Below are positions 1 through 51,029 of a DNA stretch of 51,029 nt, in pieces. The translations under genes and the position numbers were made by a program. A model generated the notes under the pieces. That model had not been told where the DNA came from. It was given only the letters and a program-made list of their open reading frames with translations, and searched no databases. The first letter of the stretch is position 1. Every line of letters begins with the position of its first letter. Origin of the DNA: an uncultured Opitutia bacterium (GTDB lineage: Bacteria > Verrucomicrobiota > Verrucomicrobiia > Opitutales > Opitutaceae); the NCBI GenBank assembly GCA_903896015.1, contig CAITWF010000099.1, forward strand, positions 1-51,029, read 5' to 3'.

Positions 1-2
1 AG

Positions 3-1091
3 CCTTATGGCTCCTGTCCTCGCAAGCGACCAAACAGCTACCCGTCAACGCGGTTGTCTGTGTCCACTAATTCGAGGCAATCTCATTCTTCGCAGCCCGA
101 CGAAAGCTATCCGCGTGTGCGGTTCAGCGGCTTCGCCGATCTGAATTATCATATCACCCACCGCGGGGCCGTGCCGAGCCACTTCGAACTTGGCGAATTT
201 GACCTGTTCATCAATTCCCGCATTTCCGATCGGGCTGGCGTCATTGCCGAAACGGTTGTCGCCGCGGGTGACGACAATAAATTTGGCATGGATGTCGAGC
301 GGTTGATTTTCCAATACAAATTCAGCGATGCATTTCAGCTCGACGCCGGCCGCTTTCACACCGCGCTCGGCTACTACAACACCGCCTATCACCACGGCAC
401 CTGGTTCCAATCCGCGACCGGCCGCCCGGACTTCGTGAACTACGAGGACAGCGGCGGAATCCTGCCAGTGCACATGGTCGGCCTGTCCCTCCACGGCGCG
501 ATTCCCTCGGGCAAACTGGGGCTGAGTTATTTCGCCGAGGTCGGCAATGGCCACCTCTTCCACGATCCCACCGCTAATGTGGGCACCGTGGCCAACGTCG
601 CCGATGCCGCCAACGCCAAGGCCGTGAATTTCGCGCTCGTCGCAAAACCCGAGGCCCTGCCTGGCATGCAATTCGGCGCCGGCCTCTACCACGACATGAT
701 CGTGCCGGACGGACAGCACCGCACCGAGGAAAACATCGCCAACGCGCACGTCGTGTTCAAAGACGCCGCCTGGGAATTCATCGGCGAAACCTACGCGATC
801 TCCCACGCGGCTGACCGCGGCCTGACCACGCATTCGACCGCGTGGTTCGCTCAGGTCGCCCGGCAGTTCGGTGCTTGGCGTCCGTATTTGCGCTACACCT
901 GGGTCGACATCCCGCTCGGCGATGCGGCATACTCGCTCATCGGTGTTGCGGGCAAACATCATGTGACGAGCGTGGGCCTGCGGTGGGACTTCACTGACTA
1001 CGCGGCCTACAAGATACAGCTCGATCAGCGCACGCCGGAAGGCGCGCCTACCACCAGCGAACTCGCCCTCCAACTCGCCCTCACTTTTTGA
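3..1091 (+). CDS. Outer-membrane beta-barrel (porin-like) protein, 5' end missing
   Basis: The reading frame is open to the left edge of the window, so the true start and the signal peptide lie outside it. The first internal start candidate is a TTG at 54, which would give a protein without an export signal. The visible 360 residues show alternating aromatic/polar strands typical of a barrel (for example RVRFSGFADLNYHI and LRYTWVDIPLG). The protein ends in LALTF; a terminal Phe is the usual assembly signal of outer-membrane barrels. The fold is inferred from these patterns and no substrate can be named. The next gene starts 8 bases downstream and encodes a small phosphate-binding-protein-like domain, so the two are probably cotranscribed and may work together in anion uptake. 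Alternatives are a carbohydrate-selective or general porin. Confidence 0.7.
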   Translation, partial: PYGSCPRKRPNSYPSTRLSVSTNSRQSHSSQPDESYPRVRFSGFADLNYHITHRGAVPSHFELGEFDLFINSRISDRAGVIAETVVAAGDDNKFGMDVERLIFQYKFSDAFQLDAGRFHTALGYYNTAYHHGTWFQSATGRPDFVNYEDSGGILPVHMVGLSLHGAIPSGKLGLSYFAEVGNGHLFHDPTANVGTVANVADAANAKAVNFALVAKPEALPGMQFGAGLYHDMIVPDGQHRTEENIANAHVVFKDAAWEFIGETYAISHAADRGLTTHSTAWFAQVARQFGAWRPYLRYTWVDIPLGDAAYSLIGVAGKHHVTSVGLRWDFTDYAAYKIQLDQRTPEGAPTTSELALQLALTF

Positions 1092-1099
1092 TCTCCGCC

Positions 1100-1564
1100 A
1101 TGAAACGCACCCTCCTTCTCCTTGGAAGCCTCGTGCTCACCGGCTCCGTCCTGCGCGCCGACGATCTTGCGATCATCGTGGCCAAGGGCGTTCCGCTCGA
1201 AGACGTCGCGCTCTCGGACCTCGTCAAAATTTTCCGCTGCGAAAAGACCGCGGCCTCGGACGGCACCCGCCTGACGATTGTCGCGCGCGAAAAAGGTTCG
1301 GCCGAGCGCGCCGCCGCCCTCGCCGGCATTTACAAATTCTCCGATGCAGCGTTCGAAAAATATTTCATGCAGCAAGTCTTCACCGGTGCGGTCGCCGCGG
1401 CGCCCAAGATTGTCGCTTCCGCGGCGGGGATGAAGAAGCTCGCCGCGTCCGCGCCCGGCACGGTCGCCTACGTCCGCGCCAGCGACTTGGACGATAGCGT
1501 TAAGGTCGTGAAGATCGATGGGCTCGCGCCCGGTGCGCCCGGCTACGCTCTGAAAATAAATTGA
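1100..1564 (+). CDS. Small PstS-like (PBP superfamily) periplasmic protein
   Basis: This is a 154-residue secreted protein. I chose the ATG giving MKRTLLLLGSLVLTG, a typical signal peptide ending near VLRADD; a TTG four codons upstream overlaps the previous stop and is less likely. The mature part resembles the short PBP-like domain of phosphate-binding proteins, with VPLEDVALSDLVKIFRCEK and a later GTVAYVRASD segment like the GAIGYV motif of PstS relatives. At this length it is about half a normal PstS, and no permease or ATPase genes follow. It is therefore more likely an orphan binding or sensing domain than a transporter component. The adjacent barrel protein suggests an envelope role. 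The family assignment is moderately sure; the ligand is unknown. Confidence 0.65.
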   Translation: MKRTLLLLGSLVLTGSVLRADDLAIIVAKGVPLEDVALSDLVKIFRCEKTAASDGTRLTIVAREKGSAERAAALAGIYKFSDAAFEKYFMQQVFTGAVAAAPKIVASAAGMKKLAASAPGTVAYVRASDLDDSVKVVKIDGLAPGAPGYALKIN

Positions 1565-1585
1565 GAAAACAACAGTGAGACCAAG

Positions 1586-1613
1586 GGCCCGGCCAAGCGC
1601 CGGGCCTTTTTTT
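1586..1613 (+). terminator. Rho-independent terminator
   Basis: A perfect 7-bp GC stem (GGCCCGG pairing with CCGGGCC) encloses a 7-nt loop and is followed directly by seven T residues. It lies 22 bases after the stop of the PstS-like gene and closes the barrel/PstS-like unit. Confidence 0.9.
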
Positions 1614-1803
1614 GCGGGTGGAGCGCGTTGCCCCCGACGCGCGTTCATGGCTTACCTCGTGAACTGAGCGCATTGGATGCAACGCACTTCACCTCGGCGG
1701 CAACGTTCCAGCGTTGGGGCGCCGTTTGCGAACTCGGCCCAGAGGAAATTCTTTGCGGACTCGTGATCCCGCGCTGCGGATCGGTCGCTGCTTTGGCGCC
1801 GGC

Positions 1804-3231
1804 TTATGCGCCGGCCTTCGCCAGCACCGGCCCGAGATCATCAGTCGGCAGTTGGCGCAGCCGTTCGATCAGTCCCTCGCCGTCGATCAACTCAAGGCCG
1901 CGCTCGGAGGCGGCGGACTGCGCCTCCGGCGCAAACTTCCCCGAGGTGACCACCCAGCCCGCCTCGACACCGGCCGCGACGAGCGTGCCGAAGAGTTCCC
2001 TCACCGGCTTCGCTCCGATCGGACTGACGCCGGCAGGGCGGCAGCACACGAGCACGTTGGCTTTCGTATGGCCGCGTCGGCGCAACTCCAGATCGGCGTC
2101 GGGGTCGTTGGCGCGCACGGCGACCGTGTAACCATTCGCCTCAAACAGCGCGGCGGCGAGCTGCCGCAGTGCCGAGGTCGGCAGCGCCTGCAACTCCGTC
2201 AGCGAGGGAAGATCCCGCAGCCGGATCGCGGGTTGAAAGCTCACGGGCCGCTCCGTCAATTCGGAGCCGCCGTCGAACCGGCTGCGCCAAACCCACCAGA
2301 CGAGGGCGATTGCGAGCGCGACGCCGCTACCGAGCCCGACCATCAGCGCCCAGCCAGCGGAGGCGTAGAGATTGCTCACGAGACCCTCGCGGTTTGCGCC
2401 GGCGGGGCCGCGCGTCGGCCCGGCGGAATCCTTGGCGGCGGTGGGCGCGGTCGCGGGCGCGGAGATCGGCGGCGGCCCGACGTCCGCCGGTCGCTGCTTA
2501 AGAAGCGTCCGCACTTCCGTGACCGCCGCGATTACCTGAGCGCGGTAGCTCTCGCCCGTTTCGCCCGGCAGATCCACCACGGCGATCGGCTCGCCGTGCG
2601 GCGAAATCACGATCAATGCCGGATAGGTCGTCACGCCGCAGCTCGCGCGCAGCTCCTCATTTTGCTTTTTCGATTCCGCCGTCTGCGCGAGGCGCGAGGG
2701 AAAATCGAGCTTCAGAAACGCGAAGTCTCCGACGAACGCATTGACGAAATCCGGATGCGTTGCGACCTCCGCAAGAAAACGCTGGCTCGGCGGCGACCAG
2801 TCGGAACCGAGAAACACCGCGAGGATCCGGCCGTGCTGTTTCGCCGCTTGGTTGACCGCATCGGGCAGACTCACGGTCCACGGATCGAACGCCTTCTCGC
2901 CGGACTTTTTGGCGTCGACCGAAGCGGAATTGGGCGAAGGCGCGCCGGGGCGGGGGCGTGGCGTGGGCCACGGCTGGTTGGGGGAGAAATCGACGCGCTC
3001 CACCTTGCCGTTGGCGAGCGTGACGCTGCCCTGCGGGTAGTTGAGGATTTCCTTCGCGCCGAGCTGCGACTGGCCCGTCGGCCAGCCGTAGGCCTTAATT
3101 ACCTCGTCCTTGCTGGCGCCGGGGCCGGCGACCGGGCGCGTGTCTGCCGCGCGGACGCACGCCAACAGCGCTCCGGCGAAACAAATCGACCGGAGCAGCG
3201 CGCGGAGCGTTGAGGGTTGGAGTCGAACCAC
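1804..3231 (-). CDS. Transmembrane protein with thioredoxin-like and Mrr-like domains
   Basis: The predicted protein has 475 residues. I chose the GTG that places a hydrophobic export segment (residues 8-25, ending VRAAD) at the N-terminus; the frame stays open further upstream but would overlap the DUF72 gene. Residues 115-245 look like a thioredoxin fold (ILAVFLGSDW at 136-145, then YPALIVISPHG). The usual CxxC position reads S-P-P-S (146-149), so redox activity is unlikely. A membrane segment spans about 293-315. Residues 350-460 resemble the Mrr-type restriction endonuclease domain (LRQLAAALFEANGY, a conserved Asp at 380). The expected QxK motif is CCR (396-398), which argues against nuclease activity. 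Topology would put thioredoxin outside and Mrr inside the cytoplasm. A signalling or scaffold role is inferred; the exact start is uncertain. Confidence 0.7.
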   Translation of the reverse strand: MVRLQPSTLRALLRSICFAGALLACVRAADTRPVAGPGASKDEVIKAYGWPTGQSQLGAKEILNYPQGSVTLANGKVERVDFSPNQPWPTPRPRPGAPSPNSASVDAKKSGEKAFDPWTVSLPDAVNQAAKQHGRILAVFLGSDWSPPSQRFLAEVATHPDFVNAFVGDFAFLKLDFPSRLAQTAESKKQNEELRASCGVTTYPALIVISPHGEPIAVVDLPGETGESYRAQVIAAVTEVRTLLKQRPADVGPPPISAPATAPTAAKDSAGPTRGPAGANREGLVSNLYASAGWALMVGLGSGVALAIALVWWVWRSRFDGGSELTERPVSFQPAIRLRDLPSLTELQALPTSALRQLAAALFEANGYTVAVRANDPDADLELRRRGHTKANVLVCCRPAGVSPIGAKPVRELFGTLVAAGVEAGWVVTSGKFAPEAQSAASERGLELIDGEGLIERLRQLPTDDLGPVLAKAGA

Positions 3232-3301
3232 CTCTCTTACATCGGCCACACGCCGCAATAATTCAACGCCAAGCTGCCAAAAAATCGCCCGCTCCCGCCC
3301 C

Positions 3302-4177
3302 TTAAAACAGCGAAAACTGCTGCGGCCCGTCGCACTCGCCCGGCCACACCGCCGGCGGCGGCACCGACGTCGACTGTGCGCCGGCAATCGTCTGAAAAAG
3401 GCGCGCGAGCGGGGGTGCGAAATCGTCATTCGGATGATGCACGAAGAAATAGACTTCGCGCCCCGCGCCGAGCCAGCGCGCCACGATCGCCGCCCAGTCG
3501 CTTAGCGCACCTTCGTTTTTTTCAATCACCGGATCGCCGACGAAACGGACAAACGGTCGCGGGCCGGTCGCCGTCGTGCGCCGCGGCAGACGGGGTTTGC
3601 GTTGCTTGGATTCCGCCGTGTGTGCGTCGGTGGCGAGCGAGGAGTGGACCGCGACGGTATCGAAGTTCACGCGATCGATGCCGAGTTCGCTGAGCAGGGT
3701 GTCGAGCGATCGCTCGTCTTCGCCGCCATCGAAAAAACCCGGATGGCGCACCTCGACCGCGAAATGAAATTCCCTCGGCAAGGCGCGCAGGTATTGTTCC
3801 AAATTGCGCAGCCGCGCCGGCCCAAACCGATCATGCAACTGGATGAAAAACGGCCCCAGTTTTTCGCCGAGCGGCGCCATCCGGTTGAGGAATTCATTTG
3901 TCGCGGCCGCGGCGCCGATGAGCTGCAACTCGTGCGTGATCACCTTAGGGAATTTCCAACAGAAACGCAGGTGCGCTGGCGACTCGGCCGCCCAGCGGGC
4001 GACTGTCTCCGCCTTCGGCACGCCGTAGAACGTCGTGTTGCCCTCAATCGCGTTGAAGACCTGCGCGTATTGCGGGAGGTAGTCGGACACGGCCGCATCA
4101 CGCGTGTAAAGCGTGCCGCGCCACGGGGCGTGAGACCAGGCGGGCAGGCCGAGATGAAATTTTCCCGGCGCACTCAC
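3302..4177 (-). CDS. DUF72 (YecE-like) family protein
   Basis: The 291-residue length and the sequence fit the DUF72/YecE family. The N-terminus carries the family pattern GLPAWSHAPWRGTLY (residues 10-24), followed by FNAIEGNTTFYG and FCWKFPKVITHE, and the middle has FAVEVRHPGFF. The family adopts a TIM-barrel fold related to xylose isomerase-like proteins, but no reaction is established for it. The protein lacks a signal peptide and should be cytoplasmic. The GTG start overlaps the stop of the upstream M20 peptidase gene by four bases (GTGA), so the two are translationally coupled and one transcript is likely. Family call is secure; function is unknown. Confidence 0.88.
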   Translation of the reverse strand: MSAPGKFHLGLPAWSHAPWRGTLYTRDAAVSDYLPQYAQVFNAIEGNTTFYGVPKAETVARWAAESPAHLRFCWKFPKVITHELQLIGAAAATNEFLNRMAPLGEKLGPFFIQLHDRFGPARLRNLEQYLRALPREFHFAVEVRHPGFFDGGEDERSLDTLLSELGIDRVNFDTVAVHSSLATDAHTAESKQRKPRLPRRTTATGPRPFVRFVGDPVIEKNEGALSDWAAIVARWLGAGREVYFFVHHPNDDFAPPLARLFQTIAGAQSTSVPPPAVWPGECDGPQQFSLF

Positions 4178-5706
4178 TTCATCGTCATCAGCGCCGCGTA
4201 GGTCTCGATCCCGTCCCAGAGAAACTGCACCTTCACGTTTTCGTTTTCGGCGTGCTGGTTGTTGTCGGCATTGACGATCGGCACCGTGAGTAGTTTTGCG
4301 CCGAGCAACTGCTCGATCGTGATCAGCGGGAGCGTGCCGCCCGTGGTGGGGAGTTGTACGACGGGATAATCGACGGTCGACTGCACCGCAGCGACGACTT
4401 GCCGGGCGATCGGCGAATCGAGCGGCGTCCGTTGGGCATTGTTGCCCGCCGATTTTTGATCGATGCGAATGAGCCGGGCGTAACGCGCGCGTTCCTCGTC
4501 GGTCGGGTCGTGGTCGATCACGCGCCAGCCCTGCGCCTGGATGTGTGTGATCACTTTTTGTACCTGACGCTGCGCGTCGTTTCCGGGCACGAGCCGCAGA
4601 TCGAGCGCGGCGCGCGCGACGGTCGGGATTACGTTGGCGGCCTGCGCACCGACGTTCGCGCCTTGAATGCCGTTGATGTTAAGTGTGGGTAACGTGAAGC
4701 CCTCAAAAAGCGTGCGCCCCTGCGTCTCTGGCCGCGCGAGGCCGAGCTCGCGCTGCAACTCGTCCTCGACCGACGGAATCGCGGCGATCGCTTTTTGCTC
4801 GGCGGGCGTGAGCGGAATCACGTCGTCGTAAAATTCCTTGATAAGCACGCGACCGTCGTCGTCCTTCATTGTCGCGAGCAGGCGGACGAGCTGCCACGAC
4901 GGATTCGTCGCCCAATTGCCATAGTTGCCGCTGTGCAACGGTCGCTTCGGGCCGAAGACGGTGAGGCTCATGTTCACGTCGCCGCGCACGCCGAACGCGA
5001 CCGCCTTTTTGCCCGAGGGATGGCACGGACCATCGAGAATCAACCAGAGATCGGCGCGCAACATCTCGCGGTTCGCCTCGATCGTCGCGGCGAGATTGGG
5101 CGAGCCGAGTTCTTCCTCGCTGTCGAAAAAGAATTTCAGATTGGCTGACGGTTTCGCGCCGGCGGCGGTGAGCGCGGCGTAGGCGTTGAGGATCGTGAAG
5201 ACGCCGGCTTTGTCGTCGGCGCTGCCGCGCCCGGTGAGACGCCACGCCGGATTGACGGGGTCGCCGGATTTCCAACCGGTCACGATTTTTCCGCCCTGCT
5301 CGACGGGCGCGGTGACGAACTGTGGATTGAAGGGCTCCCAGCCCGGCGCCCACTGTGCGGGATTGACCGGCTGGCCGTCGAAGTGCGCGTAGAGCATCAC
5401 GGTCTTCGTCGCGCCGGGCACTTTGACCTCGCCATAAACGATCGGGTTGGTGTTCGGCGCGGGCAGCGTGAGCAGGCGCGCGTCGGCGCCGCGTTTCTGG
5501 AGCATAGCGACAATGAAGTCGGCGTTGCGACGGATGTTCGCGCGATCGATGGTGATGTTAGGGATGGCGAGAAACGCGCGATACTCGTCAATCAGCTCGC
5601 ACTCGTGCGCGACGCGCCAGGCGCGGACCTTTTCCTGCAACGGGGAAACGGCGAAGAGCGGAGCAATTGAAAGCAGAAACAACGGGACGAAGCGGGAGAG
5701 CGACAT
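4174..5706 (-). CDS. Secreted M20/M25/M40-family metallopeptidase
   Basis: This 510-residue protein begins with a signal peptide (MSLSRFVPLFLLSIAPLFAV). It carries the dinuclear-zinc signature of the M20 clan: the AHFDGQP motif with His108 and Asp110, the bridging Asp in RGSADDKAG (164/165), the acidic pair in DSEEELGS (197/198) and a late metal His in HAENEN (485). A lid/dimerisation domain is expected between roughly 240 and 400. Members hydrolyse dipeptides, acylated amino acids or related amides; the substrate here cannot be told from sequence. Export suggests periplasmic peptide scavenging. It overlaps the downstream DUF72 gene by four bases and lies after a TonB-dependent receptor on the same strand, which may import or deliver related peptides (inference). 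Confidence 0.9.
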   Translation of the reverse strand: MSLSRFVPLFLLSIAPLFAVSPLQEKVRAWRVAHECELIDEYRAFLAIPNITIDRANIRRNADFIVAMLQKRGADARLLTLPAPNTNPIVYGEVKVPGATKTVMLYAHFDGQPVNPAQWAPGWEPFNPQFVTAPVEQGGKIVTGWKSGDPVNPAWRLTGRGSADDKAGVFTILNAYAALTAAGAKPSANLKFFFDSEEELGSPNLAATIEANREMLRADLWLILDGPCHPSGKKAVAFGVRGDVNMSLTVFGPKRPLHSGNYGNWATNPSWQLVRLLATMKDDDGRVLIKEFYDDVIPLTPAEQKAIAAIPSVEDELQRELGLARPETQGRTLFEGFTLPTLNINGIQGANVGAQAANVIPTVARAALDLRLVPGNDAQRQVQKVITHIQAQGWRVIDHDPTDEERARYARLIRIDQKSAGNNAQRTPLDSPIARQVVAAVQSTVDYPVVQLPTTGGTLPLITIEQLLGAKLLTVPIVNADNNQHAENENVKVQFLWDGIETYAALMTMK

Positions 5707-5759
5707 GACAGCCAGCTCGCAGATTTTTCAGAATTTGGCGAGGCCGCGAAACATCTTGC

Positions 5760-8423
5760 TTATAGCTTCCACTGCACGCCCACGTTGCAGTCGACCCCGC
5801 TGCGTTGAAAATCGTTCATGTGGGCGTGCGTGCCGGCGTAGTGGCGCTGCGGCACATCGAAGAGATTGGTCGCGCCGACGGTGAGTCGCGTGTTTTTCCC
5901 GATTTTGTAGTTGGCGCTGAGTTCGGCGTCCCACGCGCCCTCGAGGTAATTGTCGAGACCCGGCGCGATGAGGTCCTCCCACCAGAGCGAGCGGTAGCGG
6001 ACTGAGCCCTCGAGCGAGAGTTTGCCGCGCTCGAAGTGAAAGGTGACGCTGCCCTGATAGTTCGCCTGATCGGGCAGCGGAAACGTTTCGCCGGGCCGCG
6101 TGGGGTAGTGCGCCTCGCCGTGGGTGTAGCTGTAGTTGACGATCAGCGAGCCGGTGCCGAGCGCGTGCGGTAGGTCCCAGTTCGGGCTCTGCCAGTTGGC
6201 CTCTACGCCCATCGCGAGCGCGGAGTCGCCGTTGACGCGGTTGAACTCGATGAACGAGCCGAGATCGCCGATCGTCACGGGGCTCTGTGTGTCGGCGATG
6301 AAGTGATCGATCTTTTTGTAGAACAGCGAAAGCGAGAAGAGCCCGCGCCGATCGCTGTAATGATCGAGGGAAAGATCGAAGTTGGTCGCCTGGTAGGGTT
6401 TGAGGTGCGGGTTGCCGGCGCGGCTGCGATGATCCACGAAGCTGATCGTGCGGAAGGGCGCGACATCGGCGTAGTTCGGTCGCGAGAGCGAGCGGGTGAC
6501 CGAGCCGCGCAAGATCCAACTCGCGCTTGGATCGTACCGGAGGTGAAAGCTCGGTAGCGCTTCGACATAGCTTTGCGCGCCGCGCGCAGGCGTGAAGCCG
6601 AGAAAGTCTCCGGCGGGCGAGAAGACCATCTGGTTGCCCTTGCCTGTGGTGCGCGTGGCCTCGACGCGGACGCCGCCGAGCAGCGTCCACCGGCCCAGTT
6701 TTATTTTGCCCATGCCGTAGAGTGCGCCGACAGTCTCCGTGACGGTGTAGTCGCTGCTGCCCGAATTGATCGCCGTCTGCGTGATGTCGGGCGAGAAGTT
6801 CGCGGGCGTCGCGCGGACAAGCGCCGCAACGGCATCGGCATCGGGCACCGGTCCGAAACGATTGCCGGTGGTCTTGAGCGTGACGTAATTGGTTCCGACC
6901 AGGCCCGACATTGTGAACGGCAGGGTGCCGGCGTCGAAGACATCGCGATCCGTGTTCACGGTGCGGTGGCGTTGCTGGAGTTTGCCGCCGAACTTCACGT
7001 AGTCGCCGACGCGCGAGGCATCCGACGGACTGACTTTGATGTTGAACTTCGCCGAGGCGTCCTCGTCGCGCGTGTCGCTGCTCGTGATCGTGAGATAGTT
7101 GAAGCGGTAGTGCGCGGCGTCGTTGAGGCTTGTGGTGTCGGCGGGATCCGTCCCGTCGACGAGGGTATAGACCGGTGCGAAGGCGTTGGCGGAAAAATCA
7201 TAGCTGGTGCGATAGGTGTGATCGCTGAGGAATACGGTTTCGCGCGTGTGCGGCTCGGCCTCGTGCGTGAACGCGTAGCCGAAGGTCACATCGGCGGCTA
7301 AGCGACCGACCTCGGTCTTGCCGCCGAAGGAAAAATTCGTGGCGTCGCGCTGGGTGGTCTGGCGCTGGTCGCGGCGGCTAAGCGGGACGCCGGAAAACGT
7401 GCCCGAGGTCGGCGTGAGCGCAAGCACGGTGCCGGCGGCGGGGTTGGTGTCGTTCAACTCGCGGTTGCGCTGCGCCCAGTCGCGGCCGGCGTTGGCGCGC
7501 CAGAACAGCGCGGTCGGCCCGAGGCGCGCGTCGACGTTCAGCACGATCGCGGTGCGCTGGCGGTGTTCGAGCGTTGATTCGATCAATGGCAGGGTAAGAG
7601 TGGGAATCAATTGCCCGGTGAACGGTGCGGGGCTGGGCGAGGGTTGCGCGGTCCACTCGCGCAGGTCGGAGAGGCGTTCGCGCAACTTGTATTGATCGTC
7701 GAAGCTGCAGGTCGCGAGAAGGCTGGCGTTGCGCTCGGTGGCGGAGAAGAACTTGAACGGCTCGACTACCGTTAGGCTGTCGCGCGTGCCGGGGCGCGGC
7801 TCAAGGGTGTTGTAGCTGAGTTGGTGTCGGCCCGCCGCCGAGCTCTGTTTCGCAACGGTGCCGCCGGTGTTGATGTTGATCACGCCGCCGACGGCGTCGG
7901 ACTCCATGTCGGGGGTAAAGGCCTTTGTTACTTCGAGCGACTGCACAATTTCCGGAGGAATGTTGTCGAGGGCGTTGCCAGTGCCGCCCTGCCGCTGACC
8001 GTCCACGGTGATGCGGAGCAAACGCTGGTCGAGGCCGCGGACCGAAACTTTCGACGTGCCGTCGCCGCCTTTTTGCACCGCGACGCCCGAGACGTCCTTC
8101 ATCAAATCGCTGCTGCTCTGCGCGGCGGGCACTTTGAGCGACAGGGCTGCGCCGGAGACCACCTCGGTCAGAGTCTCGGTCGTGGCCTTGGTGGAAAAAT
8201 TCGTTTCGGCCCCCGCCTTTTCCTGCACGACGACTTTTTCCATCTTCACCGGGTCGTCTTTGGTCGCGTCGCTCTGGCTGGTGTTGTCGGCGGTCGTCTG
8301 GACCGTCGAGGGAGGTGGGGGCGCTGAAGTCGCTGGTTCGGCGCCGAACGATTTTGCGATCCAGCAAGCCGTCAGCACGACGGCGAGGATGCTGGGGAGC
8401 GAACGAGTTGTCGGGTGAATCAT
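5760..8423 (-). CDS. TonB-dependent outer-membrane receptor
   Basis: The 887-residue protein has a signal peptide (residues 1-28, ending SFGAE), a Pro/Thr-rich linker and a TonB-box-like stretch KMEKVVVQEK near residue 60. The plug domain follows (about 80-190), with the typical elements KVSVRGLDQRLLRITVDGQ, NIPPEIVQSLEV and DAVGGVININTGG. The rest is a large 22-strand-type barrel with many aromatic strand ends, including LRGSVTRSLSRPNYADVAPF. Such receptors import scarce ligands (siderophores, oligosaccharides, peptides) using TonB energy. No ligand-specific marker was seen. The M20 peptidase follows on the same strand, so a peptide substrate is possible. The gene is divergent from recQ with a short shared upstream region. 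Confidence 0.93.
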   Translation of the reverse strand: MIHPTTRSLPSILAVVLTACWIAKSFGAEPATSAPPPPSTVQTTADNTSQSDATKDDPVKMEKVVVQEKAGAETNFSTKATTETLTEVVSGAALSLKVPAAQSSSDLMKDVSGVAVQKGGDGTSKVSVRGLDQRLLRITVDGQRQGGTGNALDNIPPEIVQSLEVTKAFTPDMESDAVGGVININTGGTVAKQSSAAGRHQLSYNTLEPRPGTRDSLTVVEPFKFFSATERNASLLATCSFDDQYKLRERLSDLREWTAQPSPSPAPFTGQLIPTLTLPLIESTLEHRQRTAIVLNVDARLGPTALFWRANAGRDWAQRNRELNDTNPAAGTVLALTPTSGTFSGVPLSRRDQRQTTQRDATNFSFGGKTEVGRLAADVTFGYAFTHEAEPHTRETVFLSDHTYRTSYDFSANAFAPVYTLVDGTDPADTTSLNDAAHYRFNYLTITSSDTRDEDASAKFNIKVSPSDASRVGDYVKFGGKLQQRHRTVNTDRDVFDAGTLPFTMSGLVGTNYVTLKTTGNRFGPVPDADAVAALVRATPANFSPDITQTAINSGSSDYTVTETVGALYGMGKIKLGRWTLLGGVRVEATRTTGKGNQMVFSPAGDFLGFTPARGAQSYVEALPSFHLRYDPSASWILRGSVTRSLSRPNYADVAPFRTISFVDHRSRAGNPHLKPYQATNFDLSLDHYSDRRGLFSLSLFYKKIDHFIADTQSPVTIGDLGSFIEFNRVNGDSALAMGVEANWQSPNWDLPHALGTGSLIVNYSYTHGEAHYPTRPGETFPLPDQANYQGSVTFHFERGKLSLEGSVRYRSLWWEDLIAPGLDNYLEGAWDAELSANYKIGKNTRLTVGATNLFDVPQRHYAGTHAHMNDFQRSGVDCNVGVQWKL

Positions 8424-8500
8424 GTTGATCGTGAGGACATCGCGGCGTGGATCCGGTGGTCAACCTCGCAACCGCCCCCGGCCGCGGCCAGTCCTTTTCG

Positions 8501-10393
<1,893 letters not shown>

Positions 10394-10452
10394 GCTCGGC
10401 GAAGCGTTGGCCGGGAATTGCCTTTGCCAGCGAGATTGATGTTTTGAGCGGT

Positions 10453-11442
10453 ATGCGACGCTTCATCTTCGTTGGATTATTTCTAGCCGTGGGAATCGCC
10501 CTTCGTGGGGCCGAGTCCGCGGCGCCGCCCCAGGTAAAGTCGCTGAAGATCACCATTCTCTCGACGATGTTGGCCGATATTACGCCGGGCCTGCCGGACG
10601 GGAAAACGATCGGGGAGTGGGGCTTCGCGGCGCTCGTTGAGGTCGATGGCCACCGGCTTCTCTTCGACACCGGCGCTCACACCGACGTCGTTTTGCGCAA
10701 CGCCCAGTCATTGAACATCGATTTGACGACTGTGCCGGAGGTCGTGCTGAGCCACTCGCACTGGGACCACACCATTGGGTTTCTGCCGCTGCGGCGTTCG
10801 GTCGCGGCCAAGGCGCCGAGGGCGCTCGCGCGCACGTATGTGGGCGCGGGAATTTTCGCGGCGCGCGCCGAATCGAAAAATTCCCCCACGGAAAACGTCA
10901 TGTCCGACATCAAGGCTGAGTATGAGGCTGGCGGCGGATCGTTCGTGGTGTGCGACCAGTCAGTGCAGATCTTTCCGGGCGTCTGGCTCACGGGTCCGGT
11001 GCCACGTCAATTTCCCGAGCGCAACTGGAGCGGTGCCGGCGTCATCGTCACGCCTGCCGGTCGCGTGGAGGATAATATCCCGGAGGACATGTCGCTCGTT
11101 TTCGACACGGCGAGCGGCCTGGTGATCTTGACCGGCTGCGGCCACGCGGGCGTGATCAACATCTCGGACTACGCTCGCGCCATCGTGCGACCGGCGCGCG
11201 TGCACGCGTTGATCGGTGGAATTCACCTTTTCAACGCGTCCGACGAAAATCTAAAATGGACCGGCGACAAGCTGCGCGAGTTCGGTTTGGAGAATCTGAT
11301 CGGCGCGCACTGCACGGGCGTCGAGACCGTCTACCGACTGCGACACGATCTCGGGCTCGATCGCACGCACGCGGTGGTCGGCGCGGTTGGGGCGAGCTTC
11401 GAGTTGGGGCGCGGTATCGCTCCCGGCAACATCGCGAGGTAG
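10453..11442 (+). CDS. Exported metallo-beta-lactamase-fold hydrolase
   Basis: The 329-residue protein starts with a signal peptide (MRRFIFVGLFLAVGIALRGA). The MBL fold is shown by LLFDTGA (69-75), the metal motif HSHWDH (101-106), the later LTGCGHAG and the C-terminal GGIHLF and GAHCTG segments. The HSHWDH spacing and GCGHAG segment resemble the archaeal/bacterial group annotated as 7,8-dihydropterin-6-methyl-4-(beta-D-ribofuranosyl)-aminobenzene-5'-phosphate synthase-like, but those names rest on weak evidence and this one is secreted. Substrate is unknown. It precedes the EEP phosphodiesterase gene by five bases on the same strand, so cotranscription is likely. A TTG three codons upstream is an alternative start. 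Confidence 0.85.
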   Translation: MRRFIFVGLFLAVGIALRGAESAAPPQVKSLKITILSTMLADITPGLPDGKTIGEWGFAALVEVDGHRLLFDTGAHTDVVLRNAQSLNIDLTTVPEVVLSHSHWDHTIGFLPLRRSVAAKAPRALARTYVGAGIFAARAESKNSPTENVMSDIKAEYEAGGGSFVVCDQSVQIFPGVWLTGPVPRQFPERNWSGAGVIVTPAGRVEDNIPEDMSLVFDTASGLVILTGCGHAGVINISDYARAIVRPARVHALIGGIHLFNASDENLKWTGDKLREFGLENLIGAHCTGVETVYRLRHDLGLDRTHAVVGAVGASFELGRGIAPGNIAR

Positions 11443-11447
11443 GTGGA

Positions 11448-12281
11448 ATGTCCACAGCCGCGATTCCCGTTGCGCGGGGTCGGGGGCGGCTTAAACTCTC
11501 ACTCGCTATGCCGAGCTTGCGCCTTGTCACGTTTAACATCGCGCACGCCCGCGGCCTGAATCCAATCCAAGGCCTCACGTCGCAGGCCAAGTTGCGGGCC
11601 AACCTGCGCCGCATAGCGCAGTTGCTTGAAGGGCTCGCACCCGACGTCGTCGCGCTGCAGGAGATCGACGAGCGTTCGCGCTGGGCCGGCAACTTCGATC
11701 ATCTCGACTACCTGCGCGTGCACACCCGTTTCGCGCACAGTGTTTTTGGGATCAACAACCGCCGCACCGGCCTGCTCAATCTCAGTTATGGGAACGCCGT
11801 TCTCAGCCAGCACGCAATCCGCGCGTCGGAAACGGTCGTGTTTGGCCAGCGGCGAATGGGCGAGAAGGGTTTTCTCTATGTAGAGCTTGATGTCGGCGGA
11901 CGCTGCGTGCCGCTCGTCAACCTGCACCTCCATCACCGCTCGCGCGCCCAGCGGCTCAAGCAGCTCGATCTTCTGACCGCGTGGCTGCGCGAGAAGCATA
12001 AGCTGCACGGAAAATTGTGGTCGATGCCGCCGATCGTCTGCGGTGATTTCAACAATGCCCATCTCCGGGTCGATGCCACGGCGTCACTCCTCCGGCATCT
12101 CGCCCCCTACGGCGCCTACACGCTGCATCCGCAGACGGGGCGGACGTTTCCCTCCGTGCTGCCGGCGCGGACTCTCGACTACATTTTTCTGCCGCCCCAG
12201 TGCGGACGCGTGCGTTGTGAGATCGTCCGCAGTTTCGCCTCGGATCACCTTCCGGTGCTCGTCGAGTTTGAGTTGAAATGA
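11448..12281 (+). CDS. Endonuclease/exonuclease/phosphatase (EEP) family protein
   Basis: This 277-residue protein carries the EEP (DNase I/sphingomyelinase-like) signatures in order: LVTFNIAHARG near residue 26, VVALQEID (67-74, metal-binding Glu), VNLHLHHRS, CGDFNNAH and a C-terminal SDHLPVLVEF. These residues build a Mg2+-dependent phosphodiesterase site. The ATG chosen is preceded by GAGGTAGGTGGA; a second ATG 20 codons later (MPSLRL) also fits the domain edge. No signal peptide is clear. It sits just upstream of a cardiolipin synthase and a VTT-domain protein. EEP, PLD and VTT domains are known to occur together and fused in other bacteria, so a role in phospholipid head-group turnover is a reasonable inference, as opposed to DNA cleavage. 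Confidence 0.88.
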   Translation: MSTAAIPVARGRGRLKLSLAMPSLRLVTFNIAHARGLNPIQGLTSQAKLRANLRRIAQLLEGLAPDVVALQEIDERSRWAGNFDHLDYLRVHTRFAHSVFGINNRRTGLLNLSYGNAVLSQHAIRASETVVFGQRRMGEKGFLYVELDVGGRCVPLVNLHLHHRSRAQRLKQLDLLTAWLREKHKLHGKLWSMPPIVCGDFNNAHLRVDATASLLRHLAPYGAYTLHPQTGRTFPSVLPARTLDYIFLPPQCGRVRCEIVRSFASDHLPVLVEFELK

Positions 12282-12333
12282 GCCGGGAGGGAGTCGTCGA
12301 ACCCAGTGAACCGAACCCCGACCGCTTTTTCTG

Positions 12334-13782
12334 ATGCGTGATAAAATTTTCAGTTTCTTCCAAAACCTCGGACCCAACGGCCTGCTGTTGAATTTTTTTG
12401 CGCTTGCCGGCTTCGTGCTCGCACTGCTGCTCGTCGCGCGGCTGATGGGCGAGAAGCGCGCACCAGCCAATACCTTTGCCTGGCTCCTTGGAATTGTGCT
12501 GCTCCCGTGGGTTGGGGTGCCGCTCTATCTGCTTTTTGGCGGCCGCAAGCTGCGCCGGCTTGTCCTTCGCAAGTTGCCCGTGCTGCCCACGCTGCCCGTT
12601 GCGATCGGCCGTGAAGCCGAGTCCGTTCACACGCCGGTCGCACAAACCATCGTATCCGCCGGAGCGCCGCCGCCCGTGGCCGGTAACACCATCGAATTTT
12701 TGGCGCACGGCGAGGAGGCCTATGTCGCCCTCGAAAAGCAGATTCGCGGGGCCCGCCATGCAATTCACATCACCACGTTTATCCTCGGGCGGGACGACAC
12801 CGGCCGGCGACTTGTCCGGCTTCTCGCCGAGCGAGCGCGCGAAGGTGTGAAGGTTCGGCTGCTGCTCGACTCACTCGGCTCGTGGTTCACCGGCGCCGGT
12901 TTCACGCACCGGTTGCGAAAGGCCGGCGGCGAGATCGCGCGCTTCATGCCGGTGCTGCCGTTCTCTTCCCGCGGTTCCGCCAACCTGCGAAATCACCGCA
13001 AGATCGCCGTGTTTGATCACTGCACCGCGATCATCGGGGGCCACAACCTCGCCCGCGAATACATGGGGCCGCATCACTTTCGGAAACGCTGGCAGGACTT
13101 CGGTGCGGTCATTTCGGGCCCCGCCGCCGCGCTCCTCAACGACGTTTTCATTGCCGACTGGTGTTTCGTCACCGGCCAGTCGGCGGAAAGCTTGCGCGCG
13201 GAAACCCCCGCGAGCGTCACGGCGCCACGTGGTCGCTCCGAACTCCAGGTCGTTGCGAGCGGTCCCGATGTGCCCGGCGATCCGCTCTACGAGGGCATCA
13301 TCTCGATGGTCCAGGAGGCGAAACAGAGCATCTGGATCGTGACGCCCTATTTCATTCCGGACGACGTGCTGTTGCGCTCGCTCATCGTGAAGGCCCGCTC
13401 CGGTGTCGCGGTGAATCTGATCGTGCCCGCCCGATCCGATCACCGCATCGCCGACTTTGCCCGCCGGCATTACCTGCGTGAGTTGCTCCGAGCCGGAGCG
13501 CGGGTTTTGCTCTACACACCGGGGATGCTCCATAGCAAAGCCCTAATCGTGGATGATCGCCTGGGTCTGATCGGCTCGGCGAATTTCGATTCGCGGAGCC
13601 TCTTCGTGAACTTCGAAATCGGCGTTGTCGTCCACACCGCGGCAAACGCCCGGGCCATGAAGACGTGGGCGGAAACGCTCACGCCTCACTGCCGCCCGTT
13701 GAAAGCCGACCCGGAAAAAAAGCCCGGGTTCTTCGCCAACCTCGTCGAGGATCTCAGCCGTTTGCTTGCACCGCTGCTCTGA
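12334..13782 (+). CDS. cls: Cardiolipin synthase (phospholipase D superfamily)
   Basis: Two N-terminal membrane helices (about 14-36 and 48-68) are followed by two PLD domains. The HKD motifs are complete: HRKIAVFD with His221, Lys223 and Asp228, and HSKALIVD with His400, Lys402 and Asp407, each followed by the expected Gly/Asn segments (IGGHNLAREY, IGSANFDSRS). The 482-residue length is that of bacterial ClsA-type enzymes. These condense two phosphatidylglycerol molecules into cardiolipin plus glycerol at the inner membrane. The gene lies between an EEP phosphodiesterase and a VTT-domain membrane protein, and the three probably form one lipid-related unit. ClsA versus ClsB-type specificity cannot be settled, but the N-terminal helices favour a ClsA-like enzyme. 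Confidence 0.93.
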   Translation: MRDKIFSFFQNLGPNGLLLNFFALAGFVLALLLVARLMGEKRAPANTFAWLLGIVLLPWVGVPLYLLFGGRKLRRLVLRKLPVLPTLPVAIGREAESVHTPVAQTIVSAGAPPPVAGNTIEFLAHGEEAYVALEKQIRGARHAIHITTFILGRDDTGRRLVRLLAERAREGVKVRLLLDSLGSWFTGAGFTHRLRKAGGEIARFMPVLPFSSRGSANLRNHRKIAVFDHCTAIIGGHNLAREYMGPHHFRKRWQDFGAVISGPAAALLNDVFIADWCFVTGQSAESLRAETPASVTAPRGRSELQVVASGPDVPGDPLYEGIISMVQEAKQSIWIVTPYFIPDDVLLRSLIVKARSGVAVNLIVPARSDHRIADFARRHYLRELLRAGARVLLYTPGMLHSKALIVDDRLGLIGSANFDSRSLFVNFEIGVVVHTAANARAMKTWAETLTPHCRPLKADPEKKPGFFANLVEDLSRLLAPLL

Positions 13783-13831
13783 TTGTGGTGCCGGTTGCGT
13801 TGACGCCCGGGACGTGGCACGATTCTTCCGC

Positions 13832-14479
13832 ATGACCGCCGCTCCTGCCCGCCGCACGCGGCATATTCTTCTGATCGTCGCCCTCGCATTGGCTGCGCTG
13901 TTGATTATGCAGCGACTCGAGGCTGGAGGCCAAATCGATCGCGCCGTGAACTATTTTCGCGCCGCCGGCGCCGCGCCATTCTTTGTCGCGATGGCGTTGC
14001 TACCCGCTATCGGGTTTCCGATTTGGCCGTTCACGGTCGTGGCCGGCCACGTGTTTGGCCCCACGCTGGGAGTGGCCACGGTCATCGCCTGCGCGATTCT
14101 CGCTGAGATGGCCAACATGGCTCTCTGCTACTGGCTCGCGGCACGGGTGCTGCACGGGTGGGCGCAGCGTTTCGCTGCGCGGCTCGGCTACGTGTGGCCC
14201 GAGATCCCCACCGGCTCCGCCTGGGAAATCACGTTTCTCGTGCGCATCGTGCCGGGTCCGCCGTTTTTTCTTCAGAGCTATCTGCTCGGCTTCGCCCGCG
14301 TGCCGTTTGGGATTTATCTGCTCGTGTCGACGCTCGTGCACGCGCTGTTCGTCGTCGGCACGATTCTGGCCGGCGATGCGCTGGCACGCCACGATCCGCG
14401 GACGCTCGCGATCGCCATCGGGGTGTGTGCCGCCGCCGGCGTCGCCGTCTACCGCTTGCGTCGTCACTGGCGCCGCTAA
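13832..14479 (+). CDS. TVP38/TMEM64 (VTT/DedA-like) membrane protein
   Basis: The 215-residue protein has about five hydrophobic segments. It carries the VTT-domain pattern: a re-entrant region LPAIGFPIWPFTVVAGHVFGP, then a G/A-rich helix (LGVATVIACAILAEM), and VRIVPGPPFFLQSYLLGFA with the conserved Arg and Pro. DedA/VTT proteins act as lipid scramblases or transporters of lipid carriers at the inner membrane. I chose the ATG that gives MTAAPARRTRH; the frame is open upstream but would overlap the cls gene. Its position directly after cls supports a function in membrane-lipid homeostasis. Substrate is not deducible. Confidence 0.85.
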   Translation: MTAAPARRTRHILLIVALALAALLIMQRLEAGGQIDRAVNYFRAAGAAPFFVAMALLPAIGFPIWPFTVVAGHVFGPTLGVATVIACAILAEMANMALCYWLAARVLHGWAQRFAARLGYVWPEIPTGSAWEITFLVRIVPGPPFFLQSYLLGFARVPFGIYLLVSTLVHALFVVGTILAGDALARHDPRTLAIAIGVCAAAGVAVYRLRRHWRR

Positions 14480-14574
14480 TTCCTCGGAGCGGGCGCGTTT
14501 TTTAAGACGACCGGTCATTTTGTGCGCAGCGCTCTCCGCCAAGAACTGCGGAGCACTTCGCCAAGGAAGGTGAT

Positions 14575-14931
14575 ATGCTCACGGCCACACAGCCTATGAA
14601 AATGAAACACCTGATTGCCCCGAGTTTGATCATGCTTGTGTTCGGTCTGCCGATCGCGACGGCGGCGGACGCCAAGGCCAACTGGGAGGAGCACTGCGCT
14701 TCCTGCCACGGAGCCGCCGGCCAGGCGGACACGAAGATCGGCAAGAAACTCAAATTGAAAGATTACTCGGATGCGAAAGTGCAGGCCGAACTCATGGACG
14801 ACGCGATGCTGAAGGCCACGCTCGATGGCGTGATCGTCGACGGCAAAGAGAAGATGAAGGCGTTCAAGGAGAAGCTGAGTGCCGCCGAGGCGAAGGACCT
14901 TGTCGCACTGATTCGCACGTTCAAAAAGTAA
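14575..14931 (+). CDS. Small periplasmic c-type cytochrome
   Basis: The 118-residue protein has a signal peptide ending at about residue 31 (PIATAADA) and one haem c site, CASCH (41-45). Met94 in KEKMKAF is the likely distal axial ligand, giving a class I mono-haem cytochrome. The ATG used is preceded by a strong ribosome-binding site (AAGGAAGGTGAT); two further ATGs follow within nine codons but lack one. It probably carries electrons between periplasmic dehydrogenases and a terminal oxidase; the partner is not identifiable. The gene is convergent with the GH127 gene, with 23 bases between the stops. Confidence 0.9.
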   Translation: MLTATQPMKMKHLIAPSLIMLVFGLPIATAADAKANWEEHCASCHGAAGQADTKIGKKLKLKDYSDAKVQAELMDDAMLKATLDGVIVDGKEKMKAFKEKLSAAEAKDLVALIRTFKK

Positions 14932-14954
14932 CAGCGCGAATCATATCGCGCCGT

Positions 14955-16886
14955 TCACGGCGAGCGCTTCAGCCAAACCGCCATGGTCGGCAGCCCGCGA
15001 TTGTCCCACGCAAAGTAGGGAATCGCGGTCGTGTCGCCGAGCTTGAGTGCCATGACGCCGCCGAACAAATCGGGACGCGGCTGCGCTTCCAGTTTCGCAC
15101 CGCGCGCCACGGCGAACGCTTCCGCGGGTGTTTTCCACGCCGGATCCTCGACGCAGTAAACAACCGGCCCGCGCTCGAATGCCTCTCGGCCGGCGGTCGC
15201 GTTGACGTGATCGTTGGCGCGCACGGTCCGCACGGGCAGATCGAAATTGAGTTCGACGGCATCGCCCGCCCGCCACTCGCGCGTGATCGCCAGATAACCG
15301 TGATCGAGCGGCGCGCCCACGTCGCGGCCGTCGATTTTCGCTGACCAGGTAGGTGAAAGGCCATCAGCATACGCGTAGAGATCGGAAGGCACGGGGTGGT
15401 TTTGCGCCCAGCCGGGTATGCGCACGCGCAGCATGAATTTCGCTGGCCGCTCCGGCGATACCGCAAGCCGCACGCCGCCTTTCCACGGATAATCGGTTGT
15501 CTGGGCGAGCGTCACCTTCGTGCCCGCGATCGTCGCGGAGCCCTCGCTCTGCGCGTAGAAATTCACGAATAACGAATCGTCTTTCACGGCGTAGAAATAG
15601 CCGGTGAGCGACGCAAGCGTGCGCATGAGATTCGGCGGGCAGCACGCGCAGCCGAACCACGGAACGCGACCCGCGAAGCCGCTGTTGTTTTTCTTCTGCC
15701 CGTCGTAGGCTACGGGATTGGTATAGAAGAACCGATCGCCGGAAATCGAGACGCCGCTGAGGAAGCCATTGAACGCGGTGCGCTCAAACACATCCATGTA
15801 GCGCGACTCTCCCGTGAGAAGAAACATGCGGTGCGCCCACTGCATGAGGGCGACGGCGGCGCAGGTTTCATTGTAGCCGTCGAGCGGCAGTTCGTAATCG
15901 GCGCCGTAGGCTTCGCCCTTGGCCATCGCGCCCACGCTGCCGGTGAGATACATTTTCCGCGTCGTGGCGCTTTCCCAGATTTTCGTGATGGCGTCGAAGT
16001 AGCGCCGATCGCCGGTCAGGGCAGCGACATCGGCCATGCCGGAGTAAAGATAGTTGGCGCGCACGGCGTGGCCGACGGCTTCGGCCTGATCGACGACGAG
16101 CTTGTGCCGCTGGTTGTATTCCGGGCCGCCCGGTCCGCGTGCATCGAGAAATATTTGCGCGAGTTTCAGCCAGCGAGCGTCGTTCGTGGCGCGGTAGAGC
16201 TTGACCAGACCGACTTCCACGATCTCGTGGCCGGGCGCGATGCGGAGCTTGCCGTCGCCGAAATCGCGCCAGAGTAACTCGGCATTTTTCAAACACACGT
16301 CGAGCAGCGTGCGTTTGCCCGTCGCCTGAAAATGCGCGACGCCCGCCTCGTAGAGGTGGCCGGCGCAGTAAAGTTCGTGACTCGACTCCGGATCCTTTTC
16401 CCAGCGCTGCAGGCCGATCCATTTGTGGGCGGGCGAATCGGGGTGCATTGTGCGGAAGGTGTAAAGGTAGCCGTCTGGTTCTTGCGCGGCCGCGATCCGC
16501 GCGATCCAATCGTCGAGGTGCTTCTCGAGGGCGGCGTCGGGCGACACGCTCAGTGCGTAGGACGCGCCCTCGATCACCTTGTAGGCGTCGCTGTCGTCGA
16601 ACGGAAAGATCGTGGGCGGGGTATTCTGAAACGTCATTTCTCCCGCTGCGCGGCGGCGCATTGTCTCGGCTGCGAGATCGAAGTTGGCGATGCGCTTCGA
16701 GTCTTCGCACTGCTTGAGCGCGAAGGGCACCGTGACGGCGCGGTTCACCTCCTGCCGCTCATGCCAGAATCCGCCGGTCACACGCACCGCGGTAAAAGGC
16801 ACGGGTTGCACGGGGTAGTCGCTGGCGCGCAAGGCTCCGAGAATTGTAAGAGTCGAGACGAGGAGGGGTATAATTTGGGGTTTCAC
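14955..16886 (-). CDS. Glycoside hydrolase family 127 (beta-L-arabinofuranosidase-like), secreted
   Basis: The GTG start gives a signal peptide (residues 1-21) and a 643-residue protein of the DUF1680/GH127 type with an (alpha/alpha)6 barrel. Characterised GH127 enzymes use a zinc-bound cysteine nucleophile. The corresponding residues are here: Glu340 and Cys342 in YNETCAAV, and the Cys pair 415/416 in GCACCPPNLMR. Other family segments are WIARIAAAQEPDGYLYT and GHEIVEVGLVKLYR. It should release beta-L-arabinofuranose from plant glycoproteins or polysaccharides, although GH127 relatives include other specificities. Secretion points to extracytoplasmic glycan degradation. It follows the DUF885 gene by 13 bases and is probably cotranscribed with it. 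Confidence 0.92.
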   Translation of the reverse strand: MKPQIIPLLVSTLTILGALRASDYPVQPVPFTAVRVTGGFWHERQEVNRAVTVPFALKQCEDSKRIANFDLAAETMRRRAAGEMTFQNTPPTIFPFDDSDAYKVIEGASYALSVSPDAALEKHLDDWIARIAAAQEPDGYLYTFRTMHPDSPAHKWIGLQRWEKDPESSHELYCAGHLYEAGVAHFQATGKRTLLDVCLKNAELLWRDFGDGKLRIAPGHEIVEVGLVKLYRATNDARWLKLAQIFLDARGPGGPEYNQRHKLVVDQAEAVGHAVRANYLYSGMADVAALTGDRRYFDAITKIWESATTRKMYLTGSVGAMAKGEAYGADYELPLDGYNETCAAVALMQWAHRMFLLTGESRYMDVFERTAFNGFLSGVSISGDRFFYTNPVAYDGQKKNNSGFAGRVPWFGCACCPPNLMRTLASLTGYFYAVKDDSLFVNFYAQSEGSATIAGTKVTLAQTTDYPWKGGVRLAVSPERPAKFMLRVRIPGWAQNHPVPSDLYAYADGLSPTWSAKIDGRDVGAPLDHGYLAITREWRAGDAVELNFDLPVRTVRANDHVNATAGREAFERGPVVYCVEDPAWKTPAEAFAVARGAKLEAQPRPDLFGGVMALKLGDTTAIPYFAWDNRGLPTMAVWLKRSP

Positions 16887-16899
16887 GATCGACTGGGGT

Positions 16900-18693
16900 T
16901 CAGTTGGCAAATTTCCACGCCGGCTTGAAGTCGCGCGGAAGTTTCTCCTGCAACAGCAGCACACGCACCATCTCAATCGGCATCGTGCCGCCCTTGAGGA
17001 TCGTGTCGTGAAATTGCAGGTCGGTCATCTTGCCGGCGTCGACGAGCGTGCGGTGCAGCTCGCTGAGCTGCAGTGCGCCGAGCATGTAGCCAGCTTGGTA
17101 GAGCGGTGACCACTGGCCGTTGAACGAGCGGCGCACCTCGCCCGTCGCGCTCGCGCGCTCGTGGCCCACGCGATCGACGAGGAAATCCACGCACTGCTGC
17201 GGCGTCCATTCGCCGAGGTGAAACTTCAGCGAGAAAATAATCCGTGCGCAGCGGTGCGCCCGCCAGAAGAGCGCGCCGATCCGATCTTCCGGCGTGGAAA
17301 TGAATTTTCGATCCCACAGGTAGAACTCCCACCAGAGCGACCAGCCTTCGATCCAGAACGGGGTGGAGAAGAGGTCGCGATGCTGGTTCGAGCGGGCGCG
17401 CGAGTAGAATTGCAGATGGTGACCGGGGACGAGTTCGTGAAACACCGTGGCGCGCGCGAAGTGGCGGTTGTTGGCGCGGAGGCTCTGGATTTTTTCCTCC
17501 TCGCTCATCGTGTCGGTCGGGAACGAAACGAGGATGTCGTTTCCGCCCAGGAAAAATGGCGCGACCTTCTGCTGCTCCGGCGACATCATCAGCATCCGCC
17601 ACATGTCACTCGCGAGCGGCGGGACGGTGACGAGGTGGTTGTCTCGCACATAGCGTGTCGCTTCGAGCGCGAGATCGCGGATGAGTGCGGGTTGATCGCC
17701 GGGCGCGCCGTGATCTTCCTTCACCATTTCAAGGGCAGCTTTCCAGTTGTCGCCGAGACCCATGTCCCGCGCGGCGCGCTTTAACTCGGTGTCCACCCAC
17801 GCAAATTCCTTTTCGGCGATCGCGATGAGTTCCTCCGGCGAGTAGGCAATCATTTCGTTCTCGAGGTCCGCGAGGAGTCCTGTGCGTCCGATCGGATCGC
17901 CGATGATCGGTTCGTCTTTCGCCTTCGGATCGATGCCAGCGACTTTTTCGCGGAGGAGCTTTTGGTAATCCTCAAGCGCCGTCGCGGCCTGCTTGTGTGG
18001 CTCGCGCGCCCACCAACTGAACGTCGGATCGTAGCCGTCATAGAATTTGAACCAGTCTTCAAACGTCTTCGATAGTTCTGCGAGGCGGTTCGCGGCGCGC
18101 AGCGCTACAACTTTGCTCGGCGCAGTGGAGGTGGACTTTTCCGCGGGCGGCTTGAGTGCGGCTTCAACGGTCGCTTTGGTGCGCTCGATCGACGCGCGGA
18201 TTTGATCGACTGCCTTGGCGGCGGCGGCGGCGTCCATCGGCTCCATCGTGCGGCGCGTTTCCTGCAGGCGCGCGATATCTTCGGCGAACGGTAGCAGGGG
18301 CGCCATTTCGATTGAGCGCTGGGCTTCGCGATCAAGGAGGCGCAGTTCGTGTGTGAGGCGGGTGCGGAGCAGGGTGTAGTCGATGCGGCCGTCGACGCTG
18401 AGTTTTTCGAAATCAACTTGGCCGAGTTTGTCCTGCCATGTTTGGAAAAACTCGTGCATGCGCTGCGCGTGCAGCGTCGAGCCCTTCACCGAATAGAAGC
18501 GCTCGACCTCGGCCCGATCGGTGACGAATCGCTCGACGAGTTCACGGAGCTCACTCGATTGGGTCGCCGCGAGCGCGGCGACATCGGGCACGTAGTCGGC
18601 GGTGGGGCGGGTCGGAGCCGGGTTAGGCTCCACGGCAAGCACGACCGAGGCGGACGCGGCGAGAACCGCGAGAGGGCGGAGCAGGGGCGACAT
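16900..18693 (-). CDS. DUF885 family secreted metallohydrolase
   Basis: This 597-residue protein has a signal peptide (residues 1-20). It is assigned to DUF885, a largely helical family related to zinc carboxypeptidases. The zinc motif is visible as FHELVPGHHLQ (His419, Glu420, His425), and WIEGWSLWWEFYLW downstream supplies the conserved Glu region that completes such sites. A peptidase activity is likely but unproven for most members. Directly upstream on the same strand lies the S9 dipeptidyl peptidase-like gene, separated by an inverted repeat; the GH127 gene follows after 13 bases. The trio suggests degradation of glycosylated protein or peptide material outside the cytoplasm (inference). 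Confidence 0.88.
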   Translation of the reverse strand: MSPLLRPLAVLAASASVVLAVEPNPAPTRPTADYVPDVAALAATQSSELRELVERFVTDRAEVERFYSVKGSTLHAQRMHEFFQTWQDKLGQVDFEKLSVDGRIDYTLLRTRLTHELRLLDREAQRSIEMAPLLPFAEDIARLQETRRTMEPMDAAAAAKAVDQIRASIERTKATVEAALKPPAEKSTSTAPSKVVALRAANRLAELSKTFEDWFKFYDGYDPTFSWWAREPHKQAATALEDYQKLLREKVAGIDPKAKDEPIIGDPIGRTGLLADLENEMIAYSPEELIAIAEKEFAWVDTELKRAARDMGLGDNWKAALEMVKEDHGAPGDQPALIRDLALEATRYVRDNHLVTVPPLASDMWRMLMMSPEQQKVAPFFLGGNDILVSFPTDTMSEEEKIQSLRANNRHFARATVFHELVPGHHLQFYSRARSNQHRDLFSTPFWIEGWSLWWEFYLWDRKFISTPEDRIGALFWRAHRCARIIFSLKFHLGEWTPQQCVDFLVDRVGHERASATGEVRRSFNGQWSPLYQAGYMLGALQLSELHRTLVDAGKMTDLQFHDTILKGGTMPIEMVRVLLLQEKLPRDFKPAWKFAN

Positions 18694-18743
18694 GCGTCGA
18701 CTCCATGCGCGACGGTCGGGCGCGTCAACGTGGCAGAGAGTGG

Positions 18744-18819
18744 GGGACGCCTCTCCGACCCGACCTTGGTTTGAGTCGCGATTTGTCCTGGAACTCAGAA
18801 CGCCTCGGAGAGGCGTCCC
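18744..18819. repeat. Inverted repeat (REP-like) between the S9 and DUF885 genes
   Basis: A perfect 15-bp inverted repeat (GGGACGCCTCTCCGA and TCGGAGAGGCGTCCC) encloses 46 bases. Each arm lies in or beside a small self-complementary CGCCTC/GAGGCG element. It fills most of the 138-base gap between two same-strand genes. There is no T-run, so it is not a classical terminator. It looks like a repetitive extragenic palindrome; whether it recurs in the genome cannot be seen here. Confidence 0.75.
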
Positions 18820-18831
18820 TACCAGTGCTCG

Positions 18832-21048
18832 CTATTTTCCACCCAGCTTGCGTGCGAAGAAGTCGAGTTGCGTGCGCAACACGTGCGCGCCTTTTGCGCG
18901 GCTGCCTGCGGCGCCGTGGCGCTCGCCGGGGTAGAGCATCAACTCGAAGGCGATGTCCTTCTTTTGCAGCGCGGCGATCAGGCGCGTGCTGTTCTCGAAG
19001 ATGACGTTGTCGTCCGCCATGCCGTGCATCAACAGCAGCGAGCCGGGCTTCAGGTTTTCGAGGCGATTGAGCACGTCGGACGCGGCGTAACCGTCTTTGT
19101 TTTCGTCGGGCGTGCCCATGAATTGCTCGGTATAGTGCGTGTCGTAGAAGCCCCACGCGGTTGGCGGCGCGCCGGAAATCCCGGCAGCAAACGGCGTGTT
19201 GGGCACCGTGAGGAGTTGGTTCACCATGAATCCGCCATAGCTCCAGCCGTTCACGCCGATGCGCGTGGCATCGACAAACGGCAGCGTTTTAAGAAATGCC
19301 ACGCCGACGAGTTGATCCTCGACTTCGACGGTGCCCATGCGGCGATCGAGCGCGGTCTTGAAAGCCACCGAGCGATTCGTCGAGCCGCGGTTGTCGAGTT
19401 TGAAGATGACGTAGCCCTCGGTCGCGAACACTTCGTCGCGCAGGCCGCGCCAGTTGCGCATCACGCGTTGCGCGTGCGGCCCGCCGTAAACCTCGACGAT
19501 GACCGGATATTTTTTCGCCGGATCAAAACCCACGGGGGTCGTCAACGCGTAGTGCAGCACCTGTCCGTCGGCGGCCTTGAGCGTGCCGAACTGCGGCACG
19601 CGGTGCGTCGCGAGGTAGGGCGCGTAGGGGTGCGTGGCGTTGAGCGCGTTCTCCTCGATCCAGCGGACGCGTTGGCCGGTCGGATCGTAGAGCGCGGTCT
19701 GCGGCGGCGTTCCCGGATCGGAGTAGGTGCCGACGAACGCGCCGCTGCTCGCGAACTTCGCCGTCCACCAGCCGCCGGCCGTCGTCAGCGCCTGCGGCTC
19801 GGCGGTCGTGCGATACGAGACCGCGTAGAGGCGGCGCTCGATCGGGTTGGCGCTCGAGGCGCCGAAAAACACGAGGCCGTGCGCCTCGTCGACCTCCGCG
19901 ACCTCGTCGAGCGGCCACTCGCCGTGTGTGACTTGCGCGAGGAGTTTTCCGTCGGCCGTATAGCGGTAGAGATGCTTGTAGCCTGAGCGCTCCGAGGCCC
20001 ACAGAAACGTCCCGTCCTTCAGCGGGCGGAAATCGTCGTTGAGCTCGATCCAGTGCGGACTCGTCTCGGTGAGAAGAACGTTGCCGCGGCCTGTCGCCGG
20101 ATCAAAGGCGAGCAACTCGAGCGCCTTCTGATCGCGGCTCTGGCGCTGTACGAAGAGCGTCTGGCCGTCCTTGGACCACGCGACGCGCGCGACATAGATG
20201 TCCTTGTTAGCACCGAGATCGATCGGTGTTTGGCGGCCGCTGGTGCGATCGTAGACGAACAGATCGACGATGGCGTTGGGGCGACCGGCGCGCGGATAGC
20301 GTTGTTGCACGACGGTCGTGCCGGTCGGACCAATATCGGCGCGCGGGATGATGTCGACCGGGCTCTCGTCGACGCGAGCGAACGCGATCCGGGACTCGTC
20401 GGGCGACCACCAGTAGCCGGTGAACCGGCTCATCTCTTCCTGCGCGATAAACTCGGCGACACCGAACGAGAGCGTGTCTTTGCCCTCTGACGTGACCGCG
20501 ATTTCGGCGCCGCCCGCGATGGGGCGGATAAACAAATTCTGGTCGCGCACGTAGGAAACGAAATTCCCCTGTGGCGAAACCTTCGCGTCGATCTCGTCGG
20601 AGGGCGTATTGGTGAGGCGCGAAACTTTGCCGTCGGCGACCGTCACGAGATAAAGATCGCCGTCGAGCGGCACGAGGATGAAGCGGCCCTGCTTGTCCCA
20701 ACTGTAGTCGATCACCCCGCGGACGGCGGCGACGCGCGCGCGTTCGCGGCGGGCTTTCTCGGCCTCGGACAATTCCTTGGTGGCGGACGAGAGCGCGTTG
20801 GCATCGATCAAACGGTAGGGCTCGCCGCCGGCGACGTTGATCGCCCAGAGGTCCTGGATGTTGGCTGCGTCGGGCTTCGCCTTCAGGTAGGTCACGCGGG
20901 AACCGTCGGGCGACATCGCGGTGCCGCGCGCCGTCGGCCCGGCGAGATCGGGGTCGGAGAACAAACGCTCGGGCGTGAGTTTTTCGGCAAAGGCGGAACC
21001 GCAAAGCACGACGCCAGCCGCGATCGATCGGACGAACGTTTTGATCAT
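18832..21048 (-). CDS. S9-family serine peptidase (dipeptidyl peptidase IV-like), secreted
   Basis: The 738-residue protein has a signal peptide (MIKTFVRSIAAGVVLCGSAFA). It has a beta-propeller N-terminal domain (about 35-480) with the DPP-IV-type segment EFIAQEEMSRFTGYWWSPDE, which carries the Glu pair that binds the substrate amino terminus. The C-terminal alpha/beta-hydrolase holds the catalytic triad: Ser603 in GWSYGGF, Asp679/680 in MADDNV and His711 in GERHG. Enzymes of this type remove N-terminal dipeptides, often X-Pro, in the periplasm. It leads a same-strand run with the DUF885 and GH127 genes. The gene is divergent from the envelope protein gene on the other side. Confidence 0.95.
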   Translation of the reverse strand: MIKTFVRSIAAGVVLCGSAFAEKLTPERLFSDPDLAGPTARGTAMSPDGSRVTYLKAKPDAANIQDLWAINVAGGEPYRLIDANALSSATKELSEAEKARRERARVAAVRGVIDYSWDKQGRFILVPLDGDLYLVTVADGKVSRLTNTPSDEIDAKVSPQGNFVSYVRDQNLFIRPIAGGAEIAVTSEGKDTLSFGVAEFIAQEEMSRFTGYWWSPDESRIAFARVDESPVDIIPRADIGPTGTTVVQQRYPRAGRPNAIVDLFVYDRTSGRQTPIDLGANKDIYVARVAWSKDGQTLFVQRQSRDQKALELLAFDPATGRGNVLLTETSPHWIELNDDFRPLKDGTFLWASERSGYKHLYRYTADGKLLAQVTHGEWPLDEVAEVDEAHGLVFFGASSANPIERRLYAVSYRTTAEPQALTTAGGWWTAKFASSGAFVGTYSDPGTPPQTALYDPTGQRVRWIEENALNATHPYAPYLATHRVPQFGTLKAADGQVLHYALTTPVGFDPAKKYPVIVEVYGGPHAQRVMRNWRGLRDEVFATEGYVIFKLDNRGSTNRSVAFKTALDRRMGTVEVEDQLVGVAFLKTLPFVDATRIGVNGWSYGGFMVNQLLTVPNTPFAAGISGAPPTAWGFYDTHYTEQFMGTPDENKDGYAASDVLNRLENLKPGSLLLMHGMADDNVIFENSTRLIAALQKKDIAFELMLYPGERHGAAGSRAKGAHVLRTQLDFFARKLGGK

Positions 21049-21180
21049 GGTCGCGTCGGTAGCGGGCGGGCGGGGGTTGTCAGCAGCGAAGGTGGGTGAG
21101 GTATTTATAGGCTCGCGGCGGTAGCTCTAGAGATCTTGTCTCAGAGAGCGGGCTCGTTCGGCCCGTTTCCAGTTTTGCCC

Positions 21181-21888
21181 ATGACTCCATCGGACTCTGC
21201 GACCACGCGCGTCGCGCCGGATTGGCGAATCTCGCTGCCGACGGTGCTGCTGATTTTTGGCGTCGCGCTGAGTTGCTCCACGGCATGTATCACGAGCGCA
21301 ATTGTGGAGCGTGCATCCAGTAAGATCGCGTCCGCGAATCAACGACGGGAGGTGCGCGAAAAAATTCATCAGATGCTTGAGCCGCTGCTGCCGCCGAGCG
21401 GAGCTGGTTCGCCGGAATTGGAAATAGGCGATGAGGATTCTCCCCGCCGGATCACGCTGACCGGACGGTATGCAGCCGGTTCAAGCGAACGCTTTTTCGC
21501 GGCGGTGCGCGCGCTTTACGGTTCGGTCTTAAGCTTTGACCGTGAGGTTGTCGCACAAATCTTCGATAACTCAAAGTCGCCGCCAGCCTTGCTCGCGACT
21601 GGCACGTTTCACCCGGCCTCAGAGCTAAAGGCGCGACTAACGCCCTTGCTTCCGTCAGCGGCCAATGTGGAGGGTGAAATCAGTCTGTCGGTGGTCGCGG
21701 AAGGCCAAGCGCGGATGATCGTTTTTGCTGATGGAAATTTTTCGTTTGAGGAGGCGAGGGAGTTTGCGGCCCACGCCGCCAAATTTAGGGAAGAGTTTTC
21801 TCCCGCTCCGAATATTTCGGTTTTCGTCAACGCGCCCATCCGCCGCGGCGTGCCGCAGAAACTGATCGGGCGCTTCGATTTTCCGTAA
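21181..21888 (+). CDS. Membrane-anchored protein of unknown function
   Basis: I do not recognise this family. The 235-residue protein has a single hydrophobic segment (residues 18-40, LPTVLLIFGVALSCSTACIT) after a short charged tail. A coiled region rich in Arg/Glu follows (43-62), then a soluble part with no cysteines and no obvious catalytic motif. The cysteines at the end of the hydrophobic segment could be a lipobox only if export is Sec/SPII-like; the preceding residues fit poorly. The ATG chosen follows the hydrophilic stretch; the frame is open 15 codons further upstream. It lies 39 bases before the Lgt-like gene and is probably part of the same transcript, which suggests an envelope role. 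Confidence 0.6.
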   Translation: MTPSDSATTRVAPDWRISLPTVLLIFGVALSCSTACITSAIVERASSKIASANQRREVREKIHQMLEPLLPPSGAGSPELEIGDEDSPRRITLTGRYAAGSSERFFAAVRALYGSVLSFDREVVAQIFDNSKSPPALLATGTFHPASELKARLTPLLPSAANVEGEISLSVVAEGQARMIVFADGNFSFEEAREFAAHAAKFREEFSPAPNISVFVNAPIRRGVPQKLIGRFDFP

Positions 21889-21927
21889 TCAGCGCGGTCC
21901 CGGTTTTGCCGCGGCTGCGAAAAGCCA

Positions 21928-22740
21928 ATGACATATCCCGTTTATTTTCACGCCTTCGGGGTAAGCTCGCATCCGCACTTGGTCTTTGAGTCGTTGGGCT
22001 ATTTCGCCGGCGCACGATTTTATTTTGCGGCGCGACGAAAGGCGATCACAACGGGCGAAGGTGCGCTTACGCTGGAGAAAAATCTCTGGCTGCTCGTCGG
22101 CTGCGTCTTCGGCGCTTGGGCGGGCTCGAAGATTTTGGCGTGGCTCGAAATGCCGCAGCACTATCTCGCCATCGCGCGCGCGAACCCGCTCGCGCTCATG
22201 GGCGGAAAGACGATTGTCGGTGGTTTGCTCGGCGGGTGGGCGGGAATCGAGTTCGCGAAGAAACTTCTTGGCGTCATGCATTCGACCGGTGACGCGTTTG
22301 TCTGGCCGCTCGCGATCGGCACGGCGATCGGGCGGCTCGGGTGTTTCTTCACCGGGCTCGATGACCACACGTATGGGGTCGCGACCACGCTGCCGTGGGG
22401 CGTGGATTTCGGTGACGGCGTCGCGCGGCACCCGACTCAGCTCTACGAAAGCGCTTTTGTGCTCCTGCTCGCGACAGCGATCGAGATGGCTACGCGCGCG
22501 CGGGCACTGCCGAGCGGGGCGCGTTTCCGGCTCTACTTCGCCGGGTATTTTACCTTTCGTTTCGCCGTGGAATTCATCAAGCCACGAGAAACGCCGCTCC
22601 TCTCGCTGAGCGCGATCCAACTCGCGAGTCTCGTAGGCATCGCGCTGTCGCTCGTGACAATGCGCCGCCTCTCGGCCGGGGAAAAAATCGAGAATCTAAA
22701 ATCTAAAAGTTCTCATGGATCGTCCCTATCTTTACGCTGA
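21928..22740 (+). CDS. Lgt-like (prolipoprotein diacylglyceryl transferase family) membrane protein with divergent active site
   Basis: The 270-residue polytopic protein clearly belongs to the Lgt family: GGKTIVGGLLGGWAG (92-106), IGRLGCFFTG (134-143), RHPTQLYES (167-175) and EFIKPRETP. Canonical Lgt transfers diacylglycerol from phosphatidylglycerol to a lipobox cysteine. Against the E. coli enzyme as I recall it, the HGG histidine is Val97 here and the Asn of the RLGN motif is Cys139, while the Arg (136) is kept. A housekeeping role is therefore doubtful and another lipid-transfer reaction is possible. Its last 26 bases overlap the radical SAM gene, so the two are tightly coupled. This pairing suggests joint action on membrane lipids (inference). 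Confidence 0.85.
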   Translation: MTYPVYFHAFGVSSHPHLVFESLGYFAGARFYFAARRKAITTGEGALTLEKNLWLLVGCVFGAWAGSKILAWLEMPQHYLAIARANPLALMGGKTIVGGLLGGWAGIEFAKKLLGVMHSTGDAFVWPLAIGTAIGRLGCFFTGLDDHTYGVATTLPWGVDFGDGVARHPTQLYESAFVLLLATAIEMATRARALPSGARFRLYFAGYFTFRFAVEFIKPRETPLLSLSAIQLASLVGIALSLVTMRRLSAGEKIENLKSKSSHGSSLSLR

Positions 22741-24112
22741 GCTCACCAATTCGATTTGCTCGCACTGCCTGCGCAAGGTGGAGGCGAAGGTGTGCACCCA
22801 GGACGAGAAGGTGTTTCTCCACAAACGCTGTCCGGAGCACGGCAGCGAGCGCGTGCTGATTTCGACGGACGTCGATTACTGGCACCAGACGCGGCGTTTT
22901 CTGAAACCCGGGCAGATGCCGCGCGCGTTCAACACGCCGATTCGCTACGGCTGTCCCTACGACTGCGGCCTCTGCGCCGATCACGAGCAGCACTCGTGTC
23001 TCACGCTGCTCGAGGTGACCGACGCGTGCAATCTCTCCTGCCCGGTGTGCTACGCGGAGTCGTCGCCGAAGCGCACGACGCACCGGTCGCTCGCGCAGAT
23101 CGAGTTCATGCTCGATGCGATCGTGCGCAACGAAGGCGAGCCCGACATCGTGCAGATTTCCGGCGGTGAGCCGACGATTCACCCGCAGTTTTTCGAAATT
23201 CTCGACGCCGCGAAACGCCGTCCGATCAAGCACCTCATGCTGAACACGAACGGCCTGCGGATTGCGAACGAACCCGGCTTCGCCGAGAAACTTGCCGCCT
23301 ACGGCCCCGGCTTTGAAATCTATCTCCAGTTCGATTCGCTGCGCGCCGATCCGATACGGGCGCTGCGCGGGGCCGACCTGCTGGAGACGCGCCATCGTGC
23401 GCTGGAGCGGCTCAACGCGCTCAACCTTTCCACCACACTCGTCTGCACGCTCAAGCTGGGTCTCAATGACGACGAACTCGGCGCGATCGTCGATTTCGCG
23501 CTCACGCAACGCAGCGTGCGAGGCGTCACGCTCCAGCCGATCCAGCACGCCGGCCGCGTCGAGTCGTTCGACCCCTCGCGCGATCGGCTCACGCTCGGTG
23601 GCGTGCGGCAGAAACTGCTGGCGCAGACGAAGGTGTTCCGGCCCGACGACATCATCCCGGTGCCGTGTCACCCCGACTGCCTCGCGATGGGCTACGCGCT
23701 GAAAATCGGCGGCAAAGTCACGCCGCTCACCGGCATGATCCCGCGCGACACGCTGCTGCAGAGCGAGGGCAGTACGATCGTCTACGAGCGCAATCCGGAG
23801 CTTCGGGCCGCGGTGTTTAATTTGTTTTCCACGCATCACTCGCCCGACAGCGGAGCCGAGGCGCTCCGGCAGTTGCTCTGCTGCCTGCCGCTCGTGTCGG
23901 CGCCGAAGAGCCTGAGCTACGAAAATGTCTTCCGCGTGCTGATCATCCAGTTTCTCGACGCGCACAACTTCGACGTCCGCAGCGTCAAGAAGAGCTGCAT
24001 CCACATCGCGCACCCGGACGGACGGATCATTCCGTTCGACACGTTTAATCTGTTTTACCGCGACGGGAAGGAAGCGCGGTTGAAGGAACTGCAGGCGATG
24101 CACACCGCGTGA
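22715..24112 (+). CDS. Radical SAM protein of the Tes/MJ0619 type
   Basis: The 465-residue protein has an N-terminal metal-binding region (Cys15, Cys18, Cys39 in SICSHCLRK and CPEHG), an extra CPYDCGLC motif (80-87) and the radical SAM cluster CNLSCPVC (105-112). ISGGEPTIHPQFF and LMLNTNGL follow, as in the SAM-binding barrel. This cysteine layout is that of the archaeal MJ0619 group. Members include tetraether lipid synthase (Tes), which joins lipid tails by C-C bonds, and proteins annotated as pterin methyltransferases. Bacterial relatives have been proposed to make membrane-spanning lipids. The reaction here is inferred, not shown. It overlaps the Lgt-like gene by 26 bases and is followed at once by two small membrane proteins, which favours a lipid substrate. 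Confidence 0.88.
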   Translation: MDRPYLYAELTNSICSHCLRKVEAKVCTQDEKVFLHKRCPEHGSERVLISTDVDYWHQTRRFLKPGQMPRAFNTPIRYGCPYDCGLCADHEQHSCLTLLEVTDACNLSCPVCYAESSPKRTTHRSLAQIEFMLDAIVRNEGEPDIVQISGGEPTIHPQFFEILDAAKRRPIKHLMLNTNGLRIANEPGFAEKLAAYGPGFEIYLQFDSLRADPIRALRGADLLETRHRALERLNALNLSTTLVCTLKLGLNDDELGAIVDFALTQRSVRGVTLQPIQHAGRVESFDPSRDRLTLGGVRQKLLAQTKVFRPDDIIPVPCHPDCLAMGYALKIGGKVTPLTGMIPRDTLLQSEGSTIVYERNPELRAAVFNLFSTHHSPDSGAEALRQLLCCLPLVSAPKSLSYENVFRVLIIQFLDAHNFDVRSVKKSCIHIAHPDGRIIPFDTFNLFYRDGKEARLKELQAMHTA

Positions 24113-24114
24113 CT

Positions 24115-24408
24115 ATGAATGACCAAGCTCCTGAACCGTTCAATAACAAGCCGGAGCAGCCGACGCCAAAGTTGAGCTTTGGTGCCCAAGTATTGGTGGG
24201 ATTGCTGGTCGGTCTCGGATTTGGCATCGGGTCGGCGATCCTGAAATACAATGATTTTACGCTGTTGTATGCGAAGCTGCTTCTTCTCGCTGCCGTTTTG
24301 TTTTGCCTCGTGCCGAGGACACGCGGAGTCGGGGTTGGACTATTACTTGGGCTGGGTCTCTCGGTGTTAATTTTCATCGGGATATGCTTTGCAAATTTCA
24401 AGATCTAG
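24115..24408 (+). CDS. Small membrane protein following the radical SAM gene
   Basis: The 97-residue product has a hydrophilic, Pro/Asn-rich N-terminus (about 20 residues) and then three hydrophobic segments (roughly 22-42, 48-65 and 70-92) rich in Gly and Leu. I do not recognise a family. The ATG lies two bases after the stop of the radical SAM gene; a GTG six bases upstream overlaps that stop as GTGA and could be used instead, so translation is coupled either way. No catalytic residues stand out. The position suggests an accessory of the Lgt-like/radical SAM pair or simply a cotranscribed envelope protein. Confidence 0.55.
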   Translation: MNDQAPEPFNNKPEQPTPKLSFGAQVLVGLLVGLGFGIGSAILKYNDFTLLYAKLLLLAAVLFCLVPRTRGVGVGLLLGLGLSVLIFIGICFANFKI

Positions 24409-24430
24409 TTGGCGCCCGCGACGCTACCAA

Positions 24431-24769
24431 ATGAACGAACCTCCGCTGCTCCCTCCAAACGAGCCCCCGCTGCTTCCGCCGCCGGTTCCGCCTGTGCCGC
24501 CGCCGACCGAGCCGGATGGCGACAACGAAGGCTCCATTCTCGCGGGCGTGGGATATTGGGTGGCGATCTTGGTGGCGACCTTCACACTGCTTTCCACGAG
24601 CACGATTTTTCTCGCGCTACCGTTGGTCGCGATCGTCGCCGGGATAGTGTGGGTGGTGCGAAATGGGTGGAACCGGACCGCGACCGGCGCGACGATCGCG
24701 GTCCTGCTCACCCTCGGGTTGGTGCTCTTAATGTGGAGCATTTGCGGCAACTTTCACTACCAAGGCTGA
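24431..24769 (+). CDS. Small proline-rich membrane protein
   Basis: This 112-residue protein opens with about 40 residues dominated by Pro (PPLLPPNEPPLLPPPVPP), followed by an acidic stretch. Two or three hydrophobic segments come next (about 45-60, 60-78, 88-105). No family is recognised. Its architecture (a Pro-rich soluble head and Gly/Val-rich helices) echoes the preceding 97-residue protein, and the two genes are 22 bases apart, so they may be diverged partners. The Pro-rich head may bind a partner protein. The same-strand AraC-type gene starts 165 bases later after a gap in which I see no clear signal. Confidence 0.55.
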   Translation: MNEPPLLPPNEPPLLPPPVPPVPPPTEPDGDNEGSILAGVGYWVAILVATFTLLSTSTIFLALPLVAIVAGIVWVVRNGWNRTATGATIAVLLTLGLVLLMWSICGNFHYQG

Positions 24770-24934
24770 GCGAATCGCCGCGAAACGTGCGGGCATAGCA
24801 GCAAGGTTCGTCACTTTCCGCGACCGGTTTCGGACATGGAGTGCAGACTCGGTGCACCCTCTTCGACTCCGTGCTTCCATCGGCGAACGGTCGGGTCATA
24901 ACCGATTCGATTCGTTTATTTTCCTTTTCCCGCC

Positions 24935-25681
24935 ATGCCGCCTCCCGATGTCCGCCTGCTCGATTCGCTCCGCCGCATCGGCGCGGTCGCGCCTGAGGTC
25001 ATCGAGTTGTTTGATTTCCTCGAGGACACACCGCTGTGGATGAAGGACGCGGCGGGGCACTACCAATGGGTGAACGTTTCCTTCCTGCTCAACTTTGGCC
25101 TGAATCATCGCGCCGAGGTCATCGGCCGCACCGACTACGATCTTTGCGGCGAGGTGATGGCGAACCAATATCGGATCGATGATGAGCGCGTGCTCAGGGG
25201 CGAGCGCATCCTGTCGCGCGTGGAGCTGATCGGGCGTTTCGATCATACCTCGCGTTGGTGCGTGACCTCGAAGGTGCCGTTGCGCGACGCGCAGGGCCGA
25301 ATCGTCGGCACGGCCGGTGTCACGCGTCCGCTCGGTGAAGCGCCCGCGCGCACGCCGGCGGATTCACCGCTGAGCACGGCGATTCGTTTCATCAGTGAAC
25401 ACTATGGCGAGCGGATAACAAATGAGGCGCTCGCGAAAGCGTGCGGACTTTCCGTGCGGGCGTTCGAGCGTCAATTTCGCGCGGCCTATCATAGTTCGCC
25501 GCACGACTATGTGCGCCAGCTCCGCGTGCGGATGAGCTGTAGCCCGTTGGTGTTTTCCAAGAAATCTCTCGCCGCAGTCGCGACGGAATTCGGATTCGCC
25601 GATCAGAGCCATTTTACGAAGGAGTTTCGCCGCGTGATGGGCGAAACGCCGCGGGCTTACCGGGCGCGCTGCCAGGGCTGA
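24935..25681 (+). CDS. AraC-family transcriptional regulator with PAS-like sensor domain
   Basis: The 248-residue protein has a PAS-like N-terminal half (about 20-130), shown by FDFLEDTPLWMKDAAGHYQWVN, VIGRTDYDLC and the closing DAQGRIVGTAGVTR. The C-terminal half is an AraC-type double helix-turn-helix: ITNEALAKACGLSVRAFERQFRAAYHSSP and then the classic second helix pair AVATEFGFADQSHFTKEFRRVMGETPRAYR. It should bind DNA and respond to a small ligand or cofactor through the PAS domain. The same-strand carbohydrate cluster starts downstream, beginning with the FG-GAP gene 69 bases later, and is the likeliest target. This is inferred from position only. Confidence 0.92.
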   Translation: MPPPDVRLLDSLRRIGAVAPEVIELFDFLEDTPLWMKDAAGHYQWVNVSFLLNFGLNHRAEVIGRTDYDLCGEVMANQYRIDDERVLRGERILSRVELIGRFDHTSRWCVTSKVPLRDAQGRIVGTAGVTRPLGEAPARTPADSPLSTAIRFISEHYGERITNEALAKACGLSVRAFERQFRAAYHSSPHDYVRQLRVRMSCSPLVFSKKSLAAVATEFGFADQSHFTKEFRRVMGETPRAYRARCQG

Positions 25682-25750
25682 GACGCGCCGACGTAATTTC
25701 ACCAAAACTTGCCGCCGCCTTTCTAGGCGTTCGGCGCGGGTTCAACTAGG

Positions 25751-27031
25751 ATGGCCGCTCGCAACCTCACTTGCCTCCACGCGGAGGTTCGTCGAGGCTC
25801 ACGATACCCCGCCTTGCGCATCACCCCGTGCAGTTTCACCGGCGCCATCCTGGCCGCCGCGGTCGTCGTCGCCGGCTCTGCCGCGGCGGCTCCGGCCGTG
25901 TCGTTTAAGAAGAAGGTGATCGACGAGCGATTCTTAGCCGAGAGCATCGCGGTCGCCGACGTCAATCGCGACGGCAAACCCGATCTCATCGTCGGGCCCT
26001 ATTGGATTCAGGGCCCGGAGTTCACCAAGAAGATCGAGACGCGGGCGGCGCTCGCCTACGACAAGGAGAGTTATTCCGATGCGTTCATCACGGCGGCGAT
26101 GGATGTCGATGGCGATGGCTGGATCGATTCGGTTCAAGTTGGTTGGCCGGGCCGCGCGGCGCTGTGGTTCAAGAATCCCGGCAAGGCGGGCGGCGACTGG
26201 CCGCGTTTTGTGGTGCATCCCGCCGTCGGCACCGAGTCGCCCGAACTCGTCAGCCTCATCGCGGGCCAGGCGCCGGCGCTGATCTTCGCCACGAATAAAA
26301 AACTCGGCTACGCCACGGTGGACCGCGCGCACCCGGAAGCACCATGGACGTTTCATGCGATTTCCGGGGAAGGGGAGTGGCAACGCTACACGCACGGCAT
26401 CGGCGCCGGCGACATCAACGGCGACGGCCGCGCCGACCTGCTTTGTTACAAGGGCTGGTGGGAGCAGCCCGCCTCGCTCGCCGGTGATCCCGAGTGGAAA
26501 TTTCACCCGGTCAACTTCGGCGACGGCGGTGCGCAGATGTATGCCTACGACGTGAACGGCGATGGCCGTGCCGATGTGATCTCCAGCATTGATGCGCACA
26601 AGTATGGTTTGAGTTGGTTTGAACAGATCGCTCCCGCTGCCGGTGCAACCGAGCCGACGTGGCGCGAGCACATCATACTGAGCCGCGACCCTGCCGAAAA
26701 AATCAACGACGTCCAATTCTCGCAGCCGCACGCCACCGTCCTCGCCGACATCGATGGCGACGGTCTCCTCGATATCGTGACCGGCAAACGCCACTGGGCG
26801 CACGGTTCGCACGGCGATCCCGAATCGACCGCGGCTCCGGTGCTCTACTGGTTCCGCCTCGTGCGCGATCCCGCGACACATGAGGCGCACTATGAACCGC
26901 ACCTCATCGACAACGACTCGGGGGTCGGCACGAAATTCGCCGTCGCCGATCTCAACGGCGATGGCCTCCCCGACGTCGCGGTCGCGAACAAACACGGAGT
27001 TTTCGTCTTCCTCCAGCAACGCACGCCCTGA
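25751..27031 (+). CDS. Secreted FG-GAP/VCBS repeat protein
   Basis: The protein has up to 426 residues. A hydrophobic stretch (about 30-47, GAILAAAVVVAGSAAAAP) is the export signal; because it lies far from the ATG, a TTG at 25814 may be the real start. The rest is a beta-propeller of FG-GAP repeats with at least six Ca2+-binding loops of the form D-x-N/D-x-D-G: DVNRDGKPD, DVDGDGWID, DINGDGRAD, DVNGDGRAD, DIDGDGLLD and DLNGDGLPD. Such proteins bind glycans or partner proteins at the cell surface and are abundant in Verrucomicrobiota and Planctomycetota. No catalytic domain is attached. It lies 45 bases before the cupin gene and may be the first gene of the carbohydrate operon. Confidence 0.88.
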   Translation: MAARNLTCLHAEVRRGSRYPALRITPCSFTGAILAAAVVVAGSAAAAPAVSFKKKVIDERFLAESIAVADVNRDGKPDLIVGPYWIQGPEFTKKIETRAALAYDKESYSDAFITAAMDVDGDGWIDSVQVGWPGRAALWFKNPGKAGGDWPRFVVHPAVGTESPELVSLIAGQAPALIFATNKKLGYATVDRAHPEAPWTFHAISGEGEWQRYTHGIGAGDINGDGRADLLCYKGWWEQPASLAGDPEWKFHPVNFGDGGAQMYAYDVNGDGRADVISSIDAHKYGLSWFEQIAPAAGATEPTWREHIILSRDPAEKINDVQFSQPHATVLADIDGDGLLDIVTGKRHWAHGSHGDPESTAAPVLYWFRLVRDPATHEAHYEPHLIDNDSGVGTKFAVADLNGDGLPDVAVANKHGVFVFLQQRTP

Positions 27032-27076
27032 GTTTTTCGTCTTTCAACTTCTAACCGTCGTTTTTCAACCCCACCC

Positions 27077-28348
27077 ATGGCCCTCTCTTCCGTCCTCGAT
27101 CTGAAAACCGTCAAGTCGTCCACTCAGGGTATCGTCGAAGCCGAACTCGGTCGCACCGGTGGCTTGCTGCGCCTCGCGCCCGCGTGGGTGCCACGCTCGT
27201 TTCTCCAGCCCGGCCTGCGCATCAAACTTCATCCCGACGACACCTACGCCTATGGCCTGAATCGCGGCGGCATCGACGAGCGCTGGTTCGCGTCGACGAC
27301 CGTCACGGCCAACGAGGGCCGCGCCGCCGATGAAGGTCTCAGCTACTGCGTGATCGGAAAAAAGCGTCTCACACTCCAGCAAGCCGTTGAGGATTGCGGC
27401 GCGACGATCGTCGGCAAATCCATCTGGAAGAAATACGGCAAGTGGCCCGTTTACTCGAAGTTCTTCGATAACATGGGACCGATTCCGCACCACATGCACC
27501 AGAGTGCGAAGCAGGCGAAACTTGTGGGGCAGCAAGGGAAACCCGAGTCGTATTATTTCCCGCCGCAGCACAACAACGTCGGCAATAATTTTCCCTACAC
27601 GTTCATGGGCCTTGAGCCGGGCACAACGAAAGCGCAGGTCCGCCGGTGTATCGCGAATTGGAACAAGGGCGACAACGGCATCCTCGATCTTTCGAAGGCG
27701 TATCGCCTGAAAGTCGGCAGTGGCTGGCTGATCGATCCGTGCATTCTCCACGCGCCCGGCTCGCTCTGCACTTACGAGCCGCAGTGGGGTAGCGATGTTT
27801 TCGGCATGTATCAAAATCTCGTCGAGGGTCGTGAGGTCCCGTGGTCGCTCCTCGTGAAGGATATGCCGAAGTCAAAGCACAAGGACATCGACTTCATCGT
27901 CGATCAGCTCGACTGGGAGAAGAACGTCGACCCGAATTTCAAGGACAACCACTACCTCGAGCCCGTGCCCGTTGCCGACACGCGCAGTGAAGGCTACGTC
28001 GATCGCTGGATCGTCTACGGCAAAGTCGACGGCGAGCAGTTCTTCACTGCCAAAGAAATCACCATTGATCCGGGCACCAAGTGCACCGTGAAGGACACTG
28101 GCGCCTACGGTCTCATTTGTGTGCAGGGCTCCGGTAAAATCAACGGCCAGCCGCTGGTGAGCCCGAAGCTCATCCGTTTCCACGAGCTTACCGAGGACGA
28201 ATATTTCTGCACGGAGGACGGCGCGAAGGCCGGCGTCACGTTTGAAAACACTAGCAGCACCGAGCCTCTCGTGTGCCTCCGGTATTTCGGGCCCGAAGTA
28301 AATCCCACCGCTCCGAAGATGGGTGCCTATCGTCACAAAAAATTCTGA
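27077..28348 (+). CDS. Cupin protein related to class I mannose-6-phosphate isomerase
   Basis: The 423-residue cytoplasmic protein shows a pattern like type I phosphomannose isomerase: a metal-binding His cluster PIPHHMHQ (136-142), a following GKPESYYF with a candidate ligand Glu157, and ILHAPGSLCTYEPQWGSD (223-240), equivalent to the HA...EIQxxSD stretch of PMI. A second cupin half follows (about 320-415, including KCTVKDTGAYGLICVQGSG). It probably isomerises or epimerises a free or modified sugar; true PMI identity is unlikely because the flanking motifs differ. It heads a run with a TIM-barrel isomerase, a Gfo/Idh/MocA oxidoreductase, a DUF1080 protein and a PVC cytochrome, so a role in sugar catabolism is well supported by context. 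Confidence 0.75.
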   Translation: MALSSVLDLKTVKSSTQGIVEAELGRTGGLLRLAPAWVPRSFLQPGLRIKLHPDDTYAYGLNRGGIDERWFASTTVTANEGRAADEGLSYCVIGKKRLTLQQAVEDCGATIVGKSIWKKYGKWPVYSKFFDNMGPIPHHMHQSAKQAKLVGQQGKPESYYFPPQHNNVGNNFPYTFMGLEPGTTKAQVRRCIANWNKGDNGILDLSKAYRLKVGSGWLIDPCILHAPGSLCTYEPQWGSDVFGMYQNLVEGREVPWSLLVKDMPKSKHKDIDFIVDQLDWEKNVDPNFKDNHYLEPVPVADTRSEGYVDRWIVYGKVDGEQFFTAKEITIDPGTKCTVKDTGAYGLICVQGSGKINGQPLVSPKLIRFHELTEDEYFCTEDGAKAGVTFENTSSTEPLVCLRYFGPEVNPTAPKMGAYRHKKF

Positions 28349-28391
28349 ATCAATTTCGTCACCCAACGCTCAACCCAAACTCTTCGTTACC

Positions 28392-29432
28392 ATGTCCGCG
28401 AATAACTTCCCCAAACTGCACAACGCGATGTGGCCCGGCCTTGTCGGCAAGAAAGGCATGGGCGGCTCCGAACCTGATATCGATCTCGATACTATGCTCG
28501 ACCTCACCGCAAAGGCGGACGTCGGCGGCGTGAAGTTCGATGGCGTCGATCTCTTCCTGAATAATCCGCACACCGACATCGATATTTCCGACGACGGCCT
28601 CAAGGCCCTCGCCGCGAAACTCAAAACGAAGGGCCTCGTCGTCGGCTCGGTCGTCGCGCCGGTGTGGTTCTTTGGCGCGGCCATGGGCGACGATGCGAAG
28701 CGCGCGGGCTGGGTGAATTGTGTGAAGAAATCTGTCCGCATCGCCGCGAAACTCCGCGAACTCGGCGTGCGGCCCTATGGCGTCGTCCGTATCGACAGTT
28801 CGGTGGGCGTGACCGAGTGGGACAAGGATCCGAAGGCCAACACGAAGCTCATCGCGAAATCGTTCCGCGAAGCCGGCAAGATCGCCAAGGACTCCGGCGA
28901 GCGTCTCGCGGCCGAGGGCGAGATTTGCTGGGGCGGCATGCACTCGTGGAAGCACATGGTGAATCTCCTCGAGGAAACCGCCATGCCCAAGGTCGTCGGC
29001 TTTCAGGCCGACATGTCGCACACGCACCTCTACACGCTTGGCGAAAACGCGGAGGAGCACCGCATCGTCCCGAAAAATTATCACTACGAGCCCGCCGAGT
29101 TTCACAAGGCGTTGGTCAAGCTTACCAACGCGCTCCGCCCGTGGACGATTGATTTCCACGTCGCGCAGAACGACGGCAGCGTCTTCGGCTCCGGCTCACA
29201 CGAAAAGACCGGCCGCCACTGCCTCGCGACCGATCCGAAGGGCAAGCTCAACATCCCGCGCGACTCCGGCTACTGGCTCCGCGACGAGAAGGGCAAGGTC
29301 ACGAAGAAGCTGAAGCACATCTGCTGGGATGGTTGCATGTTCTCGAATGAGAAAATGCTCAGTCAGCAAACGTGGAACGACGTCCTCTCTGCGATGATCG
29401 AGGTCCGCAACAACCACGGCTGGGTCGCCTGA
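28392..29432 (+). CDS. Sugar phosphate isomerase/epimerase-like TIM-barrel protein
   Basis: The 346-residue cytoplasmic protein fits the xylose isomerase-like TIM barrel (AP2Ec) family. It has [11 protein letters not shown] in an early strand, the late-strand metal-ligand candidates [10 protein letters not shown] and [14 protein letters not shown], and [12 protein letters not shown]. The ATG chosen gives [18 protein letters not shown]; the frame is open 23 codons upstream into the previous stop region. Family members catalyse ketose/aldose isomerisation, epimerisation or, in the 3-keto-sugar pathway of gut Bacteroides, hydration of a keto-glucal. The neighbouring dehydrogenase and DUF1080 genes make the last option attractive here, but this is inference. 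The dehydrogenase gene begins 20 bases downstream. Confidence 0.82.
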
Positions 29433-29452
29433 AAAATTGCGAGGACATCACC

Positions 29453-30640
29453 ATGGCCAAAAAACAACTCCGCATCGGGCTCATCGGCTACAGCTTCATG
29501 GGCCGCGCCCACTCCAACGCGTTTCATCAGGTCAACCACTTCTTCCCCTCCAGCTATGAACTCGTCCCGCAGGCCGTCTGCGGCCGCGACGAAACGGCCG
29601 TGAGGGCCTTCGCCGAAAAGTGGGGCTACAAGTCGATCGAGACCGACTGGAAAAAACTGATCGCCCGCGCCGACATCGACGTGATCGATGTCGCCACGCC
29701 GAACAATCTGCACGCTGAGCAGGTCATCGCCGCCGCGAAGGCCGGCAAGATGATCCTTTGCGAAAAGCCCCTCGGTCTCAACGGCAAGGAGGCCGAGAAG
29801 ATGCTCGCTGCGGTGAAGAAAGCCGGCGTGGCGAACATGGTTTGGTATAATTACCGTCGCTGCCCCGCGGTCGTGCTCGCGAAGAACCTCATTGACGCCG
29901 GCAAGCTAGGCAAAGTCTTCCACTACCGCGCGAATTTCCTCCAGGACTGGACCATCAGCCCCGACCTCCCGCAGGGCGGCACCGGCCTCTGGCGCCTGGA
30001 CGTTAAAGTCGCCGGCTCCGGCGTCACGGGCGATTTGCTCGCGCACTGCATCGACACCGCGCTCTGGCTCAACGGCGGGATCAAGGACGTGAGCGCGATG
30101 ACCGAGACCTTCGTCAAGCAGCGGAAGCACAACATCACCGGCAAAGTGGAAAGAGTGGGCATCGACGATGCCTGCATTTTTCACTGCCACTTCAATAACG
30201 GTTCGCTCGGGCAGTTTGAGTCCACGCGCTACGCGCGCGGCCACAAGGCGCTCTACACGTTCGAGATCAACGGCGAGCACATGAGCCTAAAGTGGGATCT
30301 CCACGATTTGCACCGATTGCAGATTTTCGATCATAGCGACGAGGGCCAGGAGCGCGGCTGGAAGAGCATCCACGTCTCCGACGGTGATCATCCTTATTGC
30401 GGCAACTGGTGGGTGCCCGGCCTCCAGCTCGGCTACGAACACAGCTTCGTCCACGCGATGGTGGAATTCGTCAAAGGCCTCGAGAGCGGCAAGGGTTGCA
30501 CGCCCAACTTCGAGGACGGCCTCGCCACCGACTACGTCGTCGATGCCGTGCTCGCATCAGCGAAATCAAAGAAATGGATCAAAGTGAAACAGGCCTTACG
30601 ACATCGCGTTCCTCTTAACTCCAACCAAACTTGCCCATGA
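29453..30640 (+). CDS. Gfo/Idh/MocA-family NAD(P)-dependent oxidoreductase
   Basis: The 395-residue protein starts with the Rossmann motif [19 protein letters not shown] (6-24). It has the family's EKPLG signature (104-108) with the catalytic-site Lys105, and the C-terminal alpha/beta domain with GGTGLWRLD, then [16 protein letters not shown] carrying the His and Asp of the active site. No export signal is present. Such enzymes oxidise a hydroxyl of sugars or cyclitols, frequently at C3. Its stop overlaps the ATG of the DUF1080 gene (ATGA), so translation is coupled. The last 15 residues are a polar tail that looks additional to the domain. Substrate is unknown; a glycoside 3-dehydrogenase is the best inference from the neighbours. 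Confidence 0.92.
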
Positions 30641-31380
30641 AAACCCTCCGTCGCGCCTTGGCGCTCTCCCTTCTCGTCGCGTTCACGTTCGCCGCCCGCG
30701 CCGTTGAACCCGGCTTCCAAAGCCTCTTTAACGGCAAGGACCTCACCGGTTGGGAAGGCCTTTCCGAGTTTTGGTCTGTGCGCGACGGCGCGATCACCGG
30801 CCAGACGACAACCGCGCATCCGCTGAAGACGAACACGTTTCTCGTCTGGAAAGGCGGCGACGCTGGCGATTTTGAACTGCGCGTTTCCTTCAAACTCACC
30901 GGCCAAAACGACAAGAATTTCGCCAACTCCGGCATCCAGTATCGCAGCCGCGTCGTCGACGCCGCAGGCTTTGTCCTCGCCGGCTACCAAGCCGACATGG
31001 ATCTCGCCGGCACCTACGTCGGTATGCTCTACGAGGAAAAGGGTCGCGGCATCCTGATGAAGCCCGGCCAGGCGATCAAAGTGGGTCCGATGGTGAAGGA
31101 CGAAAAAACCGGGAAAGAAAAAGCGAAAGTCGAAGTCGTGGCCACGGTCACGACCCCGGAGGAACTCCGCGCCAGCTACAAAACCTCAGAATGGAACGAG
31201 ATGGTGGTCATCGCGCATGGCAACCACCTGCAGCATTTCGTGAACGGCAAGCTCACGGCCGACGTGACGGACAACGACCCGACGAAAGCCGCGACAACAG
31301 GCGTGCTCGCGCTCCAACTCCACGCCGGCACGCCGATGACGGTTCAGTTCAAAGATCTCCGCCTCAAAAAGGGACTATGA
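30637..31380 (+). CDS. DUF1080 (3-keto-disaccharide hydrolase family) secreted protein
   Basis: The 247-residue protein has a signal peptide (1-22) followed by one DUF1080 domain. Family features are [15 protein letters not shown] at the start, [29 protein letters not shown] and the closing [21 protein letters not shown], giving a concanavalin-like beta-sandwich. Members have been linked to hydrolysis or lyase cleavage of 3-keto-glycosides. Export places it in the periplasm or outer surface. The gene overlaps both its neighbours by four bases (ATGA), upstream with the Gfo/Idh/MocA gene and downstream with the PVC cytochrome gene, so the three form one coupled unit. Confidence 0.92.
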
Positions 31381-34100
31381 AAAATTTCCTTCGTCGTTTC
31401 GGACTGGTCTCGTTGACCAGCGCGTTCGCGTTGGCGCAGACGCCCGCACCCAAACCGGCGCTCTCGCCGAAAGCGCCCGCCCACGTCCCGCCGCCGATCG
31501 AGGCCTCCGCGATCACCATGGCGAAGGATTTCAAGGTCGAGCTGCTCTACGCGGTGCCGAATGACGACCAAGGCTCGTGGGTTTGCATCACCGTCGATCC
31601 GAAAGGCCGCCTGATCACGGGCGATCAATACGGCGGGCTCTACCGCATCACGCCAGCGCCAGTCGGCTCGTCCGCGGAAACGAAGATCGAGCGACTCAAA
31701 GTCAGTCTGGTCCGAACCGATTTTCCGCCAGCGCCTCCGGTGGTGGCTCCGCCCGCCGGCGCACCCGATCCGAAGAAGAAAAAAGTTCCGGCTCCCGCGG
31801 CCATCGAGGTGGGTGCGCATGGGCTGCTCTACGCTTTCGACAGCCTCTACGTGATGGTGGACGAAAATCACACCAACGCCGGCCTCTGGCGCCTGCGCGA
31901 CACCAATGGCGACGACCAATTCAATCAGGCGACGTTTCTGCGCGAGATGAAGGGCACCGGCGAACACGGCGCGCATGCGCTCGTCCTGGGCCCCGACGGC
32001 AAATCGATCTATTTTGCCAACGGCAACCACACCGATCTGCCGGCGCACATGGAAAAGTCCCGCGCCGTCGCGTGGGGCGAAGATCATCTCCTGCCGCGAA
32101 TGTGGGATGCCCGCGGCCACGCGCGCAACAAATACGCCCCCGGCGGCTACATCGGCCGCACCGATCCCGATGGCAAGGTGATCGAGATGTTCGCGTCCGG
32201 CTTCCGCAATGAGTTCGACATGGCCTTCGATCAGAATGGTGAACTGTTCACCTACGACTCCGACATGGAATGGGACCAGGGCACGCCGTGGTATGTGCCG
32301 ACCCGCATCAACCACGTCGTCGACGCCGGCGATTATGGCTGGCGCAGCGGCGCAGGTCGCTGGCCGGCGTATTACGCCGACAGTCTTCCGGCAGCGCTCG
32401 ACATCGGCCCCGGTTGCCCGACCGGCATGACGTTTGGCACCGGGGCGAAATTTCCCGCGAGCTACCAGACCGCGCTCTTCGCGTGCGACTGGACGTTTGG
32501 CACGCTCTACGCGATCCACCTCACGCCGGATGGCGCGACCTTCCGCGGCGAGCCCGAGGAATTTGCGACGGGCAAACCCCTCGCGCTCACCGATCTCGTG
32601 GTCAACCCGCACGACGGGGCGATCTACTTCGTGGTGGGTGGGCGCCGCTCCCAGTCGGGCCTCTATCGGGTAACCTACACGGGCAGCGAGAGCACGGCGC
32701 CGGCGAAAATTGCGCCGCCCATGGCCGAAGCGAAGCTGCGCCACACGCTCGAGGCGCTGCACGACGTGGCCACCGGCCCCGAGGCCGTCGAGATCGCATG
32801 GCCTCACCTCGACAACCCTGATCGTTTTATTCGCTGGGCCGCGCGCGCCGCGATCGAACGCCAGCCTGCCTTCGCGTGGGCCGAGCGAGCGCTCGCGGAG
32901 AAGCGCCCGCAGGCCGCCATCGAAGCGCTCATCGCCCTCGCGCGCATGGGCGACAAGCCCCTGCAGCCGCGCTTGATCGCCGCGCTCAGCCGGCTCGATT
33001 TCAATGCGCAACCCGAGGCCCTGCGCCTGCCGCTGCTGCGCGCGTGGGAACTTGTATTCACGCGCATGGGCAAACCCCCGGCCGAAGTCTGCGCGCAGCT
33101 CGCACGCAAATTTGATCCGCTCTTTCCCTCCGTCGACACGATGGTTAATCGCGAACTCGTCTCGCTGCTGATCTATCTCGATTCGCCTACGGTGGTCGCG
33201 AAGACCGTGCCGCTGCTCAGCGTGTCCGAGCCCCTTTTGCCGACCGCTGAGGAGATGGGCGGCGCGGCCCGCATCGCGCGCAACGACAGTTACGGTTCCG
33301 TCGTCAGCGACGTCGGAGTCCACCGTCCCGATCGCCAGCAGATCCACTACGCTTACAATCTGCGCAACGCGACCGTGGGGTGGACGCCGCAGCTCCGGCT
33401 CGAATATTTCTCGTGGTTCAGTCGCACACAAAACTGGCGTGGCGGCGCGAGTTTCGGCGGCTTCATCCAGAACATCCGCACCGAATCGCTCGAGAAGATT
33501 CCGGATCGCGCCGAGCGCCTGTCCCTCGATTCGCTCTCGAAGCCACCTCCAGCGAAATTCCTCGTCGGCGCGATCACGCCCAAGGGCCCGGGCCGTTCCT
33601 ACACGACCGCCGACGCCGCCACGCTCGCGCCGGGGCCGCTTCGCGACCGCGACTTCGAGCACGGCAAGGCGCTGTTTGCTGCAACCGCTTGCATTATCTG
33701 CCACAGTTTCAAAGGCGAGGGTGGTGGCATTGGCCCTGATCTTACTGAGGCGGGCAGCCGCTACAGCGTGCGCGACTTGATGCAAAACATCACCGAGCCG
33801 TCGCTCGTGATCGCCGATCAATACATGAGCGAGCAGCTCGATTTGGCGGACGGCAACACGGTGATCGGTCGCGTCGTCGGCGAGGAAAAAGGCGAGTTGC
33901 TCGTGATGTGCAATCCGTTCGCTCCCGATGAAAAAACGCGCGTGAAAACCGACAGCGTGAAAGCGCGCAAACCTTATCCGGTTTCGATGATGCCGCCGGG
34001 CCTCATCAACGGCCTCAATCCCGATGAGCTGAAGGATCTCCTTGCCTACGTCCTGTCGACGGGCAATCCGGCAGATCCGATGTTTGCGACGAAGAAGTAG
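31377..34100 (+). CDS. PVC-type beta-propeller dehydrogenase with C-terminal cytochrome c
   Basis: The 907-residue protein has a signal peptide (1-20), then a sorbosone/glucose-dehydrogenase-like propeller (about 45-450), seen in WVCITVDPKGRLITGDQYGG, GASGFRNEFD-like ASGFRNEFDMAFD and NHVVDAGDYGWRSG. A HEAT-like helical region follows (about 460-640). The C-terminal haem domain has the site CIICH (772-776) and the follow-up GGGIGPDLTEAG. This architecture is largely confined to Planctomycetota and Verrucomicrobiota and is thought to oxidise sugars or alcohols in the periplasm, passing electrons to its own haem. The start overlaps the DUF1080 stop (ATGA), which selects the ATG used. It is a good candidate for the first, periplasmic oxidation of the pathway encoded by this cluster (inference). 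Confidence 0.92.
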   Translation: MKNFLRRFGLVSLTSAFALAQTPAPKPALSPKAPAHVPPPIEASAITMAKDFKVELLYAVPNDDQGSWVCITVDPKGRLITGDQYGGLYRITPAPVGSSAETKIERLKVSLVRTDFPPAPPVVAPPAGAPDPKKKKVPAPAAIEVGAHGLLYAFDSLYVMVDENHTNAGLWRLRDTNGDDQFNQATFLREMKGTGEHGAHALVLGPDGKSIYFANGNHTDLPAHMEKSRAVAWGEDHLLPRMWDARGHARNKYAPGGYIGRTDPDGKVIEMFASGFRNEFDMAFDQNGELFTYDSDMEWDQGTPWYVPTRINHVVDAGDYGWRSGAGRWPAYYADSLPAALDIGPGCPTGMTFGTGAKFPASYQTALFACDWTFGTLYAIHLTPDGATFRGEPEEFATGKPLALTDLVVNPHDGAIYFVVGGRRSQSGLYRVTYTGSESTAPAKIAPPMAEAKLRHTLEALHDVATGPEAVEIAWPHLDNPDRFIRWAARAAIERQPAFAWAERALAEKRPQAAIEALIALARMGDKPLQPRLIAALSRLDFNAQPEALRLPLLRAWELVFTRMGKPPAEVCAQLARKFDPLFPSVDTMVNRELVSLLIYLDSPTVVAKTVPLLSVSEPLLPTAEEMGGAARIARNDSYGSVVSDVGVHRPDRQQIHYAYNLRNATVGWTPQLRLEYFSWFSRTQNWRGGASFGGFIQNIRTESLEKIPDRAERLSLDSLSKPPPAKFLVGAITPKGPGRSYTTADAATLAPGPLRDRDFEHGKALFAATACIICHSFKGEGGGIGPDLTEAGSRYSVRDLMQNITEPSLVIADQYMSEQLDLADGNTVIGRVVGEEKGELLVMCNPFAPDEKTRVKTDSVKARKPYPVSMMPPGLINGLNPDELKDLLAYVLSTGNPADPMFATKK

Positions 34101-34120
34101 CGTCCTAGCGCGCGTCAGCT

Positions 34121-35269
34121 TCAGTCCACGTTCTTCAGAAACGCCGTGTCCAGCGGCATCGTGACGGCACGGCCGTTCGCCGCCGTGATCACGACTCCGC
34201 CCGGCGCCGGTTGCACGTCGGCGACGACGTCGAAGCCGCGCGGGATCACGGCGACAGCGAAGATGTGCGGCACGCGCAGAGGTCGTTTCGGCGAGAGGGA
34301 CACCGTCGTCGGATAGCCCGCGCGACTGAGCGGATTCGGTCGCGTTGACTCCGCGAGGCCGAGGTGAAAATAGGACGTCGTCTCCTCCAATCCGAGCACG
34401 CGGCGATGACGGCCGTTCCACGGCGCGTAGTGCCGGCCGCCGTTGGAGTGCCACAGCACCGTGTGCCGCAGAATCGCGGGATTTTTCAACTGGAGGAAAA
34501 TCCAGCCTTCTTTCGGAAAAGTCACAGCGCTCCAGCCCAGCGAACGGTCGGGCTTGCCCATGAGCATCACCAAATCCTCGAAGCCTGCGCGCGCCGGGTA
34601 GCGCGTGAGATCGGTTGTGCCGCCGCCCGCGAGCGGCACGGCCGAAAGGGATTTGAAACGAGCGCCCGGTTTCAGCGACGAATAACCACCGATCACCGGA
34701 TCCTCAAATGGCATCGGCAGCACCTGGCCCCACGCCCAGCCGCCCGCCGACACGCGCGCGGCGCCTTCTGCTTCTGGCACCCGCACACACGGATGCGTGC
34801 CAATCGCCATGGGGCCGCTGAAACCGCTCAGGCTATTTTCGCAATAAATGGCATTGTGCCCGGCGCGGAGCGACACGCGCTTGTCGATCACGCCGCGGCG
34901 CACGTTACACGCGAGTCGCAGATGAAGTGTGGCGGATTCGCGATCACGTGCCGCTTTGACAACCGTCCAGGCGCGGTTCGCGGATTCACCGTGCGGCGGA
35001 TGCAGCTCGCCCCGCCAGGGTGAGCCGTTGCCGCCAAACGGCGCGCAGAAAAAATCACCGCGCAAGACCTGAAGCAGCGGCGGTGTTCCCGCCGGGAGTT
35101 TTTCGCCGATCCACGGCGCAATCGCGAACGGTTGCACAGCGCGCCCGGCGCCCAGCTGAAATGTCGCGGGCGCCAGCATGCCGCCGGTGCGCGTGATCCA
35201 CACGTCGACGCTGCGGTTTTTCAGGCGCCAGCTCGGCTGGCCATGTTTGGATTTCAGGGGTGCATCCAC
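34121..35269 (-). CDS. Galactose mutarotase-like (aldose 1-epimerase fold) protein
   Basis: The product (382 residues from the chosen GTG) resembles the mutarotase/GH-associated beta-sandwich: WRLKNRSVDVWITRTGGMLAPATF near the start, IAPWIGEKL, a central VIDKRVSLRAGHNAIYCENSLSG and MAIGTHPCVRV. The His in GTHP is a plausible catalytic residue. No signal peptide is seen. The start is uncertain: this GTG sits at the edge of a perfect palindrome, and another GTG 26 codons upstream would overlap the receptor gene. Aldose epimerases interconvert anomers; related proteins only bind sugars. It follows the BtuB-like receptor on the same strand, but the palindrome between them may separate expression. 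Family placement is moderate. Confidence 0.65.
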   Translation of the reverse strand: MDAPLKSKHGQPSWRLKNRSVDVWITRTGGMLAPATFQLGAGRAVQPFAIAPWIGEKLPAGTPPLLQVLRGDFFCAPFGGNGSPWRGELHPPHGESANRAWTVVKAARDRESATLHLRLACNVRRGVIDKRVSLRAGHNAIYCENSLSGFSGPMAIGTHPCVRVPEAEGAARVSAGGWAWGQVLPMPFEDPVIGGYSSLKPGARFKSLSAVPLAGGGTTDLTRYPARAGFEDLVMLMGKPDRSLGWSAVTFPKEGWIFLQLKNPAILRHTVLWHSNGGRHYAPWNGRHRRVLGLEETTSYFHLGLAESTRPNPLSRAGYPTTVSLSPKRPLRVPHIFAVAVIPRGFDVVADVQPAPGGVVITAANGRAVTMPLDTAFLKNVD

Positions 35270-35298
35270 ACCGAGCAGCCCAATTGGGCTGCTCGGTG
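35269..35298. repeat. Perfect 30-bp palindrome
   Basis: Two 15-base arms (CACCGAGCAGCCCAA and its exact complement) meet with no spacer. The element lies 37 bases after the BtuB-like stop and overlaps the likely start of the mutarotase-like gene. No T-run follows on either strand, so it is not a standard terminator. It could be a transcript-stabilising hairpin, a protein-binding site or a repeat element. Confidence 0.8.
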
Positions 35299-35334
35299 GA
35301 GGCAAGCTGCGAGACCGGAAGCGCCGGGAATTCG

Positions 35335-37227
35335 TTAGAATTTCCACTCGGCGCCGCCGAACGCGCCGAAACCGAGCGCAGGGTAACCGTTTACTTCCTC
35401 GTATTTTTCATTGAGGAGATTTTCGAAGCGCAGCTTCAGCTTGAGCCGCGAGGTGGCTTGCCAAGCCATGTAGAGGCGCGTGACCGTGTAGTCCTCCTGA
35501 TCGATTTGGGCGAAGGTCTTGGCATCCACATCGCGCCGGTGCGCGGCGAACGTGACGCCGATGCCGGCGCTCAGGCCGCCGCCGAAATCGTGCCACGCGT
35601 CGAGCGAGCCGCTCTGACGCGGTCGCCGGAGGAGGCGTGTGTTGCTCGTGAGGTTTTGTGCCTCAAGGTAGGTGGAACTCGCGCGCGCCGTGACGCCGGG
35701 CAGCGTGGCTTGCGCGGCGAGTTCCGCGCCGCGCGTGCGGGCCTTCTGAATATTGATCTCGGTGGTGAAGTCGGGCGAACTCGCGATCAGATTGGTGAAG
35801 TCGGTGTCGAACCATGTCGCGCTGAGCGTGCCGCGCTTTTGCGCGAAATAATAATCCACGCCGGCGTCCCAACCGTGCGCCTGTTCGGGTTTGAGAATCC
35901 GTGAGGGGGTGTCGTAGAAAGAGCCGTGGTAGAACGCGCTTTGCCCATAAAGATCGAGGAAGCTCGGCGAACGAAACGCAGTGCCGTAGCTCGCGCGTAA
36001 TTTCACATTGCGCTGCGCGACGAGCCACGCGGCGGTGACGCGACCGGTGGTCGCTCGGCCGAAGGTGTCGAAGTCATCGCTGCGGAGTCCGCCAGTGAGA
36101 TAAACGTTTTCGATCGGCGAATATTCGTCTTGGGCGAAAACTGCGAGGAGCGACTGATGCTTGTCGATGTTGCCGAAGCCGGTGTTGACCGTGTGGTTCG
36201 CCTCGGCGGTGAAGCCGGCGGTAATCTTTTGGCGATCGAAGCCGATGTAGGTCGTCTGCGTGTCGAGGACGGCGCGGCGGTTTTTCACGACGGTGATGCC
36301 GGTGACGCGACCGGCGCGCGGCGTGAGCGCGACGAAACGCCGATCCTGGCCGCCGAGGATTGCGTGGGCGGTCCACGCGTCGGCGAGCTTCACGTCGGCG
36401 AAGGCGGTCGCGAGGACGTTGTCCTCGCGCTCGGAGTTGTCGGGATCGTTGGTGTATTTATCGCCGGGATCACCGTAGTCGCCGTGAAACCAGCGCAGCG
36501 TGCCGCCGACGCTCGCGCGCTCGTTCACGGTGTGGTCGAAGCGCAGCGCGGAGGTGTCCGAGTTGAAATAATTATTCGCGCGATCGTTCATGGTGCGGCT
36601 ACCCTGCGTGGAGAAATTCCACGCGTTCGCGCCTTGCGCGCCGCGGGCGGCGAGGGCGCCTTGCACCGTGCCGAAGCTGCCGGTTTCGACCGACACGCTC
36701 CCCGTGGGTGCGCCGGCGCCACGCTGGGCGCGCAGTGAGATCACGCCGCCGACGGCCTCGCCGCCGTAGAGCGTGCTCTGCGGGCCGTGCGCGATCTCGA
36801 GGTCGTCGCACGCGCCGACGCACGAGCCGCCGAGCATCACTTGGTAGTCGGTGTTGGGATCGTTGGAGCGGAGGCCGTCGATGAGGAAAAGGGTTTGGTT
36901 GGAGTTGGAGCCGCGCAGGAAGAGCGAGCTGCTCGCGCCATTCGCGCCGGAAGCGAAGAGCGGGGTGCCGGCGACACCGCCGAGCGCGGCGGAGAGCGAC
37001 GAGATTTGCCGGCGCGCGAGTTCATCCGCGGTGATGACGTCGATGGCGGAGCCGATCGTCTGCGCGTCGGCGGGCGTGCGCGTCGCGGTGGTGATGAACG
37101 GTTCGAGCGGCGTCGCCATCGCCGGGTTTTGGGCGCGCGCGGGCACGTGGAACGCGAGCGCAACGAATGCGCCGACGGTGATCGACAGCCGGTGCGCAAG
37201 GCGCGCCGGCGAAGGGAGCATTGACAT
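35335..37227 (-). CDS. btuB: BtuB-like TonB-dependent cobalamin receptor
   Basis: The 630-residue protein has a signal peptide (about 1-33), a TonB box region EPFITTATRTP (41-51), a plug with LFLRGSNSNQTLFLIDGLRSND, IEIAHGPQS-like LEIAHGPQSTLYGGEAVGGVI, and a barrel ending in GAEWKF, the expected C-terminal Phe. Size and plug sequence match BtuB-type vitamin B12 transporters. A cobalamin riboswitch lies in its leader and metH is its divergent neighbour, so B12 import is strongly supported. Expression should fall when adenosylcobalamin binds the leader. I selected the ATG giving MSMLPSPARLAH; an internal ATG two codons later and an upstream ATG are alternatives. No btuCDF genes are adjacent. 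Confidence 0.93.
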   Translation of the reverse strand: MSMLPSPARLAHRLSITVGAFVALAFHVPARAQNPAMATPLEPFITTATRTPADAQTIGSAIDVITADELARRQISSLSAALGGVAGTPLFASGANGASSSLFLRGSNSNQTLFLIDGLRSNDPNTDYQVMLGGSCVGACDDLEIAHGPQSTLYGGEAVGGVISLRAQRGAGAPTGSVSVETGSFGTVQGALAARGAQGANAWNFSTQGSRTMNDRANNYFNSDTSALRFDHTVNERASVGGTLRWFHGDYGDPGDKYTNDPDNSEREDNVLATAFADVKLADAWTAHAILGGQDRRFVALTPRAGRVTGITVVKNRRAVLDTQTTYIGFDRQKITAGFTAEANHTVNTGFGNIDKHQSLLAVFAQDEYSPIENVYLTGGLRSDDFDTFGRATTGRVTAAWLVAQRNVKLRASYGTAFRSPSFLDLYGQSAFYHGSFYDTPSRILKPEQAHGWDAGVDYYFAQKRGTLSATWFDTDFTNLIASSPDFTTEINIQKARTRGAELAAQATLPGVTARASSTYLEAQNLTSNTRLLRRPRQSGSLDAWHDFGGGLSAGIGVTFAAHRRDVDAKTFAQIDQEDYTVTRLYMAWQATSRLKLKLRFENLLNEKYEEVNGYPALGFGAFGGAEWKF

Positions 37228-37354
37228 GTGGATGGCGTGGCGAGGCGGGAAGAGCAGACCATCCATCGGGCCCGAGGGACGTTTCCACTTTCACGCTTCA
37301 TTATTGCGATGAAGTTTCGCGCTTCGCCGCCGCAAAGTTCGCGGCGAAATGCGG

Positions 37355-37550
37355 GGATGTTTTCCGGGGCAGATGTTCGGACTCCGCAGATCTCGTCCTC
37401 GCGGGACGTCCTCGCCTCCGCCTTCACCGGTTGCCCGATTGGCTGTGCTCCCGCTCGCGCGAGATGGAGGTCTGTGATGCGTTACCGCAGCGCAACTGTG
37501 GCCGGCTTTCACGGCCTTCCCTGATTCCCGGAACGTTGAAAGAACCCTGA
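37355..37550 (-). ncRNA. Cobalamin riboswitch in the leader of the BtuB-like gene
   Basis: Read on the minus strand, the leader shows the conserved parts in order: a GTTCCGGGAATCAGGGAA segment, GGCCGTGAAAGCCGGCC, then CAGTTGCGCTGCGGTAAC matching the CCGCAACTGTAA-type core. After a variable stem region comes a B12-box-like AGTCCGAACATCTGCC (plus-strand 37368-37384). The 3' edge is about 130 bases before the receptor ATG, enough for an expression platform. Known riboswitches of this class reduce expression when adenosylcobalamin is bound. Limits are approximate because no covariance search could be run. The remainder of the 449-base region between the receptor gene and metH holds no other feature I can support. 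Confidence 0.9.
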
Positions 37551-37676
37551 CGCCGCCACCTCACCGCGCCTGCGTCGCACGAGCAAGGGCAATGTGTGTC
37601 ACCACGCATCAACGCATGGCGATTTGTCGATGCGAAGCCTTGCCAAACCCAGGCGGCGTCCTATCGTTCGCCGTCC

Positions 37677-40600
37677 ATGTCAAAACCCGCGTCCGCCATG
37701 ACCGAAGCCGAAATCGCCCTGCGCCGCAGCCTCGCGGAGCGCATGGTGATCATCGACGGCGCCATGGGCACGACCATTCGTTCCTACAACATCACTGAGC
37801 AGCAGGCGCGCGGCGAGCGGTTCAAGGACGCCCCGAAGGACCTTAAAAACAACGGCGACATCTACTCGCTCACCTGCCCGGATCAGATCAGCGACATCCA
37901 CCGGCGCTTTCTCGACGCCGGCGCGGACATCATTGAAACCAACACCTTTTCCGCCACGGCGATCGGCCAGAGTGAATTTTTCATCGAAGACCCGCGCGAG
38001 AAGGGCGGACGGAAAGACCCGGAGTTCTACCAAGAGGTCATCGAAAACAAATTCCTCCATGAACTCGCGCACGACATTAACTTTCACTCGGCGCGTCAGT
38101 GCCGCATCTGCGCCGATCGCGCCGCGGCGCAAACCGGTCGCCGCCGCTACGTCGCGGGTGCCGTCGGGCCGCTGACGGTGTCGCTCTCGGTTTCGCCCGA
38201 CGCGGACGACGCCGGATTCCGCGTGATCAACTTCGATCAGGTGAAGGCCGACTACCGCCGCCAGGTGCGCTCACTGATCGCGGGCGGCGTCGATCTCCTG
38301 CTCGTCGAAACGATTTTCGATGCGCTGAACGCCAAGGCCGCGCTCGTCGCGATTCAGGAGGTCTTCGCCGAGGACAAAATTCGCCTGCCGCTGATGATTT
38401 CCGCGGCGGTCGGCCGCGGTGGTGAAACGATGATATCGGCGCAGACGATCGGCGCGTTTTGGAACGCCGTCCGCCACACGAACCCCCTTTCTGTCGGCCT
38501 CAACTGCTCGATCGGTCCTGACCTGATGCGACCGTTTCTCGCCGAGCTCGCAGGCAAGAGCGATACCTTCGTCTCTGCCTACCCTAACGCTGGCCTGCCG
38601 AATCCACTCACGCCGACCGGCTTCGATCTCGGGCCGGAGGACATGGCGCGCTTCATGGGCGAGTTTGCCGACAATCATCTCTGCAATATCGCCGGCGGCT
38701 GCTGCGGTAATACCCCTGAGCACATCGCCGCGGTCGCGCGCGCCCTCGCGCCAAAGCCCGCGCGCTCGCTCACGATCATGAAGCCCGAGTTCGCGCTCTC
38801 CGGCTCGCTACCGTACGTGCAGCAGTCGGGCACGTTCCTGATGATCGGCGAGCGCACGAATGTCGCGGGCTCGCCGAAATTCGCGAAGCTGATCAAGGAA
38901 GGGAAATTTGAGGAGGCGGTCTCCGTCGCGCGCCAGCAGGTTGAGGGCGGCGCCAACGTCATCGATGTGTGCATGGACGAGGGCCTGATCGACGGCGTCG
39001 CGGCGATGACGCGTTTCCTGAAACTCTGCGGCAGCGAGCCCGAGGTCGCAAAGGTGCCGATCATGGTCGACTCGTCGAAGTGGGAAGTGATCGAAGCGGG
39101 CCTAAAATGTCTTCAGGGCAAGGGCATCGTGAACTCGATCTCGCTCAAGGAGGGCGAAGCGAAGTTTCTGGAGCAGGCGCGGCTCGTCCGCCGCTACGGT
39201 GCGGCGGTGGTCGTGATGGCGTTCGACGAGCAGGGTCAGGCGGCATCGCTCGCCGACAAGATTCGCATCGCCGAGCGCGCTTATCGGCTGCTCGTGGACA
39301 CCGTCGGCTTTCCGCCGGAGGACATCATTTTCGATCCCAACATCCTTACGGTCGGCACCGGCATCGAGGAGCACAACAACTACGCGGTGGATTTCATCGA
39401 GGCCACGCGGTGGATCAAAGCAAACCTCCCGCACGCGAAGGTGAGCGGCGGCGTGTCGAACATCTCGTTCGCTTTCCGCGGCAACAATCCCGTGCGCGAG
39501 GCGATGCATGCGGCGTTTCTCTACCACGCGATCAAGGCCGGCATGGACATGGGCATCGTCAACCCCGGCATGCTAGAGGTCTACGAGGAAGTGCCGAAAG
39601 ACTTGCTCGCGCTCGTCGAGGACGTGTTGCTCAACCGCCGGCCCGACGCCACTGAGCGCCTCGTCGAGTATGGCGAAAAACTGAAGGCCGCCGGCACCGC
39701 CAACGATCCGAAGGCCGCGGCCGAGACGGTCGAGGCCTGGCGCAACGGCACCGTCGAGGAGCGTCTAGCGCACGCGCTCGTGAAAGGCATCGACGCCTGG
39801 ATCGATCGCGACACCGAGGAAGCGCGCCTGAAATACGGGAAGCCGCTGCTCATCATCGAAGGGCCGCTGATGGACGGCATGCGCGTGGTCGGGGACTTGT
39901 TTGGCTCGGGCAAAATGTTTCTCCCGCAGGTCGTGAAGTCCGCACGCGTGATGAAGAAGGCCGTCGCGTATCTCCAGCCCTACATGGAAGCGGAGAAGGC
40001 TGCGCTCGTTGCGTCTGGCGGCGTCGCCCGCGCGCAGGGAAAAATCGTCATGGCGACCGTCAAGGGCGACGTGCACGACATCGGCAAGAATATCGTCGGC
40101 GTCGTCCTCGCCTGCAACAACTACGAGGTCTTCGATCTCGGCGTGATGGTGTCGTGTGAAAAAATCCTCGCGGCGGCGAAGGAGAAGGGCGCCGACGTCA
40201 TCGGCCTCTCCGGCCTCATCACCCCGTCGCTCGACGAGATGGTGCACAACGCGAAGGAAATGCAGCGGCTTGGCCTCAAACTGCCGCTCCTGATCGGCGG
40301 CGCCACCACGTCCGCCGCGCACACCGCTGTGAAGATCGCGCCGCACTACGACGAACCGGTCGTGCATGTGCTCGATGCCTCGCGTGTGATCGGTGTCGTC
40401 TCGAAGCTCCTCAGCCCCGAGCAGAAGGCGCTCTACGTCGCCGAGGTGAAGGCCAAGCAGGAAACCCAGCGCGTCGAATTTGGCGAACGCCAGAACAAGC
40501 GCCCGCTGCTTTCGCTCGCCGACGCGCGCGCGCGGAAACAGAACTTTGATTGGGCAGCCGTCGACATTCCGCGCCCCGAATTTTTCGGTACTAACGTGTT

Positions 40601-41492
40601 TTCCACGGAGGCCGCTGGCGGTCTATCGCTGGACGAGATCGTCGCTTTCATCGACTGGAGTCCGTTCTTTAGCGCGTGGGAGCTCCACGGTCGCTACCCG
40701 GAAATTCTTACCGACGCCGTCGTCGGCGCCGAGGCCACGAAGCTTTTCGCCGACGCGCAGAAACTCCTCGCGCAGATCGTCGCCGAAAAACGCTTCGCGG
40801 CGAAAGCTGTGATCGCCTTCTGGCCCGCCAACGCCGTCGGCGACAGCATTGAGGTCTACACTGACGAGCAGCGCAGCCGCGTGCTCGGCCAGTTTCACTG
40901 CCTCCGCCAGCAACTCTCGAAGCCGGCCGACCAGTTCAATCACTCGCTCGCGGACTTCATCGCCCCGAAGGACAGCGGCCGGATCGATTACGTGGGCGGC
41001 TTCGCGGTCACGGCCGGCCACGGCGTGGAGGAGTTCGCCGCCGGCTTCCGCGCGAAGCACGACGACTACTCCGCCATCATGGTGCAGTCGCTCGGCGATC
41101 GACTCGCCGAGGCGCTCGCCGAACTGATGCACAAGCGGGCCCGTGATTTCTGCGGCTTCGGGAAGACCGAGAACCTCGCGATGAAGGACATCATCCGCGA
41201 AAAATACCGAGGCATCCGCCCCGCGCCCGGCTATCCCGCGTGCCCCGATCACACCGAAAAGCCGCCGCTCTTCGCTCTGCTCGACGCGACTGCCGCCACC
41301 GGCATCACGCTCACCGAGAGCAACGCCATGCATCCCGCAAGCAGCGTGAGCGGCCTGTATTTCAACCACCCCGATTCAAAATACTTCGCCGTCGGTAAGG
41401 TCGGAAGAGATCAGGTTGAGGAATACGCCGCGCGGAAAAAGATCCCTGTCGCCGAGGCGGAGAAATGGCTCGGGCCGTATCTCGATTATTGA
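37677..41492 (+). CDS. metH: Cobalamin-dependent methionine synthase
   Basis: MetH transfers a methyl group from 5-methyltetrahydrofolate through cobalamin to homocysteine. All four modules are present in 1271 residues. The homocysteine domain has zinc ligands Cys277 (VGLNCSIGP) and Cys342/343 (GGCCGNT). The pterin domain includes [16 protein letters not shown] and [11 protein letters not shown]. The cobalamin domain has the DVHDIGKN motif, with Asp798 and the lower-ligand His800, then [11 protein letters not shown] and LIGGATTS. The C-terminal AdoMet activation domain includes [15 protein letters not shown]. The length is close to the 1227 residues of the E. coli enzyme. I chose the ATG giving [12 protein letters not shown]; the frame continues 27 codons upstream into non-conserved sequence. 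It diverges from the B12 receptor gene, which fits its cofactor need; no riboswitch was seen on its own strand. Confidence 0.98.
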
Positions 41493-41512
41493 ACTGATTG
41501 TAATGGACGGCC

Positions 41513-41728
41513 ATGGTGACGTGTCCGATGAAGCTGAAACGCGGCACCAAGGTTTTTTATCAGGGTATCAGCCGCGAAACTTGGGGGCCGTTCAACGTTC
41601 CATTAGTGCGCCCGTGGATTTCCTTCGGTCTGTTATTTACGAAGAAGAATAGCGATCGCGGCCGTCCAAGACTGCAATACCTCAACGTCACAAAAAACCG
41701 TGGTGGAAGTTTTGGTGACCCGCTCTAG
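41513..41728 (+). CDS. Possible small protein of unknown function
   Basis: A 71-codon frame lies in the 268-base gap between metH and the DUF4256 gene. The predicted product is basic (MKLKRGTKVFYQG, then FTKKNSDRGRPRLQ), with one mildly hydrophobic stretch in the middle and no recognised domain. Base composition is lower in GC than the neighbours. Competing frames cover the same bases and no good ribosome-binding site is evident, so it may well be non-coding. Confidence 0.2.
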   Translation: MVTCPMKLKRGTKVFYQGISRETWGPFNVPLVRPWISFGLLFTKKNSDRGRPRLQYLNVTKNRGGSFGDPL

Positions 41729-41760
41729 CTTTTTGCTGAAGGATACATTCACGAATTTCC

Positions 41761-42333
41761 ATGAAAGCTGCCAAAACCAAGAAGGAGTTCTCACCCAAAC
41801 AACGCGATGAACTCCTCGGCGTCTTGCAGGAGCGCTTCGAGAAAAACTCGCAGCGTCACACCGGGCTCGACTGGGCGAAGGTGAAGGCGCGGCTCGACGC
41901 GAATCCCGACAAGCTTTGGTCGCTCGGCGAGATGGAGCGCACGGGCGGCGAGCCGGACGTCGTCGGGCAGGACAAGAAGACGGGCGAGTTTCTTTTCTTC
42001 GATTGCGCGGCGCAGAGTCCGGACGCGCGCGCGAGTTTATGCTACGATCGCGCGGCGTTGGATGGCCGGAAGAAGTTTCCGCCGAAGGGCTGCGTCACGG
42101 AAGCGGCGGCGGTGATCGGTGCGGAGTTGCTGGATGAGACGCAATATTTCGAATTGCAGAAGCTCGGCGAATTCGACGCGAAGACGTCGAGTTGGCTGAA
42201 GACGCCGTCGGAAATCCGGAAACTCGGCGGCGCGATCTACGGCGATAGGCGTTACAACCGCGTTTTTATCGGGCACAACGGTGCCGATTCTTACTACGGC
42301 GGTCGTGGCTTCCGCTGCTGGTTGAAGGTGTGA
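41761..42333 (+). CDS. DUF4256 domain protein
   Basis: The 190-residue cytoplasmic protein matches the DUF4256 family along its whole length. It has WAKVKARLDANPDKLWSLGEMERTGGEPDVV near the start, FFDCAAQSPDARASLCYDRAAL in the middle, and LLDETQYFELQKLGEFDAKTSSWL followed by GGAIYGDRRYNRVFIGHNGA at the end. No reaction is known for the family, and the conserved Cys, His and Asp positions only hint at an enzyme. The 27-base upstream region carries no unusual signal. The gene is convergent with the esterase gene (43 bases between stops). Confidence 0.88.
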   Translation: MKAAKTKKEFSPKQRDELLGVLQERFEKNSQRHTGLDWAKVKARLDANPDKLWSLGEMERTGGEPDVVGQDKKTGEFLFFDCAAQSPDARASLCYDRAALDGRKKFPPKGCVTEAAAVIGAELLDETQYFELQKLGEFDAKTSSWLKTPSEIRKLGGAIYGDRRYNRVFIGHNGADSYYGGRGFRCWLKV

Positions 42334-42376
42334 GCGGCGGGACGCGGCGCCAGGCTGCGCGACCGTCTCGGCCGAT

Positions 42377-43294
42377 CTACTTTGCGGACTTCAACCAGCC
42401 CGCCGCTTTCAGCCAGTCGGCCACGCGATCGGGCCAAGTGGTGACGGTCACTTCGGAGCGACGCAGTCCGTATCCGTGTCCGCCCTTCGGGTAGAGGTGC
42501 AACTCAGCGGGCACGCCGGCTCGTTTTAACGCGACATAGTAAAACAACGCGTTCTCGACGCGCACGGGGTCGTCTTCGGCCATCGCGAGAAAGGTCGGCG
42601 GGGTGGTAGCCGCGCTCACGGCCAGCTCAGGTGCGATGGCGTCGTTCGTTTCCTTCACCGTGAGATAGGCCGGGTAAATCAGCATCACGAAATCTGGTCG
42701 GCAGCTTACCGCATCGGCGGCGTCAATGGTGGGATAGGTGCGCGTCGCGTGCTGGTTGCTGAGCACGGCCGCGAGGTGGCCGCCCGCGGAAAACCCGAGC
42801 ACGCCGATCCGGTGCGGGTCGATGCCGAGTTCGCCGGCCCGTGCGCGCACCAGACCGAGCGCGCGCTGCGCATCCTGCAGGGGCGGCGAGTGCTTTTCGA
42901 GGCCAGCGCGTTTCGGCACGCGGTATTTCAGTAGCACAGCCGTGACGCCGATCGAGTTGAGCCATTCGCAGACTTCGGTGCCCTCAAGATCCATCGCGAG
43001 GATGCTGTAGCCGCCGCCGGGGCAGACGAGCACGGCGGCTCCGGTGTTCTTGGCCGGCGTCGGCGAGTAGATCGTGATCGTCGGCGTGGCGACGTTGCCG
43101 AGCCGGACTACGGGGCGGCCGGCGACGAGTGCGCCATTTGCCTTGGTCGTGTCTGCTTCGGGTGGGAATGCCGCTGTTTCGCCGGGCGCGCGGTCCGGCC
43201 AGAGCGGAAGCGTGGTCGGCGCGGCGGCGAGCCCGGAGACGACAGCGAAGAAAACCAAAACGAATGCGACGGGGTGGAAGCGGGGCGGTTTCAC
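42377..43294 (-). CDS. Secreted alpha/beta-hydrolase (BD-FAE-like esterase)
   Basis: A GTG start gives a 305-residue protein with a signal peptide (1-24). The alpha/beta-hydrolase motifs are the oxyanion segment VCPGGGYSIL, the nucleophile elbow GFSAGGHLA, the acid region AEDDPVRVEN and the catalytic His in GGHGYGL. This set matches bacterial feruloyl/acetyl-xylan esterase-like enzymes that remove acyl groups from plant polysaccharides, as well as general lipases; specificity cannot be fixed. The frame is open far upstream but overlaps the divergent acyltransferase gene there, so the internal GTG is preferred. Confidence 0.88.
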   Translation of the reverse strand: MKPPRFHPVAFVLVFFAVVSGLAAAPTTLPLWPDRAPGETAAFPPEADTTKANGALVAGRPVVRLGNVATPTITIYSPTPAKNTGAAVLVCPGGGYSILAMDLEGTEVCEWLNSIGVTAVLLKYRVPKRAGLEKHSPPLQDAQRALGLVRARAGELGIDPHRIGVLGFSAGGHLAAVLSNQHATRTYPTIDAADAVSCRPDFVMLIYPAYLTVKETNDAIAPELAVSAATTPPTFLAMAEDDPVRVENALFYYVALKRAGVPAELHLYPKGGHGYGLRRSEVTVTTWPDRVADWLKAAGWLKSAK

Positions 43295-43447
43295 ACACGC
43301 TGAATTCAGCGAACCGCCGCCGCAGCGCGAGCGCGAACTGGACGACGCGGACCTGCGCTGCCTCGGCTCAAACCACGCGCCGCGCACCGTGGCCTCGACG
43401 AAGCGAAAAGCGTTGTCTGGCGGCGGGCGCGGGGCAGGTTGGCCGAC

Positions 43448-44593
43448 GTGAGTTCCACCCCTTCCGCGCGGCTGCCGTGGATCGATCACCTGCGGACAGC
43501 GATGATCGTGTTGGTCGTCAACATGCACGCGTCCGTGACCTACAGCCACGTGGGCGAGTGGTATATGATGGCCGATCCGGAGCCGGCGCTTGTGGCGAAG
43601 GTGCCGTTCATCGTGTGGCAGGGCATGCTGCAATCGTTCTTCATGGGGCTGCTGTTTTTCGTGTCGGCGTATTTCGCAGCCGGCTCGATCGCGCGCCGCG
43701 GCCCGGGCCGCTTCGTGCGCGAGCGGCTCGTGCGGCTCGGCCTGCCCGCGCTCTTCTACATGCTGGTGATCCATCCGTTCATCCTGCTCGGGCTGAACCC
43801 GTGGCATCATGACTTCGGCGCGCCGGCGGTGTTTTACGCGCACTATCTCACGTCGGGCCGCTTCCTCGGATCGAGTGGGCCGCTGTGGTTTGCGGTCGCG
43901 CTCCTGCTGTTCTGTCTCGCGCTCGCGGCGTGGACGCGGCCGCGTGTGTCGCCGGTCGTGGTATCGCGATCAAGCGATTTGCCGCCGTCGGCGGGGCTGC
44001 TCGTCGGCTTCGCGCTCTCGCTGGGCCTTGGCTCGTTCGCCGTCCGGCTCGTGCAACCGATCGGGAAGAATATCCTCAACCTGCAGCTCTGTTTCTTCAC
44101 GCAATACGTCGCGTGGTTTCTCGCCGGCCTGCACGCGGCGCGTCACGGCTGGCTGGTGCCGCTCGCGCAATCCGCCCGCGCGCGCCGCGCCGGCGGGCTC
44201 GCGTTGGTCGGCGGTGCGCTGGCGATGCTCGTGCTGCTCCTGGTGGGCTCGCGGCATGCTCCGATCGAGGCGTTCTTCGGGGGCGTACACTGGCAGGCGC
44301 TCGGTCTCGCGGTATGGGAGCAGCTGACCGGACTCGGCCTCGCGCTGGGTGCGCTGACGCTGTCCGCCCGCTTTTTCAATCACGAGACCCGCGCGCTCCG
44401 TTGGCTGGCCGATCGGTCATTCGGCGTCTATGTGCTACACGCGCCGGTGCTGGTCGCGCTGGCGATGGCGTTCCGCGCGCTTCCGTATCACCTTTATGGT
44501 CTGGTGGTGTTGCTGACCTTGGCTGGCCTCGCACTCAGCTTCGCGCTCGCCGACGTGGCGCGACGAGTGCCCGGTCTGCGCAGCATTCTATAG
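43448..44593 (+). CDS. Acyltransferase-3 family membrane protein
   Basis: The 381-residue protein has about ten hydrophobic segments. It opens with the acyltransferase-3 pattern WIDHLRTAMIVLVVNMHASV, where His27 is the expected catalytic residue, and has RFVRERLVRLGLPALFY as the conserved Arg-rich loop. The C-terminal WLADRSFGVYVLHAPVLVAL is also typical. These enzymes acylate sugars, glycans or lipids at the inner membrane. Glucan (OpgC-like) modification is one option. The GTG chosen is one of two close starts (a TTG three codons upstream). It is divergent from the esterase gene with 153 bases between. Confidence 0.88.
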   Translation: MSSTPSARLPWIDHLRTAMIVLVVNMHASVTYSHVGEWYMMADPEPALVAKVPFIVWQGMLQSFFMGLLFFVSAYFAAGSIARRGPGRFVRERLVRLGLPALFYMLVIHPFILLGLNPWHHDFGAPAVFYAHYLTSGRFLGSSGPLWFAVALLLFCLALAAWTRPRVSPVVVSRSSDLPPSAGLLVGFALSLGLGSFAVRLVQPIGKNILNLQLCFFTQYVAWFLAGLHAARHGWLVPLAQSARARRAGGLALVGGALAMLVLLLVGSRHAPIEAFFGGVHWQALGLAVWEQLTGLGLALGALTLSARFFNHETRALRWLADRSFGVYVLHAPVLVALAMAFRALPYHLYGLVVLLTLAGLALSFALADVARRVPGLRSIL

Positions 44594-44644
44594 TTCGATC
44601 GGCGCTGTCGCATAATTCGTTTTCCGTCCCGAAACCCCGCCGTA

Positions 44645-44899
44645 TCAGGCAAGCGAAACGGTAGCCGGGGTGGGCCAACGGCTGAGGAGATGGGCGCGCA
44701 CGAGCGCCTCTTGCGTCTGATTGGATTCCAAGCGAGAGCGGAGGCGCTGGCCGAAAGCGGCCTTAAGCCGGTGCATGGCAGACTCCGCAAGAGAGCGGCG
44801 CTGATAACCGACAGCAACTTTCCAATCCGGACGTCCGAGGAACCGCGCCTCCTCAGTGGCTCGATTGCGTTCGCGCCAGTCGGGGCTAAAGTTACACAC
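44645..44899 (-). pseudogene. IS5-type transposase remnant (C-terminal fragment)
   Basis: The short frame encodes the C-terminal end of a DDE transposase of the IS5 type. The diagnostic stretch is WKVAVGYQRRSLAESAMHRLK, containing the Y-(2)-R-(3)-E-(6)-K pattern around the catalytic Glu, followed by FGQRLRSRL and ALVRAHLLSRW. Only about 75 residues match; the catalytic Asp residues and the N-terminus are missing and the upstream bases do not continue the frame recognisably. No intact terminal repeats were found. It is a decayed insertion sequence in the 450-base gap between the acyltransferase gene and arsR. Confidence 0.82.
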
Positions 44900-44996
44900 T
44901 TCTTAGTGCGAGCGTCATTGGATAGTCGGTCTTCAAGCCGGGCGACTCCTTTGCGGTCCCGATCGGCCGGTCTGCGGGTTCTCTTCTTTAAAATTA

Positions 44997-45021
44997 TTAA
45001 TTTAGGTATTGCTTAATTAAG
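44997..45021. promoter_or_regulatory. AT-rich inverted repeat upstream of arsR (possible operator)
   Basis: TTAATT and AATTAA flank 12 bases, and a perfect 10-bp palindrome CTTAATTAAG forms the right end. This lies 23 bases before the arsR start in an unusually AT-rich stretch of an otherwise GC-rich window. ArsR-type repressors bind such palindromes near their own promoter, so autoregulation is a reasonable inference. No experimental support is possible here. Confidence 0.4.
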
Positions 45022-45043
45022 AAACAACTTAAACAATGCCGGC

Positions 45044-45391
45044 ATGCAGAGCCTCCTCGCCATCGCCGACCCTACGCGGCGGCGCATTGTTGAACTGCTC
45101 GCCGTGAAAGAGCGGACGGCGGGCGAGCTCGTCGAAGAATTCGACATGAGCGCGCCAGCGATTTCCCAGCACTTGAATGTGCTCCGCGAGGCCGGACTCG
45201 TGAAAACCCGCGCCGAAGGCCAGTCGCGCATCCAGTCTCTCAACCCCGACGGCTTCGATGACCTTGAGGCCTGGTTGCAGACGACGCGTTCGATTTGGTC
45301 GAGCCGACTCGACGCCCTCGAGCGTGAGTTGCGCGCCGAGGACGAGGCCAACGCAAAGGCTGCGAAGAAACAGAAAAAAGCTTCCCCATGA
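45044..45391 (+). CDS. ArsR-family winged-helix transcriptional regulator
   Basis: The 115-residue protein shows the ArsR winged-helix pattern: ADPTRRRIVELLAVKERTAGELVEEFDMSAPAISQHLNVLREAGLV, then the wing RAEGQSRIQSLN. The metal-binding Cys pair of classical ArsR/SmtB proteins is absent. It therefore belongs to the non-metal subgroup that often regulates an adjacent AHSA1-type gene. The C-terminus is a Lys/Ala/Glu-rich helix. Its stop overlaps the next start (ATGA), so regulator and SRPBCC protein are cotranslated. It probably represses its own operon through the AT-rich palindrome just upstream. Confidence 0.93.
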   Translation: MQSLLAIADPTRRRIVELLAVKERTAGELVEEFDMSAPAISQHLNVLREAGLVKTRAEGQSRIQSLNPDGFDDLEAWLQTTRSIWSSRLDALERELRAEDEANAKAAKKQKKASP

Positions 45392-45936
45392 AACCCAACG
45401 AACAACTTGGAAAGTTTACCACGCCGGCCGAAGTGCGGCTCGTGCGCGTGTTGCCCGGACCGATCGAACGCGTCTGGGAATACCTCACCGATCCTGAGAA
45501 ACGCGCCCGCTGGTTTGCGGGCGGGCCGATGGAGCCGAAGAAGGGCGGCAAAATGGAGCTGTTCTTCAAGCACAAGAATATCGCGCCCGATGAGACGCCA
45601 CCCGAGGACCACAAGCACGTCCAGGATCCCGGTTTCAAGATGCCGGCCACGGTGTTGCGGTGGGAGCCGCCGCACGTGCTGAGCTACACGTTCGATGAAG
45701 ATTCTGACGTGACGTTTGAGCTCTCAGAGCAGGGTAAGAACGTTCAGCTTGTGCTTACGCACCGCGCCCGCGGGGCCGATCTGCCGTTCCTCCACGGCTA
45801 CGCGAGCGGCTGGCACACACACCTCGCCCAACTCGTCGCGCAGCTCGAAGGCGCGCCACGGCCGCCGTTCTGGCCGATGCATTCCGAGCTCAAGGCCGAA
45901 TACCAAAAACTGCGCGCCGCCGTCCCGAAGAGCTGA
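45388..45936 (+). CDS. SRPBCC (AHSA1-like) family protein
   Basis: The 182-residue protein follows the START/AHSA1 pattern: VRLVRVLPGPIERVWEYLTDPEKRARWFAGGPM at the start, a central VLRWEPPHVLSYTF and the C-terminal GYASGWHTHLAQLVAQLEG. The fold has a deep ligand pocket that binds hydrophobic small molecules. No signal peptide is seen. The coupling with arsR is common in many bacteria and points to a stress-response or small-molecule role, but the ligand is unknown. The following gene (DUF899) is separated by 155 bases. Confidence 0.9.
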   Translation: MKPNEQLGKFTTPAEVRLVRVLPGPIERVWEYLTDPEKRARWFAGGPMEPKKGGKMELFFKHKNIAPDETPPEDHKHVQDPGFKMPATVLRWEPPHVLSYTFDEDSDVTFELSEQGKNVQLVLTHRARGADLPFLHGYASGWHTHLAQLVAQLEGAPRPPFWPMHSELKAEYQKLRAAVPKS

Positions 45937-45958
45937 TTTCTACAAAATTAAGGTAGGT

Positions 45959-45991
45959 CCGGCTCGGATAGCGGCCCCTACCACGAGCCGG
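45959..45991. repeat. Hairpin-forming inverted repeat
   Basis: CCGGCTCG and CGAGCCGG form an 8-bp stem around a 17-base loop in the gap between the AHSA1-like gene and the DUF899 gene. No T-run follows. Outer GGTAGG/CCTACC segments can also pair, giving alternative folds. The shared CCCTACCA ending with the inverted repeat near 18.8 kb hints at a common repeat family, but this is weak. Confidence 0.5.
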
Positions 45992-46091
45992 TTCGATCAA
46001 CTACACCCCGAGGCCACTGCCTTGCCCATTTTCCGACATTTCCCCGCATCCAATCCATCAATCGTCCGCGAAAACACCTCAGCCACCTCCC

Positions 46092-46835
46092 ATGAAAACC
46101 AACTTGTTTGAAAATCCTGAAATCGTATCCCCTGAAAAATGGCTCGCGGCCCGCCGCGAACTGCTGCGCGAAGAAAAAGAACTGACCAGATTGCGCGATC
46201 GCATCGCCCAGCACCGCCGCGAGCTGCCGTGGGTCCGGGTGACCAAGCCCTACATCTTTGATTCGCCCAACGGTCGCGTGTCGCTGGCCGACCTGTTCGA
46301 GGGCCGCAGCCAGTTGATTGTCCAACACTTCATGCTCGGCTCTGGCTGGGAGGAAGGTTGTCCGGCCTGTTCCTTCATGTTGGATCATATCAACCCGACT
46401 GTGCCACACCTGAACGCCCGCGACGTTTCCTTCGCCGCCATTTCCCACGCACCGCTTGCGGAAATCCTGCCGTTCAAAGCGCGGATGGGTTGGGATGTGA
46501 GCTGGGTCTCCGCTCACGAAACGGACTTCAATTTTGATTTCCATGTGTCCTTTACGGACGAGGAACTGGCCGGTGGGACCGTCGACTACAACTACGCCAA
46601 GCGACCATTTCCGTGCGGAGAGGCGCCGGGCCTGAGCGTCTTTGCCCGCGACGCGGCCGGCACCCTCTACCACACTTATTCGACTTATGGCCGCGGCGTC
46701 GAGGTGGTCATGGGCACCTACCATCTCCTCGACCTCGCGCCGAAGGGCCGCAACGAGGATCCGGAGGCACCGTCGAACTGGATCCGCCACCACGACAATT
46801 ACGGCCAGCCCGCCGATGCGCTCGGGACGCGCTGA
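46092..46835 (+). CDS. DUF899 (thioredoxin-like) family protein
   Basis: The 247-residue protein fits DUF899. Typical segments are KPYIFDSPNGRVSLADLFEGRSQLIVQHFML, the CPAC motif (Cys90, Cys93) in a thioredoxin-like position, and MGWDVSWVSAHETDFNFDF followed by GLSVFARD. No signal peptide is present. The family often lies beside ArsR/AHSA1-type genes, as here. It may be a thiol-dependent reductase or peroxidase but no reaction is proven. The 155-base gap before it probably holds a separate promoter. Confidence 0.9.
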   Translation: MKTNLFENPEIVSPEKWLAARRELLREEKELTRLRDRIAQHRRELPWVRVTKPYIFDSPNGRVSLADLFEGRSQLIVQHFMLGSGWEEGCPACSFMLDHINPTVPHLNARDVSFAAISHAPLAEILPFKARMGWDVSWVSAHETDFNFDFHVSFTDEELAGGTVDYNYAKRPFPCGEAPGLSVFARDAAGTLYHTYSTYGRGVEVVMGTYHLLDLAPKGRNEDPEAPSNWIRHHDNYGQPADALGTR

Positions 46836-46845
46836 GTATTCGCGC

Positions 46846-47130
46846 GTGAGTCGCGCCGTCCGGTGGATGCTACCGACGGCGCTGCTCACGCTCACTCCCA
46901 AATGCCTGCTCTGCCTCGCCGGCTACGCCGGACTTGGCGCCGCGCTCGGGCTTGGCGGCCCGGAGATGTGCGGCGCGTCAGCTGGCTCGCCGGGCTCGTG
47001 GGCATCCTCCCTGACATGGCTGGGTGGCGCGGCCGGGCTCGGCGTGATCAGCTGGCGCGTGAATTATCGGCGTCTGCGATCTGCACCGACCGGTCGATGC
47101 GACCGCGGCGCGCGTGTGGTTCGGTCCTGA
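46846..47130 (+). CDS. Small membrane protein with paired cysteines
   Basis: The GTG start is 10 bases after the DUF899 stop and gives 94 residues. Two hydrophobic segments (about 7-36 and 52-72) flank a loop. The first contains PKCLLCLAGYAGLGAALGLG with a CxxC pair, and another Cys follows in EMCG. The Arg-rich C-terminus should be cytoplasmic. The Cys arrangement is reminiscent of MerC-like or thiol membrane proteins, but no family is confidently recognised. The gene is convergent with the sulfatase gene. Confidence 0.6.
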   Translation: MSRAVRWMLPTALLTLTPKCLLCLAGYAGLGAALGLGGPEMCGASAGSPGSWASSLTWLGGAAGLGVISWRVNYRRLRSAPTGRCDRGARVVRS

Positions 47131-47167
47131 GATCTTTTTACAGCCACTCGAGTCGCGCTGACGCGCG

Positions 47168-48721
47168 CTAGTTTTTCGCTCCCGGTCGCGGGCCGCCATA
47201 CCAGTCGGGCGGAATCTCGTTGGGCACGTTCAGCTCGGTGCGCAGGCGGGTAAGTTCTTTTTCCAAGGTCGCGCGCCTGGTGCGATAAGCCGGTTCGTCA
47301 CTGACGCTGCGGAGTTCGTGCGGATCGGACTGGAGATCGAAGAGTTCCCAATAGTCGTCGGGCGCGCCACCGGTGAAATGGATGAGCTTGTAGCGATCGG
47401 TGATGACGCCGTAGTGCGGCTGCACGCGGTGCGGCGTGGGATACTCGAAATACTGGTAGTAGAAGCTCGTGCGCCAGTCGGCCGGAGTCGCGCCGCGCAG
47501 GATCGGCGCGAGGCTGCGACCTTGCATGCGCACGGGAATCGGCACGCCAGCGATGTCGAGAAACGTTTCGGCGAAGTCGAGGTTCGAGACGAGCGCGCGG
47601 CTCGTGGAGCCGGGTGCGACGTTGCCAGGCCAGCGGACGAGGAGCGGCGCGCGCACGGACTCCTCGAAGATCCAGCGCTTGTCGAACCAGCCGTGTTCGC
47701 CGAGGTAGAAACCCTGATCGGACGAGTAGATGACGATCGTGTTGTCGGCGAGGCCCTCGTCGTCGAGATACTTGAGCACGCGGCCGACGCTATCGTCGAC
47801 GCCGCGGATGCAGCCGAGGTAGTCGTGCAGATAGCGCTGGTATTTCCAGCGGACGAGATCGGCGCCTTGCAGGTTGGCTTCGCGGAACTTTGCGTTGCGC
47901 GGCTCGTAGTAGGCGTTCCACTCGGCGAGCTGCGCGGGCGTGAGTTGGGGTGGCGGCGTGAGTTTGCAATCCTTCGCGTTCATCGTGTCGCGGATCGTCA
48001 TGTCTTGGTTGTGTTCCGCGGCGCCGCGGCCGGCGTAATCGTCGAAGAGCGTGGCCGGTTCGTCGTAGCGGCGATCGCCGTCGTGATTCAGGTAGCGGAG
48101 CGCGGGCTCCCATTCGCGATGGGGCGCCTTGTGCTGGCACATCAGGAGAAACGGCTTCGATCGATCGCGGTGCTGCAGCCAGTCGAGCGAGGTGTCAGTA
48201 ATGATGTCGGTGACGTAGCCCTCGGTCTTGATCCGCTGGCCCAGACGGATCATCGGCGGGTTGTAGTAGACGCCCTGCCCGGGGAGAATCTGCCAGAAAT
48301 CGAATCCGGTCGGATCGGTTTCGAGGTGCCATTTGCCGATCATGGCAGTCTGGTAACCGGCCGCTTGGAGCAGTTTGGGAAACGTGATCTGGCTGCCGTC
48401 GAAGCGGCGGTTGGAGTTGTTAACGAACCCGTTGACGTGGTTGTAGGTGCCGGTGAGCACCGTGGCGCGGCAGGGTCCGCAGATGGAATTGGTGACGAGG
48501 CAGCGATCAAAGCGCATCCCCTCACGGGCGAGGCGATCGATGTTGGGCGTCTCGATCAGCTGGCGCGGGTCGCCGTAGGCGCTGATCGCTTGGTAGGCGT
48601 GATCGTCCGAAAAAATGAAGACGATGTTCGGGGGCGGTTTGGCGAACGCGGCGTGCGCACTGGTGAGCGCAGTTAGTAGCAGCAGGAGCCGACGTTCCGT
48701 GGGGCGGGGCGTCATAAACAT
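47168..48721 (-). CDS. Secreted type I sulfatase
   Basis: The 517-residue protein has a signal peptide (ending TSAHAAFA). It starts the mature domain with NIVFIFSDDHAYQAIS, where Asp39/Asp40 bind Ca2+. The signature CGPCRATVLTG (Cys81) follows; Cys81 is the residue that a maturation enzyme converts to formylglycine (C-x-P-x-R motif). Further sulfatase elements are MIGKWHLE, then VIYSSDQGFYLGEHGWFDKRW. It should hydrolyse sulfate esters on carbohydrates (choline sulfatase or polysaccharide sulfatase type not distinguished). A formylglycine-generating enzyme gene is not in the window. Start: the first ATG of ATG-TTT-ATG is used; a longer frame upstream lacks signal-peptide logic. Confidence 0.94.
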   Translation of the reverse strand: MFMTPRPTERRLLLLLTALTSAHAAFAKPPPNIVFIFSDDHAYQAISAYGDPRQLIETPNIDRLAREGMRFDRCLVTNSICGPCRATVLTGTYNHVNGFVNNSNRRFDGSQITFPKLLQAAGYQTAMIGKWHLETDPTGFDFWQILPGQGVYYNPPMIRLGQRIKTEGYVTDIITDTSLDWLQHRDRSKPFLLMCQHKAPHREWEPALRYLNHDGDRRYDEPATLFDDYAGRGAAEHNQDMTIRDTMNAKDCKLTPPPQLTPAQLAEWNAYYEPRNAKFREANLQGADLVRWKYQRYLHDYLGCIRGVDDSVGRVLKYLDDEGLADNTIVIYSSDQGFYLGEHGWFDKRWIFEESVRAPLLVRWPGNVAPGSTSRALVSNLDFAETFLDIAGVPIPVRMQGRSLAPILRGATPADWRTSFYYQYFEYPTPHRVQPHYGVITDRYKLIHFTGGAPDDYWELFDLQSDPHELRSVSDEPAYRTRRATLEKELTRLRTELNVPNEIPPDWYGGPRPGAKN

Positions 48722-48770
48722 TAGGTGACCGATTGGCGCGCGCGGAAAGCGCGTCCTCACGGGCGAGCGC

Positions 48771-49625
48771 TCATCGATGCGGGGCGGGCGCGGCCGAGGG
48801 CTCGTCCATTTTTTCGATGCAATCGAGGCAGACGCCGTGCGTGAATTTCACGCGGCTGTGGCGGCCGAAATAATCCTCGACTTGCCGCCAGTAGCCGTCG
48901 TCGTCGCGGACTTTTTTGCACCAAGCGCAAATTGGGAGGAGACCGGAGAGTGTTTCGATCTCGGCGCGCGTTTGCAGAAGCTCGTCGTGGCGGACATTCA
49001 AGTGCGCGATCAGCAGGCCGACGAAGAGCGCGACCATGAAGAAGCTCACTTCAAGGTCGCCGGCGATCTGGAGCACATCGAGCGAGAAGCGCCAGCCGTT
49101 GGTCGCGAACCACGAACCGAGGATCACTCTCAGCCCGAGAAACGCGCCATGCGCCCAAAAAGCGGTGGCGGGCGCGAAAAACGACTGCCAGAAATACGGG
49201 GAGCCCTTGCGCAGGCACAACGCCGAGGCCACGGAGAACGCGCCCCAGATCAGGCCGTTAAAGACCGTGCGATAGTCCGCGACGGCGGGCACGACGAGGA
49301 AGCCTACCAGCCCGGCGGCGTGCGCCACCAGCAGTGCGCCCGCTGCCCGCCAGCGCGGCACAAGCCCGGCGGTGCGTTGCGCGCCGATGAGTAACACCAG
49401 CAGCCCAATCGTTACGGTCAGCGTTGGCGCCAGGCGCCCGACGACGGTCGGCAACAGCGGCCGCGCGGCGAAAAAAACATCGGCCACCGTCATGGTCCAA
49501 GCGGCAGCCGCCCAATACCGCATCACGCCCGACTGCTTTTGCTCCCGCCAATAGTGTGTCGCCAGCGTCGCGAGAATGACGCCAATCACGATATTCGTGA
49601 GGTAGATGACAGGTTGCAGGTCCAT
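48771..49625 (-). CDS. Multi-pass membrane protein with C-terminal zinc-ribbon tail
   Basis: The 284-residue protein has about seven hydrophobic segments (8-25, 36-55, 64-82, 92-115, 120-140, 150-172, 190-208). A short coiled part follows (NVRHDELLQTRAEIETL), then a soluble tail with the motif LLPICAWCKKVRDDDGYW (Cys233, Cys236) and THGVCLDC (Cys266, Cys269), a likely Zn2+ site. That tail is common at the ends of GAF/PAS sensor and response-regulator proteins; here it is joined to a membrane sensor-like domain. It probably senses a signal and passes it to an unknown partner; no kinase or output domain is present. The upstream neighbour on the strand encodes the DTW-domain protein. Confidence 0.75.
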   Translation of the reverse strand: MDLQPVIYLTNIVIGVILATLATHYWREQKQSGVMRYWAAAAWTMTVADVFFAARPLLPTVVGRLAPTLTVTIGLLVLLIGAQRTAGLVPRWRAAGALLVAHAAGLVGFLVVPAVADYRTVFNGLIWGAFSVASALCLRKGSPYFWQSFFAPATAFWAHGAFLGLRVILGSWFATNGWRFSLDVLQIAGDLEVSFFMVALFVGLLIAHLNVRHDELLQTRAEIETLSGLLPICAWCKKVRDDDGYWRQVEDYFGRHSRVKFTHGVCLDCIEKMDEPSAAPAPHR

Positions 49626-49683
49626 GCTCCCGAGTCGAAAACGTGATGAGGGCGCGGGGTTCAGGCGAGACGAAACGTCGCCA

Positions 49684-50388
49684 CTAAGTTACATTATCCC
49701 GGGCGGGCCGAGCGAGCGTTTCCTCGCGCGGCCGCCGCCGATCGAGTTCAGCGAGCAGATCGGGAAACGCGGCGCGCACGGGCGAAGCGGCGAGGAAATT
49801 TTCCGCCGCGCCTTTTTCGCCCCTCGCCCGGAGGCCGGCGTAGACGTGCAACTCGAACTGCCGGCGCAGTTGCCCCTGCGTCTCCCCGAGGCTGAAGTGT
49901 TCGAGCAAAAACAACAGCGCCTCGATCGTGGAAAAAAGTCCGGCACCCTGCTGATCGCGGAGTTTGTAGCGGCTCTCGCCCGTCATCGGCAGGTTCACCG
50001 TGCGGCCCCACGAGACGACCTCGGTGCGCATGCGCGCGGCCTCGCGCCAGCTCCCGTCGAGCAGGAGCACCTGGACGTTTTCTGGTTTCGCAATGGCCGG
50101 CGGCGGCGATCCCTGCGGATGCAGAATCCACAGCTCGCGGCCTGCTCGCACGATGTCCTCGCGCCGCAACGGCAAATCGTGGCGATACAAATGTCCGCGT
50201 GACTCCGGGATCACCCGATTGATCAGCCGGCCGGTGCTCGTGGGCCGGAACGACTCGCGGTGGTGCACCAGCACATCGATCGCGAGCGGACAGGTGATGG
50301 CGTGAAACCCCGCGCACACACACCACCGCGGCGGAAACTGGCAGCGAGCGCAGCGCGGAGTGGGGCGGAGGATGACGCTGCGGGGCAT
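49684..50388 (-). CDS. DTW-domain tRNA-uridine aminocarboxypropyltransferase
   Basis: The 234-residue protein begins with a Cys cluster (Cys13, Cys16, Cys23, Cys25 in PRCARCQFPPRWCVC), a likely zinc site. The family motif follows as LLLDGSWREA (Asp111 to Trp114), a DxxW variant of DTW, and then YKLRDQQGAGLFSTIEAL. DTW enzymes (TapT/DTWD) attach the acp group of S-adenosylmethionine to a tRNA uridine (acp3U). Length and motif order fit. I chose the ATG giving MPRSVILRPT; a longer frame starts 12 codons upstream. No neighbour shares its function. The 239 bases upstream hold nothing I can identify. Confidence 0.9.
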   Translation of the reverse strand: MPRSVILRPTPRCARCQFPPRWCVCAGFHAITCPLAIDVLVHHRESFRPTSTGRLINRVIPESRGHLYRHDLPLRREDIVRAGRELWILHPQGSPPPAIAKPENVQVLLLDGSWREAARMRTEVVSWGRTVNLPMTGESRYKLRDQQGAGLFSTIEALLFLLEHFSLGETQGQLRRQFELHVYAGLRARGEKGAAENFLAASPVRAAFPDLLAELDRRRPREETLARPARDNVT

Positions 50389-50627
50389 GGGAGGAAACGA
50401 GCGACCCCGAGGACGGGATCGCATTTACGCAGCGAGCACCGCAGCGAAATGTCGATCCCGGAGTGCGCGCGCTGGGGGGGAGGCTGGGTGCGAGCTTTTC
50501 GCACGTTTGATTTTAGTTCGAGCGGACGCGCAGTCAGGGAAGATCCCTCAGATCGCCGTTTAGCGCTTGCGGGCGAGCTGCGAGCGGATTCGCTCTGCCG
50601 TCTTCCGCGAAAGCTCGTCGTTCCCCG

Positions 50628-50957
50628 ATGCTGTTTAACTCGCTGACTTTTGTTGTCTTCTTCGTCCTCGTGACGAGCGCCTACTGGACGCTCAAGTCGT
50701 GGGAGACGCGCAAAAACCTGCTGCTCGTCGCGAGCTATATTTTCTACGGCGCGTGGAATCCGCCGTTTGCGGCGCTGCTTTTTGCGACGACGACACTCGA
50801 TTTCTGGCTTGGTTCGAAGATCGCGCTGGCCTCGCCCCAGACCCGCAAGGCGTGGCTCGTGGCGAGTGTGACCGTGAATCTCTCGATGCTTGGCTTCTTC
50901 AAGTATGGAAATTTTCACAGGCGTCCCATAGAAATCATCAAAGTTTCAATGCTTTGA
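50628..50957 (+). pseudogene. Truncated MBOAT-family O-acyltransferase (5' fragment)
   Basis: The first about 98 codons match the N-terminus of AlgI-like MBOAT proteins: MLFNSLTFVVFFVLVTSAYW, then SYIFYGAWNPPFAALLFATT and SVTVNLSMLGFFKYGNF. The similarity stops after GFFKYGNF (near 50920) and twelve unrelated residues follow to an early stop, whereas family members run to about 450-500 residues. The active-site His region is therefore absent. The sequence immediately after the break belongs to the 3' end of an opposite-strand gene. The truncation is most likely due to insertion or rearrangement; the missing 3' part may lie outside the window. Confidence 0.8.
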
Positions 50958-51029
50958 GAAGACTGCTCAGAGAGGCGGGACTGAAAGCGTCGGGGTCAAA
51001 GGGCTGGCCGAGCCACTCGAGGAGATGCG
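50938..51029 (-). CDS. C-terminal end of a plasmid pRiA4b ORF-3-like protein (partial)
   Basis: The minus-strand frame read in from the right edge gives the 29 residues ending the protein, HLLEWLGQPFDPDAF followed by a Leu/Ser/Lys tail and a stop. The LEWLGxxFDPxAF pattern is the characteristic end of the pRiA4b ORF-3 (PRiA4_ORF3) domain, a family linked to IS1096-type passenger genes and mobile DNA. Only the tail is visible, so the call rests on one motif. It abuts the broken MBOAT gene within 20 bases. Confidence 0.55.
   Translation of the reverse strand, partial: HLLEWLGQPFDPDAFSPASLSSLLKALKL

Follow-up and report, generated by a model that had tools for sequence, protein, structure and literature searches.

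The window, a stretch of 51,029 nucleotides from an uncultured Opitutia bacterium, carries on its + strand a four-gene locus in which an Lgt-like gene and a radical SAM gene are followed by two short open reading frames (ORFs) for membrane proteins. The first gene (21928..22740) encodes P0001, an Lgt-family paralogue of 270 amino acids and a predicted polytopic membrane protein. The second (22715..24112) encodes P0002, a Tes-fold radical SAM enzyme of 465 amino acids, and overlaps the first by 26 nt (22715-22740). The third ORF (24115..24408, with an alternative GTG start at 24109) encodes P0003, a small membrane protein (SMP) of 97 amino acids whose Cys91 (codon 24385-24387) is followed by six residues to the C-terminus. 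The product of the fourth (24431..24769, alternative TTG start at 24389) is the SMP P0004, of 112 amino acids, with a Pro-rich N-terminus and with Cys105 (codon 24743-24745) followed by seven residues. The 26-base overlap and the two small membrane ORFs reported in the original prediction were borne out by these ORF coordinates.

The radical SAM relatives analysed were the best 80 of at least 545, sharing 61-79% identity and spread over about nine phyla; the carriers among these best 80 include cyanobacteria, many Bacillales and the genera Paenibacillus, Brevibacillus and Nostoc. In this set an Lgt paralogue is encoded on the same strand at 76/80 loci, and in 63 cases the genes lie close together, 23 pairs overlapping and 40 being within 100 nt. 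Since the arrangement recurs across phyla, it is not a product of chance. No Lgt paralogue was seen at four of the best 80 loci: in L124 and L127 the contig starts <70 nt from the radical SAM gene, and L109 and L133 show none in >3 kb upstream and no SMP by the automatic rule described below. Searches started from the Lgt paralogue gave the same association. All strong matches in 240 genomes of Verrucomicrobiota (6/6, at least 119 bits) and in 199 genomes of Planctomycetota (16/16, at least 110 bits) share a contig with a Tes-like gene, both score lines being placed at a gap seen in the match lists; the Planctomycetota paralogues of G732 and G726 are present at their loci though outside the matches first listed, and that of G804 (95 bits) likewise. 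The pair is thus conserved in relatives, contrary to what would have refuted the original prediction. The Planctomycetota and Bacillota sets represent the phyla of the Aquisphaera and Paenibacillus centre genomes. For Bacillota the Lgt search covered 40 of 249 genomes, half of them with a radical SAM match and half without (20 each); the paralogue adjoins the radical SAM gene in 3/20 genomes with such a match, the three nearest, and not in 17/20. Relatives in haloarchaea and M. vanbaalenii have a methyltransferase and no Lgt as partner of the radical SAM protein, and in some relatives a PEMT/ICMT-like membrane methyltransferase takes this place.

P0001 contains the Pfam LGT domain (PF01790, 88.1 bits, cut-off 24.9) and falls below the cut-off of the NCBIfam lgt equivalog (TIGR00544, 48.7 vs 118.9 bits). 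Its predicted model (pLDDT 92.1) matches E. coli Lgt (5azb) with Z 13.9 and an rmsd of 4.8 over 239 residues, and the likeness to the E. coli enzyme (5azb/5azc) extends from the fold to the positions of Arg143, Tyr235, Arg239, Glu202 and Glu/Asp243, occupied in P0001 by Arg136, Tyr207, Arg211, Glu174 and Glu215. Of the residues of the phospholipid pocket, the first three are kept in 77/77 close paralogues each and Glu202 in 75/77, with Asp in the other two; at position 243 the paralogues have Glu or Asp. The differences from E. coli Lgt concern four other positions. Profile alignment to 5azb confirmed that Val97 (codon 22216..22218) stands at the place of His103 and Cys139 (codon 22342..22344) at that of Asn146, as had been proposed. 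The His103 place is occupied by Val in 71, Leu in 4 and Ile in 1 of 76 paralogues, and by His in none. According to PMC4728403, His103 is essential and all substitutions tested abolish E. coli Lgt; because it is absent in 76/76, the ordinary thiol activation would be gone in the paralogue. Cys139 is found in 77/77 paralogues, and Lys replaces E. coli Arg246 in 72/77. Cys139 was discarded as a hallmark of the unit, being present also in 24/24 Lgt-family proteins that are not radical-SAM-linked, a set picked by a profile itself carrying Cys at 139. Hence, of the two Lgt residues said to be lost, the loss of His103 stands as a feature of the paralogue and Cys for Asn146 is not special to the unit. 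The fourth position is Lys94 (codon 22207..22209), equivalent to Met100 of E. coli, a residue that touches the sn-2 carbonyl of the lipid through its amide (PMC4728403). It is Lys in 76/76 close paralogues with the column filled and Lys or Arg in 16/16 further radical-SAM-linked paralogues, against 0/26 other Lgt proteins tabulated, which include the second Lgt of the same genome and part of E. coli Lgt. Within the set tabulated, a Lys or Arg at the place of E. coli residue 100 is therefore special to the radical-SAM-linked unit. The Lgt sequence of L065, truncated at the end of its contig, is included in the residue tabulation though not in A4. The second lgt gene of the genome (G000:C109:22002-22748) scores 210.3 bits vs 88 for P0001 and has the His and Asn in place, so that P0001 need not serve lipoproteins. 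A separate, higher-scoring Lgt coexists with the paralogue in 25/26 other genomes checked, the His and Asn residues having been checked in the own genome only.

P0002 matches the Pfam Radical_SAM (82.4 bits) and Zn_ribbon_HMPTM (63.5 bits) families, and its best solved relative is MJ0619/GDGT-MAS (E 5.3e-63), the archaeal tetraether synthase Tes, which binds two phospholipids and couples their tail ends (PMC9433317). The predicted model (pLDDT 86.5) superimposes on 7tom with Z 47.1 and an rmsd of 2.4 over 406 aligned residues (31% identity); the next best Z is 20.0, and the neighbours after Tes are MoaA, viperins and peptide maturases such as SuiB and SkfB. A viperin identity suggested by PADLOC matches (46.5 bits) was rejected, the matched residues 100-191 being the shared radical SAM core only. 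The likeness to Tes (7tol/7tom) covers the whole fold, the rubredoxin-type site (C15/C18/C39/H42, CX2CX20CX2H), the N-terminal cluster (C80/C84/C87/H90), the radical SAM cluster (C105/C109/C112) and the SAM-contact residues. The ligand positions of these three sites are invariant in 81/81 family members, the motifs being taken from the description in PMC9433317 and the His ligand of the N-terminal cluster being taken as the aligned His90; the SAM-contact residues Arg210 and Gln268 of Tes and its loop Arg275 are likewise kept in 81/81.

The C-terminal part of the protein differs from that of Tes. The ligands of its C-terminal cluster, [Fe4S4]C, are presumed to be Cys338, Cys455 and Cys470 from their conservation in 19/19 Bacillota TrsS-type relatives. 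In the family of P0002, Cys470 is replaced by Asp and Cys455 by Ser, Thr or Ala in 81/81 members; Cys338 is Cys in 62/81 and all three presumed ligands are missing in G269 and G175. Met439, a further ligand of this cluster in Tes, is Met in 54/81, and an M439A variant of Tes is reported to have still worked. C318, C389, C390 and C428 of P0002 are further invariant cysteines, the first three being new with respect to Tes. An in-frame TGA flagged in the G555 relative had suggested selenocysteine; this was dropped, since the translation runs open to the terminal stop. In a tree built with 30 of the 80 loci and with MJ0619 as the only Tes, the Lgt-linked radical SAM proteins form one branch of 43 rows (support 97/86) that excludes MJ0619 and the TrsS-type proteins of Bacillota, the places of the long branches L175, L214, L215, L213 and MJ0619 itself being unsure; L133 carries neither of the two group labels, the tree omits L176 and L177, and L198 repeats L196. 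P0002 falls below the NCBIfam cut-offs for Tes (NF045702, 273.5 vs 450 bits) and for TrsS (NF045646, 325.7 vs 490 bits), though the latter is its best NCBIfam model. TrsS is among the closest known systems, and perhaps also Mss, named here by description, the bacterial membrane-spanning lipid synthase of T. maritima (Sahonero-Canavesi 2022, as cited in PMC13274423 and PMC11604127). Bacillota TrsS-type proteins (e.g. 546.8 bits to NF045646) lie on other branches, keep the three cysteines and, unlike the unit, have no Lgt paralogue adjacent. The Cys motifs of the MJ0619/Tes group that had been ascribed to P0002 are consequently present for the rubredoxin, N-terminal and radical SAM sites, and two of the C-terminal cluster are not. 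The Tes relationship holds for the fold and gives way to a separation from MJ0619 across a supported branch. The statement that such a protein can join lipid tails has no support in that form, given the position in the tree, the Tes score and the loss of Cys455 and Cys470; the absence of two of the three presumed C-terminal ligands in 81/81 weakens the tail-joining reading in particular.

The original prediction listed the two small membrane genes without recognising in them a third, conserved component marked by a Cys close to the C-terminus. As judged from the loci compared, the SMPs are such a component, newly recognised in this analysis, with a near-constant Cys near the C-terminus. By an automatic rule, a small transmembrane ORF with a terminal Cys lies beside the pair at 67/80 loci (best 80 of at least 545) and is missing at 13/80, of which L063, L093 and L131 do show such an ORF on inspection. 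The terminal Cys is found in 47/48 of the directly downstream ORFs with at least two helices vs 3/32 control ORFs; the rule was framed after the sequences were viewed and the loci are related, so that the p-value of the 80 loci overstates the case. In two further Tes-like sets, SMPs occur at 12/22 Lgt-bearing and 0/35 Lgt-less loci, four of the latter (L193, L228, L239 and L245) having short flanks in which an SMP or Lgt may have been missed. After removal of L176, L216, L218 and L220, which repeat loci of the 80, and of one duplicate (L196/L198, overlapping), the counts are 10/18 and 0/34 (p 2.8e-6). Within the 80, SMPs are present at two of the four loci without a seen Lgt, L124 and L127, the two truncated upstream. 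In Planctomycetota, 9/19 Lgt-bearing loci have no SMP within 1 kb.

The distribution of charges in the SMPs is asymmetric. In 48 SMPs of two sequence clusters together with P0003, P0004 and the L063 protein, the segment 15-30 residues before the Cys contains 137 Lys/Arg and 9 Asp/Glu, and the segment after it 8 and 1, respectively; no charge is present in the 14 residues before the Cys in 47/48 SMPs. By the positive-inside rule the Cys would lie at the outer end of the last helix. The SMPs vary in sequence and may be multi-copy, two being present in the window and two in M. branderi. P0003 (9.1 bits) and P0004 (5.9 bits) match the profile of the commonest third-gene family, whose place in the locus they share, at a marginal level; their membership of SMP cluster 2 by sequence was therefore given up and they are grouped by place and shape only. 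Of ten SMPs compared with Pfam and NCBIfam, only the L120 protein exceeded the cut-off of a family, that of a B-box zinc finger. SMPs as true lipobox lipoproteins were also rejected, as the strict pattern [LVI][ASTVI][GAS]C is found before the Cys in 0/48; a relaxed pattern of our own devising is found in 42/48.

The locus exemplifies a membrane system of three components: a radical SAM enzyme of the Tes fold, a paralogue of Lgt and at least one SMP. The relatives of haloarchaea and M. vanbaalenii, with a methyltransferase and no Lgt, speak against this grouping. Action on membrane lipids, the core of the remodelling unit originally proposed, is the most natural reading, and the joining of tails as then stated is not sustained. 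The explanation tentatively preferred, from the residues and gene neighbourhoods described, is that the SMP is a substrate on whose Cys the Lgt paralogue would put a lipid, the tail of which the radical SAM enzyme would then alter. The former phosphatidylglycerol pocket of the paralogue would bind a phospholipid, from which a diacylglyceryl, or another lipid, group would pass to the SMP Cys; the radical SAM enzyme, from the cytoplasmic side, would remove hydrogen from the lipid tail and alter it. Substrates are often variable and multi-copy, as the SMPs are. Lipidation of the SMP is opposed by the absence of His103 in 76/76, by the lack of a strict lipobox and by the loci without SMP; transfer would have to proceed without that histidine. 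An extension of this explanation, unlikely as it is, would be a second lipoprotein pathway of many phyla, in which a C-terminal Cys is lipidated by a His103-less Lgt and the lipid is then altered or cross-linked by a Tes-fold enzyme, giving a modified, perhaps membrane-spanning, anchor.

Somewhat doubtful is a lipid synthase complex in which the radical SAM enzyme couples or changes the tails of free phospholipids, making membrane-spanning, cyclised or branched products, with the Lgt paralogue serving as a platform that would present a phospholipid of the outer leaflet without transferring it, and with the SMP as a structural subunit. This agrees with the fold shared with Tes (Z 47.1, 406 residues) and with the coupling of two bound phospholipids by Tes itself (PMC9433317); a presenter would keep the lipid pocket and lose His103, as the paralogue does, and the place that contacts the sn-2 carbonyl in E. 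coli Lgt (PMC4728403) is basic in all linked paralogues tabulated. The [Fe4S4]C cluster, however, is thought to hold the first tail radical in Tes, and it is this cluster that lacks presumed ligands throughout the family. The near-constant terminal Cys is unexpected of a mere anchor, and the carriers include cyanobacteria and many Bacillales, which are not known to make membrane-spanning lipids. A RiPP-like maturation, in which the radical SAM enzyme would modify the SMP peptide (e.g. by forming a thioether at its Cys), with the Lgt paralogue acting as a membrane chaperone or adding lipid later, is improbable. In its favour, the SMP genes are small, variable and sometimes duplicated next to a highly conserved enzyme, their products bear a terminal Cys, and SuiB and SkfB are, with MoaA and viperins, among the next structural neighbours of P0002. 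Against this, the charges would place the Cys on the membrane side opposite to a cytoplasmic enzyme, no peptide-recognition domain was listed for P0002 by Pfam, and the count of 0/35 at Lgt-less Tes-like loci of the two further sets ties the SMP to the Lgt paralogue. A methyltransferase of pterins (HMPTM-type) or of other small molecules, with an incidental Lgt neighbour, would explain the Pfam name of the N-terminal zinc ribbon of P0002 and the methyltransferases, PEMT/ICMT-like ones included, beside some relatives; its association, in different phyla, with a membrane protein that has a lipid pocket makes this very improbable, as does the account of Lloyd et al. (PMC9433317), who could not corroborate the earlier MJ0619 findings and judged its hydrophobic pocket, which holds lipids, unlikely to take methanopterin.

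The unit seems new, as was suspected originally: among the matches listed from open-licence PMC literature, in titles and abstracts on Lgt with radical SAM, bacterial Tes, Mss and TrsS, no description of it was found. PMC8939145 and PMC7641849, in the parts matched, name both a diacylglyceryl transferase and radical SAM in contexts unrelated to it. The nearest description concerns Pseudarthrobacter single-cell genomes, in which genes for a prolipoprotein diacylglyceryl transferase and a radical SAM protein share about 3.5 kb that one genome of four, all otherwise very much alike, lacks (PMC12010503); the relevant passages treat the pair as a strain difference only and propose no function, and the likeness to the unit is by description, not by sequence. 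In PMC8941075, 456 bacterial Tes homologues are listed without a tested role, and according to PMC11868695 the activity of bacterial Tes homologues is still unconfirmed, yet they are used to infer makers of membrane-spanning lipids. A large bacterial branch of these Tes-like proteins is set apart here: its membrane partner is constant, a small protein usually accompanies it, and the site of the C-terminal cluster is altered. Because of these three features its genes should not count, without a test, as evidence of tetraether-like lipids. The system is testable in genera with named isolates, such as Paenibacillus, Brevibacillus and Nostoc, with the C-terminal Cys of the SMPs as the named candidate acceptor residue.

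The four-gene unit begins with P0001, an Lgt paralogue of 270 aa (21928-22740, + strand; Pfam LGT, 88.1 bits), whose end overlaps by 26 nt the start of P0002, a radical SAM protein of 465 aa (22715-24112, +; Pfam Radical_SAM plus 'HMPTM N-terminal zinc ribbon'). Two ORFs for short proteins with hydrophobic helices follow, P0003 (24115-24408, +) and P0004 (24431-24769, +), and all coordinates of the original prediction were reproduced. On the same strand, a 250-aa ORF without assigned function (21136-21888, +) stops 39 nt 5' of the Lgt start and could be co-transcribed with the unit; rough gene maps of L063 and L064, the closest named loci, showed no counterpart of similar size.

The radical SAM/Lgt-paralogue pair is conserved across phyla, as the search of genome neighbourhoods established. 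Within the same order, 65 of 132 genomes match P0002, nearly all over the radical SAM core only; full-length relatives occur in three (100, 77 and 59% identity), and in all three a P0001 relative adjoins the radical SAM gene. A scan of named-species genomes yielded at least 545 P0002 relatives, of which the best 80 (61-79% identity in the best segment) were retained. By record title these belong to Verrucomicrobiota, Bacillota (mostly Paenibacillus and other Bacillales), Planctomycetota, Acidobacteriota, Cyanobacteriota, Bacteroidota, Omnitrophota, Melainabacteria-type bacteria and Pseudomonadota, many being metagenome-assembled genomes (MAGs) whose taxon labels can be wrong. A same-strand Lgt relative lies within the locus in 76 of these best 80 of at least 545: it overlaps the start of the radical SAM gene in 23, and is at most 100 nt upstream in 40, at 101-500 nt in two, further upstream in seven and downstream in four.

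The linkage is also seen from the Lgt side. Among 240 genomes of the window's phylum, seven have a radical SAM match at E <= 1e-30. Six of these genomes also hold the six best Lgt-profile matches (340 to 119 bits; next 109), each on the contig of the radical SAM match, and the remaining one has an Lgt-profile match of only 68.8 bits on a different contig. Of 199 Planctomycetota genomes, 16 have an Lgt-profile match of at least 110 bits (next 104), and in every one of these the contig with the match also carries a Tes-like gene; the paralogue lies within the fetched flanks (up to 1.5 kb) in 15 of the 18 genomes whose radical SAM match is at least 600 bits. A radical SAM match was obtained in 20 of 249 Bacillota genomes. 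In the three closest of these (930, 895 and 460 bits) the paralogue adjoins the radical SAM gene; the other 17 are TrsS-type (best matches 266 to 191 bits), with Lgt matches of at most 109 bits or none, any being on other contigs or distant. A more distant plasmid locus of Mycobacterium branderi (31% identity) carries an annotated Lgt-family gene, two small genes and the radical SAM gene. In a 65-row tree rooted on MJ0619, the archaeal Tes, a single 43-row branch (support 97/86) contains all 39 of the radical SAM proteins linked to Lgt, together with three unlinked rows (two being one gene) and one unassigned row; it excludes MJ0619 and the TrsS-type proteins of Bacillota. The Lgt-link label requires two changes, whereas shuffled labels average 20.1. 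The details are unsure because several branches are long.

The originally proposed Tes likeness of P0002 holds for the fold and part of the cluster sites. The P0002 model has a pLDDT of 86.5, with weak stretches at 344-359 and 389-393, and aligns with Tes over 406 residues at Z 47.1, the next fold reaching 20.0. The rubredoxin motif, the N-terminal cluster (three Cys plus His) and the radical SAM cluster, with roles assigned after Tes (PMC9433317), are intact in all 81 family members. P0002 stays below both NCBIfam cut-offs (TrsS, 325.7 against 490 bits; Tes, 273.5 against 450), and its C-terminal region differs from that of Tes. There, MJ0619 Cys338, Cys455 and Cys470 are kept in 19/19 Bacillota TrsS-type relatives and, to judge by this conservation, are presumably ligands of the third cluster. 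In the P0002 family Cys455 is Ser, Thr or Ala and Cys470 is Asp in 81/81, and Cys338 is retained in only 62/81; the positions of Tyr459 and Met439, dispensable in Tes (PMC9433317), are also changed. Since the tail radical of Tes is thought to be held on this C-terminal cluster, carbon-carbon coupling by the Tes route, and with it the predicted joining of lipid tails, cannot be assumed. C318, C389, C390 and C428 are invariant in the 81 members, and a third cluster could conceivably be rebuilt with new ligands. All three Cys are kept in the Lgt-linked relatives from genomes G555, G320 and G322 and from M. branderi, and lost in those from G269 and G175.

The P0001 model (pLDDT 92.1) matches E. 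coli Lgt at Z 13.9 (next 6.9). Compared with structure 5azb, Arg143, Tyr235 and Arg239 are retained in 77/77 paralogues and Glu202 in 75/77. The predicted losses were borne out by alignment: the His103 position is Val, Leu or Ile in 76/76, and that of Asn146 is Cys in 77/77. In E. coli every tested His103 change abolished activity, and the Met100 amide touches the lipid sn-2 carbonyl (both from PMC4728403). Position 100 is Lys in 76/76 close paralogues and Lys or Arg in 16/16 more distant linked ones, against 0/26 other Lgt proteins tabulated. Cys146 was rejected as a mark of the unit, not being specific to linked paralogues: non-unit proteins of three phyla (L155-L168, L203-L209 and L262-L264), a further Lgt variant, also carry it, with His103 in some and Tyr or Phe there in many. 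The paralogue is not the only Lgt of the window's genome, which encodes a second one (210.3 bits) that retains both His and Asn; 25 of 26 other carrier genomes have a further Lgt-family gene of at least 147 bits, by score alone, the exception being a MAG.

Small membrane proteins (SMPs) usually accompany the pair. An automatic rule placed a small membrane ORF with a Cys near its C-terminus beside it in 67/80 loci (best 80 of at least 545). One sequence cluster comprises 37 ORFs at 36 loci (82-144 aa), mostly directly 3' of the radical SAM gene, the last helix often ending NAACFG; other loci have unrelated-looking small membrane proteins at that position, and in eight Paenibacillus and Saccharibacillus loci one lies just 5' of the Lgt gene, its front part being zinc-finger-like. 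In L107, L108, L117, L120 and other Paenibacillaceae loci, the usual downstream SMP is replaced by a small pre-Lgt protein whose front part is rich in Cys (B-box-like in L120) and whose one helix ends in ICG. SMPs have in common a Cys close to the C-terminus, where the last helix ends. Under a rule framed after seeing the sequences, and in related loci, it occurs in 47/48 directly downstream ORFs with at least two helices and in 3/32 control ORFs elsewhere in the same loci (best 80 of at least 545). P0003 and P0004 fit the shape, but the main SMP profile gives them no more than 9.1 and 5.9 bits. SMPs follow the Lgt paralogue: they occur in 10/19 Lgt-bearing against 0/11 Lgt-less loci in Planctomycetota, in 2/3 against 0/24 Tes-like loci in Bacillota and others, and in 10/18 against 0/34 (p = 2.8e-6) when both sets were pooled after removal of four repeats of the first 80-locus set and one duplicate. 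In that first set (best 80 of at least 545), four loci show no visible Lgt; two of them have an SMP, and each of these two lies at the start of a contig.

In 48 SMPs the 15-30 residues before the Cys hold 137 Lys/Arg and nine Asp/Glu, which places the Cys, followed by a tail of nine residues on average, at the outer face. Two features suggest that the paralogue would transfer a lipid to the SMP Cys: it has the Lgt fold and keeps the lipid pocket, and its membrane partner offers a Cys at the place where Lgt contacts a substrate. The radical SAM enzyme would alter the lipid tail from the cytoplasmic side. This scheme is offered tentatively, as a possibility well short of probable; against it are the loss of His103 and the finding of a strict lipobox before the Cys in 0/48 SMPs. 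Nearly as likely, though itself doubtful, the paralogue would be a lipid-presenting, non-transferring part of a lipid-modifying complex.

For the 456 bacterial homologues of Tes that they listed, Zeng et al. suggested brGDGT synthesis without a test (PMC8941075); the activity is called unconfirmed in PMC11868695. Among the matches listed in the open-licence literature, none describes the Lgt and SMP partners. In Pseudarthrobacter a radical SAM plus Lgt pair forms a 3.5-kb presence/absence difference (PMC12010503), which fits an accessory unit. Mss, reported from Bacillota, is treated as the bacterial enzyme (PMC13274423); two Bacillota proteins, at L181 and L191 (G572 and G465), exceed the TrsS cut-off (517 and 547 bits), and the names TrsS and Mss may refer to a single family.

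Plasmid loci of M. vanbaalenii (L213) and Salinirubellus (L214) encode P0002 relatives (38 and 34% identity) with a methyltransferase-domain gene directly 3'; neither Lgt nor SMP was found there. In G269 and G175 (L169, 6039-8779; L170, 6362-9175) a PEMT/ICMT-like membrane methyltransferase gene lies between the radical SAM and Lgt-paralogue genes. Contig C39 of G555 carries three Tes-like radical SAM genes (L178, L196, L198), two near 277-280 kb with no Lgt match there and one at 241793 that adjoins both an Lgt paralogue and an SMP-like ORF.
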